Of a DNA stretch of 64,000 nucleotides, positions 1 to 64,000 are shown one piece after another. How positions within the stretch are numbered: the first letter of the stretch is position 1; each line of letters starts with the position of its first letter. The position numbers and the translations under genes are program-made. Location of the stretch: the NCBI GenBank assembly GCA_030065055.1, contig JASJDS010000105.1, positions 1-64,000 on the forward strand. The letters run 5' to 3'. The stretch comes from Calothrix sp. MO_192.B10 (lineage in GTDB: Bacteria; Cyanobacteriota; Cyanobacteriia; Cyanobacteriales; Nostocaceae). Under the pieces are notes generated by a model, which saw nothing but the letters and a program-made list of their open reading frames with translations, ran no database searches and was not told the DNA's origin.

Positions 1-171
1 AGCGATGCCGAATTGCGCTGGATTCCCAGTAATAGTGTAGAAGTAACCGAGCCAGACCAAGCGCGATCGCTACTAAAATTAATTGACACTTTGGAAGGTT
101 TGGATGATGTGCAAAATGTGACGACTAATTTTGAAATGTCTGAGGAATTAATTACTGCAAGTATGACTTGA
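1..171 (+). CDS. YebC/PmpR-family transcriptional regulator, C-terminal part
   Basis: The frame is open from the first base and ends in TGA at 169-171, leaving the last 56 residues of a protein cut by the window edge. The tail has the pattern of YebC/PmpR regulators: AELRWIPSNSVEV, then DQARSLLKLIDTLEGLDDVQNV and a terminal FEMSEEL segment. YebC proteins are about 250 residues, bind DNA or the ribosome and modulate expression. A degraded copy of the same 3' end lies at 362-623, so the end of this gene was duplicated. The family call is firm; the exact role is not visible. Confidence 0.85.
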   Translation, partial: SDAELRWIPSNSVEVTEPDQARSLLKLIDTLEGLDDVQNVTTNFEMSEELITASMT

Positions 172-285
172 TTAGTAGATTTTTTCCTGGTAATGGTTGA
201 GCGATCGCTTAATATTTATTCAATAAGAGTTTTAAAGTTATTCAGAAAACGCATCTAACAATCTTGATATAGGTAAGAAAAAATC

Positions 286-359
286 GTAGGTTGGGTGGAA
301 CGAAGTGAAACCCAACAAAAGGCTTACAGTGTTGGGTTTCGTCCCTTAACCCAACCTAC
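286..359. repeat. Dispersed palindromic repeat, GTAGGTTGGG family
   Basis: Both ends form an inverted repeat: it begins GTAGGTTGGGTGGAACGAAG and closes with GTTGGGTTTCG then CCCAACCTAC. Related copies in this window are at 57250-57368 and 57428-57570, and a short one at 40970-41001. It is non-coding, MITE-like, and lies between the two yebC 3' copies. Confidence 0.75.
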
Positions 360-361
360 AC

Positions 362-623
362 CTGAACCAAACCCTCAAGGCACAGGATTTTGAGGTAAGC
401 GATGCCGAATTGCGCTGGATTCCCAGTAATACTGTGGAAATCACCGAACCAGACAAGTGCGATCGCTACTAAAATTAATTGAGACTTTGGAAGGTTTGGA
501 TGATGTGCAAAATGTTACGACTAGTTTTGAAATGTCTGAGGAATTAATTACTGCAAGTATGGCTTGATTAGTAGATTTTTTCCTGGTAATGGTTGAGCGA
601 TCGCTTAATATTTATTCAGTAAG
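362..623 (+). pseudogene. Duplicated, frameshifted 3' end of the yebC-like gene
   Basis: Bases 398-623 repeat bases 1-227 almost exactly, including about 55 bases of downstream non-coding DNA. The copy also extends further 5' into yebC coding sequence (residues reading LKAQDFEVSDAEL). One base is lost in the stretch before its GCGATCGC site (copy 1 has GACCAAGCG, copy 2 has GACAAGTG), which breaks the frame, and a later GAC-to-GAG change also differs. It has no start codon and is a dead fragment. A GTAGGTTGGG-type hairpin repeat sits between the two copies. Confidence 0.8.
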
Positions 624-637
624 CAGTCATTAGTTCT

Positions 638-793
638 ATGGCATTAGCACCCATCCCAACAAAGCAGTATGTTGAGCAGCGGAACCAAGGATATTGGATC
701 GCTGGAACACGCATTTCCCTCGATTCAGTGGTTTATTCCTTCTTGAATGGAGAGTCTCCCGAAAGCATTGCCCAAAAATTCCCACTAATGTGA
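638..793 (+). pseudogene. Truncated DUF433-family antitoxin-like gene
   Basis: An ATG at 638 opens a 51-residue frame with the DUF433 signature YWIAGTRISLDSVVYSF followed by LNGESPESIAQKFP, then stops at TGA 791-793. DUF433 proteins are usually 75-110 residues and act as VapB-like or antitoxin-type DNA-binding partners. Here the C-terminal helix-turn-helix part is missing just after the FP motif, so the gene looks cut by recombination. The stop codon overlaps the ATG of the next gene by one base (TGATG). The family call is by eye; a functional remnant cannot be excluded. Confidence 0.6.
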
Positions 794-1332
794 TGAATAC
801 TAACTCCGATGAATTTAGAAATATTGTGCCTGCTAGTGAATTAGAATACACTTCTATACGAGCCGAAATCCTTAAGCGCATTGAGTTAAGGCAACAACTA
901 ATGTCCATAACCTTAACCCTTGCTGGTGCTTTTATTGGGTTTGGAGTCTCAAATACACTTTTGAGCCTTGTCTATCCAGCCCTTGCTGTTTTACTTGCAA
1001 TGCTGTGGGTACAAAATGACATACGCAGTCGGCAATTGGGAAAGTACATTCAGAGCATAGAAAGCTCAGGCTCAATACCTGGTTTAGGCTGGGAAAGTTT
1101 TTTTCGGCAAGAGAAGGAATCAGAGACCCGTTTGGGATCTTGGCCACTCAGTGTTATCGCACCAGGAGGCACATTTTTAGTTACAGAGCTGATGGCAATT
1201 GGTGTCGGATTATCTAAGTTTACTGCCACTCCTATTGAATTGGTATTTCTTACAATTAGTGTTGCCGCTTTGATATTCACATTCTGGTTATTGATTGTTG
1301 CCAAACAAAAAAGCTCGCGATATAGACAGTAA
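793..1332 (+). CDS. Small multi-pass membrane protein of unknown function
   Basis: 179 residues from ATG 793. I prefer this start because the region upstream in the same frame only shadows the DUF433 remnant. The N-terminus is polar with a helix reading ELEYTSIRAEILKRIELRQQ. Two hydrophobic segments follow at about residues 36-75 and two more at about 120-175, suggesting four membrane helices in two hairpins with a cytoplasmic loop. The general look (short helix, two hairpins) resembles small membrane effectors such as SLATT-like proteins, but I see no diagnostic motif. Translation may be coupled to the DUF433 remnant through the TGATG overlap. Function unknown. Confidence 0.7.
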   Translation: MNTNSDEFRNIVPASELEYTSIRAEILKRIELRQQLMSITLTLAGAFIGFGVSNTLLSLVYPALAVLLAMLWVQNDIRSRQLGKYIQSIESSGSIPGLGWESFFRQEKESETRLGSWPLSVIAPGGTFLVTELMAIGVGLSKFTATPIELVFLTISVAALIFTFWLLIVAKQKSSRYRQ

Positions 1333-1382
1333 TTTGTTTGGACAGAACGGTAAAATGAGAAATGACTATACAGTTTGTAGCT

Positions 1383-1601
1383 ATGAGCCAATATACCAGA
1401 CAAGTAATCTTATATAAAGATGAAGATGATTACTGGGTTGTAGAGTGTCCAAGTTTGAAGGGCTGTAATAGCCAGGGAAAAACTAAAGAGGAAGCTCTGT
1501 CAAATATTAAAGAAGCTATTGCAGGCTATGTAACTGCCCTAAAAGAAGATGGTTTACCTGTACCAGAAGACAATTTTGAAACATTCCTGGTGGTTGTGTG
1601 A
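1383..1601 (+). CDS. hicB: HicB-family antitoxin
   Basis: 72 residues starting MSQYTRQVILYKDEDDYW, with the HicB partial RNase H-like fold (VVECPSLKGC, then GKTKEEALSNIKEAI). An in-frame ATG at 1362 would add seven residues; I chose 1383 because family members start there. HicB neutralises HicA and usually represses the operon. This version lacks a C-terminal DNA-binding domain, as in short HicB_lk proteins. It overlaps hicA by three bases (GTGA at 1598-1601). Order hicB-hicA is reversed relative to the classical operon but common in cyanobacteria. Confidence 0.85.
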   Translation: MSQYTRQVILYKDEDDYWVVECPSLKGCNSQGKTKEEALSNIKEAIAGYVTALKEDGLPVPEDNFETFLVVV

Positions 1602-1819
1602 GCAAATTGCCTAGTATTTCTGGGAAAGAGTGCATCAAGGTTCTAGAAAAACTTGGTTTTTACCAAAAACGTAGAGAGAGTAGCCACATCATTCTACGAA
1701 GGGATGAACCGTTTGCTCAAGTTGTTGTTCCAGATCATCAGCAACTGGCTAAAGGTACACTGCGAGCTATTATTCGAGATGTTGACCTTAGTGTTGAAGA
1801 ATTCGTTTCCTTGCTTTAG
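1598..1819 (+). CDS. hicA: HicA-family mRNA interferase toxin
   Basis: 73 residues from a GTG start that overlaps the hicB stop. The compact dsRBD-like HicA fold is recognisable: GKECIKVLEKLGF, then the SSHIILRR segment with the catalytic histidine, then VVVPDHQQLAKGTLRAIIRD. HicA cleaves mRNA and stops translation until bound by HicB. Length is normal (about 60-80 residues) and the active histidine is present, so the pair is probably intact. Confidence 0.88.
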   Translation: MSKLPSISGKECIKVLEKLGFYQKRRESSHIILRRDEPFAQVVVPDHQQLAKGTLRAIIRDVDLSVEEFVSLL

Positions 1820-1889
1820 AGAAGGAATCTCGGTTATCTGATTGATTAACATTGATAATATAGGGGTATAACCAAAGTTATACCAACCT

Positions 1890-2117
1890 ATGAAAACAGC
1901 GATTTCAATTCCTGACCCTCTTTTTGAAGCTGCTGAACAATTTGCCAAACGCATGGGTTTATCTCGTAGTCAGCTTTATGCTGTAGCACTTCAAGAATAT
2001 TTGCAAGCCCATAAACGGGAGCAAATCACCAAGCAGTTAGATTCTGTCTACGCTGATGAAGATAGCAGCCTCGATCCGTTTTTTGTACAGTTACAAGTTT
2101 TGGGATTACAATCTTAA
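1890..2117 (+). CDS. Ribbon-helix-helix (MazE/CopG-like) antitoxin, no toxin partner
   Basis: 75 residues beginning MKTAISIPDPLFEAAEQFAK, followed by MGLSRSQLYAVALQEYL, which is a standard ribbon-helix-helix DNA-binding domain. The acidic C-terminus (YADEDSSLDP) is typical of the toxin-binding tail of MazE-type antitoxins. No MazF-like frame follows; the next 105 bases are non-coding and then an opposite-strand gene begins. It is therefore an orphan antitoxin or a small repressor. Confidence 0.8.
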   Translation: MKTAISIPDPLFEAAEQFAKRMGLSRSQLYAVALQEYLQAHKREQITKQLDSVYADEDSSLDPFFVQLQVLGLQS

Positions 2118-2222
2118 ACCTAAGGGGAACGTTATCTGACTTCGTTTCTGGGTTGGGATATTACTCCAATGCTGTCAGCGAGAATTGGAATGTGCGATCG
2201 CATAATCCACGATAAACTACAG

Positions 2223-3200
2223 TTAAGCGGTATAATTTATAGCTGATTGAGATTTCAACAATAGATTATCCACAGTATATTTCACCAACGTAGATTCTTG
2301 GGTAGCACTACAAGAAGGTTTCACTGTTACAGCTTTAGCCTCATCTTTAACAATTTTTGCCAAGTAATTGTAGACATAACCATAGGGTTCTTCCACTATC
2401 AATTCCACCTGCACGGTACTATCATCCGCACTTCGCTCAATAATATTGGCAGCAACTTTATTATTAAACCACTTCCACCCATACTTCAAGAGCAATTCTC
2501 GCTCTAACACTTGCACCGGCTGTGGTAAAGTACTCCAACCACGATAAACTGGGCGCAAACATTGAATATCACCCGTGCGAGTCAAAATTGATTTGCATGA
2601 TTCCAGAGAAAGATTCCCATAGTATCTACCTTCTGGGAAGTCTATCATTGTAGGTGCGAACCGATGTCCACCAAAATGACTAGAACGCCATAGGCGAATA
2701 TTCTCCAATCCTAAATCTGAAATTGCAGCTTGGGTATGGAAGTAAAAAGGATTACCATACCTGGCACAACACTTATCATGACTACCGTGGGTACACACCA
2801 AAATATCTCTTTTTTTCGGTGTTTCTAGTTCGCAATCACTATGTCTTCGCCACAACCACTTTCTAATTGTTGTCGCTACTTGTTCTATATTTTCTAGCCT
2901 AAACTCTTGCTGGCGATAACCATTACTAATTCCTGGTTTCTTTTGATAAATTAATAGAGTTGTTTCATCTTTTTTGTGGGACAAGTCGTTAGCGATTAAC
3001 AAAAATGAGATTGGTAATTTTTGACTTTTAATTTCCCTGACTAATACTTGTAGATTATCTGGCACCCATCGGGAATTAAAGGCTTGATAATGCCAAGGGG
3101 GTGGACATTCTATCAGTATATATGTCTCATAGTTACTGGCAGTGCCAATAATTTCTTCTCCTAATTTGCGGGAATTATCTGAACAAAAAAAAGTACTCAT
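2223..3200 (-). CDS. Sucrase/ferredoxin-like (Apd1-type) iron-sulfur protein
   Basis: 325 residues of the sucraseferredoxin-like family, thioredoxin-fold proteins that bind a [2Fe-2S] cluster. Visible signatures are CTHGSHDKCCARYG with its cysteines at about residues 135-145, and the downstream SSHFGGHRFAPT segment, whose histidines are cluster-ligand candidates in Apd1-type proteins. An N-terminal IECPPPWHY motif is also typical. No signal peptide or membrane segment is seen, so it is probably cytoplasmic. Substrate unknown. It is monocistronic, with more than 1 kb of non-coding DNA upstream. Confidence 0.85.
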   Translation of the reverse strand: MSTFFCSDNSRKLGEEIIGTASNYETYILIECPPPWHYQAFNSRWVPDNLQVLVREIKSQKLPISFLLIANDLSHKKDETTLLIYQKKPGISNGYRQQEFRLENIEQVATTIRKWLWRRHSDCELETPKKRDILVCTHGSHDKCCARYGNPFYFHTQAAISDLGLENIRLWRSSHFGGHRFAPTMIDFPEGRYYGNLSLESCKSILTRTGDIQCLRPVYRGWSTLPQPVQVLERELLLKYGWKWFNNKVAANIIERSADDSTVQVELIVEEPYGYVYNYLAKIVKDEAKAVTVKPSCSATQESTLVKYTVDNLLLKSQSAINYTA

Positions 3201-4010
3201 TTCAATTCACTATTTAATTTGACCAACCAATAGATGACAATAATTTGCTTTTGCTATTCTCTAAATTAACCTCGTCAGATGTTTTAGTAATGCCATTCCC
3301 GACACATATTACTCGAATAACTATGTATTTAAAGTTACTAAAGATAATAGATAAGGACTGGCTATAGTTAGACAATCAACCTAATTAAAAAAATTTGTCA
3401 AATTTTATTTTCTAAATAAGATATTCATAATTAGAATAGGCTTTTCCGGAATTTATGTTCAAAAAATTTTATACATAAAGCACATCAAATAAACACCGTA
3501 TAAAAACTGTTTTTGATTAAATAAAAAACTATTTTTGACAGAAGTTTCTCAAGTCACTGATGCCACAAAAAGCTTTTTTAATGGCTTTTCTATAACTTAG
3601 TACTGAAGCATTGGCGGCTTGAATAAAGTTATTTATTTAACTATTACCTCCATTCAGCTCGTGAAGTCATACTAGTATCTCATGTTACCTTTTACTCTGA
3701 CATAGTTTGTTCCTAACCATCTTGTCTCTGCTCAAACTGTAACGGAACTCAATTAAAAATTCAAGTAATTGAGAATATTTATTGATTATCATAGCAATAG
3801 ATTAAGCTGCAAAGATGCTATAAAGCCAAGGTGAAGGAATTATATAGATTATATTAAGTTTCTATTATGCTCTTCATACAATGGATAAATATTCTCAATA
3901 TATTCTGGTATTGCTTCTCCGGAAATCATAGGTAAAAATGAACCGCATTCGATCAGCAACGCCGAAAAATTGATTTACCCTGCAAAGTTTCATTAAGTCG
4001 CGGTGTGAGC

Positions 4011-4042
4011 GATCCCCGACTTCTTGGAGAAGTCGGGGATCT
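4011..4042. repeat. GATCCCCGAC hairpin repeat, copy 1
   Basis: Near-perfect palindrome with about 14-base arms (GATCCCCGACTTCT and its complement) and a tiny loop, preceded by GTCGCGGTGT. Other copies are at 41587-41618 and 46545-46577; the last lies inside a reading frame. Confidence 0.75.
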
Positions 4043-4079
4043 GTTAGCCATCAGAGGATGAACTACTAGGGTTTGAAAA

Positions 4080-4361
4080 CACGCCCTAACTCCCACTTCC
4101 TATTTTCAAGTTAGTCCCCCACGGTCAAATCCCACAACCTGCGGATCTGAAAATGCGGGGGTGACTAACTCCTCAAGGGCGCACGCAATGCGCCCCTACA
4201 AACTCTGCGCCTCCTAATTATTTTCAAGCTAGCCCTTCATGGGAAAATCCCACAACCTGCCGATGAAAATACCTCGACTGCGGCTCCCACACCTAAGCTG
4301 TCAACCATCAACTAACAACTAACAACTAACAACTAACAACTATCAACCATTTTCTAGCTAG
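4080..4361. repeat. Dispersed ~180-280 bp element, copy A
   Basis: This stretch matches the reverse complement of 36943-37123 over nearly its whole length. Shared landmarks are the GGGCGCACGCAATGCGCCCC palindrome, CACAACCTGCGGATCTGAA, CGGCTCCCACACCTAAGC and the terminal AACAACT heptamers. Copy A has an extra internal block of about 100 bases (4201-4290) that partly repeats the element itself. No coding potential; probably a non-autonomous dispersed repeat. Confidence 0.75.
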
Positions 4362-4421
4362 AGTGAAGAAACAGATTAAAAATTCTTTCATGGATATTGA
4401 CCAATATTCTTTTGTAACCAT

Positions 4422-5162
4422 ATGTTTGTTGCCTCATTTTCCTTCTATGCAGAGTTAAATCATTTTTTGCCGAAGCATAAAAAACAGTCACCAATTAACC
4501 ATAATTTTACGGAAAGGGCTTCTATTAAGGATACAATAGAGGCTTTGGGAGTTCCTCATCCAGAGGTTGATTGCATTCAAGTCAATGGGGAATTTGTGGA
4601 TTTTGGTTATATTGTCAGGGATGGAGACAAAATAGATGTGTACCCAGTTTCCATGATCGCAGAGATTCAACCTACAGTTTGTTTACGCTCCCCCCTTCCC
4701 CAAATTTTACGCTTTGTCTTAGATGTACATTTGGGTAAATTGGCAACATCATTACGATTGTTAGGTTTTGATACTTTGTATCGCAATGATTACCCTGATG
4801 CTCTACTAGCTGAAATTTCCAGCAGTCAAGGGCGAATTTTATTAACCCGCGATAAGGGGTTATTAATGCGGAGTTTAGTCACTTATGGATATTATGTACG
4901 GGAGACGAACCCAGAAAAACAGATATTGGAAGTTATGCGCCGCTTCAATTTGTCTGAGTTTGTTTCTCCTTTCCAAAGATGTCTGCGCTGTAATGGTTTA
5001 TTAGCTCCTGTGTCAAAACAATTGGTAATAGAGCAGTTACCAGAAAGTGTTAAGCAGCAAAGACAGGAATTTTATCGTTGCCAAGATTGTACCCAAGTTT
5101 ACTGGCAAGGTTCCCATTATCAAAAGTTACAACAGTTTATCGCACAACTCTTGAGAGAATAG
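4422..5162 (+). CDS. Mut7-C RNase-like protein with N-terminal ubiquitin-like domain
   Basis: 246 residues. Residues 1-80 form the ubiquitin-like/ThiS-type domain that precedes Mut7-C (TIEALGVPHPEVDCIQVNG, then VRDGDKIDVYP). Residues 95-235 are the Mut7-C PIN-like nuclease domain: LDVHLGKLATSLRLLGFDT, ILLTRDKGLL, and a zinc ribbon made of CLRCNG and CQDCTQVYW. Acidic residues D98 and D144 are placed like PIN nuclease metal ligands. Members are predicted RNases of unknown substrate. Length is normal and it stands alone between repeat-rich gaps. Confidence 0.88.
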   Translation: MFVASFSFYAELNHFLPKHKKQSPINHNFTERASIKDTIEALGVPHPEVDCIQVNGEFVDFGYIVRDGDKIDVYPVSMIAEIQPTVCLRSPLPQILRFVLDVHLGKLATSLRLLGFDTLYRNDYPDALLAEISSSQGRILLTRDKGLLMRSLVTYGYYVRETNPEKQILEVMRRFNLSEFVSPFQRCLRCNGLLAPVSKQLVIEQLPESVKQQRQEFYRCQDCTQVYWQGSHYQKLQQFIAQLLRE

Positions 5163-5183
5163 ATTTCTGAATTTAGAATTTAG

Positions 5184-5376
5184 GGCGTTGCTGAATTGAA
5201 GTATGAAATTGAAAAATGGAATAATTAAAACTCTTATTCTCTGCGCCTTTGCGCCTCCCTTCGGGTGAATCCTTCGGATACGCTTCGCGAGCGCCACTTT
5301 GCTTATGCCGGGGAACCCGTCCACCGCAAGTGGACTCACTGCGTGAGATAAATTTATACCTGGATTCAGCAACGCC
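5184..5376. repeat. MITE-like element, GGCGTTGCTGAAT family (193 bp)
   Basis: Terminal inverted repeats GGCGTTGCTGAAT at 5184 and ATTCAGCAACGCC ending at 5376 enclose non-coding DNA with the usual CTCTGCGCC / CACTGCGTGAGATAAAT internal blocks. Further members: 7286-7402, 32972-33082, 52874-52986 and a half element at 51359-51401. On both sides are short AGAATTT heptamer runs (5165-5183, 5377-5400), and 5450-5490 has a CCCTCTT run. Nothing else is seen in this 419-base gap. Confidence 0.75.
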
Positions 5377-5581
5377 GAATTTAGAATTTAGAATTTAGAA
5401 AAAAAATGACTCCTGAAAGAGTGTGATGTTGATATTTGTCACTCTTGTGTTTGTCCCTCTTCCCTCTTCCCTCTTCCTTCTTCCTTCCATTGTGTGATAT
5501 TGATATTTGTCACTCTTGGGTTTGTCTCAGGGTTACAGCCTGATACAATCAACCCCTGATACCAAAATCAATCTATAAATC

Positions 5582-7273
5582 ATGCCTGTTGAAGCTTGGA
5601 CGACTGTTTTTGTCATTATTTCCTTTATTCTCTATCTTTACATTGGTTGGCGTTCCCGAGTTAAAGATAGTAAAGGTTTTTTTGTAGCCGATCGCGGCGT
5701 ACCGGCGATCGCCAATGGTGCAGCGACTGCTGCTGACTGGATGTCTGCCGCCTCTTTCATCTCTATGGCGGGGATTATTTCTTTTTTGGGTTACGATGGC
5801 TCTATTTACCTCATGGGATGGACGGGGGGATTTGTCCTATTAGCATTGTTACTAGCTCCCTACCTACGTAAGTTTGGTAAATATACCGTCCCTGATTTTG
5901 TGGGCGATCGCTATTATTCCAATGTAGCCCGTTTGGTGGCGGTGGTTGCTGCGATTTTTGTTTCCCTCACCTATGTAGCCGGACAAATGCGGGGGGTGGG
6001 AATTGTCTTTAGCCGCTTCCTGCAGGTAGATATTGGTACGGGGGTGGTAATTGGCATGGTGATTGTAGCTTTCTTTGCCGTTTTGGGGGGAATGAAAGGC
6101 ATTACCTGGACTCAAGTCGCCCAATATGCAGTATTAATTATTGCCTACTTAATTCCCGCAGTGGCGATCGCTTGGATATTGACAGGGAATCCTGTCCCTC
6201 AGTTGGCTTTTGCTGGTAGTGATATCGTTGATAAACTCAACCAAGTACAGTTGGATTTGGGTTTCTCAGAATACACTAAACCCTTTGCCAATAAATCTCG
6301 ATTGGATGTGCTGTTAACTACCATTGCCCTGATGGTGGGAACAGCAGGACTACCCCACGTAATTGTCCGCTTTTATACGGTAACTTCTCCCCGTGCGGCT
6401 CGATATTCTGCTGGTTGGGCGTTACTTTTCATTGCCTTACTTTATACCACTGCTCCTGCCTTGTCTGCCTTTGCCCGCTATAACTTGATAGATAACTTAC
6501 ATAATAAAACCACTACTGAGATACAGCAATTAGACTGGGCAAACAAATGGGAGAATACCAAGCTGTTAGGATTCTCCGATAAAGATAATAATGGACGGAT
6601 TGAACTGAAGCCAGATAAAGAAGAGAACGAAATCAAAATTGACCGAGATATTATCGTGCTTTCCACCCCAGAGGTAGCAAATTTACCCCCCTGGATTATT
6701 GCCTTAGTGGCGGCGGGAGGACTTGCTGCGGCTTTATCTACCGCATCGGGATTATTACTGGTAATTTCCAGTTCCATTGCCCATGATGTTTATTATCGCT
6801 TGATTAACCCTAATGCTTCCGAACCTCAACGGGTGATGGTGGGCCGAATTATGGTAGGATTTGCTATTGCGATCGCTGGTTATTTTGGTGTCAATCCTCC
6901 CGGCTTTGTGGCTCAGGTGGTGGCTTTCGCCTTTGGTTTAGCAGCCGCCAGCTTTTTCCCGGTAATTGTCCTTGGTGTATTCGACAAGCGCACCAACCGG
7001 GAAGGGGCAATTTCCGGGATGATTGTGGGATTGGTATTTACCACTATCTACATTGTAGGTGTGAAATTTTACGGTATGCAGCCGTGGTTTTTCGGGGTTT
7101 CTCCGGAAGGTATTGGCAGTATTGGGATGGTGTTGAATTTTATTGTTACCTTAGTGGTTTCTAGACTCACACCACCACCACCAATAGCAGTGCAGGAAAT
7201 GGTAGAGTTTTTGCGTTCTCCAGAAGATGGAGTTCCCGCACTCGCAGATATTGGCGAGGATGAGTTGGATTAA
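5582..7273 (+). CDS. Sodium:solute symporter, VC_2705/ActP-like (acetate-type) family
   Basis: 563 residues with about 13 hydrophobic helices, the SSS fold. The N-terminal FFVADRGVPAIANGAATAADWMSAASF and the YTVPDFVGDRYYS segment are typical of the cation/acetate symporter branch, so the likely substrate is acetate or another small monocarboxylate. Residues 301-370 form a soluble insert between helices. It contains an EF-hand-like loop, D333-K-D335-N-N337-G338-R-I340, reminiscent of Ca2+ sites, though the usual position-12 acid is missing. The gene is alone; the 5' gap carries only repeats and no obvious promoter motif. Substrate is an inference. Confidence 0.85.
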   Translation: MPVEAWTTVFVIISFILYLYIGWRSRVKDSKGFFVADRGVPAIANGAATAADWMSAASFISMAGIISFLGYDGSIYLMGWTGGFVLLALLLAPYLRKFGKYTVPDFVGDRYYSNVARLVAVVAAIFVSLTYVAGQMRGVGIVFSRFLQVDIGTGVVIGMVIVAFFAVLGGMKGITWTQVAQYAVLIIAYLIPAVAIAWILTGNPVPQLAFAGSDIVDKLNQVQLDLGFSEYTKPFANKSRLDVLLTTIALMVGTAGLPHVIVRFYTVTSPRAARYSAGWALLFIALLYTTAPALSAFARYNLIDNLHNKTTTEIQQLDWANKWENTKLLGFSDKDNNGRIELKPDKEENEIKIDRDIIVLSTPEVANLPPWIIALVAAGGLAAALSTASGLLLVISSSIAHDVYYRLINPNASEPQRVMVGRIMVGFAIAIAGYFGVNPPGFVAQVVAFAFGLAAASFFPVIVLGVFDKRTNREGAISGMIVGLVFTTIYIVGVKFYGMQPWFFGVSPEGIGSIGMVLNFIVTLVVSRLTPPPPIAVQEMVEFLRSPEDGVPALADIGEDELD

Positions 7274-7285
7274 TATTTTGTGTAG

Positions 7286-7402
7286 GGCGTGGCTAAATAA
7301 AGATATGAATTTGTCTCACGCAGAGGTGCTCCAGGCGCAGAGAAAGAGAAAAGGAGTTTGAGATACCTGATTCTTAAATTTCATATTCCAATTCAGCAAC
7401 CC
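7286..7402. repeat. MITE-like element, GGCGTTGCTGAAT family, degenerate copy
   Basis: It starts GGCGTGGCTAAATAAAGATA and ends ATTCAGCAACCC, with the internal TTGTCTCACGCAGAGG block shared with 32972-33082. Both termini have drifted. It sits 13 bases after the symporter stop codon. Confidence 0.65.
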
Positions 7403-7407
7403 CCTGT

Positions 7408-7626
7408 GTAGGGTGCGTTGTCGCGGAGCGCAACGCACCAATAATGGTTAACGATGCTTGCGTATTAACAGATATCAGGACTTACCCACGGAGAACGTAA
7501 GCTGCTCTTAATTTTAACCAACCTTGGGGGTTGAATTCCCCTACTTCTATAATCAGCGCGTTTTGCGTCGGGGTAACATTCCCGTTGCAAAACGTAATTC
7601 GCTCATTCTAAATTCTAAATTCTTTT
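7408..7626. repeat. Two dispersed repeats in the symporter-STAND gap
   Basis: 7408-7440 is a GTAGGGTGCGTT...AACGCACC palindrome related to 55130-55236. 7511-7626 is a longer non-coding element with the blocks AACCTTGGGGGTTGAATTCC, GCGTTTTGCGTCGGGGTAA and terminal ATTCTAAATTC runs. Its inverted copy is at 36121-36243 and a direct copy at 53027-53139. No gene is seen in 7274-7648. Confidence 0.65.
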
Positions 7627-7648
7627 AACTCCTAACACCGAACTCAGG

Positions 7649-9193
7649 TTAAGATATGAGAAGTTCAATATTTTGGCGTGCATATCCTATGTCTTGTCTA
7701 TCTTGCAATAGAGATAAAATTGTACGCAATTTCTGGTTAGCTTGTTCCTTGCCATAAAAAAATGTTTGTAGATAGTTTTGAATTGGTCTGACAATACGCC
7801 TCATTTGTTCTTGAGTGAGTGGCTCATCTTGATTATTTTCTGTAATGAAGCTATGGCTAATAAGGAGTTCTGAACCCTGGATAGTTTGATGGTTGATTAT
7901 TTCTTTAATTTCTTCACAATTTTGATTGACAAATCTAGTAGTAAGATATTTGAGTATTACTGGGTCTAATACATAAAATATTTGACCATAATTGCGATTT
8001 TTTTCAACTAGCGATCGCCTTTCGATTAAGCAATGTAATTTTTCAAATAAAATCGTCGGTGACAAGTAATTTTTTGTATCGTTTTGTAGGTTTGTCCATA
8101 AAGCTTTATTACGCCTTATAGCCAGCCAATACATAATATTTACTTCTTCTGGAGATAGCTCACGGAATTGATTATCTATAAAAGTAGCAATTTGGTCATT
8201 AAAGAATGTTGAATCAGAAACATTGTTGATAAAAAATGATAATTCACCATCAAATACTGCTTTGACTTGTCTTGCAACCCTCTTAAGTATCCAAGGATTG
8301 CTGTACCTTCTGCTAAATTCCTCTAACTGATGGTCTGTACCAACCAAACCTTCTTGCTTTAAAATTATCTTAGCTTCTTCACAGCTCAAACCTCTTAATT
8401 TGTGGAAGCAAACAAATCTATCTGATAATAATTCCAGCTCTTGAGGTTTTTCTCGACTGAGTAATAATAGAGAACTTTTATGTCTTTCCTGTGCAACTCG
8501 TTGTAAAAAATGATTATATTCTCTATAATTTCGTTCATTAGTACCTATAACTGCTTCCCAGTCATCTAATATCAGCAAACATCTGTGTTGGTATAGATAT
8601 TCTATTAATGACGAAAGATAGTTTCCATTATTATGAGAGTGGGATGAAATTTTTATTTTTGGAAGTGTTGCTACCACTTCTGTAAGTGGTGGTGCATCAG
8701 CCAAAGAACGCATAATGAAATAGTCATATCTATTGGCGATATTTTCTATCAGCTGATAACCCAAAGCAGTCTTTCCGATTCCTCCTACCCCATAAATAGC
8801 AATTAACCGATAGCGTTCCTGAATCATGCATTGGGTGAGATAAGCTAGTTCCTGATTGCGCCCATAAAAATGGGAAATAGGTGGTGCTTCGCTCAAATGG
8901 CAGCCACTGTCTACTACCTCCTTCCAGTTTAAATCTAGAACTTGGCAAAAGGCCTTAAATGTTTCCTTTCTAATTGGCTGTCTTGCTTCCCGAAAACGTT
9001 TCCAAGTTGCAAAAGAAACATAACTAGCATAGATATAGTTAGTTGCTAATCGATCCCAATTTTGGTTAGGTTCTAGAATTTTACTGGCTTCTATGAGCCA
9101 TCTGTTATCCTCTAGATTCCAATCTTTTCGTTTTATAGCCTTCTTAATAAGTATTTTCCCAGATTCAGAAGCTTTTAAAGCACGCTGCCTCAT
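7649..9193 (-). CDS. STAND/NB-ARC ATPase with N-terminal HTH-like domain
   Basis: 514 residues. Residues 1-95 form a helical domain of the kind fused to cyanobacterial STAND proteins (WLIEASKILEP, then SFATWKRFREARQPIRKETF). The ATPase follows: Walker A GVGGIGKT at 135-142, Walker B LLILDD at 206-211, then a sensor/winged-helix region to about residue 420 (LEEFSRRYSNPWILKRVARQ). Relatives usually continue into WD40 or TPR repeats as ligand sensors; this one ends after a short helical tail. It lies 114 bases downstream of the receptor kinase gene on the same strand and may be co-transcribed, suggesting linked signalling, which is an inference. Confidence 0.82.
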   Translation of the reverse strand: MRQRALKASESGKILIKKAIKRKDWNLEDNRWLIEASKILEPNQNWDRLATNYIYASYVSFATWKRFREARQPIRKETFKAFCQVLDLNWKEVVDSGCHLSEAPPISHFYGRNQELAYLTQCMIQERYRLIAIYGVGGIGKTALGYQLIENIANRYDYFIMRSLADAPPLTEVVATLPKIKISSHSHNNGNYLSSLIEYLYQHRCLLILDDWEAVIGTNERNYREYNHFLQRVAQERHKSSLLLLSREKPQELELLSDRFVCFHKLRGLSCEEAKIILKQEGLVGTDHQLEEFSRRYSNPWILKRVARQVKAVFDGELSFFINNVSDSTFFNDQIATFIDNQFRELSPEEVNIMYWLAIRRNKALWTNLQNDTKNYLSPTILFEKLHCLIERRSLVEKNRNYGQIFYVLDPVILKYLTTRFVNQNCEEIKEIINHQTIQGSELLISHSFITENNQDEPLTQEQMRRIVRPIQNYLQTFFYGKEQANQKLRTILSLLQDRQDIGYARQNIELLIS

Positions 9194-9307
9194 ATCTCTA
9201 CAGTCAAATTTGCTAACAAAATAATATTTGATAATCCCGGATTAATATTGGTTTGTAAATGATTTGTCTAGAAAACCAATTGAAAGAGTTTGGTATTAAC
9301 TAAGCAT

Positions 9308-11983
9308 TTATTTTTTTGGAGTTTTCAGAAGAACAAACTTAGAATCTTGTACTTTCACTAAAACTCCAACTTTAGTATCCTCATCAATTTTGCGATCATG
9401 AGTCTTACTATCAAATTTAACTAGTGTACTAGCACCTTTTGCTTCAAAATTATCTGATGACAATTTTTGAAACAAATTTTCACGAGTAGGATAATCTTCT
9501 TGTTTTAATCCTTCAGCTATAGCCTGAGTCGCATCATAGCTCATAGCAGTACGCCAATTGATATGTGGTGTTAAATTTGATTTATTACTCCAGAGTTTAT
9601 GTGACTCTTTTTCAAATGCAGAGTCAGTTCTATGCCAAGGAACGGCAAGCACTAGTCTTTCATCTTCAATATCCAACTTTGTAACTTCTTCAATATATAA
9701 ACCATCTCCACCTAATGCTTTAATTGATGACCTATTTATGGAAGTAAACAGACGTGCAAGAAGTTCTTCTGATTTCTTATTGCTAAGAGCTAGCATCACT
9801 ACATCTGCATTTTTCTGCACAGCTTGTTGTACACAGCTTTTTATTAGAATATTTCCTTGAGAAATATCGCAACGAATCTTAATAACTTCTCCCCCCTTCT
9901 CTCGTAAAAACTTGATAAATTCTTGACTTAAGGAATTACTGTATGGAGTAGCAGCATCTTTAATAATGGCTGCTTTTTGGTACTTTTTTCCCCCCATATA
10001 TTCAACTAGATCACTAGCAGCCGTTGAATCAGTCGGAGATGTACGGAAAACATATTTATTAAAAGGAAGTGCATAATCAGGTGAATTTACATCATACTTT
10101 ATTTTTCTGACAGCTGTACTAGTGGGTGAGATCAGAACAAGTTCTTTTTTTCCATATATCTTCCCTGCATTTAAAGTTTGTTTGCTGGTAAAAGGACCTA
10201 TTACACCTAAAATACTAGGATTATCGGCAATTTTATGGTAAATATTTTCAGCTTTAATCTCATCTGCTGGAATGTTTGTTATTAGGACTTGTAACCTTCT
10301 TCCGTCTATCCCAGAAGCAGCACAATTGGAACTAATAAAACTATTTTGTTGGTTATTGAGATTCACTTGTTTAATTTTATCAATTCCACAGTTATATTCA
10401 CTTTGAACATGAGCAACTCCACGTAAAATTTCTTCAGCAGTATTACTATTGGCATCAATTGGTATGTTAACTGCTATCTTTAATGTTTTTTTACTAGAAG
10501 AAAGTGATGCTAAGGCGTTATTTAAATAAATCACTGTTTCTGGATCGTTAGGATTTGAGTCTAATGATTTTTTAAAGTGTGTAATTGCTTCTTGATATTT
10601 TTCTTTTTTAAAGGCTTCTGTTCCTTTTTGCTTTGCTGGTGTACTATTTTTGGGGAACATAATTTCTTCACCCCAACTGAAGCTATCACCATTCGGACAT
10701 TTGGGATAATTTGGACAAATATTATTAGGTATTGCTTGGGCTAGAGGTTTAGGTGTAGAATTTATCGCTGAAACTTTGGTAGAATTATTTTTTTGAGGGG
10801 GTATTGATATTGGAGCTAGATTAATTTCTCTCACGAATAAAACTAGAATCAAAGCTAGTATAGCCAACAACAAAAATCCCATCCAGCGCCTCCATCTTTT
10901 CCAGAAGGTTTGTAGTGATACACATAATTGGCTAGTTATATTTTTGAGATTATGGATTGCAGTATCCCATAATGTAGGTGGAGATATTTCAGTCTCTTTC
11001 TCTTCTGCTTGTATCCTTGTTATTGACAAATTATCAATAGCTTCAAGCACTGTTTCCGCAGACTGAAATCTATCTCTCGGATTTAATGAGAGCATGCGAT
11101 CGAGAATATCTGCAAATCTATGATTAACATGGGGTACATAATTTCTCCATATATGAAGTGAACCACCAGTATTACAAATTTCTGTGGGAGACTTATTAGT
11201 TAATAAATGGACACAGGTTGCAGCTAAGGCATATAAATCTGCTGATATATCTATTGTCCTTCCAGATAATTGTTCTGGCGGTGCATACCCAACTGTACCC
11301 ATCGCAAATGAATATTCAACAGGAATACCAGGCTCTAAATCTCTTTTTATTGCTGTATCGAAATCTATTAAATAGAGTTGTTGATTATCTCTGTGTCTAA
11401 TAATGTTGCAAGGTTTGATATCTCGATGCAGAACACCTTGTTTGTGAGTTTCGTTAAGTACTTGTAAAAGTGATTTCAATACTTCGAGTACATCACTTTC
11501 TGAAAAATTGCGTCTAATTAATTCATATTTCAGGTTGTCACCTGGTATATAGTCTTGTATTAAAAAAAATAACTTTTGGTGGCTAAGATTATTAGGCTCT
11601 ATTTCTCCACTAGGTGCTGGTAAATCGAAAAAATCATAGACCCTGGGAATTTGTTCGTGATTGAGGGTACGTAAAATTTGCGATCCTCTTTTGAAGGCTA
11701 TTCTTGCTTTATCCAGTTGTTCTGCTGTGAGTCTGCTAGTGTTAGGAGGATAAAATACTTTAACCGCACACTCTTTATCAAAAGTGAAATCATGGGCGCG
11801 AAATGTTCTACCGAAACCCCCTCTCCCTATTTCTTCTAAAGCTATGTAGCGTTTATGTTGTAAAAAAAGACTCATTCCACAGTTAATACAATATTTAGCT
11901 GTGATAGAGTTACTATCGCTCAAGTTACCATCACTATTATTTCTAGGCCGGGAACACCTAGGATTGGTACAGTAGACTATCAT
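9308..11983 (-). CDS. Transmembrane Ser/Thr protein kinase with TPR and periplasmic-binding-protein ectodomain
   Basis: 891 residues. An N-terminal four-Cys motif (C5, C9, C32, C35) precedes a kinase domain at 45-320: glycine loop GRGGFG (53-58), ATP-site K75, HRDIKPCN (186-193), GTVGYAPPEQ. The DFG motif reads DFD (207-209). One membrane helix lies at about 367-384. Outside follow a linker with two Cys (C423, C429), a TPR-like pair at about 449-497, then a type I periplasmic-binding domain (about 500-885: KIAVNIPI, ILGVIGPFTSKQTLNAGKIY) like branched-chain amino-acid receptors. This is a one-piece receptor kinase; ligand and targets are unknown. The STAND ATPase gene follows at once on the same strand. 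Confidence 0.88.
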   Translation of the reverse strand: MIVYCTNPRCSRPRNNSDGNLSDSNSITAKYCINCGMSLFLQHKRYIALEEIGRGGFGRTFRAHDFTFDKECAVKVFYPPNTSRLTAEQLDKARIAFKRGSQILRTLNHEQIPRVYDFFDLPAPSGEIEPNNLSHQKLFFLIQDYIPGDNLKYELIRRNFSESDVLEVLKSLLQVLNETHKQGVLHRDIKPCNIIRHRDNQQLYLIDFDTAIKRDLEPGIPVEYSFAMGTVGYAPPEQLSGRTIDISADLYALAATCVHLLTNKSPTEICNTGGSLHIWRNYVPHVNHRFADILDRMLSLNPRDRFQSAETVLEAIDNLSITRIQAEEKETEISPPTLWDTAIHNLKNITSQLCVSLQTFWKRWRRWMGFLLLAILALILVLFVREINLAPISIPPQKNNSTKVSAINSTPKPLAQAIPNNICPNYPKCPNGDSFSWGEEIMFPKNSTPAKQKGTEAFKKEKYQEAITHFKKSLDSNPNDPETVIYLNNALASLSSSKKTLKIAVNIPIDANSNTAEEILRGVAHVQSEYNCGIDKIKQVNLNNQQNSFISSNCAASGIDGRRLQVLITNIPADEIKAENIYHKIADNPSILGVIGPFTSKQTLNAGKIYGKKELVLISPTSTAVRKIKYDVNSPDYALPFNKYVFRTSPTDSTAASDLVEYMGGKKYQKAAIIKDAATPYSNSLSQEFIKFLREKGGEVIKIRCDISQGNILIKSCVQQAVQKNADVVMLALSNKKSEELLARLFTSINRSSIKALGGDGLYIEEVTKLDIEDERLVLAVPWHRTDSAFEKESHKLWSNKSNLTPHINWRTAMSYDATQAIAEGLKQEDYPTRENLFQKLSSDNFEAKGASTLVKFDSKTHDRKIDEDTKVGVLVKVQDSKFVLLKTPKK

Positions 11984-12389
11984 AGACTATCCCTTAGTAT
12001 AAATAAATACTTTTTAAATATACCCATCTTGCTCACTCACAAGACTCACAAGACTCCAGCCATGTCCTAACATAATTGCTCAACAACATATTATTAGCTA
12101 GCTATTAGGATGACAGGTGAAGTATTTAGGTAATAAAAAACATTTTTGTCAGGTTTTCATGATTTTTACTTACTTTGAGATAATTACAAGTATTATTTCA
12201 ATCAAGATATCATTTTTTTTTATAGAGGCAGTGGTTAATATCACGTAAGTTTAAAGTATTTAGTTATTCTTAACATTAGCATTGGAAAGCCAGTTTCTGG
12301 AAATCACAGAAACTGGCTTCAAAAAACTATTATGCATTACTGGCGTATTGTTACATCAAGCAAATAAAACGTAAAATTACTTAAAACTA
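11984..12389. other. AT-rich intergenic region
   Basis: Upstream of the receptor kinase and downstream of the secreted-protein gene. It has a short ACAAGACTC direct repeat near 12040 and the strong hairpin at 12287-12319. I see no gene. Confidence 0.5.
12287..12319. terminator. Perfect 13-bp hairpin, probable terminator
   Basis: AAGCCAGTTTCTG and its exact complement flank a 7-base loop. It lies 71 bases beyond the stop of the minus-strand gene at 12390-13004. No clean T tract follows on that strand, so termination or mRNA end protection is an inference from position and stem strength. Confidence 0.55.
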
Positions 12390-13004
12390 TTAGTAATACA
12401 CGCGCTGGGGATAAACCTGGAAAGAATTGAAGAAATTAACACTTTCGCTGGTTAATTCATTTTTTGTTCTGGCTCCAATAACATACACCCTTCGTTTCAC
12501 CACAAATGCCTGGTATTGACCTAAAGTTCCGTCATAATGCTGAATCATTAATTCTAAACCAGGATGACTACCCATCGCAAGATTTCTAGACCTGATTACT
12601 TTGCCATGATTCGCAATAGTTTTTCGCATAGTCCTATTTAGAAATCTGGGAATCCATGGTTTAGGTATTCTAGCCATTCCGTCAATATCTCTATGCATAA
12701 TTATGTAAGCTGTATTATTTGAGCCCTTTGACATTAACTTATCGTGCTTATTGAGTGTTATATATCCCGGCATCCAAATTCTAAAATCCCGTTTCGGTCC
12801 CCACCAATAATCACGATTGTTAGCAAATAAATTATCTTTATTTAGCTGCTGATTTGTGTAATCTATTCTTACAGGCTGTAATTTGTCTGGGTTACTTTGC
12901 CTGTTATCTATTGCTGCTGCTTGATACTGTGTCCCTAACAAAGTTATACCAAGGATGGTGGTTATAGTGATGGGAAGAGTTTTGAGGGCATTAATTTTTA
13001 ACAT
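12390..13004 (-). CDS. Secreted protein of unknown function
   Basis: 204 residues with an N-terminal signal peptide (basic start, hydrophobic stretch 10-30, cleavage likely after QAAA near 32), so it should be exported. The mature part contains GLELMIQHYDGTLGQYQAFVV and RRVYVIGA, ending FFNSFQVYP. That beta-strand pattern resembles PsbP/Mog1-like (DUF1795-type) folds, but the match is weak. A good ribosome site (AAAGGAG) precedes the ATG. No neighbours share its operon. Function not recognised. Confidence 0.7.
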   Translation of the reverse strand: MLKINALKTLPITITTILGITLLGTQYQAAAIDNRQSNPDKLQPVRIDYTNQQLNKDNLFANNRDYWWGPKRDFRIWMPGYITLNKHDKLMSKGSNNTAYIIMHRDIDGMARIPKPWIPRFLNRTMRKTIANHGKVIRSRNLAMGSHPGLELMIQHYDGTLGQYQAFVVKRRVYVIGARTKNELTSESVNFFNSFQVYPQRVYY

Positions 13005-13516
13005 GGAATTTTCTCCTTTGAACTGTAAAATAGGCTTCTTGCATAAAGACTTAAAATTTCATACTGAGTCCTGAACATTGGGAATTTTTTCCTTCACTGC
13101 ATTCCGCACCTAGTATTGAAGCAAGCTACTGAATCACATTTTGATTTTTTCGACTTTTGCAAGAGGTCTAAGAAAGTTGACTGACAAGATAATTCAATAT
13201 GTAGTTCAACTTTTACAACCAAAATCTGTTATCCTGTACCAACCTGAGAAAAATTTAAGCACGTATCCATGTTCTGAACCAAGACTCATTTTTACTGTGC
13301 AAAAAGCTCATATTTTGTTCAGAAAAAGTTCATAAAATAGTTCATTTACAAATTTATAAAAAAAGTTAAATTAGTTAAATTAATTATACGAATCTAAAAA
13401 AATAATGCGACAAGGAGAGTGGCGTTAGACCCCAAGACCGCATATTTCGATTCATTCTAAATTATAAATTCTTCATTCTAAATTCGCTCATTCTAAATTC
13501 GCTCATTCCCCTAAAC
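13005..13516. other. Intergenic region, no gene seen
   Basis: AT-rich. A 64-codon frame at 13141-13335 has no ribosome site or recognisable protein pattern. 13440-13510 holds ATTCTAAATTCGCTC heptamer-type repeats that run up to the cardiolipin synthase stop codon. Confidence 0.5.
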
Positions 13517-14959
13517 CTAAAGCACCGGAGCCAACAACCGCGATATCCTGGTAGCTAACTTAAACCACCAACTTTTTTGGTCATACTCCTTCAACTCAAC
13601 CAAACGACAGCAGTTAAAATCTGCTTGCATCATTTGTTCTACATCGTGAATAAAACTCATCCCTGCGACAAAAACCATCACCTCAAAATTGAGAAAAAAC
13701 GAGCGATTGTCTAGGTTAACAGTACCAACCCCTGCCATAGCTCCATCAATTAAAATCACCTTCTGGTGCATGAATCCAGGTTGGTAGCGATATAGTTTTA
13801 CTCCTACCGCTTGCATCTCCACATAGTAAGAAAAAGAACACAGATAGACAAGTAAATGATCCGGACGATTCGGTAGCATAATTCGCACATCTACACCCCG
13901 GATGGCAGCTAGCTTCAAAGCAATGAGAATAGAATCATCGGGGACAAAGTAAGGACTAGCAATCCAGAGGCGATCGCGGGCTAAGTTAATTGCACAGACA
14001 AAAAATAGGGTACAGCCTTGCAATATGTCAGCAGGTCCGGTAGGAAAAACAAAGACTGTTTGATTATCTTGCGGTTCTGGTTTCACTTGCCAGCACACCT
14101 CTGGTATGGTTCTGGTAGCCCAGTACCAATCTCCCAGAAAGGTAGTTTGCAGACATTGTACAGCCGAACCCCGCACCATAGTATGGGTATCTCGCCAAGG
14201 GCTAAGATGGGTACCCTGGCCCAAATACTCTTCACCAATATTTAACCCTCCCACAAAAGCTACTTCCCCATCCACAATCAAAATTTTGCGATGGTTGCGA
14301 AAGTTAATTTGAAAGCGATTACCCCTACCTTTAGTGCTGTAGAAAGCGCTTACCCCCACGCCATTTTGACGCAGAGACTTAATATAACCACGGGAAAGCT
14401 TCTGGGAGCCAATTTCATCATAGAGGAAGTAGATGGAGATACCTTGTTTTGCCTTAGTAATTAGGGCTTGGCGAAACCTATTCCCCACCTGATCATCATG
14501 AATAATATAAGATTGCAGTAAAATGTAGTTATTTGCCGATGCGATCGCCCCTAACATGGCATCATAGGTTTGTTCTCCATTAATCAACAACTCCACCCTA
14601 TTACCGGATGTAAAGGGAATTGGTGTCAATTTTTCCGCTAATTTTTGTAGGGGTTGAAATTGTGACGATGGTGCTACCTTAAACTTTAAAATCTCACCGT
14701 ATGCCTGACGAACCAATCCTTGGTGTTCTACGTAAGCTAAATGTAATATTTCAGCATATCCTTTAAATTTACTCCTACCTAGCACCCAGTATAAAGGAAT
14801 GGCGAACCAGGGAAAAGTAATTAAAGAAATACTCCAAGCGATCGCTCCCCGAGATGAATGGACATGCATCACAGCATGGGCAGCATTGACAATTCCCAAG
14901 ATATAAACAATACAGATAATTGCTATCAAAATTAAGGGAATATAGCCAGATGGGAGCAT
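13517..14959 (-). CDS. cls: Cardiolipin synthase, phospholipase D superfamily
   Basis: 480 residues. Two N-terminal membrane helices (about 5-30 and 38-60, including the PLDc_N feature WSISLITFPWFAIPLYWVLG) are followed by two PLD catalytic motifs: H223-x-K225-x4-D230 in NHRKILIVDG and H398-x-K400-x4-D405 in MHQKVILIDG. The enzyme condenses two phosphatidylglycerol molecules, or transfers phosphatidyl groups, at the inner membrane. Length matches bacterial ClsA (about 480). It follows the EEP gene on the same strand after 21 bases, so the two probably form an operon. Confidence 0.92.
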   Translation of the reverse strand: MLPSGYIPLILIAIICIVYILGIVNAAHAVMHVHSSRGAIAWSISLITFPWFAIPLYWVLGRSKFKGYAEILHLAYVEHQGLVRQAYGEILKFKVAPSSQFQPLQKLAEKLTPIPFTSGNRVELLINGEQTYDAMLGAIASANNYILLQSYIIHDDQVGNRFRQALITKAKQGISIYFLYDEIGSQKLSRGYIKSLRQNGVGVSAFYSTKGRGNRFQINFRNHRKILIVDGEVAFVGGLNIGEEYLGQGTHLSPWRDTHTMVRGSAVQCLQTTFLGDWYWATRTIPEVCWQVKPEPQDNQTVFVFPTGPADILQGCTLFFVCAINLARDRLWIASPYFVPDDSILIALKLAAIRGVDVRIMLPNRPDHLLVYLCSFSYYVEMQAVGVKLYRYQPGFMHQKVILIDGAMAGVGTVNLDNRSFFLNFEVMVFVAGMSFIHDVEQMMQADFNCCRLVELKEYDQKSWWFKLATRISRLLAPVL

Positions 14960-14980
14960 TTCATTGATGTAAAATTTATT

Positions 14981-15811
14981 TTAGCAACAAGAAAACTCTA
15001 CCACCATAGGCTTATGGTCTGATGAAGATATATGGTCTATAACCTGAGCAAAGCTAGGTTTTTCAGTTAGTCCCCGATAAAAAATATAATCTAGTGGAGG
15101 GGACAAGAGAAAGCGTTTAATTTTATTGTTATCCTGGGGAGAAAAAGCTGCTTTTATTAATCCTAATTTATCTGTCATTTGGTTGAGTAAATACCATCGT
15201 GAGTAGTTCCAAGTATTGAAATCTCCCGATAAAATAATAGGTCCTTGGTGTAAAGCTATCCGCGATTCTAATTCTTGGATTTGAGCCTTAAACTTGCTTA
15301 AATTGACAAAATTAATCATGTGAGTATTGATGGTCAATAGATTATGGATGCTAGATAATGAATACTCACTGAGTAGGGAAATCTTTGGTGTTTTTGTAAT
15401 TGGTTCGGAATGTATGCTCACCATTGATTCTCTGGCAATACATTTAGATTTTGCTGCTGTTAATACTCCAAAATAAGTATGCTTATAGGTGTCAACAAAA
15501 TTAGGAGCAAAATTCCAATTCATATCAGAAATTTGACCCATATGTCGATCTTTTGAACAGAGGCGAACTTCTTGGAGGAAAATAATATCTGGTGCATATT
15601 TTTCGACAATCCATAAAAAATCTTTTTGCCAGTTAGCATTATGATTATTCTTGGCAATATTCCAATTCAAAATCTTGATACTTGTCTGATTTAAACTACC
15701 ATGAGATAAATCACTCTTGTCAATAATCTGGCACTCTATAGACTGAAATCTCGAACTAGGAAATAATTTTGCAAACAGAGGTGTGACAGTAGATGATTTT
15801 TGATTTAACAT
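14981..15811 (-). CDS. Endonuclease/exonuclease/phosphatase (EEP) family protein
   Basis: 276 residues with the full set of EEP motifs in order: ILNWNIAKNN, IIFLQEV (metal-binding Glu), INTHMINF, LSGDFNTW, and the terminal SSDHKPMVVEF. The fold includes DNases, inositol phosphatases and sphingomyelinases. Motifs alone do not pick the substrate. It is the first gene of a probable two-gene operon with cardiolipin synthase, which makes a phospholipid or headgroup substrate worth considering. No signal peptide is seen. Confidence 0.85.
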   Translation of the reverse strand: MLNQKSSTVTPLFAKLFPSSRFQSIECQIIDKSDLSHGSLNQTSIKILNWNIAKNNHNANWQKDFLWIVEKYAPDIIFLQEVRLCSKDRHMGQISDMNWNFAPNFVDTYKHTYFGVLTAAKSKCIARESMVSIHSEPITKTPKISLLSEYSLSSIHNLLTINTHMINFVNLSKFKAQIQELESRIALHQGPIILSGDFNTWNYSRWYLLNQMTDKLGLIKAAFSPQDNNKIKRFLLSPPLDYIFYRGLTEKPSFAQVIDHISSSDHKPMVVEFSCC

Positions 15812-15953
15812 TTCTAAATGTTGCGGTCAAAATAATTGGTAATTGATAATTTATAATTCGCGCATTAGTGCCTACGGATGAATCCTCTTTCTTGAACCAA
15901 GCAAAGTTTAAAAATAAAAAATCAGTATTAGTACGAGGCGTGCAAGATGTCAG

Positions 15954-17135
15954 CTAACCTTTCACACAAACAATCTGTTTTAAAGTAGCTACAACCTCAA
16001 CTAAATCGGATTGATTTGCCATCACTTGCTCAATTGGCTTATAAGCACTAGGAATTTCATCCAAAACACCATTGTCTTTGCGGCATTCAACACCCTTAGT
16101 CTGCTCAATTAAATCATCGAGGGTATAAGTATTTTTGGCCTTATTTCTTGATAGCAAACGTCCAGCACCATGGGAGCAAGAACAAAAGCTATGCAGATTA
16201 CCTTTACCCTTAACAATGTAAGATTTTGCCCCCATTGAACCAGGAATAATACCATAGTCTTCTTTCTGGGCGCGAACTGCACCTTTGCGAGTTACATAAA
16301 CATCCTCACCAAAATGCACTTCCTTCTCAGCGTAGTTGTGGTGACAATTCACCTCTAATAGAGGCTTAGTTGCCTTTCCACCCCCTAGATGTTTCTCAAT
16401 AATACGCTTAAACCTTGCCATCATTACGTCGCGATTATAACGTGCATAATTTTGTGCCCATTGCAAATCATGCCAGTATGCTTGAAATTCAGGAGTTCCA
16501 GCCACAAAATAGGATAAATCAGGATCGGGTAAGCTATTACCCGCCATCTTAGCTAATTCCTTAGCAGTGCTGATATGGCATTGTGCTAGCTTATTCCCAA
16601 TGTTGCGGGAACCAGAATGCAACATTAACCAAACTTGGTTTTCTGTATCCAGACAAACCTCAATAAAGTGATTACCACCACCCAAGGAACCTAACTGTTT
16701 CATTGCTTTTCCTTCCAAGTCTCGCACCCCACGGTGCAAATCTGGAAAATCCCGCCAACCTTGCCAGTTAGTCACATTTTTTGTAGTATCTTTATTCTCG
16801 TTGAATCCCGTAGGAATTGCTGCTTCAATATCCTGGCGAATTTTCTTCAGCTTACCTTCTAATTGTTCCCCCTTAAATGGGGTTTTAATGGCGCACATAC
16901 CACACCCAATATCTACACCCACAGCCGCAGGAATAATTGCTTCTTTAGTGGCAATCACAGAACCAACTAATGCTCCTTTACCTAGGTGTACATCTGGCAT
17001 TAAGGCTATATGCTTAAATACAAATGGCAGGGATGCCATATTTTTTGCCATCTTGGTTTCTTCATGCTTTAATTCATGATTTGCCCAAGATAAAACTGGT
17101 GTTGAGGTAGATAGTTTTAGTTTTTCGTAAGACAT
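15954..17135 (-). CDS. rtcB: RtcB-family RNA ligase (3'-phosphate/5'-OH)
   Basis: 393 residues. Diagnostic motifs are PDVHLGKGALVGSV (about 47-60), GVDIGCGM with the metal-binding C78, GGGNHFIEV, HSGSRNIGN and the C-terminal SHGAGR with the histidine that becomes guanylylated. RtcB joins RNA 2',3'-cyclic phosphate or 3'-phosphate ends to 5'-OH ends using GTP and Mn2+, for tRNA or rRNA repair. Length is close to E. coli RtcB (408). No RtcA or archease gene is next to it; it sits alone upstream of repeats. Confidence 0.93.
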   Translation of the reverse strand: MSYEKLKLSTSTPVLSWANHELKHEETKMAKNMASLPFVFKHIALMPDVHLGKGALVGSVIATKEAIIPAAVGVDIGCGMCAIKTPFKGEQLEGKLKKIRQDIEAAIPTGFNENKDTTKNVTNWQGWRDFPDLHRGVRDLEGKAMKQLGSLGGGNHFIEVCLDTENQVWLMLHSGSRNIGNKLAQCHISTAKELAKMAGNSLPDPDLSYFVAGTPEFQAYWHDLQWAQNYARYNRDVMMARFKRIIEKHLGGGKATKPLLEVNCHHNYAEKEVHFGEDVYVTRKGAVRAQKEDYGIIPGSMGAKSYIVKGKGNLHSFCSCSHGAGRLLSRNKAKNTYTLDDLIEQTKGVECRKDNGVLDEIPSAYKPIEQVMANQSDLVEVVATLKQIVCVKG

Positions 17136-17277
17136 AATTTTAGTTTAAAAGTTTGGGAATCTATTTTTAGGGTGCATAGATTCTTTGTTATGTACTAATT
17201 TTAATTCGTGCTACAAATATACTACATTAGAATGATCGCTGTCAAACCAACGGATGATTTATTGCTCAAATTGGGAT

Positions 17278-17483
17278 TAAGTAAGTCGGCGTAAAAAATT
17301 CAAGGTATGTCATTGCGTAAAGCCTGCGGCATAGCTTCGCTTAGAGCGCAGCTCCTCTGAAAGAGGCGTGGAACGAAGTGAAACGTAGACACGAAGTGGC
17401 TTCTCGAAGAGTAGCAATCCCAAGGGTTTTGTGCTAGTTTACATTCTGTTACATAGTGATGTTTATTTGTGCCGACTTACTTA
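17278..17483. mobile_element. MITE with TAAGTAAGTCGGC terminal inverted repeats (206 bp)
   Basis: The left end TAAGTAAGTCGGC at 17278-17290 is exactly inverted at 17471-17483, and similarity continues inward (GTAAAAAA against the complement of TTTATTTGT). The interior has no frame and includes the CACGAAGTGGCTTCTCGAAG block seen in several repeats. TA at the outer edge would fit a Tc1/mariner-IS630-type target duplication. It lies in the 421-base gap between rtcB and the methyltransferase gene; nothing else is seen there. Confidence 0.7.
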
Positions 17484-17556
17484 GAGAAACGAGTATATAT
17501 TTCAGAAATAGATTAAAATTTGTAAAGTTAGAATCATAAATAGTTATAAAAATGCT

Positions 17557-18456
17557 ATGGAAGTTGGTAAAAATACAATCTGGGAGCGTTTTTTATCCCC
17601 CGTCATTGGTTCGTTGATAGATAATGAGAGATTACGCCGTTATGCTGATAGTGTGGATTGGGAGAAACAAAGCGATCGCTTCCGTAGGGATGATGTAGTA
17701 ATTCCAGCATACTACAGCAGTCAAAACTTTCACGGTATTAGTGGGGGATATCTCAATTACAATGCAGCAATTACCTACGACCCTATTACCCAGTATGTAA
17801 CACCACCCAATGAAACTTGGGTGCGTCAGGAATTAATAGATGCCATTCGAGTTAAACCTAGGCGTATACTTGATTTGGGTTGTGGTACAGCTTCTACTAC
17901 CCTGATGTTAAAGCAGGCTTTTCCCCAAGCAGAAGTCATTGGCTTAGATTTATCGCCATATATGTTAGTTAGAGCTGCTCATAAGGCAGAAAGTACTGGT
18001 TTAGATATAAAATTCAGCCATGGAAAGGCAGAAGCAACAGGCTTCCCAGCAAATAACTTTGATTTAGTCACCGCCTCCTTATTATTCCATGAAATCCCAG
18101 TAACCATTTCCCAAGCAATTTTACAAGAAAGTTTTCGTCTGCTACGGGTGGGTGGACAAGTATTAGTTCTAGATGGTAATCAGAAGGTACTACGCCAGTT
18201 AGAATGGCTCAATGACATTTTTGAAGAGCCTTATATTCGTGAATATGGTGCAGGTAGTGTTGATGCTGAGATGGGTGCAGCAGGTTTTACCGCAGTAAAC
18301 ACCAAAAATGTGTGGTGGGTACATCAGATAACAACTGGTATCAAGCCAATTTCTGCGGCAGATATGACAAATCATAGTAATATCAGACAATATGAGCCTA
18401 CTGCTCAAGAGGATTTACAGATTTTTCCATCCCCAGCTTTTGACACCACAGCATGA
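17557..18456 (+). CDS. Class I SAM-dependent methyltransferase
   Basis: 299 residues with a Rossmann methyltransferase core: motif I ILDLGCGTAST (about 106-116), the acidic turn VIGLDLSPYM, motif II FDLVTASLLFHEIP, motif III LLRVGGQVLVLDG. It resembles UbiE/COQ5-like enzymes in the core, but the 100-residue N-terminal extension differs. Substrate unknown. Its stop overlaps the start of the HAD gene (ATGA at 18453-18456), so the two are translationally coupled. Confidence 0.85.
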   Translation: MEVGKNTIWERFLSPVIGSLIDNERLRRYADSVDWEKQSDRFRRDDVVIPAYYSSQNFHGISGGYLNYNAAITYDPITQYVTPPNETWVRQELIDAIRVKPRRILDLGCGTASTTLMLKQAFPQAEVIGLDLSPYMLVRAAHKAESTGLDIKFSHGKAEATGFPANNFDLVTASLLFHEIPVTISQAILQESFRLLRVGGQVLVLDGNQKVLRQLEWLNDIFEEPYIREYGAGSVDAEMGAAGFTAVNTKNVWWVHQITTGIKPISAADMTNHSNIRQYEPTAQEDLQIFPSPAFDTTA

Positions 18457-19160
18457 GTTTAAAGGCAGTTCTATTTGATTTTAACGGCATTATGATTAAC
18501 GATGAGTCAATTCACCAAAGACTCATAGAAGAGATTTTGCTGTCCGAAAACTTGGTATTAAAGCCGGGTGAGTATGAAGAAATTTGTTTGGGACGTAGCG
18601 ATCGCGCCTGTCTGCGAGATATATTAAATAGTCGTGGTCGTGTTGTCAGTGAGGATGATTTAACTGGGCTACTTGTACGTAAAGCACAAAGTTATGCTGT
18701 GGAACTAGAGAAGTTAGAAAAGCTACCTTTGTATCCAGGTTTGGAGGATTTAATATTCCAAATACGTTCTCGTGACATCAAACTAGGGATAGTCAGTGGT
18801 GCTATTCGACAAGAAATAGAACTAGTGCTGGAGCGTAGCAAATTAGCAGAAGTTTTCTCGGTGATAGTAAGCGGAGATGATATTACCACCAGTAAGCCTG
18901 AACCTGATGGCTATAAATTAGCGGTGCAGCTTCTCAATCAAAAACATCCCCAACTAAACTTACAAGCCAAAGACTGTCTAGCCATAGAAGATACTCCATC
19001 TGGAATTACAGCAGCAAAACGGGCAGGAATGCAAGTAGTTGGTGTTGCCAATACCTATCCTTTTCATATGCTGCAAAGACAGGCAAACTGGACTATCGAC
19101 TATTTCACCGATTTGGAGTTGGAACGGGTACAGGAAGTTTGCTTACAGCTGGAGGCTTGA
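18453..19160 (+). CDS. HAD-family hydrolase (beta-phosphoglucomutase/CbbY-like), Asp-to-Asn variant
   Basis: 235 residues with the HAD subfamily I pattern: motif I FDFNGIM (nucleophile D9), motif II IVSGA, motif III SKPEPDGY, motif IV IEDTPSGI. An alpha-helical cap lies between residues 15 and 90. Motif I normally reads DxD; here the second Asp, the usual acid/base, is N11. That substitution may slow ordinary phosphatase or mutase chemistry or mark a subgroup with different substrates. It is coupled to the methyltransferase by a 4-base overlap and ends 62 bases before tRNA-Ala. Confidence 0.85.
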   Translation: MSLKAVLFDFNGIMINDESIHQRLIEEILLSENLVLKPGEYEEICLGRSDRACLRDILNSRGRVVSEDDLTGLLVRKAQSYAVELEKLEKLPLYPGLEDLIFQIRSRDIKLGIVSGAIRQEIELVLERSKLAEVFSVIVSGDDITTSKPEPDGYKLAVQLLNQKHPQLNLQAKDCLAIEDTPSGITAAKRAGMQVVGVANTYPFHMLQRQANWTIDYFTDLELERVQEVCLQLEA

Positions 19161-19222
19161 CGCTTTGGCTATGGCGAACAACTGCAATTAACTAGAGGGG
19201 AATGTTATAATTGTACCAGCCC

Positions 19223-19295
19223 GGGGAATTAGCTCATTTGGTAGAGTGCTGCGATCGCACCGCAGAGGTGAGGGGTTCAAATCCCCTATTCTCCA
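19223..19295 (+). tRNA. tRNA-Ala(CGC)
   Basis: 73 bases fold as a cloverleaf: acceptor GGGGAAT/ATTCTCC with the G3-U70 wobble that identifies alanine tRNA; D stem GCTC/GAGT with a GG-containing loop; anticodon stem CTGCG/CGCAG with a 7-base loop and anticodon CGC at 19256-19258; T stem AGGGG/CCCCT with loop TTCAAAT. The discriminator is A and CCA is not encoded. The GCGATCGC palindrome (19251-19258) overlaps the anticodon stem and anticodon. Confidence 0.95.
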
Positions 19296-19361
19296 TTTCA
19301 CTCAAACCCTTGCTGTACAAGGCTTTTTCGCCTTTGTCTGCTCTCAGATATGATGCTTGTT

Positions 19362-19520
19362 TTTTGACACTCCCCATGGGTAGAACGCAGGGGATTCTAG
19401 CTTCACAGACGTTTCTTGCTTCGGCAGGTCTTGCGACGCTTACGGGTTCGCCAGTTGCCTACGGCGGGAAACCCGCCTACAGCACTGGACTCACCAACCG
19501 AAGTAGAGGATACATCTCGA
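19362..19520. mobile_element. Possible IS200/IS605-type element end or derived palindromic remnant
   Basis: After the tRNA lies TTGACACTCCCC, a gap and GGGGATTCT, followed by a GC-rich stretch with GGCGGGAAACCCGCC. This layout resembles the non-coding ends that follow tnpB genes of IS200/IS605-type elements in cyanobacteria. No transposase frame is present, so it would be a solo end. The rest of 19296-19930 holds only a GAGGCTCCTGCCTC-type palindrome at 19705-19760. Confidence 0.35.
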
Positions 19521-19930
19521 CTATCGGTGCGTATAAGTTTTTCTTGTGCCTACAAAATTGAATAATTTAGCACGCTAGATACCGAAGAACCGTAACTGTA
19601 GTATTGGACTTTGGACAAAAATAACTGATTCGCGAGTAATCCGATACTGTTGGCGAATTAATGAATGGTCTAGCCCCTCATTTCTCGTGACTTGCCTCTG
19701 GCAAGGAATGCAGCGATTGAGGCTCCTGCCTCAAATCCTGGCTGGAGGCGGGAGCCTCTAAAGAGTGCATTTCCAGGCTGGAGGTGTGGAAACGAGAGAG
19801 ACACTCTGTGTAATTGTTCCACTAACTCAGTCGATAACATGATTAACCTTAGTGTTGACTGATTTGATATCCATTTTAACTGGTTATAATGGTGTAAAAA
19901 TATGAAAAATACACACCTCATAGGAGAAAA

Positions 19931-20179
19931 ATGCCAGCCATTGTCAAACTACAACTCTCCTTAGAAGTTTTAGCAGAGGCAATCTGTTCCCTGAGTTTAG
20001 AAGAAAAGCGTCAACTTCAAGAGATAATAGAGCAACAAATTTTTGCAGCAGAAGAAGCTTTATACGAAGATGATGGAGAAACGCAGGCAGAAATTCAAGC
20101 AGTTCGTGCTGAGTATGCAGCTGGTGAGTCCATGACTATGGATGAATATCTTGCTAAACGCTCAAATCGAGCATCATGA
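19931..20179 (+). CDS. Antitoxin of a RelE/ParE-type toxin-antitoxin pair
   Basis: 82 residues, acidic, with helices LSLEEKRQLQEIIEQQIF and a C-terminal MTMDEYLAKR tail typical of small cyanobacterial antitoxins that wrap RelE toxins. A clear ribosome site (AGGAG) precedes the ATG. The stop overlaps the toxin ATG by four bases (ATGA at 20176-20179). The family is inferred mainly from its partner. Confidence 0.8.
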   Translation: MPAIVKLQLSLEVLAEAICSLSLEEKRQLQEIIEQQIFAAEEALYEDDGETQAEIQAVRAEYAAGESMTMDEYLAKRSNRAS

Positions 20180-20439
20180 GTTACACTGTCATTATTTCAA
20201 AATCAGTACAAAAGCAGATTGACAACTTGCCAAATGATGTGGTTCAGCGTGTGATTGAGAAAATTCAAAATCTTGCTTCCCAACCTCGTCCTGATGGAGT
20301 TGTCAAATTAAAAGGTTCTGATAACGAGTATCGTATCCGGGTTGGTGATTATAGAATTCGTTACGAGATTGATGATGAAAGTCAACTCGTGCAGCTTTTG
20401 CAGTGCAAGCATCGGAAAGATGTTTATAGAAAAAGCTAG
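20176..20439 (+). CDS. RelE/ParE-family toxin
   Basis: 87 residues with the RelE fold signature: SKSVQKQIDNLPNDV, then LKGSDNEYRIRVGDYRIRYEI and the closing VLLxxxHRKDVY-like segment (QCKHRKDVYRK). The basic residues R at about 56-62 and the terminal HRKDVYR are those used by RelE-type ribosome-dependent mRNA endonucleases. Length is normal and no break is seen, so the pair is probably active. Confidence 0.88.
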   Translation: MSYTVIISKSVQKQIDNLPNDVVQRVIEKIQNLASQPRPDGVVKLKGSDNEYRIRVGDYRIRYEIDDESQLVQLLQCKHRKDVYRKS

Positions 20440-20509
20440 TTGAGACCCAATTTCCCCATATTTACAGCAGATTGCAAGTGAAATCCCTCAGAATTAATGG
20501 GACAGAGCA

Positions 20510-22441
20510 CTAGTAATTACACCGCCAAATTTTAATTGCCCCATCATTACTACTACTAACAATAGTTTTGCCGTTGGAACTAATGGCAAGGGAGTGAATT
20601 AACTCTAAATGCCCGGTGAGGGTATCAATTAGTTGTCCAGTCTCCAGGTTCCACAATTTAATTGTCTTGTCACGGCTACCACTAACCAGTAAATCTCCTT
20701 GAGGGCTAATTACTATTGCTGTTACCCAATCTGTATGTCCCATGAAGGAATGAACCAGGTTTCCAGTTGCTAGATGCCAAAATTGAATGGTTTGATCACG
20801 ACTGGCACTAGCGATCGCTTGACCATCTGGACTAATAGCAACACCATATACCCAATCCTGATGTCCAGTAAATGTACGTATAAGCTTACCATTTAATAAG
20901 TTCCAAACTTTCACCGTATTATCGCGGCTGCCACTAACTAGGGTTTGACCATCCCGACTAATGGCAAGACTAGAAATGGAGTTAGTGTGTCCTTTAAGAC
21001 AGCGAGTGGATTGTAGTAGGGGTAATTTCCACAACTTAATTGTGTTATCGCGACTACCACTAGCTAGGGTTTGTCCATCGGGGCTGAAGGCAATGGCATA
21101 GACTGAGTCACTATGGGCTTTCTGACTACGAATAACTGTGCTACCCCGCCAATCCCAAATTTTGATGTTTTTGTCTAAACTACCACTGGCTAAGGTTTGA
21201 CCATCACGACTAAAAGCAATGCCAGTAAACCAGGTTCCTTCCCGTTTAAATAACCCTGATGGTGAGGTGAGGGTATTTACCAAGCTACCTTTATCCAACT
21301 GCCAAATTTTAATGGTATTATCATCGCTGCCACTAGCTAGGGTTTCACCATCAGGACTGATAGCCACAGAGCGAACTGCGGCTGTATGGCTGGTGAGGGT
21401 ATGAATGCATTGCCAAGTTTGCCAAGCTTGGGTAGGTGGAGAAGAGGGGTATTGGGGCTGGGGCGGAGGATTGTTGATGATTGTGGCAGGAATTGAGGAT
21501 GATGAGTTGGATGTAGTGACGGTGGGAGTTGAAGATGGGCTGCTGCTGGATTCTATATCTACTAATACCTCATCTACAGATTGATAGCGATCGCTAACTT
21601 TGTCTTGGAGTAGTTTATCTAAAATTGACCCCAGCTTACTACTAACAGAACCCCCTGTGTTTTGCAGATGTTCTTGCCATAACCACCGAGATTCCCAAGG
21701 GCTATATAGGCTGGTGGGGTGTAAGCCGGTGAGTAAGTGTACGCAAGTAGCACCCAAGGCATAGAGATCGCTGGCTTTATATGCTTCCCCAAAGCGAATC
21801 TGTTCATCTGGGGCATATCCCGGCGTACCTGCCATAGTACCCCTATTACCGGAAAGTACTGTACCGCTGGCTTGTTTTGATACTCCAAAATCAATTAATA
21901 CCAAAGCGCGATCGCTTTGACGAAGAATAATATTTTCTGGCTTAATATCTCGGTGAATTACACTATGTTCGTGGATATATTTTAATACTGGTAGTAAATC
22001 TGTCAAAACCTGCCAAATTTGGCTTTCACCATAAACTCCGTACCTGGCTAATTCTTGCAATAAATTTTCCCCATCCACAAACTCCTGTACTAAATACAGG
22101 CGTTTGTCTTGTTCAAAATAAGCCAACATTCCTGGAATGCGTGAATGCTTTCCTAATTCATATAATCTAACTGCCTCTTGGCTAAATAATTCGATGGCTT
22201 TTGTTAAGGCTTGGGAATTACCTTGAATTTCTGGTGCAGGTAAAAATTGCTTGATTACACAAGATTCATTCATCCTATCTCCATCGATGGCACGATAGGT
22301 TCTCCCAAAGCCACCTGCACCTAATTGACTCAAGGCACGATATCTTTCTTTTAATAACAGTTTAGAACCACAACTGAGACAAAAATTAGCATCAGGAGGA
22401 TTTTGGGGTTTGCTGCAAAGGGGATTGAAACAGTAGCTCAT
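20510..22441 (-). CDS. Ser/Thr protein kinase with Cys motif and seven WD40 repeats
   Basis: 643 residues from the ATG at 22441. A start 66 bases further upstream would translate a GGAACAG repeat run and is rejected. The N-terminus has C4, C9, C21, C24 (the four-Cys motif of cyanobacterial kinases such as SpkB). The kinase domain at 34-310 is complete: GAGGFG, K64, HRDIKPEN (163-170), DFG (184-186). A Pro/Ser-rich linker (about 310-365) leads to seven WD40 repeats, each with SGSxDxTIKxW-type ends, enough for one propeller. No membrane helix, so it is cytoplasmic. Partner unknown. The 3' end abuts a GTCCCATTAATT-type repeat end (20489-20512). Confidence 0.92.
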   Translation of the reverse strand: MSYCFNPLCSKPQNPPDANFCLSCGSKLLLKERYRALSQLGAGGFGRTYRAIDGDRMNESCVIKQFLPAPEIQGNSQALTKAIELFSQEAVRLYELGKHSRIPGMLAYFEQDKRLYLVQEFVDGENLLQELARYGVYGESQIWQVLTDLLPVLKYIHEHSVIHRDIKPENIILRQSDRALVLIDFGVSKQASGTVLSGNRGTMAGTPGYAPDEQIRFGEAYKASDLYALGATCVHLLTGLHPTSLYSPWESRWLWQEHLQNTGGSVSSKLGSILDKLLQDKVSDRYQSVDEVLVDIESSSSPSSTPTVTTSNSSSSIPATIINNPPPQPQYPSSPPTQAWQTWQCIHTLTSHTAAVRSVAISPDGETLASGSDDNTIKIWQLDKGSLVNTLTSPSGLFKREGTWFTGIAFSRDGQTLASGSLDKNIKIWDWRGSTVIRSQKAHSDSVYAIAFSPDGQTLASGSRDNTIKLWKLPLLQSTRCLKGHTNSISSLAISRDGQTLVSGSRDNTVKVWNLLNGKLIRTFTGHQDWVYGVAISPDGQAIASASRDQTIQFWHLATGNLVHSFMGHTDWVTAIVISPQGDLLVSGSRDKTIKLWNLETGQLIDTLTGHLELIHSLAISSNGKTIVSSSNDGAIKIWRCNY

Positions 22442-22451
22442 GCTATGTAGG

Positions 22452-22492
22452 GGAAGGGAACAGGGAACAGGGAACAGGGAACAGAAAGTGTA
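22452..22492. repeat. Short tandem heptamer repeat (GGGAACA)
   Basis: At least four consecutive GGGAACA units just upstream of the WD40 kinase start. They form a typical cyanobacterial short tandem repeat and create a false N-terminal extension of the frame. Confidence 0.8.
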
Positions 22493-22662
22493 CTGAGTTC
22501 TGTTCAAAATTCAAATAGGAGTCCTATAGGATTATATTGATTCTTATTTGTTTACCTATAGATATTAAAGGGGGTTAGTATATTCCCGCCATGCTGTATA
22601 TAGATGAATTTGCTTTAATTATAAAATATTCAAAAATCAAATAGATATTAATGGTTCTATCC

Positions 22663-23169
22663 CTAAACTAATAAATCAATCACAATCAATAGCCATAAAA
22701 TTACTCCCACTATAATCCATGCAACTTCTCTACCCGTGAAAGATTCCTGAATTGGTAAATTTGGTTGTTGTTGTTCCCAGTAATAATTCATGGCTATTAA
22801 AACAGTAAGCAAAGGAATGGTAGTTAGTAATATAGATATTAATAGCCAAAAATTCGTGAATATTCCTAGTAAAATTAATATCCAATAAGTCAGATTTATT
22901 TGAAAAGGCGAAGGTTTATTTCGATATCCTTGCTCTTCCGCGATCGCAAAAGATTTTTGTGCTAAACTATATAAATAAAAAGGTAAAAATAAAGCACGAA
23001 ACCAAGCACTAATATTTAAAGTCTCCCTTGACTTAAACATTTTCCATTGCTTATGTGCCCAGGGAATTTGATATAACCCTACAGTAAAAATACACAATGT
23101 ACAAAATTTCCATACTGGCATGACCTTGGAAAATTGACCATCCCCCGAATTTTTAATTGACTGATTCAT
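22663..23169 (-). CDS. Small membrane protein, DUF4234-like
   Basis: 168 residues with about four hydrophobic segments (near 25-42, 60-80, 92-128 and 148-168). The segment LYQIPWAHKQWKMFK followed by ISAWFRALFLPFYLYSLAQ resembles the DUF4234 pattern, but I cannot confirm it. No catalytic motif. It is alone, with a Gly/Asn/Ser-poor polar N-terminus in the cytoplasm. Function unknown. Confidence 0.65.
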   Translation of the reverse strand: MNQSIKNSGDGQFSKVMPVWKFCTLCIFTVGLYQIPWAHKQWKMFKSRETLNISAWFRALFLPFYLYSLAQKSFAIAEEQGYRNKPSPFQINLTYWILILLGIFTNFWLLISILLTTIPLLTVLIAMNYYWEQQQPNLPIQESFTGREVAWIIVGVILWLLIVIDLLV

Positions 23170-23886
23170 GCTGTTTCATACATTGATTATTAATAATTAA
23201 ATCATTTATTTCCCTCTCAGTAGGCAGCTATTCACACATGGTAACTTTTTTGCTGAGATTTGAAAATAAAACTTATTGAAGAAGGAAGAAGGAAGAAGGA
23301 AGAAGGAAGAAGGTTCAATGTTCCTGAGGGATTCTGACCCCCAGTAATTGTAGACCAGTAAATCATAGATTTACTGGGGTTCCTAAACCCAGGTTGGGCA
23401 AGGCATTCATGGCTTACCTTAAAACTTATTTTTGACTCCTGCCTCCTGACTCCAGCATAGATGCCTTGCCCGTTGGCGTAGCCGCCCGCTCAAGGGCTAG
23501 GGCTGGTAAAATTTTAGCCTCTAATCAATCAGACTGCTTTACAAATCTTCATATTTTGAGTAAGTTAGAACATTTCCTGGAATTTACGGAAACAAAAAAC
23601 TGATCAAAACAGACATAGTTCAAAAGATTGCCCGTGAGAGTACCTGTTTGATTCTGTAATCCCTGCTAATCTGTTTGATATTAATGATGTAAATGAAAAA
23701 CTATCAATAGATATAGGAATCCGGTTTGATTGTTGAATAAAATTATGTACTTGTAGGGTGCTTTATGCTAACAGCGCTCCGCACGCCCGCCATATTACCT
23801 GATGGAGCCGTCTCTCAGGGATAACACACCCTACGTGTTTTAAGCGAAAGCGCAGGCTACGCCAACAAAAATCAAACAGTAATCCT
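23170..23886. other. Intergenic region with tandem repeat and palindromic element
   Basis: 23278-23313 is a GGAAGAA heptamer run (about five units). 23753-23834 is a palindromic element with ends GTAGGGTG and CACCCTAC, related to 55130-55236. The remaining bases (23340-23750) show no frame or RNA pattern that I recognise. Confidence 0.6.
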
Positions 23887-24420
23887 ATGTATATACTTAT
23901 GAATACTGAAATCAAATCTTCCCAGGGGAAACCAACACTACAATTGGGTGCCAAAATTCAAAGTGTTAGAGATATGCAAATTGCTTTGAATCACCAGCTA
24001 GCGCGATTGGATACAATATCGAAGTTTCCCCTACATACCCCTGTAACGGGCTACTTTGGGGAAGAAACTAAAAATGCAGTTAAGTATCTCCAGTGTCTGG
24101 CTTTTTTAAAGATAGATGGTATTGTTGGACAACAGACTTGGGCTTATTTATGTCATGGAGTAGCAAGTCTTCCCCAACATAGTCTTGGTAGTTGTGGTAG
24201 ACAGATTGTAGTCTTACAACAGTTACTCAAGGGGGAAGGCTATTACACAGGTATAGTTGACGGCATATTTGGTATGCAGACTGAAACAGCTATACGGAAA
24301 TTGCAAGCACAATACAATCTAAATGTTGATGGTACAATCACTGAGTCTACTTGGATGATTCTGAGTAGGTTAAATAGTCATGTTTATAGTTGTAGTGCTT
24401 TTGTGTTTGGTGGGTGTTAG
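23887..24420 (+). CDS. Peptidoglycan-binding domain protein (two PG_binding_1 repeats)
   Basis: 177 residues. Two three-helix peptidoglycan-binding repeats are visible: residues about 28-95 (VRDMQIALN, TGYFGEETKNAVKYLQ, DGIVGQQTW) and about 105-168 (GRQIVVLQQLL, DGIFGMQTETAIRKLQ, DGTITESTW). No catalytic domain follows, so it is a pure binding module. An ATG at 23899 (MNTEIK) is an equally good start. No signal peptide is obvious, which is odd for a cell-wall binder; relatives in cyanobacteria also lack one. Confidence 0.85.
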   Translation: MYILMNTEIKSSQGKPTLQLGAKIQSVRDMQIALNHQLARLDTISKFPLHTPVTGYFGEETKNAVKYLQCLAFLKIDGIVGQQTWAYLCHGVASLPQHSLGSCGRQIVVLQQLLKGEGYYTGIVDGIFGMQTETAIRKLQAQYNLNVDGTITESTWMILSRLNSHVYSCSAFVFGGC

Positions 24421-24537
24421 AAGAATTGTAGCACTACGTGCTAGGGAACAGGGAACTCTTAACAGGGAACAGCAGGCTGTCAAAAGGTTTCAGGATTTAG
24501 AAATGTCCGCGCCCTAAATGCGTAGTGCTATACTTGT

Positions 24538-26808
24538 TCAATCAATCACCTGCTGTAAGGTGTGTAATAATTCTTTCACAGTATAGGGTTTAGATAAAAA
24601 TACTTTGATGCCAGCAGCTTTAGCTTCTGCGAGCTTGCTACTTGACATTAACCCACTACTAGCAATAATTTTTACTTCTGGATTAATTTTTTTCATAGTC
24701 CGAATGGCAGTTAAACCATCCAAGGAAGGCATCATCATATCCATTAACACTGCGTGGATTTTATCTTTGTGTTGGGCAAAAACAGCGATCGCTTCAATGC
24801 CATCACTGGCTGTCATGGTGGTATAATTATATGCTTCTAGGGATGCCTGGGTAATATCAGTTATTGAGCTTTCATCATCAACTATCAAGATTAATTCCCC
24901 ATTGCCTATCAGGGGTTGTAAATCTTCTTCCTCTTGGGTTTCCACTCCTTCTACGGCGGGTAAGTAAACTTTAAAACAAGTTCCTTGCCCTGATTCGCTA
25001 TACACATTCACAAAACCACCGTGACTTTTAATAATACCGAGGACAGTGGCAAGTCCTAAACCCGTACCTTTACCAACTTCCTTGGTGGTAAAAAATGGCT
25101 CAAAAATTCGCTCCAAAACATCCGGAGGAATACCTAAACCAGTATCGGAAACAGCGATCGCAATGTAGGGACCAACTTTGGCTTCCAAGTTCATGCGGGC
25201 ATAATTTTCATCTATTAAGAGATTTTCCGCCGCAATAGTTAATTTACCTCCCTCTGGCATGGCATCCCTAGCATTAACACAGAGATTCATTAATACTTGA
25301 TGTAGTTGGGTGCTATCTCCAGAAACCATCCACAGGTTGTTGGCAAGATCCAAAGATACTTCGATGGACTTGGGAAATGTTTCTTTGAGGATTTTTGCCA
25401 GTTCTTTAACTAAGTGCCTCATTTGCAGGTGAATGCGCTTACCTTGCACGCCCCTGGCAAATGACAACACTTGCTTCACTAAATCTGCTGCCCTTTTGGT
25501 ACTATCTTCCAGGATTTCAAACAAATGCTGACTTTGTTCGTCAGCATCGGGGAATTTCATGGGTAACAGTTGTGATGCTGCCAAAATTGGTGTGAGGATA
25601 TTATTTAAGTCATGGGCAATACCACTGGCTAAGGTGCCAATACTTTCCAGGCGTTGGGTGCGGAAAAATTGGGATTCTAATTGCTTTTTCTCGGTAATAT
25701 CGGTGTCAACGGTGAGGATGGATTGGGGTTTACCCTGTTCATCACGAACCAAAGTCCAACGGCTTTCCACTAAAATTTCATTCCCACTGCGAGTCAATTT
25801 ACTTAACTCACCTTGCCATTTTCCCCTACTCATGGTAGCTAACAGTGCCGCTTCTACCTCTGGGGGTGTTTCCTGATAAAATAACTCACTGGTATTTTTG
25901 CCGTATACTTCTGATTCCTGCCAACCGTAGATATGTTCTGCCCCTTTATTCCAAAATAGGATGCGATTCTCTAAATCCCGCACAAAAATTGCATCTGTGG
26001 TTACATCCAGTAATGCCGCTTGTTCCCGAATTTTCTCTTGGGCTTGTTTGCGTTGGCTAATGTCTTCATTGACACCAACATAGCCAATAATTTTACCCCC
26101 CTCAGATTGCATGGCTGTTGCCCGCCCAAATACCCAACGCACATCCCCTTGGGGGGTTAGAAAACGAAACTCTAGGGAAAATTCATCACCATTTTTCAGG
26201 AACCGCTCCCATGCAGCCACCACCATTTCCCTATCATCAGGATGAATGCCTTTTACCCAAGCATCACCAAGGCTTTCTGCCAAAGTTAAACCAGAAATTT
26301 CTTGCCACAGATCATTTGTGTATATACATATACCATCTGCATTTGTTTGGTAAATACCAATGGGAGCAGAAGCACTGAGGGAACGGAATCTTTCTTCACT
26401 TTGCCTGAGAGCTTCTTCTGCCCTTTGCCTTTCCATCGCATAGCGCATACAGCGCACTAGCAAGTCACCACTAGCTTGTCCCTTGACTAAATAATCCTGC
26501 GCTCCTTGCTGCATCGCCCGCATTGCCAAAGTTTCATCATTTAAACCTGTTTGGACAATTATGGGGATTGCCGGTACTTGATTGTGCAAGTTGATAAAAG
26601 TTTCTAAACCATTGCTGTCTGGTAGACTCAAGTCTAGAAGAATAATATCAAAACTTTCCCGTTCTAAGAGTTGGAGGGCTTCATCCAGCAGTTCCACAGA
26701 GGTTAGCTGGCAATCTACAGAAGAAACTTCCCCCAATAACTCCTGTATTAACAGGACATCACCAGGGTTGTCTTCAACCAACAGAACCTGAATTGGGGTT
26801 TCTGCCAT
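24538..26808 (-). CDS. Hybrid sensor histidine kinase, REC-PAS-PAS-HisKA-HATPase-REC
   Basis: 756 residues. Receiver 1 at 5-125 (phospho-acceptor D59), PAS at about 137-255, PAS/PAC at about 260-375, HisKA with H399 (SGIAHDLNNIL), ATPase at about 490-615 (NARDAMPEGG, DTGLGI, GTGLGLA) and receiver 2 at 637-755 (D690, K740). No membrane helix, so it is cytoplasmic. The H-box form HDLNNIL is typical of kinases that use a PAS-sensed signal and a trailing receiver. Its start is 5 bases after the response-regulator stop, so the two are co-transcribed, and the N-terminal receiver suggests it takes phosphate from a partner in the locus. Confidence 0.92.
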   Translation of the reverse strand: MAETPIQVLLVEDNPGDVLLIQELLGEVSSVDCQLTSVELLDEALQLLERESFDIILLDLSLPDSNGLETFINLHNQVPAIPIIVQTGLNDETLAMRAMQQGAQDYLVKGQASGDLLVRCMRYAMERQRAEEALRQSEERFRSLSASAPIGIYQTNADGICIYTNDLWQEISGLTLAESLGDAWVKGIHPDDREMVVAAWERFLKNGDEFSLEFRFLTPQGDVRWVFGRATAMQSEGGKIIGYVGVNEDISQRKQAQEKIREQAALLDVTTDAIFVRDLENRILFWNKGAEHIYGWQESEVYGKNTSELFYQETPPEVEAALLATMSRGKWQGELSKLTRSGNEILVESRWTLVRDEQGKPQSILTVDTDITEKKQLESQFFRTQRLESIGTLASGIAHDLNNILTPILAASQLLPMKFPDADEQSQHLFEILEDSTKRAADLVKQVLSFARGVQGKRIHLQMRHLVKELAKILKETFPKSIEVSLDLANNLWMVSGDSTQLHQVLMNLCVNARDAMPEGGKLTIAAENLLIDENYARMNLEAKVGPYIAIAVSDTGLGIPPDVLERIFEPFFTTKEVGKGTGLGLATVLGIIKSHGGFVNVYSESGQGTCFKVYLPAVEGVETQEEEDLQPLIGNGELILIVDDESSITDITQASLEAYNYTTMTASDGIEAIAVFAQHKDKIHAVLMDMMMPSLDGLTAIRTMKKINPEVKIIASSGLMSSSKLAEAKAAGIKVFLSKPYTVKELLHTLQQVID

Positions 26809-26813
26809 GCAAT

Positions 26814-27239
26814 TTACTCCGGTGGCAGTTTGACAATGGTGAACCAGAAATTTTCTATGGATTGGACAATTTTAACAAACTGGTCGAAGTCAACTGGCTT
26901 GGTAATATAACAGTTTGCTGACAGGTTATAGGCTTTGAGAACATCTTCCTCTGCTTGAGATGTGGTTAATACCACAACTGGAATTCTTCTGAGTAAATTA
27001 TCAGCTTTAATTTCTGCCAGTACTTCTCGCCCATCTTTTTTGGGCAAATTTAAATCAAGTAATATTATGTCCGGAGTAGTAACTTTAGCATATTTTCCTT
27101 CCTTATGCAAGAATGCCATAGCTTCTACGCCATCCTCAACGACACTTAAGTTAACTGAGATTTTGCTATCATCTAGGGCAATTTGGGTTAACTCTACATC
27201 GCCGGGATTATCTTCTATCAACAAAACCTCAAGAGACAT
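26814..27239 (-). CDS. Single-domain response regulator, Rcp1/CheY-like
   Basis: 141 residues forming one receiver domain: [14 protein letters not shown] (acid pocket), D62 in [12 protein letters not shown]92-S93 in VVLTTS, and K109 in [11 protein letters not shown]. No output domain. The form [10 protein letters not shown] with a long loop after beta-3 is that of Rcp1-type regulators that pair with phytochrome-like kinases. Its place between the cyanobacteriochrome kinase and the hybrid kinase makes it the likely shuttle between them. Confidence 0.92.
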
Positions 27240-27326
27240 AAGTTCAGTTATCAGTTATCAGTTATCAGTTATCAGTGAATAGTAAACTAATAATTAATTA
27301 CGAATTACGAATTACGAATTACGAAT

Positions 27327-29951
27327 TTAAGATGGCATCTCAGTTGGACAGGGAATGGTAAAAAAGAAAGTAGTACCTTGCCCTGGTTCTGATTCTACCC
27401 AGATGCGTCCTCCATGACGTTCTACAATTTTCTTACAAATTGCCAAGCCAATGCCTGTTCCAGAGTATTTATCTCTGGTATGCAGACGTTGAAAAATGAC
27501 AAAAATGCGATCGCGATATTGCGATTCTATACCAATACCATTATCACTCACCCAAAATAACCATTCTGGTTGATTGCTTGATAATTCGTAACTTGTTTTC
27601 AGTGCAAGTCCGGGCGGGGAAACCCCGCCCCTACTTCCCTCCTTCACTCCATCACTCCTTCCCTCCATCACTCCTTCACTTCTTCCCTCCTCTTCCTCAT
27701 CCCCTCTGACACAACCAATATGTATCTGGGGAGTCTCCTCGCCACAAAATTTAATGGCATTACCGATGAGGTTTTGCAATAACTGTGCTATTTGGGTTTT
27801 ATCCCCCATTACTTCCGGGAGGGGTGCATCATGGGTAATCACTGCCCCACTTTCTTCAATGGCAATTTTCAGATTTGCGATCGCTACTGATAAAATCTTC
27901 TCACAATCAACTTTCTGGAATGGTTGAGCGCGGGTGCTGACACGGGAATAACTCAATAAGTCATTAATTAAGGTTTGCATCCGTCTGGCACCATCTACAG
28001 CGTAGCCGATAAACTGGTCGGCTTTGCTATCAAGTTGACCTTTGTATTTTCTTTCCAGTAGTTGTAAATAACTTGTTACCATGCGTAATGGTTCTTGCAA
28101 GTCATGGGAAGCGACATAGGCAAATCTTTCCAAATCGGCGTTAGAACGGCTTAATTCTTCTCTTTGTTTGGTTTCCTGCTCTAACAACTCTGCTTGGGAT
28201 AAGGCGATACCAATTTGGTTGGCTAACTGTTGCAATAGGTCTATTTCTACATGATTCCACTTCCGGGGATGACTGCACTGATGAGCTACCATTAACCCCC
28301 AAAGCTTGTCTAAGCACAAAATTGGTACTACTATATGTGCCCGAACATCCATTTTTCGCAAGAATTCTCGATGACAGTCTTGGATATTCGCAGTTGACAA
28401 ATCATCAATGGTGCTAATCCTGCCCAAGCGGTAAGCTTCTTGGTAATCTTCTCGAAAACAATGGTCAATCATATGCCTGCCCAAAATAGGCATACAATTA
28501 GCTACCACCGCTTCCTTGACAATTCTGCCAGAACCATCAGCCAATAACTTAAATATAATTACTCTGTCAACCTGCAATAGTTTCTTGACTTCCCCAACCG
28601 CCGTGCGGAGAATCTCTTCCGTGTGTAAAGATTGACGAATCTTTTGGGCAATTTCCGCTAATAATTGCGATCGCTGGTTTTGTTGACTCAGTTCTTCTGC
28701 TGCCTGTTTTTGTTCGCTAATGTCAGTAATTGTACTTATGTAACTGGCGATTTCTTGTGTATGATTTTTCTCTGCTACAGCTTGACCAAATACCCAAGTA
28801 ATAGTTCCATCAGGGCGTTGAAATCGATATTCTAATTGGAATGGGATGTGTTGTTGTGCTGATTCATACCAAGTCCTAAACATATTCTCTCGGTCATCAG
28901 GATGGATGGCACGTACCCATCCTTCTCCCAGTGCTTGTTGGTAAGACAGCCCAGCAATCTCACACCATCTTTCATTCACATATAGGCAGTTACCTTGGGT
29001 ATTGATGCGGAAAATACCCACTGGTGCAGCTTGGGCTAAGGAAGCATATCTCCGCTCACTAGAACGTAATGCTAGTTCTGTTTGTTTACAGTTGGTAATA
29101 TCTTGGTCTAAGGCAGTAATTCCTACAGGTTGATGGGATTCATTGTAAATTATTTGACCTTTGGTATTTGACCAACGGATATGACGATTGGGGAGAACAA
29201 AACGAAATTCTAAATCTAGGTAGGAATCATCGTGTTGCTCAATAGCACTAGAAATGGCATTTAATACCCCTTGGCGATCCTCTGGATGTATGAAGTTAAT
29301 AAAGGTATGATAATTGCCATCAAAGCTGACTGGCTCCATATCAAATAGACGTTCTAAGCCGTCAAACCAACTCATTTTGTGGGTGAGTAAATTTAATTCC
29401 CAACTACCCATAACTGCGGTTGTAAAGGCTCTTTGTAGCTTTAATTCTAGGGTTTGATGTTTGTGTTGAGCTTGTTGTAATTGTAGTTGGCTAACTACTT
29501 GTTGACCGAATATTTGTAATGTTTGAATTTGGGTAGAATTGAGTTGTCGGGGGTGCAAATCCATGACGCATAAAGTCCCCATTACTTCTGTTGTGGGTAA
29601 GGGTAAGGGAACTCCAGCATAAAATCGTATATGAGGTGGTTCGGTGACGAGGGGATTTTCTGCCCACTGTGTGTTTGCTAAGGTATCGGCAACAATGAAA
29701 ATATCCCCTTGTTGAGTGCAAGTAGGACAGATTCCTACATTGATGGGTAGTTCATCGATTTCCCAACCTACCTTGACTGGGAAATACTGACGATTTGCGT
29801 CGATGAAGTTGATGGCGGCGATGGGAGTTTCACAAATGGCAGCTGTTAACTGGACGAGGTGGTTGAGTGCTGTTTTTATCTCAGTATTCAGGGATTGATA
29901 CTGTTGCAAAGCTGTCAGGGGTTCTACTTCATGGGTGGGTAAGGACTTCAT
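27327..29951 (-). CDS. Cyanobacteriochrome (DXCF-type) sensor histidine kinase
   Basis: 874 residues: GAF 1 (about 25-158), PAS (175-290), PAS (298-415), GAF 2 (437-592), HisKA (H616 in [10 protein letters not shown]), HATPase (about 715-870). GAF 2 has bilin-binding C526-H527 and a second Cys in D496-H497-C498-F499, spaced 28 residues as in TePixJ (Cys494/Cys522), plus the [10 protein letters not shown] segment. DXCF cyanobacteriochromes commonly sense blue with green or teal. Residues about 751-789, between the N box and G1 box of the ATPase domain, are encoded by a repeat insertion (27600-27700). First gene of the phosphorelay locus; 87 bases of CAGTTAT and ATTACGA repeats separate it from the regulator. 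Confidence 0.9.
27612..27700. repeat. In-frame insertion of a GC hairpin plus CCTTC-type tandem repeat inside the kinase gene
   Basis: The hairpin GGGCGGGG-AAA-CCCCGCCC and adjoining TTCCCTCC/TCACTCC heptamers are identical in type to 35097-35283 and 49070-49114, which are intergenic. Here they lie inside an open frame and encode a low-complexity [18 protein letters not shown] linker without a stop. Confidence 0.8.
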
Positions 29952-30906
29952 TTTGGGATTTTATATTTTAGAGCGATTGAGTTGTCGCCAGTTCCGAGGG
30001 GTTTGAATAAACCACAGAGGCGCAGAGAGCGCAGAGGAAGAGAAAGAGAGAATATATCTGTTGGGTAACGGGTGTTTAGACCCCCGACTTATCAAAATCA
30101 ATGAAATACACCACTAGGTTGTTGTAGTTTAATTGTGAATGGCAGGTACCCAACAATAGCGATCGCTTAACTTTTGTATATATTACTCAACGCAAGTTTA
30201 TATTTTTTGGTTTTTCTTTAGATTCATCAGGGTAAGGTGTCCCAAATATTAAATCTTGTAGTGCGGGCATCTTGCCCGCTTCACATATAAGTAGTGCGAC
30301 GAGTATTTTGCCCGCTTTACATCTAAGTAGTGCGACGGGTATTTTGCCTGCTTCACATCTAATTAGTGTGGGTATCTTAGCCGCTTTACATATCAAGGGA
30401 GCAAGATGCTCCCACTACGTAATATTTTTTTAATTGGGATACTCCCCGAAAATCTTAGCTTTGAAAATCTTACCTTGGTGCCAGGTATCGGAAAGCCTTG
30501 ATGTGACAGCGTTGACAGAAACATTTGTAAACCGAAAAGGTTACAGCACCAAACTTAGGTAAATCTGCTAATATAGTTTTATTGGTTGCTCTCCATAAGC
30601 CGGTAAGCACCCACACAGTGCGATTAGAAATACATTTGTTTTGGGTGATTTGTAATAGCGTAGGGAATAGGGAGAGTAACAAGTGTACTGTAGTGGCGTG
30701 TTCGGCATCGAAAAAAAAGGTTTGCTTTGATGCAATCCTGGAGTAGCTGTAACTTTACAGTTTACTTCTACTTATCACGTTTTTTATTGCGACGTGGTAA
30801 ATATTTTTGATGTACGAATACGCCTAAAATTAAATCAATAGGGTCGTTTCTTGCATTAAAAATGTATCGCTTCAAAGCAGCCTCCATGTAATCAAAGGAG
30901 GTTGAA
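29952..30906. other. Intergenic region with tandem repeats
   Basis: 30002-30050 holds a CACAGAGGCGCAGAGAG block shared with other gaps. 30258-30396 is a degenerate tandem repeat of 33-36 base units. 30397-30420 is a GGGAGCAAGATGCTCCC palindrome. A 70-codon minus-strand frame at 30470-30682 with a CFCQRCH motif has no homologue that I recognise. 30690-30906 is the leader of the small frame at 30907. Confidence 0.5.
30258..30396. repeat. Degenerate tandem repeat, about four units of 33-36 bp
   Basis: Units begin GTAGTGCG(G/A)C and continue with a TTTTGCCCGCTT core, ending CACATCTAA. Units start at 30258, 30291, 30327 and 30363. The minus-strand frame through it reads a repeating RCxAGKI peptide and is a by-product. 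Confidence 0.7.
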
Positions 30907-31236
30907 ATGCAAAAAACTCAAAACCATGTATTTACCCCAAGCGCGTCTGCAATTTGCGATCGCGTCTTGGGGTTTTTTGTTGCTAATTATTCTCGATTAA
31001 CCATCATGGGAAACCAATTCCCAGAAAAACGCCTGGAGAAATACCAGGCGCATCATTACATATACACGTCCATTCTAACTATGTTCGAGCCTAAAAAAAG
31101 AACAACATCACTTTCTCAGAAACCAAAGCGTAAAAACTCACGACTTTGGAAAATACGCCAACGTTGCAAATTTTGGCAACCCATAGTGGGCGTTATAGTT
31201 CCTATCCTCGTCTTCCTAGTGAATTTATTCAGGTGA
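30907..31236 (+). CDS. Possible small basic membrane protein, uncertain start
   Basis: A 109-codon frame starts at ATG 30907 behind a perfect Shine-Dalgarno AAAGGAGGTTGAA. However, its first 25 codons span a strong terminator hairpin (30935-30978). A shorter start at 31081 gives 51 residues that look more like a real protein: a very basic stretch (KKRTTSLSQKPKRKNSR) followed by one hydrophobic helix (IVGVIVPILVFLVNLF). Either the long frame is regulated by the hairpin, or a small RNA or leader peptide ends there and a separate short protein follows. I do not recognise the product. Confidence 0.35.
   Translation: MQKTQNHVFTPSASAICDRVLGFFVANYSRLTIMGNQFPEKRLEKYQAHHYIYTSILTMFEPKKRTTSLSQKPKRKNSRLWKIRQRCKFWQPIVGVIVPILVFLVNLFR
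30935..30978 (+). terminator. Rho-independent terminator
   Basis: Stem CCCCAAGCGCG pairs with CGCG-T-CTTGGGG (one bulge) and is followed by six T residues. It lies 28 bases into the frame that begins at 30907. A transcript starting upstream would end here, so a small RNA or attenuated leader is likely. Confidence 0.7.
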
Positions 31237-31339
31237 GATGGCGAGAGTTCATTCCTAACTAGGGCTGAATGATTTAAAGCGATCGCCCACATTAGGTGTT
31301 AATATACCATTGCTGAGGCGATCGCTTATGGTAATTTTC

Positions 31340-31514
31340 AACTAGCCCAAATTTCCGCCTAGGAATAAATTCCCAACTAGCCCAAATTTCTGCCTAGGAA
31401 TAAATTCTCAACTAGCCCAAATTTCTGCCTAGGAATAAATTCTCAACTAGCCCAAATTTCTGCCTAGGAATAAATTCTCAACTAGCCCAAATGTCCGCCT
31501 AGGAATAAATTCCC
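31340..31514. repeat. Five tandem copies of a 35-bp unit
   Basis: Units start at 31340, 31375, 31410, 31445 and 31480. Each contains AACTAGCCCAAATTTC, GCCTAGGAATAAATTC, with the palindrome CCTAGG. Only C/T and T/G changes at a few positions separate the units. There are no unique spacers. Confidence 0.9.
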
Positions 31515-31560
31515 AGGCTCAAAGACGAAGTCTGATAAATCAGACTGGGTAAGAGCTTCA

Positions 31561-31757
31561 GTGCGTTTTAACTCATAACTTGCACCATTCTCAATTAGCC
31601 CAAATTTCACGGGAATGAAATTCCCAGGCTAATAAACAAAGTCTACTTAAGTAGACTAAAATGCTTGTCTAGTCGTCTTTAGACGACTTCGGCTATGAGA
31701 CTGGGATTTAAATCCCAGGCGGTTATTGAGGATGGTGCAAGTTATCAGTTTTAACGC
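31561..31757. repeat. Inverted-repeat element, ~197 bp
   Basis: About 35 bases at the left end (GTGCGTTTTAACTCATAACT then TGCACCATTCTCAAT) are inverted at the right end (ATTGAGGATGGTGCAAGTTA then AGTTTTAACGCAC). The interior has two perfect palindromes and no frame. MITE-like. Confidence 0.65.
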
Positions 31758-31979
31758 ACTTGGTTTATTAGCTGTGGAAATTTATTTCCAGGTGGGAATG
31801 TGGGCTAAACGACATTGGTGTAAGTGGTTAGTTTTAACTTATAATTTGCACCATTCTCAATCAGAGCCAGAGCCTCCTTTTATCGGAAAGGTTTGTTGGG
31901 TTTCCCTATCGCTCAACCCAACCTACCATTCTTGCCAAAATCCAAAATCCAAAATCCCATAACAACCCAGGAATAAAAT

Positions 31980-32912
31980 ATGCAGTGGACAGAATTAACT
32001 ATTAACACCACCGATGAGGCTGTTGACTGGGTTTATATGCTACTGATTGATGCTGATTATACTGGCGATATTTCCATTACTCCATACACCGCCACAGATG
32101 AAAACTCATCTCCCTGGACATATACCGTTGTTTTATATTTAGATAATCATGTCCATGTAAATCAACGGATAGATAAAATTGCCCAGTTACTCACACCACT
32201 ACAACGCACTGGGATGGCTGACGAACTGGAAATCGCAACATTAGAAACAAAACCGACAACAGATACCAGTATTTTCCGGCGTAAGATTGGCAACCGTTTC
32301 CTCATTCTCCCTGCCAATCAAACCAATGAAACCACATCCCCGGAAGATATTGTCATTAGACTGAAACCATCCCTAGCTTTTGGTAGTGGTTTACATCCTG
32401 CTACTATTCTCAGCTTAAAATTGCTAGAGAAATATGTCACACCTGGTATTGATGCCCTAGACTTGGGTTGTGGTTCTGGAATTTTGAGTATAGCGATCGC
32501 TAAATTGGGAGCATCTGTATTAGCATTAGATAATGATGCGATCGCAGTGCAATCAACCAAGGATGCAGTATACTTCAATGGGGTAGAGCAACAAGTAAGC
32601 GTCATGGAAGGAAGCCTGGGATATGGTAGCACCTTGGGACATTGGATGGGTGGGGAAACTGCAAACAATGTACAGGCGATCGATACTCAACAAAAATTTG
32701 ATTTAATAGTTGCTAACATCTTTGCTCGCATACATATGGCTCTTGCAAAAGATTATCAACAAGCACTATGTCGAAATGGGATATTGATTGCAGCAGGATT
32801 TACCGATGATTATGAACCATCCATCACCGCAGCTATGTCAGAGCAGGGATTTACCGTTATAGATAGGGAACGACTCAATGAATGGGTGGCTATTGCTTAT
32901 CGCCAAGGTTAA
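31980..32912 (+). CDS. prmA: Ribosomal protein L11 methyltransferase
   Basis: 310 residues. The N-terminal substrate-recognition domain (1-110) begins MQWTELTINTTDEAVDWV. The catalytic domain shows the PrmA features FGSGLHPAT (about 135-143), LDLGCGSGILSIA (160-172), ALDNDAIAVQSTKDAVYFNG and FDLIVANIFARI, the NIxA variant of the NPP-like motif. PrmA trimethylates lysines and the N-terminus of ribosomal protein L11. Length is normal (about 290-310). It is monocistronic, with repeats on both sides. Confidence 0.94.
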   Translation: MQWTELTINTTDEAVDWVYMLLIDADYTGDISITPYTATDENSSPWTYTVVLYLDNHVHVNQRIDKIAQLLTPLQRTGMADELEIATLETKPTTDTSIFRRKIGNRFLILPANQTNETTSPEDIVIRLKPSLAFGSGLHPATILSLKLLEKYVTPGIDALDLGCGSGILSIAIAKLGASVLALDNDAIAVQSTKDAVYFNGVEQQVSVMEGSLGYGSTLGHWMGGETANNVQAIDTQQKFDLIVANIFARIHMALAKDYQQALCRNGILIAAGFTDDYEPSITAAMSEQGFTVIDRERLNEWVAIAYRQG

Positions 32913-32971
32913 AAAGTGTGGGGAGTGTGGGGAGTGCGGGAAGTGTGGGGAGACAAGGGGACAAATTTTTC

Positions 32972-33082
32972 GGCGTTGCTGAATCAAGATATGAATTTGT
33001 CTCACGCAGAGGCACAGAGACGCAGAGAGAAAGAGTTTAAGATACCTCATTTTTAAATTTCATATTCCAATTCAGCAACGCC
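32972..33082. repeat. MITE-like element, GGCGTTGCTGAAT family (111 bp, best-preserved copy)
   Basis: Perfect 13-base terminal inverted repeats GGCGTTGCTGAAT/ATTCAGCAACGCC, followed inward by ATATGAATTT and AAATTTCATAT. The interior holds CTCACGCAGAGGCACAGAGA. This copy is the clearest reference for the family in this window. Confidence 0.8.
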
Positions 33083-33115
33083 AATTTTTCTTTATTACTT
33101 ATTACTTATTACTTA

Positions 33116-33604
33116 TTACTTAGTACTCCTTCCCCAATCGGGAATCCAGGTTAAGAAACATCTAGTACCTCTCTGCTCTGAAATTTTTGCACCCAAGCGA
33201 TGATAAAAACTCAACCCACGAGTATTACGGGCATCAGCAGTCCATGCAAGGTGGGTACAATCATTATCTCTGGCAATTTGAGCCAGAGTAGCCATTAATG
33301 CGGCTCCTGCACCTTGACTTCTCATGCCTTCATCCACATATAAATCATCTAACCAAATACTTGGTTGCCCTGCAAATGAAGAGTATCTAAACCCATATAA
33401 AGCAAATCCTACTTCCCGCCCTGAAGACTCTGCAAACAAAACGTAAGCAAAAGGAACTTTGCCAAACATAGTTTTGCTGATTTTGGACTCAGACACTCGC
33501 AAAACACCAGAAAAAGCACCAATATTGTGATCGAATTCTGACTTTTTCTGAATGAATGAGACAATCAGCGACACATCATCAGGAGTAGCAGTTCTGCTTT
33601 GCAA
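33116..33604 (-). CDS. GNAT-family N-acetyltransferase
   Basis: 162 residues with the GNAT fold: TPDDVSLIVSFIQ at the start, beta-4 with IWLDDLYVDEGMRSQGAGAALM (acetyl-CoA pyrophosphate loop RSQGAG at about 97-102) and the C-terminal ARNTRGLSFYHRLGAKI. This pattern resembles diamine/thialysine acetyltransferases, but the substrate is not fixed. The start lies directly against the 3' flank of the TnpB gene, so its native promoter may have been displaced by the transposon. Confidence 0.88.
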   Translation of the reverse strand: MQSRTATPDDVSLIVSFIQKKSEFDHNIGAFSGVLRVSESKISKTMFGKVPFAYVLFAESSGREVGFALYGFRYSSFAGQPSIWLDDLYVDEGMRSQGAGAALMATLAQIARDNDCTHLAWTADARNTRGLSFYHRLGAKISEQRGTRCFLTWIPDWGRSTK

Positions 33605-33730
33605 AAGATGGACAACTAGGACAGTTACACTTTTGCTTCCTGTTTCAACGGGAGCTTCGGAGCATTATCCCTCCACAGGCTTTCAAGGGCAAGCCACCCT
33701 CGATTTTTTTATTTAATTAATGTAAGCAAG
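33605..33730 (-). ncRNA. Candidate TnpB guide (omega) RNA / right end of the element
   Basis: The 3' end of tnpB plus the adjoining non-coding strip is where IS200/IS605-type omegaRNAs lie. On the minus strand it reads GAGGGTGGCTTGCCCTTG, GCCTGTGGAGGG and GAAACAGGAAGCAAAAGTG, with short stem-forming segments. The exact end of the element, and hence the guide, is not defined here. Inferred from position and family knowledge only. Confidence 0.45.
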
Positions 33731-34810
33731 TTTTAACAAATTAAGAGCCGCGTTTAAATCTCTATCTATTTGCAAACCACAATTGGGGCAATTAAAAACA
33801 CGATCTTTAAGTGTTAAGTTCTCATGCTTGTGTCCGCAAGTAGAACAGGTTTTGGAAGATGGAAACCACCTATCCACAATTATTAGTTCGCAATCAAACT
33901 TCTTGGCTTTATATTCAAGCTGTCTTCTAAATTCATAAAAACTGCAATCGTCAATAGATAGAGCTAAATTGCCGTTAGCAAGCATACCGGAAACGTTCAG
34001 ATCCTCAATTACAATAGTCGCGTGGTTCTTGCATATGTAATTAGTAATCTTGTGGATCAGGTCTTGACGAAGAAATTTTATCTTAGCATACATTCTCTGC
34101 AATTTATTTTTCGCCTTTTGGCGGTTGTTGCTACCATATTCTTTACGGTCTAATCGACGCTGCAATCGAGCTAATTGTTTCAGATATCCCCTCAAATATC
34201 TAGGGTTTTCAAATATTTTACCAGTAGATAAAGTCGCTAGAGTTTTAACTCCTAAATCCACACCAACAGCCGGAATTATATTATTATAAACTTCTGGCTT
34301 TTTTTGGTTGTAAGCGAAAGAGATATACCAATCATCCGCCATCCGGGAAATAGTTATTTTATTAGTAGTACCATCTGGCAATCCTTCGTACAAACGAACC
34401 CAACCAATGGTCGGTAATTTAATAGATTTACCGCCGAATGGCATCGGCTTTCCACCGGAATTTATCGTAAAAGAGTCGTGTTTTCCTTTTTTTTTAAAGT
34501 TTGGATATTTTGCCTGTCCTTTAAAGAATCTGTTAAAAGCTGCGTTTAAATCCTCAAAGGCGAACTCCGTTACTTTTTGGCAGATACCCTTTTCTTTAAT
34601 CCAAGCATATTCTGCTTTTAAGTGCTTGTTAAAGAAAGTTCTTAGGGTGCGGTAATTAAATTTACAACCGGCTCGATGTAAATCTTGCCAAGCCCCTAAA
34701 CCCCAATTAAAGGTAAAGCGTCTAATCCCTGCGTGCTTTGCCATTAAAACTTTTTGGGCATCAGTTAAATTTAATTTAGTTTTAACGCCAAGCAACATAT
34801 ATTCAGACAT
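33713..34810 (-). CDS. tnpB: TnpB-family RNA-guided nuclease (lone IS200/IS605-type OrfB)
   Basis: 365 residues with an apparently intact RuvC-like nuclease: catalytic Asp in GVDLGVKTLAT, Glu in IVIEDLNVSGML, final Asp in QIDRDLNAALN. A zinc finger lies between them (CSTCGHK and CPNCG). The N-terminal helix-turn-helix and wedge region is complete. No TnpA gene is nearby, as in IS1341-type or domesticated copies. A ribosome site (AGGTAAAGG) precedes the ATG. TnpB proteins cleave DNA next to a short TAM, guided by RNA from their own 3' end. Confidence 0.92.
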   Translation of the reverse strand: MSEYMLLGVKTKLNLTDAQKVLMAKHAGIRRFTFNWGLGAWQDLHRAGCKFNYRTLRTFFNKHLKAEYAWIKEKGICQKVTEFAFEDLNAAFNRFFKGQAKYPNFKKKGKHDSFTINSGGKPMPFGGKSIKLPTIGWVRLYEGLPDGTTNKITISRMADDWYISFAYNQKKPEVYNNIIPAVGVDLGVKTLATLSTGKIFENPRYLRGYLKQLARLQRRLDRKEYGSNNRQKAKNKLQRMYAKIKFLRQDLIHKITNYICKNHATIVIEDLNVSGMLANGNLALSIDDCSFYEFRRQLEYKAKKFDCELIIVDRWFPSSKTCSTCGHKHENLTLKDRVFNCPNCGLQIDRDLNAALNLLKLAYIN

Positions 34811-35287
34811 CGACCTTTACCTCAACATTGGGTTTCATTCCCCTTACATTGTAATATCTATAATTATAAGGAGTACGTTTGGCTGGAAGTTTACCACTAT
34901 CATCCCATCTCTGTAAGGTTTTGACCCATACGCCGACTATTGGTTGCTCCCTTGGTGAGGTTTGTAATTCACAAAATACAATCGTGTCTGACTTGACCCC
35001 TATTGTACCTAGTTGTTTACATAATCAACAACTAGGTCAAACTCTACCCATCCACCCATCGGGTGAACGAAAAAATGTGTGGATGTTCCCTATTCCATCA
35101 CTCCTTCCCTCCTTCACTCCTTCCCTCCTTCCCTCCTTCCCTCCTTCCCTCCTTCACTCCTACTCTACTCTTCGAGAAGCCACTTCGTGTCTACGAGAAG
35201 CCACTTCGTGTCTACACTCCTTCCCTCCTTCCCTCCTTCCCTCCTTCCCTCCTTCCCTCCGGGCGGGGAAACCCCGCCCCTACTCCT
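34811..35287. other. Intergenic region between tnpB and thiD
   Basis: 34870-35000 shows no frame that I trust. 35007-35037 is a perfect 11-bp hairpin (ACCTAGTTGTT and complement, 9-base loop). 35097-35260 is a TTCCCTCC/TTCACTCC heptamer array interrupted by two CGAGAAGCCACTTCGTGTCT copies. 35261-35283 is the GGGCGGGG-AAA-CCCCGCCC hairpin, ending 5 bases before the thiD start. Confidence 0.65.
35097..35283. repeat. Short tandem repeat array with GC hairpin
   Basis: TTCCCTCC-type heptamers in two blocks, separated by a duplicated ACTTCGTGTCTAC unit, and closed by the GC hairpin. It occupies the whole 5' leader of thiD and produces a false N-terminal extension of that frame (repeating SFPPSLLP). 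Confidence 0.85.
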
Positions 35288-36118
35288 ATGACTACTAACA
35301 AAAAAATACCCGTTGCTTTAACCATCGCTGGTTCAGACAGTGGTGGTGGTGCGGGAATACAAGCTGATTTACGTACTTTCGCCTTTCACTGCATCCACGG
35401 TACTAGTGCTGTTACTTGTATCACGGCACAAAATACCCTGGGGGTTAACAGGGTTGATGCCATGACTCCAGAAGCCGTGGTGGCGCAAATACAGGCAGTA
35501 TATGAAGATATTGGTATACAAGCAGCAAAAACGGGAATGCTGCTCAATCCAGAAATTATTACCGCAGTTTCCCAACAACTAAAAACTTTAAACATTACCA
35601 ATCTTGTTGTCGATCCGGTGATGGTATCCCGCACGGGGGCACAATTGATTTCCGATCAGGCGATCGCTACCCTGCAAAATTCACTGATTTCCCAAGCTGC
35701 AATTGTTACACCTAATCGCTATGAAGCAGAAATTTTAAGCGGTTTAACCATTCGCTCCCTAGAGGATATGAATGAAGCTGCTCGCATCATTCACCGGGAC
35801 TTAGGGGTAAAAACAGTTTTAGTTAAAGGTGGAGGAATGGAGGGTGATTTACGGGGTGTGGATATTTGGTTTGATGGGGAACAGCTAGAAACCTTGCAAA
35901 CCAAACAAATAGATACCAACAATACTCATGGTACTGGTTGTACCCTCTCAGCTGCGATCGCGGCTAATTTAGCACAAGGTAAAGATATATTGACAGCAGT
36001 GCTACAGGCAAAGCAATATGTTACCACTGCCCTTAACTATGCCTTAGATATAGGACAAGGGCAAGGTCCTGTGGGTCATTTTTTCCCCTTATTAGTGGGT
36101 AGAAAAAATATCTCTTAA
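35288..36118 (+). CDS. thiD: Hydroxymethylpyrimidine/phosphomethylpyrimidine kinase
   Basis: 276 residues starting MTTNKKIPVALTIAGSD. An upstream in-frame ATG at 35063 is rejected, because the extra 75 residues only translate the tandem repeat. Motifs: GSDSGGGAGIQADLRTF (substrate loop), TAQNTLGV, VVDPVMVSRTGAQL, VLVKGG and the anion-hole GTGCTLSAAIAANLA near the C-terminus. ThiD phosphorylates HMP and then HMP-P for thiamin synthesis. Length is normal. No other thi gene is next to it. Confidence 0.94.
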   Translation: MTTNKKIPVALTIAGSDSGGGAGIQADLRTFAFHCIHGTSAVTCITAQNTLGVNRVDAMTPEAVVAQIQAVYEDIGIQAAKTGMLLNPEIITAVSQQLKTLNITNLVVDPVMVSRTGAQLISDQAIATLQNSLISQAAIVTPNRYEAEILSGLTIRSLEDMNEAARIIHRDLGVKTVLVKGGGMEGDLRGVDIWFDGEQLETLQTKQIDTNNTHGTGCTLSAAIAANLAQGKDILTAVLQAKQYVTTALNYALDIGQGQGPVGHFFPLLVGRKNIS

Positions 36119-36120
36119 AA

Positions 36121-36243
36121 GAATGTAGAATGAGCGAATTTAGAATTTAGAATGAGCAAATTACGTTGTGCAGCGGGGATTTTACCCCGACGCAAAAGGC
36201 ACTGTTTATAAAAGCAGGGGAGTTCAACCCCCAAGGTTGGTTA
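36121..36243. repeat. Dispersed element, inverted copy of 7511-7626
   Basis: Begins with GAATTTAGAATTTAGAATGAG, then TTTTACCCCGACGCAAAA and GGGAGTTCAACCCCCAAGG, which are the reverse complement of the blocks at 7511-7626; 53027-53139 is a third copy. No gene is seen between thiD and 36361. Confidence 0.65.
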
Positions 36244-36360
36244 AATATCTTTGCTCATAGAGCTATTTTAGATTATTCTTTGGCATACACAGTCTAAAAG
36301 CTAATTTTTTTACATTAGTAAAAAAGACTTCAGATCCGATAAAATATCTAAGAATTAGCA

Positions 36361-36945
36361 ATGCGAACTATTACAGAACCCATTCATAATCAGCCATCAA
36401 GCACAAATCAGAACAACTATTCTCCGTCTGTACCCCTTTCTGTTTACCGAGATTTAGCAGCCGAATTACAAGCTACCCAAGCTAAATTAAATACTCTAGC
36501 TGCCAAAAATCAAAAACTGGCTCAAGAAAATCATCTATTGCGCCAAGAAATAGCTAAAGTAGTTAAATCTGTGTTGCATTTACAAAACTGGGGTAATATT
36601 TCTGACGATAGTGTTCCGGGAAATAACCCCAACCAGTCTCATCAAGTTTCCCCATCCCCAGAAACTGCTAAAACTAATTCCCAGACTACTAAATTACCAA
36701 CTCCACCCACCGAACCACCATCCTATACCCAGGATTCATCTTTTATTCCCCCTGTGGTGGAAATGCCCATATCTCCAGAACCAGTGTTTATAGAAGAACA
36801 GGAAGTATCCTACTATCCAACCAGTGAAGAAAAAACACCCATGAATGGTTGGTGGTTAGTGTTCTGCATCTTGCTAATTATATTTACAGCTTTTGGTACC
36901 GGATATTTGATTGTTCGTCCCCTATTTCAAAATCATAGCCGCTAG
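36361..36945 (+). CDS. Coiled-coil protein with C-terminal membrane anchor
   Basis: 194 residues. A coiled coil at about 28-68 (LAAELQATQAKLNTLAAKNQ, then KLAQENHLLRQEIAKV) is followed by a Pro/Thr/Ser-rich linker (75-160) and a single hydrophobic helix at about 166-187 with a short basic tail, so it is tail-anchored. No enzyme motif. Its stop codon lies on the first bases of the dispersed element at 36943-37123. It precedes glnB by 650 bases on the same strand; any link is unproven. Function unknown. Confidence 0.7.
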   Translation: MRTITEPIHNQPSSTNQNNYSPSVPLSVYRDLAAELQATQAKLNTLAAKNQKLAQENHLLRQEIAKVVKSVLHLQNWGNISDDSVPGNNPNQSHQVSPSPETAKTNSQTTKLPTPPTEPPSYTQDSSFIPPVVEMPISPEPVFIEEQEVSYYPTSEEKTPMNGWWLVFCILLIIFTAFGTGYLIVRPLFQNHSR

Positions 36946-37123
36946 GTTGAAAATGGTTGTTAGTTGTTAGTTGTTAGTTGTTAGTTGATGGTTGACAGCT
37001 TAGGTGTGGGAGCCGCAGTAGGGGCGCATTGCGTGCGCCCTTGAAGAATTAGTCACCCCCGCATTTTCAGATCCGCAGGTTGTGGGATTTTCCCGTGGGG
37101 GACTAGGTTGAAAATAGGAAGTG
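36943..37123. repeat. Dispersed ~180 bp element, copy B (inverse of 4080-4361)
   Basis: Starts CTAGGTTGAAAATGG with TTGTTAGTTGTTAG heptamers and carries GGGCGCATTGCGTGCGCCC and CAGATCCGCAGGTTGTGGG, closing CTAGGTTGAAAATAGG. It is followed by GGAAGGAG/GAGTGAAG tandem repeats to 37247, with two GTAGACACGAAGTGGCTTCT blocks inside. Confidence 0.75.
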
Positions 37124-37487
37124 AAGGAGGGAAGGAGGGAAGGAGGAAAGGAGTGTAGACACGAAGTGGCTTCTCGTAGACACGAAGTGGCTTCTCGAAG
37201 AGTAGAGTAGGAGTGAAGGAGTGAAGGAGTGAAGGATTGAAGGAGGTATTTTCATGTTTGGTTGTGTACAAACGTTATAGTTTCCTATCCATGAATACGT
37301 TGTTCCGCCAAGTTGCTCTCCCACGCAACACCATTATTGTAAAATCTAAAATTGTTTGACCAAAAAATCCCAAAATTCAGAATAGAACATAAAATTCCCG
37401 TGTCACAGTGTCCACTATAGTTTTAGATAGAGAATACTGGCTGATGCTCTTGTCATCATTCCAGCATGACATTGACTATCAACAAAT

Positions 37488-37501
37488 GTGGCATGTGGTA
37501 C
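37488..37501 (+). promoter_or_regulatory. NtcA-like binding site upstream of glnB
   Basis: GTG-N8-TAC (GTGGCATGTGGTAC) differs from the NtcA consensus GTA-N8-TAC by one base. A possible -10 element TATTTA (37525-37530) starts 24 bases after the site, the usual distance for NtcA-activated class II promoters. glnB is a known NtcA target in cyanobacteria, so the context supports it. Confidence 0.6.
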
Positions 37502-37574
37502 ATATTGATGGACAACTGCTCTGCTATTTAAAGCTTCAGGCAGAGAATCTATTTAGATAGATTGACAAAACTAG

Positions 37575-37934
<360 letters not shown>

Positions 37935-37949
37935 CACATTAGGGGTGAT

Positions 37950-38127
37950 GGAATGATGGTTGGTGGTTGTTTGTTGTCAGTTGTTAGTTGACAGTTGACA
38001 GTTGTTAGTTGTCAGTTGACGGTTGACGGGATGATGAAGAAAAATTTGTCCTCATCTCCCCATCTCCCCATCTCCCCACACTCCTTCCCTCCGAACTCCG
38101 AACTCCGAACTCCCCACACTCCTCACG
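37950..38127. repeat. Short tandem repeats between glnB and rdgB
   Basis: Runs of TTGTTAGTTG/ACAGTTG-type heptamers (37960-38030), CCCCATCTC units (38055-38080) and CGAACTC units (38092-38115). They end 12 bases before the rdgB stop codon on the other strand. Confidence 0.75.
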
Positions 38128-38703
38128 TCATATACGAAGTTTTTCGAGCTGGGGTAATAAAGCAGCAAATGCTTTTCCTCGATGACTCACAGAATGTTTC
38201 AATCCTGGGGACATTTCCGCAAAGGTTAATAACTTGTCTGGAACATAAAAAATGGGATCGTAGCCAAATCCACCTTTACCACGAGGTGCATAGAGAATTT
38301 CACCCCGACAAATACCTTCTGATTGTAAAACGATCGCGCCATCAGGACTAGCGATGGCAATGGAACATACAAACTGCGCTTGGCGATTAGTTTCGTTTTC
38401 TAATTCCCCTAACAACCTAGCAATGCGATCGCTATCTGTTTTACCATAACGAGCAGAATATATCCCAGGGGCACCATTAAGTGCGTCTACCTCCAAGCCA
38501 GAATCATCTGCAATTGCCCATTGTCCCGTAGCTAACGCCACCTGAGAGGCTTTGAGTTGGGCATTGGCACTAAATGTATCACCCGTTTCTTCTATCTCTA
38601 TTTCTGGAGGCTTGAGGGTCAATTCCCACATAGGATCATCCAGGTAAGCTTGCATTTCTTTTAATTTACCTGGATTACTGGTAGCTACAACAAGTACTGT
38701 CAT
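38128..38703 (-). CDS. rdgB: Non-canonical purine NTP pyrophosphatase (RdgB/HAM1)
   Basis: 191 residues with the HAM1 signature: ATSNPGKLKEMQ at the N-terminus, EETGDTFSANAQLKA, the catalytic ADDSGLEVDAL (D67-D68 region), PGIYSARYG, and the C-terminal GFGYDPIF and SHRGKA segments. It hydrolyses ITP, dITP and XTP to monophosphates and so keeps these bases out of DNA and RNA. Length is normal. Confidence 0.95.
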   Translation of the reverse strand: MTVLVVATSNPGKLKEMQAYLDDPMWELTLKPPEIEIEETGDTFSANAQLKASQVALATGQWAIADDSGLEVDALNGAPGIYSARYGKTDSDRIARLLGELENETNRQAQFVCSIAIASPDGAIVLQSEGICRGEILYAPRGKGGFGYDPIFYVPDKLLTFAEMSPGLKHSVSHRGKAFAALLPQLEKLRI

Positions 38704-38756
38704 TAAAGTAATGGATTTATAAATTATGGGTTTTAAGTGTTGCCATCTTAACCCAT

Positions 38757-38960
38757 AAGGAGGAGGGAAGGAGTGAGGGAGTGATGGAGTGAGGGAGTGA
38801 GGGAGTGATGGAGTGAGGGAGGGAAGGAGGGAAGGAGTGATGAATTAAAGACTGTCAGCCATCAACTAACAACCACCAACCATCAACTAACAACCACCAA
38901 CCATCAACTAACAACTAACAACCACCAACCACCAACCAACAACTAACAACTAACAACCAT
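38757..38960. repeat. Short tandem repeats upstream of rdgB
   Basis: GGGAGTGAGGGAGTGATGG heptamers (38757-38840), then an ACCAACCATCAACTAACAAC array (38855-38958) that runs up to the stop codon of the phosphohexomutase gene. Confidence 0.8.
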
Positions 38961-38964
38961 CATC

Positions 38965-40401
38965 TCACTCTGCCCATTCCTTCGCCCAAGCCAGGGTTTG
39001 ATGCACCTTTTCTAGGGTGGGAGCTTCGCAGTACAGCCGCAAAACTGGTTCCGTACCGCTAAAGCGAATCATTAACCAGCTTTTATCTTCTAAACGGAAT
39101 TTATACCCATCAATTGTCTGGCAATCAATCACTGATTTACCAGCAATCTCTGTTAAGGGTTGGGTTTGCAACTGCTCTAAAAGACGGGAACGCACTTCCA
39201 TACTTGCCAGGGGCAAATCTATGCGATCGTATGCTGAGTTAAAATCTGTTTGTGACTGCAATTGGCGGTAATAGTCACCCAAATCTAAACCAGACTCCAC
39301 AACCGCTTCTAAAACATACAAAGCTGATAATAAAGCATCCCGTTCGGGAATATGGTTCCCATAACCAATTCCCCCAGACTCTTCACCCCCTAACAATACT
39401 CGCGCCTCTAACATCCTGTCAGCAATATACTTGTAACCAACGGGTGTCTCAAATACAGATAAGTTATTCAAGGCTGCAACGCGAGGAATCAAATCTGAAC
39501 CGCTAACAGTTTTAACTATCTCCCCAGCAAACTTTCGTCTTTTTGTCAAGTGGTCAATTAAAATGGGAATCAAGATTTGGGAACTGAGGAAATTTACTTC
39601 CCCATCCACAGCAGCAATGCGATCGCAGTCTCCATCAAATACTAAACCGACTGTTAAACCTGTGGCTGACTGCTGCCGATGATTCTTCATATTTTGTAAT
39701 AAACGGGAGAGGTATTTCGGTAAAGGTTCCGGCGCACCCCCTTCAAAAGTCGGATCGCGATCGCTATTAATTTCCCTGACCCCTTCTCCCAGGAGCCTTG
39801 CTAATCCCCCAGCAGCTGCACCGTGCATGGCATCCACAAACACGGTTAACTTACCAGAGGCGATCGCATCCCGAATTTTGGCAATGTCTACCTTGCTTTC
39901 TAATTCGGCACAGTAACTATACCAGGGATTAAAGTATTCTATTTTACCTGGTTTATCTGCCGGGGGTACTTCCTCACCCAACAGTTTTTCAATTTCCTTA
40001 GTCACCTCCGGTGGTACCGAACCACCAAAAGCACTCTTAACTTTCAAACCCGAATATTTACCTGGATTGTGGCTAGCAGTAATTACTAGTGCCCCTAGAG
40101 CATTTTGTTGTTTTGCCGCCCAGCTAAAAGCCGGTGTCGGGGCATAGGTTTCGCTCAACAAGATATCAAATCCAGCAGCAGAAACCACTTCAGCCACCTT
40201 AGCGGCAAAATCTTCAGACATAAAGCGGCGATCGTAACCGACAACAATTTTGCGGTTTCCTACTTTTTCTCCATAGGTATTAAGTAGCACTTTAGCGGCA
40301 ACTGGCGCGACTAAAGCTAATCGTTCAAAAGTGAACTCATCAGCTATTACACCGCGCCAGCCATCTGTACCAAACTTGATTGAGTTAGCTGCAACTGGCA
40401 T
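38965..40401 (-). CDS. Phosphoglucomutase/phosphomannomutase family protein
   Basis: 478 residues of the alpha-D-phosphohexomutase superfamily with all four domains: FGTDGWRGVIADEF, active-site loop TASHNP with phosphoserine S110, metal loop DGDCDR, sugar loop GGEESGGIG and phosphate loop RFSGTEPVLR. It interconverts hexose 1- and 6-phosphates. The GEESGG sugar loop with that spacing is common to cyanobacterial Pgm/ManB-type enzymes; glucose versus mannose preference cannot be read. Monocistronic. Confidence 0.92.
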   Translation of the reverse strand: MPVAANSIKFGTDGWRGVIADEFTFERLALVAPVAAKVLLNTYGEKVGNRKIVVGYDRRFMSEDFAAKVAEVVSAAGFDILLSETYAPTPAFSWAAKQQNALGALVITASHNPGKYSGLKVKSAFGGSVPPEVTKEIEKLLGEEVPPADKPGKIEYFNPWYSYCAELESKVDIAKIRDAIASGKLTVFVDAMHGAAAGGLARLLGEGVREINSDRDPTFEGGAPEPLPKYLSRLLQNMKNHRQQSATGLTVGLVFDGDCDRIAAVDGEVNFLSSQILIPILIDHLTKRRKFAGEIVKTVSGSDLIPRVAALNNLSVFETPVGYKYIADRMLEARVLLGGEESGGIGYGNHIPERDALLSALYVLEAVVESGLDLGDYYRQLQSQTDFNSAYDRIDLPLASMEVRSRLLEQLQTQPLTEIAGKSVIDCQTIDGYKFRLEDKSWLMIRFSGTEPVLRLYCEAPTLEKVHQTLAWAKEWAE

Positions 40402-40538
40402 CGAGATATCCCAACTTCTTAAATAAGGATTGTAACATTTATATCAAACATACTATACCTCGTGAATATACTCATGAAATTATTATTTTGTAGTATTAAA
40501 TTTTAACAAAATAATACATAGATAATTACTGCTTAATC

Positions 40539-40922
40539 ATGTACAAATCAAATTTAACCAGAATAGCAAAGATAATAATAGCACTACCTTTTGGTGTATC
40601 AATTTTGGGATTTAACTCTCCTGTATTTGCCGCAGAACCGCCCAGCAAGCAATTCATTCAGAGGGATATACCCATAACTTGGATTCTTGATGAGTGGTAC
40701 AGGAAGAATCCGAAGATTCCTTCCTATGCTTGTGTTTGTACGAAAGTTTACTGCGATAATTCTCAATCATGGCCATTTCGCAGTTTTACAATTGGAGGCG
40801 TTTTACCTGCCCTTGGTTCTTACAACAAAAATAGTGCTGAAAGAATTGGCTTTGTTTGTGGCCAAGTAAATTCAAAAGAAATTAAAGCAATTAAGGAACA
40901 TCCTGTTTTGGACAACCCATAA
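40539..40922 (+). CDS. Small secreted protein, unknown
   Basis: 127 residues with a signal peptide (hydrophobic 8-28, cleavage likely after FAA near 32). The mature part has four cysteines (Y-A-C-V-C, V-Y-C and V-C-G), suggesting disulfides in the periplasm. No known domain recognised. No ribosome site stands out. It is the first of three small secreted-protein genes in 2 kb. Confidence 0.6.
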   Translation: MYKSNLTRIAKIIIALPFGVSILGFNSPVFAAEPPSKQFIQRDIPITWILDEWYRKNPKIPSYACVCTKVYCDNSQSWPFRSFTIGGVLPALGSYNKNSAERIGFVCGQVNSKEIKAIKEHPVLDNP

Positions 40923-40969
40923 TTAACGTGAGTTCGGTGTTAGGAGTTCGGTGTTCGGTGTTAGGAGTT

Positions 40970-41001
40970 GTAGGTTGGGTTGAGGGACGAAACCCAACTA
41001 C
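40970..41001. repeat. Short GTAGGTTGGG-type palindrome
   Basis: GTAGGTTGGGTTGAGGGACG and AAACCCAAC form a minimal copy of the family described at 286-359. It is flanked by TTAGGAGTTCGGTG heptamers. Confidence 0.6.
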
Positions 41002-41014
41002 CAAAAATATTGTG

Positions 41015-41036
41015 AAAAAACGGGGCTGGAACCCCG
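41015..41036 (-). terminator. Rho-independent terminator of the 41091-41483 gene
   Basis: On the minus strand CGGGG-TTCCAG-CCCCG is followed by six T residues. It lies 55 bases past the stop codon of the minus-strand gene. Confidence 0.75.
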
Positions 41037-41090
41037 CTAAACTACTAAAGAATCAAACACACACAGGAACAGCTAGAAGGAATTAGCAGA

Positions 41091-41483
41091 TTACTTGGCA
41101 TACCAGCCATACTGGAGTGAACCGTTGTGTGAAAAAGTACCAGCTATGCTATAAGCTCCTCGCTCAAATACCCAACCGTTATACCTTTGAGTCCATCCCG
41201 ATCTTCTTCTGGTAAAAGTAACATTACGATTACGACACCTACCATCAACTATTTGATCCGTTGTTTCTCCTCGCATTGTTAAGCGTGCAGTGAATTTATA
41301 TCCTGGGCTAATTGGAGTTAAAACAGATATTTTAAGTGTACCTTCAGCACCATTACCATTTATATATAAAGTCCGATTACCGAGTTGAGCGCAACTATTT
41401 GGACGTTGAGCGATCGCAGCAGGTACGGCAGACATAAAAATACTAGTTAATGCTAAGAAAGCAAAACATTTTTTGACTAACAT
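41091..41483 (-). CDS. Small secreted protein, unknown
   Basis: 130 residues, signal peptide at 1-25 (cleavage after AIAQ), AAGGAGA ribosome site before the ATG. The mature part is beta-rich with three cysteines and a basic NVTFTRRRSGWTQRYNGWVF segment. No known domain recognised. It is the second of three small exported proteins here, with its own terminator. Confidence 0.65.
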   Translation of the reverse strand: MLVKKCFAFLALTSIFMSAVPAAIAQRPNSCAQLGNRTLYINGNGAEGTLKISVLTPISPGYKFTARLTMRGETTDQIVDGRCRNRNVTFTRRRSGWTQRYNGWVFERGAYSIAGTFSHNGSLQYGWYAK

Positions 41484-42020
41484 AATCAGTTCTCCTTGCT
41501 ATAGTATATAAGTTGAAATTTTGTTTGTTGCGGGTTAAGCAAAACTAGTGATCTGTCCCATTAATTTTGATGAGTCGCGGTGTTTAGATCCCCGAATTAT
41601 TCAAGAAGTCGGGGATCTGTGACCAAAAAATAGACTGGATACAAGCCCCCGGATTTATCCGTGGAGAGGAAAAATGTTTTCTGAGTTTCATTAGCCCTTC
41701 GATTCATCGATGGGGTAGTACTTTTGACTTTGAGATTGCTTCGCTTCGCTCGCAACGCTTCGCGCTTTTGACTTTTGACTTCCGCGAAGCGGTTGACCCC
41801 TCAGTTTATGTCAATAGAATTCACACTTGTGCGTGCATTTTTTGGCATAGAAAATACTCTCACACTCCAAGATAACTGGTGCGTTATGCAGATATTGAAT
41901 TGAAGCTAATTTATAACTTAAGAAGTGCAGCTTCAGTAAGTACTCCGCAAGTAAAGCCAAAAAATCATATTAGTTCACCAATTTCATACTGGTATGGGGC
42001 AACCCTGGATACACATACTT
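41484..42020. other. Intergenic region with repeat ends
   Basis: 41547-41570 is a single end of the AGTGATCTGTCCCATTAATT repeat family. 41587-41618 is a degenerate copy of the GATCCCCGAC hairpin. 41740-41800 holds CGCTTCGC/GACTTTTGACTTCC repeats. The remaining bases show no gene. Confidence 0.6.
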
Positions 42021-42371
42021 CTATTGTCCTTTACACCAAGAAGTGCCTCCTGGGATATAAACACAATTGCCACCGATGACGGGTGGGGTATAAAGTAAAC
42101 CACGTTCAGACAAGCTACGACGACGTTGCACAGGTCGATATAGATTTCCTCGAACTCTAGGATTACCTGCATAACCCCAATTTCCAGTTCTGCGATCGAA
42201 CCAGTAGTTACCTGGCTGGATGCGATAACCCAATCTTTTTTGCAAATTGTATAGTTCTTGACCTCGAATTAATCTACCATTAATTACTACTTGGGCATGA
42301 GCGGTGAAGCTTAATGGTCCCATGAGAAAACAAACCGAAAGGACAGTTGTAAATATTAGTTTATTTATCAT
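42021..42371 (-). CDS. Small secreted protein, unknown
   Basis: 116 residues from the ATG at 42371. An upstream in-frame ATG (42473) is rejected because the extra residues are basic and precede the signal peptide. The signal peptide is clear (LIFTTVLSVCFLMGPLSFTAHA, cleaved near residue 24). The mature part has a tandem QKRLGYRIQPGNYWFDRRTG unit and two C-terminal cysteines. Similar short WFDxxTGxWGYxG units occur in exported cyanobacterial proteins of unknown role. Confidence 0.65.
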   Translation of the reverse strand: MINKLIFTTVLSVCFLMGPLSFTAHAQVVINGRLIRGQELYNLQKRLGYRIQPGNYWFDRRTGNWGYAGNPRVRGNLYRPVQRRRSLSERGLLYTPPVIGGNCVYIPGGTSWCKGQ

Positions 42372-42605
42372 TACCTGTTCTTTTTTAAGGTGTGTATTTT
42401 GATTGGATTTTGGACAAAGTTTGATTTGATTTTTTGTCTTTCTTTTATAAGTATGTTTGATTATTTCAATCAATAGTTCAGGAAAATTTAGGACTTGGAA
42501 AATTCAGTTAAATTCAGTTAAATTCAGGTTTTGACTTTGGACAAAAGACGTTGCTTTCTCCAAAAATAATGCGGCTGCAATGATTGGTGTCTAGGAGATA
42601 CATCC

Positions 42606-42938
42606 CTAAAATTCTGTCTGAGAACGGGTTTCGTAAACAAGCTGCAAACACTCCTCAAAGTCGTCTCCTTGCCAAGTTCCTGCAAATTTCAGCAAATCTT
42701 CGGCTTTAGAGCCTCTAATAATTGGTGTTGCTTCCTGTACTTCAGGTTGAGTTTTTCCCTCTTCCGGTAGAGACTCGCGATCGCTATTGGAAGTATCATC
42801 TTTTTTGGTTGAGGGGTCAAGAGGTAATTCCTCTAACGTTGGTTTCGTCTTGAGAAAACGCAAAAATTTCAGGGTTTCAGCTAGGAGAACATCTGAGGAG
42901 GATTCAATTTCTTGGAGTAGTTGTTTTTTTATATTCAT
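42606..42938 (-). CDS. DUF2281-like small protein, possible antitoxin
   Basis: 110 residues. The N-terminus MNIKKQLLQEIESSSDVLLA, then ETLKFLRFLK, and the C-terminal FAGTWQGDDFEECLQLVYETRSQ match a common cyanobacterial DUF2281-type pattern often found beside PIN-type toxins. A long acidic Ser/Thr linker joins the two parts. No toxin gene is adjacent here: the next gene upstream is more than 1.5 kb away. Role is inferred. Confidence 0.6.
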   Translation of the reverse strand: MNIKKQLLQEIESSSDVLLAETLKFLRFLKTKPTLEELPLDPSTKKDDTSNSDRESLPEEGKTQPEVQEATPIIRGSKAEDLLKFAGTWQGDDFEECLQLVYETRSQTEF

Positions 42939-43219
42939 GCCAACTTGTGCCGTTGTTTTGGTTAGGCTAATAGTAGTCTCATCCTAAATATACTGGAGTT
43001 TCATAGCCTTTGCTCGTCCGTTCGATTACTATTCGATTACTAAAAGATGCAGTTGTTTACTGAGAACTTCTGCGTTGTTATTTCCACAGTTGAAAGTTTT
43101 GATTTTTTCCTGATTGCATTGGGAACCGGATTAGGGTATTAAATCATGTGTCATATTCTACGACGCTAGGTGTACTTTTTCTCCTTCTTACCCCGATTTA
43201 CTGAGCGGATACTTTTACA

Positions 43220-44563
43220 CTACTCCTTTTGAGCAAAATGTTCCTTCAGCGTCTGATGAATGAAGATGTAGCCACCACCAACTTTTCTTAAAAAGATGCG
43301 TTCTGTAGCATAGTCCAGGAAACGAGCATAGTTCCAGGGAGTATAGCCTTGCAACCAGAGAATCACACGCAGAGTGAAGTGTTGAATCAGAACTAACCCA
43401 GCAAAAACGGGACCTTTTCCACCCACTAATCCAGCAAGTAACCCAACTGCTAATCCTATACTGATTACTTCATGATTTTGTCCTTTTACATAATTAAGGC
43501 TACAAAGCATTCCTACGGGGAAAAAGATTCCAAAGAAAAGACAGGCGTTATTAGCTGATCTCCAAACACCCTGGTTAGGAATTATGGTTTGCTCTAGGTT
43601 TACTCCTTTGTCCAAAAAACCAATGAGTCCAGGAAGTATTGTGAAGATTAGTAATTCAATAAAGATATCAAATAAATCGTCTAAGTTACCGAGATCATAC
43701 CTGTTTGAAAAAAGCAGACGAGCTAACACATAAATTGAGCCCCAGATTAGTCCAACTACTGAATATTTTATGGCTTTTTCCCGCGATGTCTTGATAGTAT
43801 CAATAATTCCTATTTCTTGGCTTATTAAAGTGAAAAATATGCCCAGAACAAATCCATCAATTATTAAAGGAGATATTACCTCCCTCCATTTATAACTTTT
43901 TTCAACAATTGCGTAGACCATTGGGGCAGCAATGATTACATATATTAGCCCAGACATAACCCCAGGAATAAACCTAGATATGTCCTGGAGTTTGAACCTG
44001 TCTCGTATGGCTCTAGGTATAAATCTAGATATGTGCCGAGGTCTAAACCTGCGTATAATTCTAGGTATAAAAATAGATAGCACTAGGGAACTCAGACCTG
44101 ATGCTAAACCTGCTATTACTGAAGGAATCACCAAGGATATCTGTGCTCCTAAATTAGATGTAACCAGCGTACTAAAGTGTAAGAATGCAATTAGACCAAC
44201 TATTAGTCCAAGAATAAATCTAGAACCAATAAGATACATCCATTTTTGAGCAGTTGTTTGCAACCAATCAGGCTGTATCTGCTCAATTAATAATACTTCT
44301 TGAGATTGATTTGTCATTTTCTGAGCCAACCAATTTAGCCAATGACGCGATTGTGTTTCTGTATATTTTAGTTTCTTTGAGTCTTCTATTCTTTCTTCAA
44401 ATCTCCGTTCAATATAAGTATCAAGTAAATGATTGCGGCGTTCTGATAACGAATTTATGGTTAATAATTCCTCTCTTGATTTATCTTTATAAGCAACAGC
44501 AATGATATTTAGAGTTAGAGGACTTTTCACTAATTCTTGTATTGCTTTGTCTTCTTCTTTCAA
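43220..44563 (-). pseudogene. C-terminal membrane half of a NACHT-TM protein, ATPase core missing
   Basis: 447 residues starting inside the C-terminal subdomain of a NACHT protein (IQELVKSPLTLNIIAVAY, LDTYIERRFEER, HWLNWLAQKM), followed by about 7-9 membrane helices (residues 110-400) and the closing YARFLDYATERIFLRKVGGGYIFIHQTLKEHF typical of cyanobacterial NACHT-TM proteins. The P-loop and Walker B parts are absent. The frame is open upstream to about 44626, where a stop precedes it. Directly upstream is a CHAT gene whose relatives fuse CHAT to such a NACHT-TM region, so this is best read as the tail of a once-single gene after an internal deletion. Confidence 0.7.
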
Positions 44564-44609
44564 TTCCTTAACTGCTGATAATGCTTCCCCTGCATCTTCC
44601 AGTGAAAAA

Positions 44610-45620
44610 TTAGAGAAAAGATTTCAAAAATTCTTGTGCTATCTTATCAGGAACAGGTTCTCTCCAAACAATAATTTGAGCAATGTCTAAATCTGCTAGT
44701 TGACGTGCTAATCCTAAACCATCACAGGAGTTGAAAATTGCTAATTTCATTCCTTGATATTGGTTAATGGCTGCTTGAATAATTTCTCTTATTTCTTGAA
44801 TATCCAGTGTTTCTTCTGCATTTAGATACAGTAACCCGGTATTACTATCTTTATCTGTTTCACTATGTCCAGAAAAAAATAGAATATCCCAGCGTTCTTT
44901 TGTCATAAACTCGAAGAATTCTAAGCGTGTAGGTTGTCTGAGAAAGACACAATATGCTCCTGAGATTTCTCGGAGTAATCGTCTATCGGCTTCGACATCA
45001 ATACCTGTAGTATCTCCTAAAATACATAATATTTTGACTCTTTTTGGTCTTGGTAATGCTGACATTTTTTCAGAATAAATAGAACCAAATTTTTCTGAAT
45101 TGCTAAAGGATACAGCAACATCAGCAAAGCAGTTTTCACTAAAGAAATCCCACCAATGCCAAGGTAGTTTTGGCAATATTTGTTTAGTTAATTCAGAGCT
45201 AATATTCTCTGTGTGGATAACAACATTAATTTCATCTCCAGGCTGTATATTAAGTGTTTTTTCCAATTGTTGTCTGACAGGATTAAGCCAATAATTCAGT
45301 CTCGTTCGTAAATATTCAAAAGCTTTGTTACACTCAGATATATCTCTTATATATTCCGCCATTAGTTCAGCTTCAGAAATGAATTCATCTGTTTCATCAT
45401 CTTCATTTATAATCCCTCTTTGATACTTATCTAAGGCTTGATATTTTTGTCGCCAATTTTCGTAATAATTTGGCAGTTCTAGGGCTTGAGGAAAATGACA
45501 AAATTCTTGATGAGAATGAATTTGATTATTCTCGTTTATCCAATAAATATTAATATTGACTTGACCAAAACCTTGTTGAAAACTGCCATGATTAGGGCTT
45601 ATAATTACTTGTTTCTTCAT
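44610..45620 (-). CDS. CHAT-domain (caspase-like) protein, truncated from a CHAT-NACHT fusion
   Basis: 336 residues. The C-terminal CHAT domain carries the catalytic dyad: H252 in FFSGHSETD and C299 in AIFNSCDGLGLA. The N-terminal 190 residues form the region that usually precedes CHAT in cyanobacterial CHAT-NACHT proteins. The protein ends abruptly at QEFLKSFL, a point where full-length relatives continue into a NACHT ATPase. The missing core and the separate C-terminal half next door point to an internal deletion near 44605-44626. The dyad is intact, so a free CHAT protease could still be made. Confidence 0.75.
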   Translation of the reverse strand: MKKQVIISPNHGSFQQGFGQVNINIYWINENNQIHSHQEFCHFPQALELPNYYENWRQKYQALDKYQRGIINEDDETDEFISEAELMAEYIRDISECNKAFEYLRTRLNYWLNPVRQQLEKTLNIQPGDEINVVIHTENISSELTKQILPKLPWHWWDFFSENCFADVAVSFSNSEKFGSIYSEKMSALPRPKRVKILCILGDTTGIDVEADRRLLREISGAYCVFLRQPTRLEFFEFMTKERWDILFFSGHSETDKDSNTGLLYLNAEETLDIQEIREIIQAAINQYQGMKLAIFNSCDGLGLARQLADLDIAQIIVWREPVPDKIAQEFLKSFL

Positions 45621-45640
45621 TATTTTTCCTTGATAATCAA

Positions 45641-46606
45641 CTAAAAAATTAATTGTTCAGTTACATATTCATTATCTAGATGTATTTGCACAGTTATTAG
45701 TTTACCCGGAAGTTCAGTTAATCGTATTTTCAGAAACTTTTTAGTTTCTCCTGGTTCTACTTTCTTTTCTGCTTCGTCTGATTCCAGGATTACTTTTAGT
45801 TTTAAACCAACAGGTAAATACTCTTCCATATTCATGGGATAAACTTGGAAAAGACATCCTATTTCTTGGTTTTCTTCTTTCCTGATGCTAACTACCAAAT
45901 TTAGTTGTTGAGAATTTGCTAATAGTCCTAGATTAATCTCTTTAACTCGTTCAATAATCTCTTGGCTGCTAATTATTTCTTCACTATCATCCTTTTTAAA
46001 ACCCTTAAAAGCCAAATTTCTAGGATTAAAAGCTAATTGTTGGGGATTGAATAGTGTTTCAATAGGCTGCCAAACTTCATCAAAAATCGCTGCAAACCAA
46101 TTTTCTAAATTTACTGTTTGTGGTGAAATGACATCAATAAATTCATCAAGTGAACGCAATTGGCTAATTTCAATGATTCCTGCTATTACGGTTTTTGTAA
46201 ACCCTAAAAGCTGGACTTGATCTAAATCTTCAGTAAATTGAACTACTAAATAACCAATTCGTTCTTCAGTTGCTTCTGGTGATACAGATATAGTAGTTTC
46301 TCCAGGTAATACAGGGCAACATTCTACTTTTCCAATATTAGGAATCACTAAATCGGCAACATTCCATCGATTTCTCAAAATAGGATTCCAACAGTCACCT
46401 TGACTTAAATCTGTTTCAATTCCTAACCATTTGAGATATCTGTGAACTGCATAAACAGACAAAGTATTCAAATAAACCTGTTTACTTTTTTCAGTGTTAA
46501 TTTGTTCGGCTGCAAATGTACCAGCAACCCGATGCGCTTCTAACAGATCCCCGACTTCTTTAAGAAGTCGGGGATCTAAACACCGGCGAGTCGTCAAAAT
46601 TAACAC
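45641..46606 (-). CDS. DUF1822-family protein, N-terminus encoded by a repeat
   Basis: 321 residues from a GTG start. The DUF1822 pattern begins with EAHRVAGTFAAEQINTEKSK, QVYLNTLSVYAVHRYLKWLG and ETDLSQGDCWNP, and continues with IGYLVVQFTEDLDQVQLLGF. DUF1822 genes often accompany CHAT proteins in cyanobacteria, as here: the stop is 20 bases before the CHAT start. Residues about 5-22 (TTRRCLDPRLLKEVGDLL) are the translation of a dispersed hairpin repeat (46545-46577 and flanks), so the native N-terminus was replaced. It lies 3 bases after the copper ATPase stop on the same strand. Confidence 0.75.
   Translation of the reverse strand: MLILTTRRCLDPRLLKEVGDLLEAHRVAGTFAAEQINTEKSKQVYLNTLSVYAVHRYLKWLGIETDLSQGDCWNPILRNRWNVADLVIPNIGKVECCPVLPGETTISVSPEATEERIGYLVVQFTEDLDQVQLLGFTKTVIAGIIEISQLRSLDEFIDVISPQTVNLENWFAAIFDEVWQPIETLFNPQQLAFNPRNLAFKGFKKDDSEEIISSQEIIERVKEINLGLLANSQQLNLVVSIRKEENQEIGCLFQVYPMNMEEYLPVGLKLKVILESDEAEKKVEPGETKKFLKIRLTELPGKLITVQIHLDNEYVTEQLIF
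46545..46577. repeat. GATCCCCGAC hairpin repeat, copy 3, inside the DUF1822 frame
   Basis: AGATCCCCGACTTCTT and its exact complement are separated by a single base. Together with the adjoining TAAACACCGGCGAGTC it matches the copies at 4011-4042 and 41573-41618. Here it is read as protein. Confidence 0.85.
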
Positions 46607-46609
46607 TAT

Positions 46610-48922
46610 TTATCCCATGGTTTTGGGCTGAAAATTACGCAAGCGCAAGGCATTACTCACCACAGAAACCGAACTAAATGCCATTGCACCCCCTGCAATA
46701 ATGGGGTTGAGTAACCAGCCAAAAATGGGAAACAAAATTCCTGCGGCAATGGGGATACCTGCAATATTATATATAAAGGCAAAGAAGAGATTTTGGCGAA
46801 TATTACGAATGGTAGCTCGACTGAGTTGAATTGCAGTGACAATCCCCTGTAAATCCCCTGATATTAAAGTAACATCACTAGCTGCGATCGCTACGTCTGT
46901 TCCCGTACCAATGGCAATCCCCACGTCTGCTTGGGCTAAGGCTGGCGCGTCATTAATACCATCCCCCACCATCGCTACAATTTTAGATGGATGTCTTCTA
47001 TACCTCTCCCCTTGTATAGATTTAACAATGTCGGCTTTTTGCTCCGGTCTTACTTGGGCAAAGACTCTTTTTATACCAACTTCCCGTGCGATCGCCTCTG
47101 CGGTTTGTTGGTTATCTCCTGTGAGCATTACTACTTCTAAACCCATACTTTGCAAGGCTCTCACAGCTGCTGTACTAGATGGTTTTAAAGCATCGGCAAT
47201 GCCAAATATTGCCTCTATTTCCCCATCCACTGCCATCCACACCACGGTTTTTGCGGCTGCTGACCATGTGTGTTGATAATGGTGTAATTGCTCAGTATTA
47301 ATATTTAACTCTTCCATCCATCGCTGAGTCCCAATTTGTACCAGATGGTCAGAAACTGTACCTTGTACGCCACTACCTGCAAAGGCTGCAAAATTAGTGG
47401 TTTCTGCAATTTTCAACTGTTGTGATGCTTGCAAAGAGGTGGTTTGTTGTGCCTCATAACTAACTATTGCTTCTGCAAGGGGATGTTCTGACTTTCTTTC
47501 CAATGCTGCGGCTAGGCGTAAAAGTTTTAACTCATTCCGATTTGCAGTTCCTGCCACAGTAGCAAAGTTTGTCACCGTAGGTTTACCCATTGTCAATGTA
47601 CCAGTTTTATCCAAAACAATGGTTTGAATTTTGTGCGCCAGTTCCAAACTTTCCGCATCCCGAATTAAAATCCCGTTTTCTGCACCCTTACCCGTACCCA
47701 CCATCACTGAAGTTGGTGTGGCTAAACCCAAAGCACAGGGACAGGCAATAATTAATACGCCAACGGTAGTAATGAGGGCTAAGGTAAAATTACGGGTGAA
47801 ACTAAACCAGATGATAAAAGTTATCATGGCAATGGCAATTACCGCCGGGACAAACCAGCCGGTAACTTGGTCTGCTAACCTTTGAATGGGAGCTTTTGAT
47901 CCTTGCGCCTGTTGTACTAATTGGACGATTTGGGCTAAAAAAGTATCTTTCCCTACCCGTGTGGCTCGGAATTTAAAGCTACCTGTCTTATTAATTGTTG
48001 CTCCAATTACTTCATCCCCTGGTTGTTTCTTTACAGGTATACTTTCCCCCGTCACCATTGCTTCATCTATGGTAGAAGTTCCTTCGGTGACTTCCCCATC
48101 CACAGGAATTTTTTCCCCAGGACGTACTAACACCACATCATTAATTTTGACTGCAACTATGGGAATATCAACTTCCTGAGCATCACGAATCACCCTAGCA
48201 GTTTTAGGTTGTAAACCCATCAATTGACGAATGGCTTCTGAAGTTTTTCCCCTGGCGCGATTTTCAAACAATCTTCCCAAGAGAATTAAGGTGATAACTA
48301 CCGCCGCAGTTTCATAATATACTTCTGCTTGCAAACCACTAACAGTAAAAAAGTTGGGAAAGATAGTTGCACAAAGGGAATAGAAAAATGCCGCACTAGT
48401 ACCCAGAGATATGAGAGTATCCATTGTGGCAGCACGATTTTTGAGTGCCTTCCCAGCATTAATATAGAAGCCATAGCCACACCAAAATTGCACGGGTGTG
48501 GTTAATACTAACTGCAACCAAGGGTTATGCAACCATGAAGGGATGAAAGGTAAGTCCAACCCAGTCATCATGGGTAAAGAGCCAATTACAAGTATAATAC
48601 TGATTACTGCTCCTACTGCAACTTTAATCGTCAAATCCCGTGATACAGCCGAGCGAGCCTTGGTTTCCTTATCTGACTCTGGTGCAAGTATATCTGTTTC
48701 CAGGAGGTGTGCGGAATAACCCGCAGTTTCCACAGCTCCTTGAATTTGCTCTAAATTAGCGACTTGAGAATTATATTTAACTGTAGCTTGCTCTGCACCA
48801 AAATTGACACTGCATTCGCTCACACCTGGGACTTCTGTAATTGCAGTTTCAACTGTTTTAGCACAGGAAGCACAACGCATACCTCCCAATTTGAGGGTGA
48901 GGGTATTGATATCAGCAGTCAC
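46610..48922 (-). CDS. Copper-transporting P1B-type ATPase (CopA/PacS/CtaA-like)
   Basis: 770 residues. One N-terminal heavy-metal domain with GMRCASC (C17, C20), eight membrane helices, the metal-binding CPC motif C394-P-C396, phosphorylation site D438 in DKTGTLT, an HP loop (SEHPLAEA) and hinge GDGINDAP. The CPC motif with N and MSS-type residues in the last helices (FNIAG-like YNIAG, and MAFSSVSVV) fits Cu(I). It exports copper to the periplasm or thylakoid lumen, like PacS or CtaA; the two cannot be told apart here. No copper regulator is adjacent. Confidence 0.93.
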
Positions 48923-48979
48923 GATTGCTAACTCCTGCTATTGATGAATTGTAGAGTCACTATAACTATTTTAGACTTT

Positions 48980-49114
48980 CCTCTTGGTTGTTGGTTGTTA
49001 GTTGTTAGTTGTTAGTTGTTGGTTGTTAGTTGTTGGTTGTTGGTTGATGATTTAATTCCTTCCCTCCATCACTCCATCACTCCCTCACTCCGGGCGGGGA
49101 AACCCCGCCCCTAC
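48980..49114. repeat. Short tandem repeats and GC hairpin upstream of copA
   Basis: TTGTTAGTTGTTGG heptamers (48985-49045), CCATCACTCC units (49058-49090), and the GGGCGGGG-AAA-CCCCGCCC hairpin at 49092-49114, the same type as at 35261 and 27612. Confidence 0.8.
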
Positions 49115-49118
49115 TCCT

Positions 49119-49589
49119 TCACTCTCCACACCGTTCTACCTTAAAAATACTTGACGATGGCTTGTTTGCGATCGCATTTTCCCAACCTATTCCAGCTAAA
49201 AAGCTATCTCCATCCCTAGTTTCCACCACATCCACGCCCCATTCACCTGGTTGTAAGGAATCCGGTGAGGTACTCATTGCTGGGGTGGTTTTGATTCCAC
49301 CTAAAATTAAAATATGTGGTAGTTTCTGACCATTTTGAATTTGCTCGCGACGTAGTGTTACTAAAGCATTTGCATAATATTCTCCCATTTGTGTGGGTGA
49401 GTATTTCTCGGCATCAAATAAAACGGAGACTATCCAATGGGGATTGTTTACCAATCGACACTCAGCCACATCTTGCAATCCCTTGATAAATACTTGGGTA
49501 AATTCCTCCCGACTCAAAGCTGGGAGAATATCCTCAGAAATATCAAAGTTATGGGATAGCAGCATTCGCGCTTTGTTCACATTAGTCAC
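49119..49589 (-). CDS. Conserved-looking protein of unknown function
   Basis: 156 residues, no signal peptide or membrane helix. It reads as a single globular alpha/beta protein (LVNNPHWIVSVLFDAEKYSPT, LPHILILGGIKTTPA, GEWGVDVVETRDGDSFLAGIGWENA). I do not recognise the family. It is alone, between the copper ATPase region and the TetR-type regulator, both on the same strand but separated by repeats. Confidence 0.6.
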   Translation of the reverse strand: MTNVNKARMLLSHNFDISEDILPALSREEFTQVFIKGLQDVAECRLVNNPHWIVSVLFDAEKYSPTQMGEYYANALVTLRREQIQNGQKLPHILILGGIKTTPAMSTSPDSLQPGEWGVDVVETRDGDSFLAGIGWENAIANKPSSSIFKVERCGE

Positions 49590-49730
49590 AGAGATTTACC
49601 TTTAATAGCACCCTCATACAACTTACCATTCCCCAGAGAAGGAGGGCGAATCATTCCTATCAGGGGAACTTCAACCCAAATTAAAGATATTTATTACATC
49701 CATGTATATACAGCAAACAGATCACCAAAA

Positions 49731-50606
49731 TCAATCAAACTTTACTCCCCGTGCTAAAGATTCAATTAACTCACTGCGACTCAGGTTGTTTTTTTGCGCG
49801 ATCGCATCTAAATTATTCCAAGCAGTATCCGTGAGTCGTAGCGATCGCAATTTTTTTGATTCTTGATAATCCCGTTTAAATTTACCAGAGCTAGAACGCT
49901 TGCGTCGTGAGGATTTTGCTCGAATTGCAGCATATTTATCCCCATCTTTTTTTTGCCCTCTAACAATCAAATTTACCAAACAATCAACCAATCTTTGCCG
50001 TTCCATTGGCATAATTTCCCCAGCTTGCAGCATGTACTCAATCATGGTGAAATGAACTAAAGCACCCAAAAAGATCCGGGTTGTTGCTTCTGGATCGGTG
50101 AGTTGTAATTCTGGGTGCGATCGTAGATAATGAGTGACAACTTGAACAACGTCTTTATCTATAGTCCGAACCATATACTGCGCCAGCATGGGAAATCTTC
50201 CAGATTCACCAATCATTAAGCGGATTAAATCTAAAAATTCTGGGGTATCGCTAACATTTTTACTAAATTGATCCAACATATTATTTGCCAAATTGGCTAT
50301 AACTGTTGCAGGTTCCCCTGGAAATGTTTCCAAATTATGCTGATTTATAAATCCTTTGTGAGTTGCAATTAAACGCTCAATTAAAGCAATAAATAATTTC
50401 TCTTTATCTTGAAAATAACTGTAAACAGTAGTTTTTGAAACACCTGCTGCTGCTGTGACTTTATCCATTGTAGTTCCAGCAAAACCATGTGTTAGAAACT
50501 CCTGCATTGCTCCCTGTAAAATAGCTTCAACCTTTTCTACAGGCTGTGAATTATCTAAATTATTATCGCTATTTACTTTTTGAATAGTTCTTTTTTTGGC
50601 TTTCAT
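49731..50606 (-). CDS. TetR-family regulator fused to a ribbon-helix-helix domain
   Basis: 291 residues. Residues about 22-75 are a TetR helix-turn-helix (TTMDKVTAAAGVSKTTVYSYF, DKEKLF), followed by an all-helical ligand domain to about 210. A basic linker (RRKRSSSGKFKRD) leads to a C-terminal ribbon-helix-helix module, RSLRLTDTAWNNLDAIAQKN then LSRSELIESLARG, so the protein has two DNA-binding domains. It is divergent from devBCA, 890 bases away; two palindromes in the devB promoter are candidate sites. Confidence 0.88.
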   Translation of the reverse strand: MKAKKRTIQKVNSDNNLDNSQPVEKVEAILQGAMQEFLTHGFAGTTMDKVTAAAGVSKTTVYSYFQDKEKLFIALIERLIATHKGFINQHNLETFPGEPATVIANLANNMLDQFSKNVSDTPEFLDLIRLMIGESGRFPMLAQYMVRTIDKDVVQVVTHYLRSHPELQLTDPEATTRIFLGALVHFTMIEYMLQAGEIMPMERQRLVDCLVNLIVRGQKKDGDKYAAIRAKSSRRKRSSSGKFKRDYQESKKLRSLRLTDTAWNNLDAIAQKNNLSRSELIESLARGVKFD

Positions 50607-51413
50607 AATTAATCACTTAAATTAGTAATACCCAGGGAAAATTATTTTCAAATCATCTTTTTTGCCTGTTACACTTCTTCATTTTATATGGCGCACTATG
50701 CCAACAAAAATCAATCTATTAAACAATGAGTGGGATGGATATCCTTGCTCGTCAACTGTACTCGACAAAAATGAAATCTGCTGTGTCTCTACCAGCATCC
50801 CATGTATTACACATTATTTATACTATAACTCTCATAGTACCCCACCACATTAGTTATGAGGGGTAGAGGAAGAAACCGCAAAGGCGCATTAGACACGAAG
50901 TGGCTTCCCGTAGACACGCAGTGGCTTCCCGAAGGGTAGGGTAGAACGCAAAGGAAGAGAAGGAGAGGAGAAGTCTAGAACTTACTCCCTTCGGTGGTGT
51001 AAGATTACCTATCTTCTTTATCTTCTTTCTACCCTACTCTACGAGAAGCCGCTCCGCGTCTACGGGAACGCCTCCGACGGTAAGCGTTCGCGCAGCGTGT
51101 CCGAAGGACTCAGCTATGCCGTAGGCTTTACGTGTCCTTCGTGTCTTTGCGGTTTATTAAATCGGTATTCTTCTGGCGGGAAGGGAGTAGTTTACCCTGC
51201 AGAATTAATGTGGTCGAGTAATAGTGCTTTGTCCCATTAGTTCTGAGAGGTAGAGGAAAAAACCGCAGAGGCGCAGAGAGTGCAGAGGAAAAGAAAGAGA
51301 GGACCAATTTGGAACTTGGTTTAACTATCAAAATTAATGGGACAGACCACTAGAGGCGCATCTGTGGGTGAAATAAATTCATACCTGAATTCAGCAATGC
51401 CAAAACAAACATC
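50607..51413. other. Divergent intergenic region with repeats
   Basis: 50880-50960 and 51025-51110 hold CACGAAGTGGCTTCCCG-type blocks. 51223-51351 is an inverted-repeat element. 51359-51401 is half of a GGCGTTGCTGAAT-family MITE. A 63-codon frame at 50662 has no support. The devB promoter follows at 51414. Confidence 0.6.
51223..51351. repeat. MITE-like element with AGTG..TGTCCCATTA ends (129 bp)
   Basis: AGTGCTTTGTCCCATTAGTT at the left is inverted at the right as AATTAATGGGACAGACCACT. Single ends of the same family occur at 20489-20512 and 41547-41570. The interior holds the CGCAGAGGCGCAGAGAG block. Confidence 0.65.
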
Positions 51414-51469
51414 TTGACAAAACGAACTAGACTGTTTAGTTTAGTAAATATGGACTAAACGATTTAGTT
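51414..51469 (+). promoter_or_regulatory. devB promoter with two palindromic operator-like sites
   Basis: A -35 box TTGACA (51414-51419) and a -10 candidate TAGTTT (51437-51442) are 17 bases apart. Two 17-bp palindromes overlap it: AACTAGACTGTTTAGTT (51425-51441, between and over -10) and GACTAAACGATTTAGTT (51453-51469, around the start site). Their centres are 28 bases apart. This layout fits repression by a TetR-type dimer; the TetR-RHH gene upstream is the prime candidate. Binding is an inference. Confidence 0.65.
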
Positions 51470-51497
51470 TACTTGTAACTTACTGTAGAGGGGAATT

Positions 51498-52808
51498 ATG
51501 GTACTCGGTACATCTGTAAAAGGCTTCATCCTTGATAGAATCAAGTCTCGACAAATTACTATCTTGGGTATTGCAACGAGTCTTGCATTGGGTGGGGTAT
51601 TGTTATCTCAAGTTTTCCAGAACCAAGTATTACAAACAAAACAAGAGCAGCAGATAGTTATCCCTGAAATTAAGACAGTGACAGCCTTAGGTAAACTGGA
51701 GCCAGAAGGGGAAGTGATTAAAATTGCTGCATCCTCATCGAGTCAAGGGGGACAAGGGAATAAAATAGACAAGCTATTAGTCAAGGAAGGGGAAGAGGTA
51801 AAAGCAGGGCAGGTAATTGCTGTTTTGGATAATAACAACAAGCTCCAAGCAGCCTATGAAAAAGCGAAGGAAGCAGTAGGAATTGCCAAGGCTAATTTAG
51901 CAAAAGTTAAAGCAGGTGCAAAAACTGGAGAAATTAACGCTCAAAAAGCCGAAATTGCCAGGATTCAAGCACAATCACTAGGTGAGTCAAGAGCGCAACG
52001 GGAAACCTTAGCAAGATTGGAAGCGCAGTGGGAAGGGGATAAAGCTACACAGAAAGCAACTATTAGAAGATTGGAAGCAGAATTGAATAATGCTCAATCG
52101 GAATTTAATCGCTATGAGAAGTTATATAAAGAAGGTGCAATTTCTCAATCTGACTTTGATAGTAGACGTTTGAAGGTAGATACTGTTGTCCAACAATTAA
52201 ATGAAGCCAAGGCAACTTTACAACGAACAAAAAGAACGGGAAATAGGCAAATTCAAGAAGCAAAAGCTGTCCTCAATCGGATCCAAAATGTGAGTAGTCA
52301 ACAAATTAATTCAGCCAAGGGAACGCTGAATAAAATTACTGAAGTTCGTCCGGTAGATGTGGAAGCAGCGCAAGCGGAATTAAGACAAGCGGTAGCATCA
52401 GCGAAAGAAGCAAAAGCTAATTTTGACCAATCTTTTATTAAAGCACCCAAAGAGGGTGTAATTTTGAAAATCAATAATTATCCTGGTGAAAAAGTTTCTG
52501 ATGATGGGATTGTTGAGTTAGGACAGGTGAACAATATGATGGTATTAGCTGAAGTTTACCAAACTCATATTAATAAAATAAAAGTAGGTCAAAATGTGCG
52601 TGTAAAAAGTAATTCTCTAGCTGATGAGTTACAGGGTAAGGTGGATTTTATTGGTTGGCAAATACAACGACAAAATGTGATTAATGCCGATCCCAGTGAA
52701 AATATAGATGCTAGGGTTGTAGAGGTTAGAGTTCGGCTGAATAAGGAATCTAGTCAAAAAGCTGCTAAGTTTACTAATTTGCAGGTTAAAGCAGTGTTTG
52801 AATTATAA
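51498..52808 (+). CDS. devB: DevB-like membrane fusion protein (HlyD family)
   Basis: 436 residues. One N-terminal membrane helix at about 20-42, a first lipoyl half (ALGKLEPEGEVIKIAA), a long coiled coil from about 100-300 (repeated EAKATLQRTKR/ARLEAQWEG-type heptads), the second lipoyl half (FDQSFIKAPKEGVILKINNY) and a C-terminal beta barrel (MVLAEVYQTHINKIKVGQ). DevB links an ABC exporter to a TolC-like outer-membrane channel; DevBCA of Anabaena exports heterocyst glycolipids. First gene of devBCA; the promoter has the paired operators. Confidence 0.9.
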   Translation: MVLGTSVKGFILDRIKSRQITILGIATSLALGGVLLSQVFQNQVLQTKQEQQIVIPEIKTVTALGKLEPEGEVIKIAASSSSQGGQGNKIDKLLVKEGEEVKAGQVIAVLDNNNKLQAAYEKAKEAVGIAKANLAKVKAGAKTGEINAQKAEIARIQAQSLGESRAQRETLARLEAQWEGDKATQKATIRRLEAELNNAQSEFNRYEKLYKEGAISQSDFDSRRLKVDTVVQQLNEAKATLQRTKRTGNRQIQEAKAVLNRIQNVSSQQINSAKGTLNKITEVRPVDVEAAQAELRQAVASAKEAKANFDQSFIKAPKEGVILKINNYPGEKVSDDGIVELGQVNNMMVLAEVYQTHINKIKVGQNVRVKSNSLADELQGKVDFIGWQIQRQNVINADPSENIDARVVEVRVRLNKESSQKAAKFTNLQVKAVFEL

Positions 52809-52873
52809 AAATTGTTTTTTTATATCAGCCTCAAATTATTCATTTATATGATTGCGAATTAAGCACAAAAGGT

Positions 52874-52986
52874 GGTGTTGCTGAATAGGAATATTAAATT
52901 TCAACATCATATGTCTTAAACTATTTTGATCTGCGTCTAATGCGACTCTGCGTGAGATAAATTCATATCTGGGATTAAATAACGCA
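52874..52986. repeat. MITE-like element, GGCGTTGCTGAAT family, degenerate copy
   Basis: Begins GGTGTTGCTGAATAGGAATA and closes with GGGATTAAATAACGC; the internal CTGCGTGAGATAAATTCATA block matches 5184-5376. It splits devB from devC. Confidence 0.6.
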
Positions 52987-53026
52987 AAAAATATTAAATC
53001 GACAAATAATTATCTATTTTTAACCA

Positions 53027-53139
53027 ACTTTAGGAGTTAAATTCTTCTATTTCTACAAGCAGCGCATTTTGCGTCGGCGTAAAATACCCGTTGCAAAACA
53101 AAATTCTAAATTCTAAACTCTACATTCTACATTCTTTTA
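53027..53139. repeat. Dispersed element, copy of 7511-7626
   Basis: TTTTAACCAACTTTAGGAGT, GCGCATTTTGCGTCGGCGTA and a closing ATTCTAAATTCTAAACTC run. It is the third member of the family with 7511-7626 and 36121-36243, and lies in the 373-base devB-devC gap. Confidence 0.65.
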
Positions 53140-53181
53140 AAAACCTCCAAAACCACACTGTACTCAAAATTTAAAATAATT

Positions 53182-54357
53182 ATGCTGGGATTAATTCAAA
53201 AAATTCAACGTCGTACCCCCTTGGGTTGGTTACAACTTACCCGTCACAAAGGACGGTTTATTGTTGCACTTTCGGGAATAGCTTTTGCGGATATTCTCAT
53301 GTTTATGCAGCTTGGTTTTCAAAGTTCACTTTATGATAGTAATACTAGTCTTAATCGTGAAGTGCTTGCAGATATTGTTTTAATTAGTTCTCAAGCTAAA
53401 AATACTCAAAATTTATCAACATTTCCTCGAAATAGATTATTGGAAGCATCCGACGTACTGGGGGTGAAAGCAGCTGAACCCATGTATATTGGTATGGTTT
53501 CTTGGAGAAATCCACAAACACGAAAAAAAGTTCAGATACAAGCAATTGGATTTAATCCTGAAATACCTGCTTTAAATATACCTGAGGCTAACGCCCAACT
53601 CGATAAAATTCAATTACCAGACAGGTTTTTGTTTGATAAAGCTGCAAGGGGAGAATATGATCAAGTTTTTGCTCAAGTAGAAGCGGGAGAAGAAGTATCT
53701 ACAGAAATAGGTAGACGAACTATTACTGTCAATGGATTGTTTAAATTTGGTGCTTCCTTTGCTGCGGATGGTTTATTACTCTCCAGTGATGATAATTTTT
53801 TACGCTTGTTTCCTTCACAAAAAGCAAGCAGTGTCAATGTTGGTTTAATTTATCTAAAACCGGGATATGACCCTCTTCAAGTTGTCAATCAATTAAAAGC
53901 TCATTTACCAGATGATGTCAAAGTTCTCACTAATAAAGAATTTGTTCAATTTGAATTAGATGTACTTACCAAAGAAAGTCCAATTGCTTTTGTTTTTGGT
54001 TTTGGTGTAGCTATGGGGTTTCTTATTGGTGTAATTATTGTTTATCAAATTCTTTCAACGGATGTAAACTCTCATTTAAAAGAGTATGCCACATTCAAAG
54101 CGATGGGTTATGGAAATAATTATTTATTAGGAATCATTTTTGAAGAAGCAATTATTATTGCTGCCATTGGATTTATCCCAGGATTTTTTATTCCCTTAGG
54201 ATTATATGCTGTAGCGGCAACTGCAACAAGTTTGCCTATATATATGACAGTTGAAAGAGCTATTACTGTATTTATTTTAACTGTAATATTATGCGGAATA
54301 TCGGGAGCGATCGCCACTCAAAAATTACAATCGGCTGACCCGGCTGATATGTTTTAA
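53182..54357 (+). CDS. devC: DevC-like ABC transporter permease
   Basis: 391 residues of the FtsX/MacB-type fold: one membrane helix near 28-50, a large periplasmic domain (55-260) and three helices at about 270-295, 315-345 and 355-380. Characteristic segments are GWLQLTRHKGRFIVALSGIAFAD and FATFKAMGYGNNYLLGIIFEE-like (YATFKAMGYGNNYLLGIIFE). It follows devB after a 373-base gap with two dispersed repeats, so internal promoter effects are possible. Confidence 0.9.
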   Translation: MLGLIQKIQRRTPLGWLQLTRHKGRFIVALSGIAFADILMFMQLGFQSSLYDSNTSLNREVLADIVLISSQAKNTQNLSTFPRNRLLEASDVLGVKAAEPMYIGMVSWRNPQTRKKVQIQAIGFNPEIPALNIPEANAQLDKIQLPDRFLFDKAARGEYDQVFAQVEAGEEVSTEIGRRTITVNGLFKFGASFAADGLLLSSDDNFLRLFPSQKASSVNVGLIYLKPGYDPLQVVNQLKAHLPDDVKVLTNKEFVQFELDVLTKESPIAFVFGFGVAMGFLIGVIIVYQILSTDVNSHLKEYATFKAMGYGNNYLLGIIFEEAIIIAAIGFIPGFFIPLGLYAVAATATSLPIYMTVERAITVFILTVILCGISGAIATQKLQSADPADMF

Positions 54358-54391
54358 TTTTACCAAAAATATTTTACTAATAGACAGAATC

Positions 54392-55108
54392 ATGAGCCAA
54401 TATTTGACACAAAAACCAGCTATTTCTATCCAAAACCTCAACCATTATTTTGGTAAGGGTCAACTGCAGAAACAGGCTTTATTTAATATCAACCTGGAAA
54501 TACAAGCAGGTGAAATAATTATTATGACAGGACCATCTGGTTCTGGGAAAACAACCCTGTTAACGATTTGTGGTGGCTTGCGTTCTGTTCAGGAAGGCAG
54601 TGCAAAGGTATTAGGAAAAGAATTATGTGGTGCTTCTGCAAAGGAGCTAACAGTTGCTAGGCGCAACCATGGTTATATTTTCCAAGCACATAACTTACAT
54701 GGTAGTTTGACTGCACTACAAAATGTGAAAATGGGTTTAGAAATTCATTCCCATATTTCTAGTTCAGAAATAGACAAACGAGCCGTGGAAATGCTGGAAT
54801 TAGTGGGATTAGGAAATCGAGTTAATTATTATCCCGATGACTTATCAGGGGGACAAAAACAAAGGGTAGCCATAGCGCGGGCACTCGTTAGTCAACCAAA
54901 GATTGTTTTAGCAGATGAGCCGACTGCTGCACTCGATAAAAAATCGGGACGAGATGTAGTGGATTTAATGCAAAAATTAGCTAAACAACAAGGTTGCACT
55001 ATTTTGTTAGTCACCCACGATAACCGCATTCTCGATATTGCTGACCGAATTGTTTATATGGAGGATGGAAAATTAGCTACTCAACCAGACACTGTGCAGA
55101 TTTCTTAA
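54392..55108 (+). CDS. devA: DevA-like ABC transporter ATPase
   Basis: 238 residues with Walker A GPSGSGKTT, Q-loop, signature LSGGQKQR, Walker B IVLADEPT and switch His in VTHDNRI. The QAGEIIIMTGPSGSGKTTLL start and FQAHNLHGSLTALQNV segment are typical of LolD/MacB/DevA-type proteins that pair with FtsX-like permeases. It starts 34 bases after devC, so the two are co-transcribed. Whether this is the heterocyst glycolipid exporter or a paralogue is open. Confidence 0.92.
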   Translation: MSQYLTQKPAISIQNLNHYFGKGQLQKQALFNINLEIQAGEIIIMTGPSGSGKTTLLTICGGLRSVQEGSAKVLGKELCGASAKELTVARRNHGYIFQAHNLHGSLTALQNVKMGLEIHSHISSSEIDKRAVEMLELVGLGNRVNYYPDDLSGGQKQRVAIARALVSQPKIVLADEPTAALDKKSGRDVVDLMQKLAKQQGCTILLVTHDNRILDIADRIVYMEDGKLATQPDTVQIS

Positions 55109-55129
55109 TAATAGCAGGAATGCAGCAAC

Positions 55130-55236
55130 GTAGGGTGTGTTATCGCGTAGCGTAACGCACCATGATGTAAGATTTTTGGTGCGTATAGCCCTTCGGGCAT
55201 GGCTTCGCTAAAGACTAAAGTCATAACGCACCCTAC
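55130..55236. repeat. Palindromic element with GTAGGGTGTGTTAT ends (107 bp)
   Basis: GTAGGGTGTGTTATCG at the left and ATAACGCACCCTAC at the right are inverted; the interior has further inverted TAGCG/CGCTA pieces and CCCTTCGGGCATGGCTTCGC. Related copies at 23753-23834 and 7408-7440. Confidence 0.7.
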
Positions 55237-55320
55237 AGATACTAACCAATTATTGTTATCCTTAATATGTGAATTTGTGATTTTTTCACAGATTAATGTT
55301 TTAAGTTTCAACTCTAAGCC

Positions 55321-56571
55321 ATGCTTATCGAATTTAGTGTCGGCAACTACAGATCATTTAAAGAGCAAGTTACTTTTAGTATGGTGGCGGCTAATCTTGT
55401 CGCCAAAGATAAGAAACTAGATGAAAACAATGTTTTTGCAGTTGATGAAGATTTGAAGCTGCTTAAAAGTACTGCCATATATGGGGCAAATGCTAGTGGT
55501 AAAAGTAACCTTGTCAAAGCATTAGGCTTTATGAAGTGGTTTATGGTTAATTCATCTAAGAATACTCAGAGTACAGAGGTAATAAATGTAGAACCTTTTA
55601 GACTCAGCACAGATACAGAAGATAAACCATCTTATTTTGAGTTGGTATTTTTAATAGATGATCGAAAGTATAGGTATGGGTTTGAAGCTAACCAGGAAAG
55701 GGTTGTTTCAGAATGGTTATTTTATGTCCCCGAAGTGAGAGAAACTAGACTATTCAAGCGTGACATGGATAGTTTCAAAATCTCTAAAAGTTATAATGCT
55801 GATGGAATTCAACAAAGAACCAGAAATAATGCACTGTTCTTGTCTGTTTCTGCTCAATTCAATGTTGAACTTGCAGAGAATATTTTACAATGGGTGACTG
55901 GTACGCTAAATATTATTTCTGGATTAGATGATAGAAAATATTTTAATTATACAGTTGATTGTTTGATTCATGATAAAAATAAGAGTGATATTATTGAACT
56001 GATTAAAAAGCTAGATTTGGGTATCAATAGCATTCAAGTAGAAAAAAAAGATGCTCCGGAATTTCTTGCTTGGAGACATCCAGGACTTAAATTTACTTCA
56101 GTAGCTACTATTCATAGAAAATTTGATCCAGATGGAAATCCTCATTCCATAGAGGAATTTGATTTCAACACTCATGAATCTGAAGGAACGCAAAAACTTT
56201 TTGCCTTGGCTGGACTTATAATAACCACACTAAAGAAAGGTAAAATTATTATTGTTGATGAACTTGATGCAAGATTTCATCCCTTGATAACTCGTGCAAT
56301 TATTGAATTGTTTAATTCGAGAGAAACAAATTCAAATAATGCTCAATTGATATTCATGACACACGATACTAATTTACTTAGTAATAAGCTTTTTCGTCGA
56401 GACCAAATTTGGTTTACTGAAAAAAATAGATATGGTGCAACAGATTTGTACTCTTTAGCAGAATACAAAATACGTAATGATGCATCCTTTGAGAGTGATT
56501 ATATAAAAGGTAGATATGGTGCAATACCATATATTGGAGATTTAACTCATCTGATTGACTCTCATGGCTAG
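55321..56571 (+). CDS. RloA/AbiL-type AAA ATPase
   Basis: 416 residues of the AAA_15/AAA_21 (OLD-like, SMC-related) group: MLIEFSVGNYRSFKEQ at the start, Walker A GANASGKS (55-62), signature-like ESEGTQKLF (286-294), Walker B KIIIVDELDARFHP (D313, E314) and a terminal His loop IFMTHDTNLL. The downstream RloB-like gene overlaps it by 8 bases, which defines an RloA/RloB or AbiLi/AbiLii-type pair, known in phage abortive infection. The ATPase likely senses invasion and activates RloB. No restriction genes are seen nearby. Confidence 0.88.
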   Translation: MLIEFSVGNYRSFKEQVTFSMVAANLVAKDKKLDENNVFAVDEDLKLLKSTAIYGANASGKSNLVKALGFMKWFMVNSSKNTQSTEVINVEPFRLSTDTEDKPSYFELVFLIDDRKYRYGFEANQERVVSEWLFYVPEVRETRLFKRDMDSFKISKSYNADGIQQRTRNNALFLSVSAQFNVELAENILQWVTGTLNIISGLDDRKYFNYTVDCLIHDKNKSDIIELIKKLDLGINSIQVEKKDAPEFLAWRHPGLKFTSVATIHRKFDPDGNPHSIEEFDFNTHESEGTQKLFALAGLIITTLKKGKIIIVDELDARFHPLITRAIIELFNSRETNSNNAQLIFMTHDTNLLSNKLFRRDQIWFTEKNRYGATDLYSLAEYKIRNDASFESDYIKGRYGAIPYIGDLTHLIDSHG

Positions 56572-57190
56572 AAGAAACAGAAATTCTGGTAGAAGCTCTC
56601 GTGGATACTCACCCAGAAAAGTTAATACAAGGGAAGTCAGGCAGAGATTTTTGATAGTATGCGAAGGGGAAAAAACTGAACCCAATTATTTCAGGAATTT
56701 TCGCGGTAATAATCAGGTTATCGAAATAGATGTGCGAGGTGTCGGAGAAAATCCTAGTAAATTAGTTGATAGTGCAAAAAGACTTCACACACAAGAGGAT
56801 GAGGATTATGATCAAGTTTGGTGTGTTTTTGATCATGATGATTTTCCTCCAGAAGATTTTAATAATGCTATTCAAAATGCAGAAACTTGGAAATTTCAAG
56901 TAGCCTATTCCAATGAAGCTTTTGAATTATGGTATGTTCTGCATTTTCAATTCCTCAATACTGGTGTTCCCAGAAGTGATTATAAAAATAAGTTAAATTC
57001 TTTACTTGGTTATAAATATCAGAAGAATAGTGCAACAATTTATGATGAGCTATTTGAGAAACAACCTACTGCTATTAAAAATGCGAAAAATCTGCTGAAA
57101 CAATACAATCCTCATATCCCAGCTAGAGATAATCCATCCACAACTGTACATTTATTAGTAGAGGAACTTAACAAATATGCTCCTCCCTGA
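56564..57190 (+). CDS. RloB/AbiLii-like protein
   Basis: 208 residues from the ATG at 56564, which overlaps the end of the ATPase gene (ATGGCTAG). The RloB pattern is clear: FLIVCEGEKTEPNYFRNF, VRGVGENPSKLVDSAKR, YDQVWCVFDHDDF and FELWYVLHFQF. The EGEKTE and DHDDF acids are placed as in TOPRIM-like metal sites, so it is a probable nuclease effector. A basic, Ser/Gly-rich N-terminal 25 residues could bind nucleic acid. Translational coupling to the ATPase is expected. Confidence 0.88.
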   Translation: MARRNRNSGRSSRGYSPRKVNTREVRQRFLIVCEGEKTEPNYFRNFRGNNQVIEIDVRGVGENPSKLVDSAKRLHTQEDEDYDQVWCVFDHDDFPPEDFNNAIQNAETWKFQVAYSNEAFELWYVLHFQFLNTGVPRSDYKNKLNSLLGYKYQKNSATIYDELFEKQPTAIKNAKNLLKQYNPHIPARDNPSTTVHLLVEELNKYAPP

Positions 57191-57195
57191 AACGA

Positions 57196-57570
57196 ACTGA
57201 AGTTATCTGTAGTTGTAATATTATGTCCGGTTAACACTTATAATTCAATGTAGGTTGGGTGGAACGAAGTGAAACCCAACAATAGTTTTTGGTTGTTGGG
57301 TTTCGTCCCTCAAACGCCACTTCTCTCAACGCGGGGAACCCGCGCACAAGAGTGGCTCCCCAACCTACGCCTACTGAAGTTATCTGTAGTTGTAATATTA
57401 TGTCCGGTTAAATACTTATAATTAAATGTAGGTTGGGTGGAACGAAGTGAAACCCAACAATAGTTTTTGGCTGTTGGGTTTCGTTCCTCAAACGCCACTT
57501 CTCTCAACGCGGGGCTCGCGTAGCGTATCCGCAGGATTCACCCGCGCACAAGAGTGGCTCCCCAACCTAC
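57196..57570. repeat. Tandem duplication of a 177-bp unit containing the GTAGGTTGGG hairpin
   Basis: Unit 1 starts at 57196 and unit 2 at 57373, both with ACTGAAGTTATCTGTAGTTG, TTATGTCCGGTTAA and a GTAGGTTGGG...CCAACCTACG palindrome (57250-57368 and 57428-57570). Unit 2 carries an additional block (TCGCGTAGCGTATCCGCAGG). The region 57191-57759 holds no gene. Confidence 0.8.
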
Positions 57571-57627
57571 GCCTGCAAATCTTTGAAAATTATAGTTTTT
57601 GTTTACGAATATTTAATCGGGCGGGGT

Positions 57628-57683
57628 GGGCACGGCATCATTAAGATTATGACCTATGCAAGAATATTGTGGATGCCGTGCCC
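57628..57683. repeat. GGGCACGGCATC hairpin repeat
   Basis: GGGCACGGCATC (57628-57639) is exactly inverted as GATGCCGTGCCC (57672-57683), followed by CCTACAGGG. A dispersed palindrome, or a transcript end for the region to its left. Confidence 0.6.
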
Positions 57684-57759
57684 CTACAGGGAAATTTATG
57701 TTTTGGTATTTCCTGGAGGAAAAACTCCAGTTATCCAGATGGATGAGGTTTAGTCATAA

Positions 57760-60225
57760 TTACGGAGTTTTTGATTGAATATTGTTACCCGCATCACTGA
57801 TGCTTAAACCCAATAACTTACTCAATTTCTGGGGAACAAAGTCAGTATCTTTAGCATTGGGAACTTGAGATAAATAACAATCACCCACCGCTAATAAAAA
57901 ACCTTTCATGGCATCTCGCGCTCCATTTTTCAGCAAATCATCTACCTGTTTGAAAAATTGCGATCGCCATTTTCCATCATTATTACCCAATAGCTCCACT
58001 AAATACAATGCTGCCAGATACTCTGCTAAGGGGTCAAGACAGAAGCGAATCTGTTCTTTGGCATAACCGATGGTTTGAATCAGGTGGAGGCGATTTTCCA
58101 GGTAATCTAGATGGGTTTCGGCATCATCTATGCCCAAGTCTACCAAGGCATCGATCGCATCTATTAATTTAGCGGTTCCTGGTTGATAGTTTGTCTGCAA
58201 GCATTGCCATGCAATTACTTTAGCATCTTGGTGAATGGTGCGATCATCAAAGGTATCCCCTGTAACATCGTGATTGACTTCGTTGATATAACCCAACATT
58301 AAACCAGGAACGCTTTCTGGTAAGGAGTCTGTATGTTGTGCTTCTACCCTAGCTATCAATTGTTCGGCGTATAATTTGGCTAGGAGAACGGTAATATTGC
58401 GTTGATTTACCATCACCGACAACCGACTGCAAGCATCAAAAAATTCTTGGTCTGTGAATTTATCCCGCTTCCCTCGCTGCATTAAGTAGGCTTCCATAAA
58501 GGAAGATAGTTTATTGGCTTCAATCCTCAAAGGTTTAATAGTTGTTTTATTTACACGTCCTACCTTTTCCTCTATCCGGGAGGTAATCACCAAAGCATTG
58601 ACGGGGAAGTCTGGAGAGTCTGGCTGGATGGCTTCCCTGGTGGTTTCACTCATTTCCGACAGGCGATCGACTATGACCAGGATGCGTTGTTTTCGTAACA
58701 GCTTTAACAGTAATTCTTCGCAAATTGGTTCCGGCTCGTCAATCAATGCTTGTAGCTGTCCCCGAATGGCTTCTAATAGGGGGGATTTATCTTCAACTAC
58801 CCGAAAATCTTCCTCCAATAGTACGGGTAACATCAAATGTTCGCACAGTTGCTTGTCTTTAGTCTCCGCCATTGCCCAACTTGCCATTTGACAAGCTAAA
58901 CTGGTTTTACCCACACCCCCTTCCCCCCAAATTACCAAACAGCTACGTTGTTTATTGAAGGTAGAACGTAAATTATCTGGGGTGAGTTGGGGAATAGTAT
59001 TACCATCAACAACCACAGGTATGGGAATATAGGTAGTGCGATCGCTCACTGTATCTTTTTTGGGAAATTGTTCCTTGGCTGATGATATATACTTACCCAC
59101 CCAAGCATCTAATACTCTGGGATGGTAATGAAAGAAACCAACAAACAATACGTATCTGAGCGGTACATTAATACTTAAAAATGGTAAAGAAAAGTCTGTA
59201 TAAGGTTTGAGGGCATCATTAATGTGTAGCAACAACAGAGGAGATACCCGTAATAAAATTAACCATAAGCAAGGTAATAAAGTTACATAAGCCCCAATGC
59301 CCAACAGTATTTTATGCTTCAGCAACCAATCTAAAGCTCTGTCAAATAGGCGGGTGTCTTTCTCAGCTTTCAAAGCATTGAGGGGACGACGAATGCGAAC
59401 AATTTCATCCTCTGTAAACTTATTCGGATTTGCTTCCAGGGTTTGTAATACCGGCTCAAATTCAGCGATGATTTTCTTTAACTTAGAACTAGATAAAGTT
59501 GTTGCCTTGTCCTGAAACCCAGCAATAATATTACCCAAACCCTTAATTGTCGCCAAACGTACATAGGGTTGCTTATCATCCAACAGCTTAATTAAATCAG
59601 GTACTGCGGATGTCGCCTCCGTGCCCATATTACCCAAAGCATAAGCTGCATTCAGGCGTACCCTGGCATTTTTATCTTGCAAAGCACCAATCAGGACTGG
59701 AACCGCCACCTTTGCCTCCACACCAATTTTTCTCAGGGCAGAAGGGGCATAAATCCGCACATATAGCTCCTTATCCTGTAAAGCCGCCATTAAAGATGGC
59801 ACTGCTGGTTTTGCTGCCGCACCAATGTTACCCAAGGCGAGGGTAGCATATAACCGCACTTGTCCATCTTCATCCTGCAAAGCTTTGGTTAACGCTGGTA
59901 CAGCTGGTGCTGCTTCCGTACCCAAATCGCTCAACACAGAAGCCGCACGCCAGCGCAAATTACAATCGGAGTCTTGCAAAGCTGCAATTAAAACTGGAAC
60001 TGCTGGGGAACCGATATTTACCAAAGCATCAGCAGCATCATGGCGAATGTGAGCATCTTTATCTACTAATTTTTCAATTAGAGGAGAAATTTTGCTGTCA
60101 GCAGAGATTTGCGCCCAACTATTGCCCGTCCATAGGAGTAATAGTAATAAACACAACACAACCACCTTGAGGGCGGTTACTACTTTGAGCCTGGATGGTT
60201 TTGCCATTGAATTGGAGTGAATCAC
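57760..60225 (-). CDS. Exported HEAT-repeat sensor joined to a cytoplasmic NACHT-type ATPase
   Basis: 821 residues (an ATG at 60207 is an alternative start). A signal-anchor helix at about 14-38 ends in SWAQIS. Five HEAT repeats follow at about 45-235 (repeating VRxxAAxALGNIG, AVPxLIxALQD). Two to three hydrophobic helices lie between about 304 and 375. A NACHT-like ATPase has Walker A GEGGVGKT (434-441) and Walker B ILVIVD (515-520), then a helical tail ending LDPLAEYLAALYLVELL, typical of NACHT C-termini. The topology puts the HEAT domain in the periplasm and the ATPase in the cytoplasm. It is alone; ligand and output are unknown. Confidence 0.88.
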   Translation of the reverse strand: MIHSNSMAKPSRLKVVTALKVVVLCLLLLLLWTGNSWAQISADSKISPLIEKLVDKDAHIRHDAADALVNIGSPAVPVLIAALQDSDCNLRWRAASVLSDLGTEAAPAVPALTKALQDEDGQVRLYATLALGNIGAAAKPAVPSLMAALQDKELYVRIYAPSALRKIGVEAKVAVPVLIGALQDKNARVRLNAAYALGNMGTEATSAVPDLIKLLDDKQPYVRLATIKGLGNIIAGFQDKATTLSSSKLKKIIAEFEPVLQTLEANPNKFTEDEIVRIRRPLNALKAEKDTRLFDRALDWLLKHKILLGIGAYVTLLPCLWLILLRVSPLLLLHINDALKPYTDFSLPFLSINVPLRYVLFVGFFHYHPRVLDAWVGKYISSAKEQFPKKDTVSDRTTYIPIPVVVDGNTIPQLTPDNLRSTFNKQRSCLVIWGEGGVGKTSLACQMASWAMAETKDKQLCEHLMLPVLLEEDFRVVEDKSPLLEAIRGQLQALIDEPEPICEELLLKLLRKQRILVIVDRLSEMSETTREAIQPDSPDFPVNALVITSRIEEKVGRVNKTTIKPLRIEANKLSSFMEAYLMQRGKRDKFTDQEFFDACSRLSVMVNQRNITVLLAKLYAEQLIARVEAQHTDSLPESVPGLMLGYINEVNHDVTGDTFDDRTIHQDAKVIAWQCLQTNYQPGTAKLIDAIDALVDLGIDDAETHLDYLENRLHLIQTIGYAKEQIRFCLDPLAEYLAALYLVELLGNNDGKWRSQFFKQVDDLLKNGARDAMKGFLLAVGDCYLSQVPNAKDTDFVPQKLSKLLGLSISDAGNNIQSKTP

Positions 60226-60624
60226 TCTTTCCGAACAACTCCAGTTGGATGAAACTTTATTTATTTTACTGCGACTGTTACCGATGTTCAGAAGTTACGA
60301 TGTGTATTAGCTAGCATATATCTACATCTCTAAATTGGTATTTTTGGTAAAAGGCAAGATTTACATCTTACAATTGGAATAGGCAGCGATCGCATTTCCC
60401 TATTTTCAACCCAGATATGTCTTGATCGTTAGAACCGTAATTATTTAATAGTCATTTTTAATACATATATTTTTTCAATCAACAAGGCATGAAGCAAAAG
60501 GTAAGAGAGTTTTACCTGTTTCTTTCATTCCTAGGGAGGGGATTTAATTCTTGATTACTTATTACTTATTACTTATTACTTATTACTTACTGGTAGCCGA
60601 TACAATCAATTGTGGAGAAGTTAA
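60226..60624. other. Intergenic region upstream of the invertase
   Basis: Bidirectional 5' region between the HEAT-NACHT gene and the invertase. It ends in a TTACTTA heptamer run (60555-60590), just before the invertase leader. No operator-like palindrome or terminator recognised. Confidence 0.5.
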
Positions 60625-62019
60625 ATGGGAATTCCCCAAAATTTGATAGATTCAGCATGGCAAGCTTTAGAGGCATCAATTATTCAATACCATAATCACC
60701 CCGTAGGTACTTTAGCAGCCAAGGACCCAGCAGCACAGGCATTGAACTATGACCAGTGTTTTACCCGCGATTTTGCCGTTTCTGCTTTGGCTTTCTTAAT
60801 GAAGGGTGAGGTAGAAATTGTGCGTAACTTTTTGACTGAAACCTTGGCACTACAAAGTTGTAACAAGCAATTGGACTGTTTTCAACCGGGTCAGGGATTG
60901 ATGCCTGCCAGTTTTAAAGTAAGGCACAAAGGCGAAAAAGAATATCTACTACCTGACTTTGGAGAACATGCGATCGCTCGGGTAGCACCAGTAGATTCCG
61001 GGTTGTGGTGGTTGTTAATGTTACGTGCCTATGTCAAAGCTAGTGGGGACATGGCTTTGGCTCATCAGCTAGAATTTCAAAATTGTATTAAGCTGATTTT
61101 GGATTTGTGCTTGACTTCCCGGTTTGATATGTTCCCCACCATGTTGGTTCCCGATGGTTCCTATATGATTGACCGGCGCATGGGGGTTTATGGTTATCCT
61201 TTAGATATCCAAGCTTTATTTTATATTGCCCTGCGATCGGCTAGGGAAGTACTCTTACCTGAAGATGACTACATTGCAGTGGTGGATGAACGTTTGGGTC
61301 ATTTGGTCTATCACCTAAGATATTACTACTGGCTAAACATGGATCTACTCAATGAAATTTACCGCTACAGAGTTGAAGAATATGGTCCGACTGCCGTGAA
61401 TAAGTTTAATATCTATCCCGCTTCTATCCCTGAATGGTTGAAAGAATGGCTCCCAGAAAAAGGCGGTTATTTTGCGGGTAATCTTGGTCCCGGACGGATG
61501 GATTTTCGCTTTTTTACCCAAGGGAATTTAATGGCTATTATCTGCAAACTAGCTTCTGAGGAGCAATCCCAAGGGATTATGGATTTAATCGCCTCCCGTT
61601 GGCATAGTTTAATTGGTAGAATGCCCATCAAGCTTTGTTTTCCTGCCATAGAGGGGCGAGATTGGGAAATTATTACTGGCTGTGATGCTAAAAATACTCC
61701 TTGGTCTTACCATAATGCAGGTAATTGGCCTTTCTTGTTATGGCTGTTAGCAGCTGGGGCACAAAAAACAGGTAGGGTGGATTTAGCAGAACGGGCTTTA
61801 GAACTTGCCATTGAACGCTTACATAAACATCAATGGCCTGAATATTACGATGGTAGGGATGGTCGTTTAATTGGTAAAGAAGCACGCAAGTTTCAAACTT
61901 GGACCATTGCTGGTGTTTTGGTAGCACATGAGTTGTTAAATAATCCTCAGCATCTGGGATTAGTTGGTTTTGATGAGGAATCTGCCATGCTTTCTTGCTC
62001 TTTACCTATACCTTTTTGA
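60625..62019 (+). CDS. Alkaline/neutral invertase (GH100)
   Basis: 464 residues of glycoside hydrolase family 100. Characteristic segments: [56 protein letters not shown] (D183) and [20 protein letters not shown] (E406). These two acids are probably the equivalents of the catalytic Asp188/Glu414 pair of Anabaena InvA. The enzyme splits sucrose into glucose and fructose in the cytoplasm. No sucrose-synthesis gene is adjacent; a terminator-like hairpin lies 38 bases after the stop. Confidence 0.94.
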
Positions 62020-62056
62020 TTGACAAGTAATTGCCATAGCATTAACGCACAACAAA

Positions 62057-62080
62057 ACCCACCTGTTTCCGCAAGTGGGT
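62057..62080 (-). terminator. Terminator of the minus-strand fragment at 62105
   Basis: ACCCAC and GTGGGT flank a 12-base loop. Read on the minus strand the stem is followed by TTTTGTTG. It lies 25 bases beyond the stop of the interrupted gene, and may also end the invertase transcript. Confidence 0.6.
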
Positions 62081-62104
62081 GAAAAAATAATTTGATAAAT
62101 TTTT

Positions 62105-62217
62105 TTATGCTTCCATCGGATCTGGTCTACCAATTCCTAATTCTAGTAATTTAGCTTTAACATCTTTCCATTCAAGACCACAGTAGTAGTATTTTTTATA
62201 GAATTGGTCGAAGTTCA
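62105..62217 (-). pseudogene. C-terminal fragment of an interrupted protein-coding gene
   Basis: Minus-strand frame ending in TAA at 62105-62107; its last residues read FDQFYKKYYYCGLEWKDVK then LLELGIGRPDPMEA. It is well-formed protein sequence with a following terminator, but it has no start: the frame runs into the left end of the IS605-type element at about 62218. The family is not recognised. The rest may lie beyond the other end of the element, outside this window. Confidence 0.6.
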
Positions 62218-62277
62218 AAACTCCCAGCCTTTAGGCGGGAGATGTAGAACGAGGTAGCAGGTTTACGTGCTGTCTCC

Positions 62278-62679
62278 TTAAGTTACATCGTGGTGACGCT
62301 GCTCTTCAATGTATCTCCTAATAGTTTCATTGCTGACGTTGCCAGCGGTTGAAACAAAATACGAGTGAGTCCACAAGCTGGGTAATTTTAATAGATGTGG
62401 GAACTCTTTTCTTAAGTATCTAGAACTTCTTCCTTTAATTTGTGCTGCGACCTGACGCGCTGCTATATCAGGTAATACATTAACGAATAAATGAACATGG
62501 TCTGGCATGATTTCTAATGCGATAATCTGCCAGTCTTTTTCTTTACAGGTATCCCAGATAATTTCTCTTAGTCTACTCTCTACATCTCCTACCAATACTC
62601 GCTTTCTGCGCTTTGGTATCCATACAAGATGAAAATTAATCATTGAAACGGTATGATTTTTGATTCTATATTGTTGCAT
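62278..62679 (-). CDS. tnpA: IS200/IS605 Y1 transposase TnpA
   Basis: 133 residues, full length. The HUH motif is in MPDHVHLFV and the catalytic tyrosine in NETIRRYIEEQ near the C-terminus; the N-terminus reads YRIKNHTVSMINFHLVWIPK. It cuts and rejoins single-stranded DNA at the ends of the element. No defect seen. Confidence 0.95.
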   Translation of the reverse strand: MQQYRIKNHTVSMINFHLVWIPKRRKRVLVGDVESRLREIIWDTCKEKDWQIIALEIMPDHVHLFVNVLPDIAARQVAAQIKGRSSRYLRKEFPHLLKLPSLWTHSYFVSTAGNVSNETIRRYIEEQRHHDVT

Positions 62680-62759
62680 TTTTACGGATTTGTACGTTAT
62701 AGTTATGTAGACAATATTAACACATCTACATTAACACATCTACAATAAATATCGAAAAA

Positions 62760-64000
62760 ATGCTTTTAGGATATCGATACAAGTTAAAACCAAATAAGGA
62801 GCAGACCTTAAAGGTTCTTAGATGGATTGATATGCTAAGGGCAAACTACAATTACAACCTTGCTGATAGGGAGGCAACTTATCAAACAAGATTTCTACAA
62901 GGTGAGTACTGTAATTTAAGGAATAAAAGTGCTGCTTGCCCTTTAACCTGTCCAATATCTACTAATTCAGCTACTTCCGATACTGGAGAAGTTTATAAGG
63001 TTAAAAAGAAAACTGGCGAGATTAAGTTAAAAACTGCTGAAGAAATACAGATAACTAATCTTCCAGTGTTAAAGCAAGTACGTCCTTGGTACAAAGAAAT
63101 AGATTCAACTGTACTGCAACAAAATGTTAAACGATTGCAAATTGCGTACAATAATTTCTTTGTTGGACGTGGTAAGTATCCAAAGTTTAAAAATAGAAGT
63201 AATTTTCAATCATTTACTTTTACAACTGGTATTAAGGTTGCTGATAAAGCCATCTACCTTCCTAAATTAGGTTGGGTAGGATATTTCAATTCTCGTCCTA
63301 TACCTGAAGGTTTTAAAGTTAAGTCAGCAACCGTGAGACTAAAAGCTGACGGTTTGTATGTAACTTTGAAAATAGAAGACAAAGCTGTACCTTCATTACC
63401 CATAATTCCTACAGAAGCAGTAAAAACAGTTGTAGGATTAGATATGGGAATTACTCAGTTAGTACACGGCTCTGACGGTTCCCAGTACAGCAATCCAAAG
63501 CATTCTACTAATAAGAGAACTCGTAAGCTTTTAAAAGTTAGACAACGTTCCTTGTCGCGTAAAAAGAAACGCTCCAATAATCGCAAAAAAGCGCGAGCAA
63601 AAGTCAGTAGATTGCATCAAAAAATAACTCATAAACGCGAAGCTTTTCAATGGAACCTAGCGAGAGAGCTAACTAAAAAAGCAGACGCAATCATAGTCGA
63701 AGATTTAAATATTTCGGCTATGAAAAAACGATGCAGCACTAAGGAGGATAGCAACCAAAAAGGGCGATTTCTTCCTAACGGTCAGTCAAGAAAGCGCGGT
63801 TTAAATCGCAGTATATCTGATGCGTCTTGGTATTCTTTAACCAAAAAGATTGAGTATTTAGCTGCAAAGCAAGGAAAGATTTTTGAGCGTGTTAATCCTA
63901 GATTTACTTCGCAAATTTGTTCTTGTTGTGGACATAAAGACAAGGCATCTAGAAGTAAAGAAAAGTTCATTTGTACGAACTGTGGACATCATGCCGACGC
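62760..64000 (+). CDS. tnpB: TnpB-family RNA-guided nuclease, 3' end beyond window
   Basis: The frame opens at ATG 62760 (MLLGYRYKLKPNKEQTLK) and is still open at the edge: 413 codons. RuvC residues are in place: GLDMGITQLVHG, IIVEDLNISAMK, and CGHHADA just before the edge, where the last catalytic Asp should follow. The zinc finger CSCCGH/CTNCGH is present. The sequence differs strongly from the lone TnpB at 33713-34810, so the two belong to separate lineages. Its guide RNA lies outside the window. Confidence 0.92.
   Translation, partial: MLLGYRYKLKPNKEQTLKVLRWIDMLRANYNYNLADREATYQTRFLQGEYCNLRNKSAACPLTCPISTNSATSDTGEVYKVKKKTGEIKLKTAEEIQITNLPVLKQVRPWYKEIDSTVLQQNVKRLQIAYNNFFVGRGKYPKFKNRSNFQSFTFTTGIKVADKAIYLPKLGWVGYFNSRPIPEGFKVKSATVRLKADGLYVTLKIEDKAVPSLPIIPTEAVKTVVGLDMGITQLVHGSDGSQYSNPKHSTNKRTRKLLKVRQRSLSRKKKRSNNRKKARAKVSRLHQKITHKREAFQWNLARELTKKADAIIVEDLNISAMKKRCSTKEDSNQKGRFLPNGQSRKRGLNRSISDASWYSLTKKIEYLAAKQGKIFERVNPRFTSQICSCCGHKDKASRSKEKFICTNCGHHAD

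Follow-up and report, generated by a model that had tools for sequence, protein, structure and literature searches.

In Streptomyces, the kinase AfsK phosphorylates the STAND protein AfsR, including at the last residue of its Walker A motif, and phosphorylation alone hardly activates AfsR (PMC10936776). In Corynebacterium, an amino-acid periplasmic-binding protein (PBP) controls a Ser/Thr kinase encoded in the same operon, GlnH and GlnX being separate proteins and PknG a soluble kinase that acts on OdhI (PMC9769921). Cyanobacterial kinase-ANF/PBP fusions (alr0344 and others), which share with the receptor described here a kinase joined to an extracytoplasmic type I PBP/ANF domain, have been on record since 2005-2007, and the initial annotation mentioned similar kinases in cyanobacteria; the relevant passages of the 2005 and 2007 surveys give the fusion only and do not mention a STAND partner (PMC1262709, PMC2176072). 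Searches for alr0344 and for NB-ARC/kinase/periplasmic combinations in cyanobacteria returned only these two surveys and no description of a kinase-STAND pair, in a search that most subscription papers fall outside; a porin/NtcA literature search found nothing. The evidence presented below points to an undescribed signalling unit of filamentous cyanobacteria, in which a membrane sensor kinase usually adjoins a small switch ATPase.

The window, a 64,000-nucleotide stretch of Calothrix sp. MO_192.B10 (contig JASJDS010000105.1), carries both genes in the arrangement first annotated, with coordinates that agree exactly: a single polypeptide combining a Cys motif, a kinase, a membrane helix, a TPR and a PBP domain, followed on the same strand by the STAND gene (Table 1). 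A terminator and an independent promoter between the two had been named as evidence against the pair. Between 7200 and 12500 the minus strand showed no terminator-like site, and promoter-like matches did not rise above those in shuffled sequences. The spacer likewise yielded neither a terminator nor an RNA element, and its RNA fold was ordinary (z 0.37). Past the STAND gene, an inverted repeat is a possible terminator shared by convergent genes. The recurrent secreted-looking neighbour upstream had no Pfam match.

Table 1. Features of the kinase-STAND locus, in window coordinates
Feature	Position	Strand	Basis or remark
Receptor kinase gene (4-Cys prefix, kinase, TM helix, TPR, PBP)	9308..11983	-	891 aa
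4-Cys prefix, aa 4-39	11867..11974	-	NF045510, 35.8 bits vs cut-off 24
Ser/Thr kinase domain, aa 48-310	11054..11842	-	Pfam Pkinase, E 7e-32
Single transmembrane helix, aa 366-384	10832..10888	-	hydropathy maximum 2.59; conserved among relatives
TPR-like helices, aa 449-494, predicted outside membrane	10502..10639	-	Pfam TPR_1 below cut-off; helices in model
Type I periplasmic-binding domain, LIVBP-like, aa 501-887	9323..10483	-	Peripla_BP_6; PDB profile matches; Foldseek
Segment exchanged vs sister genome G002, about aa 362-810 (approximate limits)	9550..10900	-	identity, dS
Spacer, 114 bp	9194..9307	-	no terminator detected
Short STAND ATPase gene, without C-terminal sensor repeats	7649..9193	-	514 aa
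N-terminal Cro/C1-like helix-turn-helix, aa 31-93	8915..9103	-	HTH_26 orthologue matches; helix order in model
Walker A GVGGIGKT, aa 135-142	8768..8791	-	sequence
9-bp inverted repeat past STAND gene, between convergent genes	7412..7439	.	sequence; pattern's sole exact copy in genome
204-aa secreted-looking protein, recurrent neighbour upstream	12390..13004	-	related genes in 10/31 STAND loci

The catalytic residues K75, D188, N193 and D207 were all present and invariant across 31 aligned kinases, and the DFG motif reads DFD. Judged by these residues and by its prefix, the protein is a Hanks-type Ser/Thr kinase of the 4-Cys prefix group, with predicted activity. Since an Arg/Trp-rich sequence precedes the sole hydrophobic helix, the kinase should lie inside the membrane and the binding domain outside. 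An AlphaFold model (mean pLDDT 82) matched PknB and Leu-binding proteins. The single TPR scored below threshold (22.9 against a curated cut-off of 27.8 bits). Assignment to the PD-T4-6 defence kinase of PADLOC was rejected, because the best model spans only aa 3-356, the generic Cys-kinase part; many further PADLOC kinase models matched the protein as well.

Fold and family profile place the predicted ectodomain among type I periplasmic-binding proteins (Peripla_BP_6, LIVBP-like), with a Peripla_BP_6 match over aa 555-862 (E 9e-20) and a Foldseek match to 4q6b (TMt 0.83). Aligned to the amino-acid contact positions of LIVBP, which we take to be S79, T102 and E226, are S600 (33/34), T623 (33/34) and D760 (28/34), an Asp standing where LIVBP has Glu. 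At some loci the kinase and the PBP are separate adjoining genes.

The partner protein is, by its NB-ARC profile match (E 2e-7), Walker A and B motifs and winged-helix region, a predicted STAND ATPase of the NB-ARC clade, and its structure model (pLDDT 81) matched the apoptosome, CED-4, plant NLR structures and Avs3. C-terminal sensor repeats are usual, though not universal, among STANDs. Every aligned orthologue ends near residue 514 and sensor repeats are absent from all. This shared end point led us to reject a truncated WD40 protein, and visual inspection of the DNA downstream revealed nothing like a WD40 continuation; as their alignment indicates, the STANDs at these loci are naturally short and devoid of the WD40 sensor repeats found in related proteins. 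The N-terminus is HTH-like: sub-threshold HTH_26 matches to 11/29 orthologues (best E 1e-4), together with the structure model, suggest a Cro/C1-like fold. The HTH_26 profile did not match the window copy alone, and a profile of this N-terminal region had no significant match among PDB sequences. No effector domain (nuclease, TIR or protease) was found on the STAND.

The initial annotation proposed a search for co-occurrence across cyanobacteria, and considered that unconserved linkage would speak against the pair. We surveyed 218 genomes of the family (17 genera), which contained 31 orthologous STAND loci. The kinase was found directly upstream on the same strand in 24 of these (14 genera), always first and with a gap of 9-266 bp, and one further locus keeps a fused remnant. 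Six STAND loci lack a PBP-receptor kinase, about 20 sampled PBP-receptor loci lack the STAND, and such a kinase/PBP match lies near 3/29 non-orthologous STAND loci. At locus L101 a kinase-WD40 gene replaces the PBP kinase; a kinase is therefore still present though the sensor differs. Because STAND loci share ancestry, the linkage counts are not independent, and the pairing state changed about 4 times on the tree.

Could the two genes be passive neighbours, inherited in one ancestral gene order of the family and uncoupled, the kinase acting on different substrates and the STAND responding to a separate input? We regard this as unlikely. The paired loci all fall within one family, both genes also occur alone, and some ancestral order does persist, an upstream porin being common to 15 loci. 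The STAND and receptor trees broadly agree (co-divergence Mantel r 0.62-0.68), which is what shared descent alone would give, and co-divergence was accordingly rejected as evidence for coupling. Against passive neighbourhood, the other neighbours are scrambled, no gene family downstream of the STAND recurring in >4/31 loci, whereas the kinase adjoins in 24; and the pair persists in a second upstream context as well, where it lies beside a divergent NB-ARC-TPR gene. A further pattern did not survive correction for descent. The Walker A residue Ser/Thr142 is replaced (A/K/R) in 6/7 orphan or broken loci against 1/23 others (Fisher p 8e-5), but the tree shows just 2 changes and supplies 3 independent pairs for a sign test (p 1). 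We rejected the idea that its loss tracks kinase loss, and the pattern was dropped as evidence because it is not independent of descent.

Comparison with the sister genome G002 revealed an exchange within the receptor. Inside the segment given in Table 1, nucleotide identity drops from 91-99% to 61-90% and dS climbs from 0.06 to about 0.5, while the kinase domain, the STAND and the flanks remain about 90-99% identical. On this sequence comparison, the extracytoplasmic half of the kinase is exchanged between the two genomes and the STAND is constant, which suggests a modular receptor.

We favour, with somewhat better than even confidence, the reading that kinase and STAND form one two-gene signalling unit, in which a ligand outside controls the kinase and the kinase switches the STAND. 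The periplasmic-binding domain, which a single helix anchors on the outer side of the cytoplasmic membrane, would bind a small solute; its fold and the conservation at three contact positions make an amino acid or a related compound the likeliest ligand. Binding would rearrange the receptor and alter kinase activity in the cytoplasm, and the kinase would act on the STAND encoded next to it, in the simplest case by phosphorylation. The switch would be set in trans, since this STAND has none of the C-terminal sensor repeats that would bring its relatives a signal of their own. Once switched on, the STAND may assemble via its NB-ARC domain and regulate genes via its Cro/C1-like HTH. Ligand, phosphorylation and output are here all inferred. 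The ligand-to-kinase-to-ATPase pathway first proposed fits in architecture and direction, and is weakened by the solitary occurrence of each gene; the slight effect of phosphorylation by itself on AfsR also counts against the favoured reading. The initial annotation had the architecture of the pair right and omitted the HTH, the absence of sensor repeats and the exchanged ectodomain.

The STAND might instead act upstream of or alongside the kinase, scaffolding or gating the receptor, or both might report to a third protein. Gene linkage carries no direction, short STANDs have no sensors of their own, and at L056/L057 the kinase domain is exchanged and the STAND kept, in keeping with loose substrate specificity or docking. 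An external signal, though, has to go through the kinase first, and in AfsK-AfsR it is the kinase that acts on the STAND; we therefore consider this arrangement quite improbable. An immunity module, in which the NLR-like STAND guards the receptor kinase or is set off by it and responds to attack, by phage or otherwise, would accord with the prominence of STANDs and kinases among the conflict systems that multicellular bacteria carry (PMC7159879), with the fold matches to NLR resistosomes and Avs3 and with ectodomain exchange between close relatives, but seems very improbable for a STAND bearing an HTH-like domain in place of an effector, beside a recurrent porin and an amino-acid-type PBP that point to solute sensing, with PADLOC matches confined to generic models of the Cys-kinase part.

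To our knowledge, neither signal nor target is known for most cyanobacterial Hanks-type kinases, nor is the input of most cyanobacterial STAND ATPases. The conserved pair offers both ends: an ectodomain for ligand screening and one predicted target adjoining. If the kinase does switch the STAND in trans, the pair would provide a simple model for activating STAND/NLR proteins without sensor repeats. A bolder and rather doubtful extension would see in it a bacterial equivalent of receptor-kinase-to-NLR signalling, in which membrane receptor kinases of multicellular cyanobacteria have exchangeable ligand-binding ectodomains and each kinase feeds into a constant NLR/CED-4-like STAND that has no sensor of its own, is switched through phosphorylation and has a DNA-binding output, sensing for example amino acids between filament cells or from symbiosis partners.

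The STAND resembles CED-4/Apaf-1 and plant NLRs in the fold of its NB-ARC and winged-helix region, with whole-chain TM-scores of only about 0.3-0.5 and an HTH-like N-terminal domain instead of CARD, CC or TIR. CED-4, too, is devoid of sensor repeats, and a partner protein holds it. The cyanobacterial NB-ARC-WD40 STANDs (about 1200 aa) have a homologous NB-ARC domain and in some cases (L030-L032) the same N-terminal domain, but extend about 700 residues past residue ~509 and, in the loci checked, have no such kinase adjoining. As analogies, the nearest precedents of the pair would be GlnH-GlnX-PknG and AfsK-AfsR. Unlike the former, the locus described here joins sensor and kinase in one polypeptide, with the STAND as proposed target. 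AfsK-AfsR likewise unites a Hanks-type kinase and a STAND with a DNA-binding N-terminus in one cluster (PMC10936776). Membership in that system was rejected: AfsR carries a SARP domain and TPR repeats, whereas the STAND here has an HTH_26-like (Cro/C1-like) N-terminus, no SARP domain, no TPR and no sensor repeats. Two genes separate the AfsK-AfsR partners, whereas kinase and STAND are adjacent here; and STAND phosphorylation, known for AfsR, is here only proposed, for a kinase that carries a PBP ectodomain.

The 891-aa product of the receptor kinase gene carries a 4-Cys prefix, a Ser/Thr kinase, one hydrophobic helix, a TPR-like region and a type I periplasmic-binding domain (PBP), in that order, confirming the single multidomain polypeptide described in the initial annotation. 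Its structure model (mean pLDDT 82) was confident across the kinase and binding domains, and its top Foldseek matches were leucine-binding proteins (4q6b, TMt 0.83) and PknB. K75, D188, N193 and D207 are present and invariant across all 31 aligned kinases; the DFG motif reads DFD. Profile searches matched the binding domain to LIVBP and Leu-binding protein, with weaker matches to metabotropic glutamate receptors. At the positions aligned to S79, T102 and E226 of LIVBP, which we take to be its ligand contacts, Ser was found in 33/34, Thr in 33/34 and Asp in 28/34 binding domains (S 22/22, T 22/22, D 20/22 and N 2/22 in 22 paired loci). This pattern suggests that the ligand may be an amino acid or a close relative.

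Coordinates of features in the window and in compared loci
Feature	Location	Strand	Remarks
Receptor kinase gene	11983-9308	minus	ORF, 891 aa
Hydrophobic helix of receptor kinase	aa 366-384		Arg-rich on its N-terminal side
NB-ARC STAND gene	9193-7649	minus	514 aa
9-bp inverted repeat	7412-7439		beyond STAND gene, ahead of convergent symporter gene
Second kinase, same group	20510-22507	minus	~39% identity over kinase domain; 8.5 kb upstream of pair
Split receptor	L068:6136-10544		window's own genome, contig C168
Kinase-less receptors, same PBP ectodomain type	L126:6717-9359, L127:5288-7885, L128:7191-9794, L129:5593-8199
Kinase-WD40 gene and STAND orthologue	L101:6301-10027		genome G086
STAND, kinase-TPR and TPR genes	L064:7045-11087, L065:4477-8408		other families of the order

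The STAND ATPase follows the kinase gene on the same strand after 114 bp, as first described, and a search for a terminator-like site between them found none. RNA folding of this spacer was not unusual, and an Rfam search of it gave no family match. The pattern of the inverted repeat beyond the STAND gene has no second exact match in the genome.

Close relatives of the STAND (E <= 1e-85) were detected at 31 loci in 30 genomes and 17 genera among 218 genomes of the family. A kinase-TPR-PBP gene lay directly upstream on the same strand at 24 of them, in 14 genera, with gaps of 9 to 266 bp; the linkage is thus conserved in relatives. At control, non-orthologous STAND loci, a kinase/PBP match within 1.5 kb occurred at 3/29, one of the three convergent. 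The resulting p-values (Fisher; 3e-8 for 25/31 against 3/29, 3e-4 with the same 1.5-kb flank given to orthologous loci) overstate the independent evidence for linkage, because the loci share ancestry and about 4 changes of pairing state suffice on the tree. No PBP-type kinase was present at 6/31 loci; at L101 a cytoplasmic kinase-WD40 gene replaces it upstream, on the same strand. Kinases were broken in L090 and L102, the STAND was frameshifted in L108, and a deletion in L109 fused a kinase fragment to the STAND. Each gene also exists without the other; at L110-L129 the receptor is of the kinase-PBP or a related PBP type and this STAND is absent. L064 and L065, where genes for a kinase-TPR and a TPR protein come after a ~430-aa STAND, possibly represent a second kinase-STAND arrangement with reversed gene order.

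Downstream of the STAND, no gene family was common to more than 4/31 loci. On the upstream side, recurrent families were that of the kinase, an SLH-OprB porin (15/31) and a 204-aa secreted-looking protein (10/31, window included). The 15 loci with a porin gene ahead of the receptor kinase are L054-L058, L091-L093, L099, L100 and L103-L107; the window has none, and the 204-aa protein, which elsewhere precedes the porin, adjoins the kinase instead. The two genes were also kept together in a second setting, next to a divergent NB-ARC-TPR gene (L052, L059, L096, L108).

Comparison of the window with its sister genome (G002) gave 93% identity (dS 0.06) over the kinase domain, 91-94% (dS 0.12-0.20) over the STAND and 91-100% protein identity for two flanking genes, whereas from the membrane helix onward (~aa 362 to 810) nucleotide identity fell to 61-90%. 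The binding domain reached dS 0.51, and similarity recovered at the 3' end of the kinase gene. Because synonymous divergence jumps within the receptor gene, recombinational replacement is the likeliest explanation of the ectodomain difference, ahead of selection on point changes. Conversely, between L056 and L057 it is the kinase domain that appears to have been exchanged (dS 1.8), with TPR-PBP (dS 0.22) and STAND (dS 0.51) kept.

In L068 and 9/14 sampled relatives, a different 4-Cys kinase is followed in the same orientation by an independent membrane-TPR-PBP gene, at a distance ranging from <30 bp to ~1.4 kb; sensor and kinase therefore exist both as fusion and as neighbours. The 4-Cys kinase of L068 has several hydrophobic stretches, and a short STAND (468 aa) is convergent to the split genes. 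The PBP sensor seems to be joined to other cytoplasmic outputs as well, since one kinase-less receptor (L129) carries a CHAT protease domain (Pfam) in the kinase's place.

The window STAND contains Walker A (GVGGIGKT), Walker B (LLILDD) and sensor (LLSR) motifs, and its model (pLDDT 81) matched the apoptosome, CED-4 and plant NLRs. Compared with related ~1200-aa cyanobacterial STANDs, alignable to residue ~509 and continuing for ~700 residues, it lacks C-terminal sensor repeats. Damage to the gene was ruled out, because aligned orthologues terminate at the same place. The N-terminal part of the STAND probably forms a Cro/C1-like helix-turn-helix: helix order in the model fits this fold, and among 29 N-termini searched HTH_26 matched 11 (best E 1e-4), the window's own copy not included. 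The initial annotation had missed both features. Separately, the Walker A Ser/Thr at residue 142 is Ala, Lys or Arg in L051, L053, L090, L094, L096, L098 and L108, the majority broken or without an intact kinase partner, an association not independent of descent.

Architecture, linkage, intact catalytic motifs, a STAND without sensor and an exchanged ectodomain are what the sequences show for the pair. In the mechanism we propose, the PBP would bind a solute, the solute-bound receptor would control the kinase, the kinase would act on the STAND, and the STAND would assemble and regulate genes. On the output side, the nearest precedent is AfsK-AfsR of Streptomyces, in which a same-cluster kinase phosphorylates a STAND activator at sites including the last Walker A residue (PMC10936776), corresponding to Thr142 of the window STAND; phosphorylation alone barely activates AfsR (PMC10936776). 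On the input side, the nearest precedent is GlnH-GlnX-PknG of Corynebacterium (PMC9769921). In agreement with the earlier view that similar kinases were known and the pair undescribed, kinase-ANF/PBP fusions appear in 2005 and 2007 surveys (PMC1262709, PMC2176072), and a literature search, with most subscription journals outside its reach, found no description of the kinase-STAND pair. The pair would be a variant of kinase-STAND signalling, which is already known as a kind.
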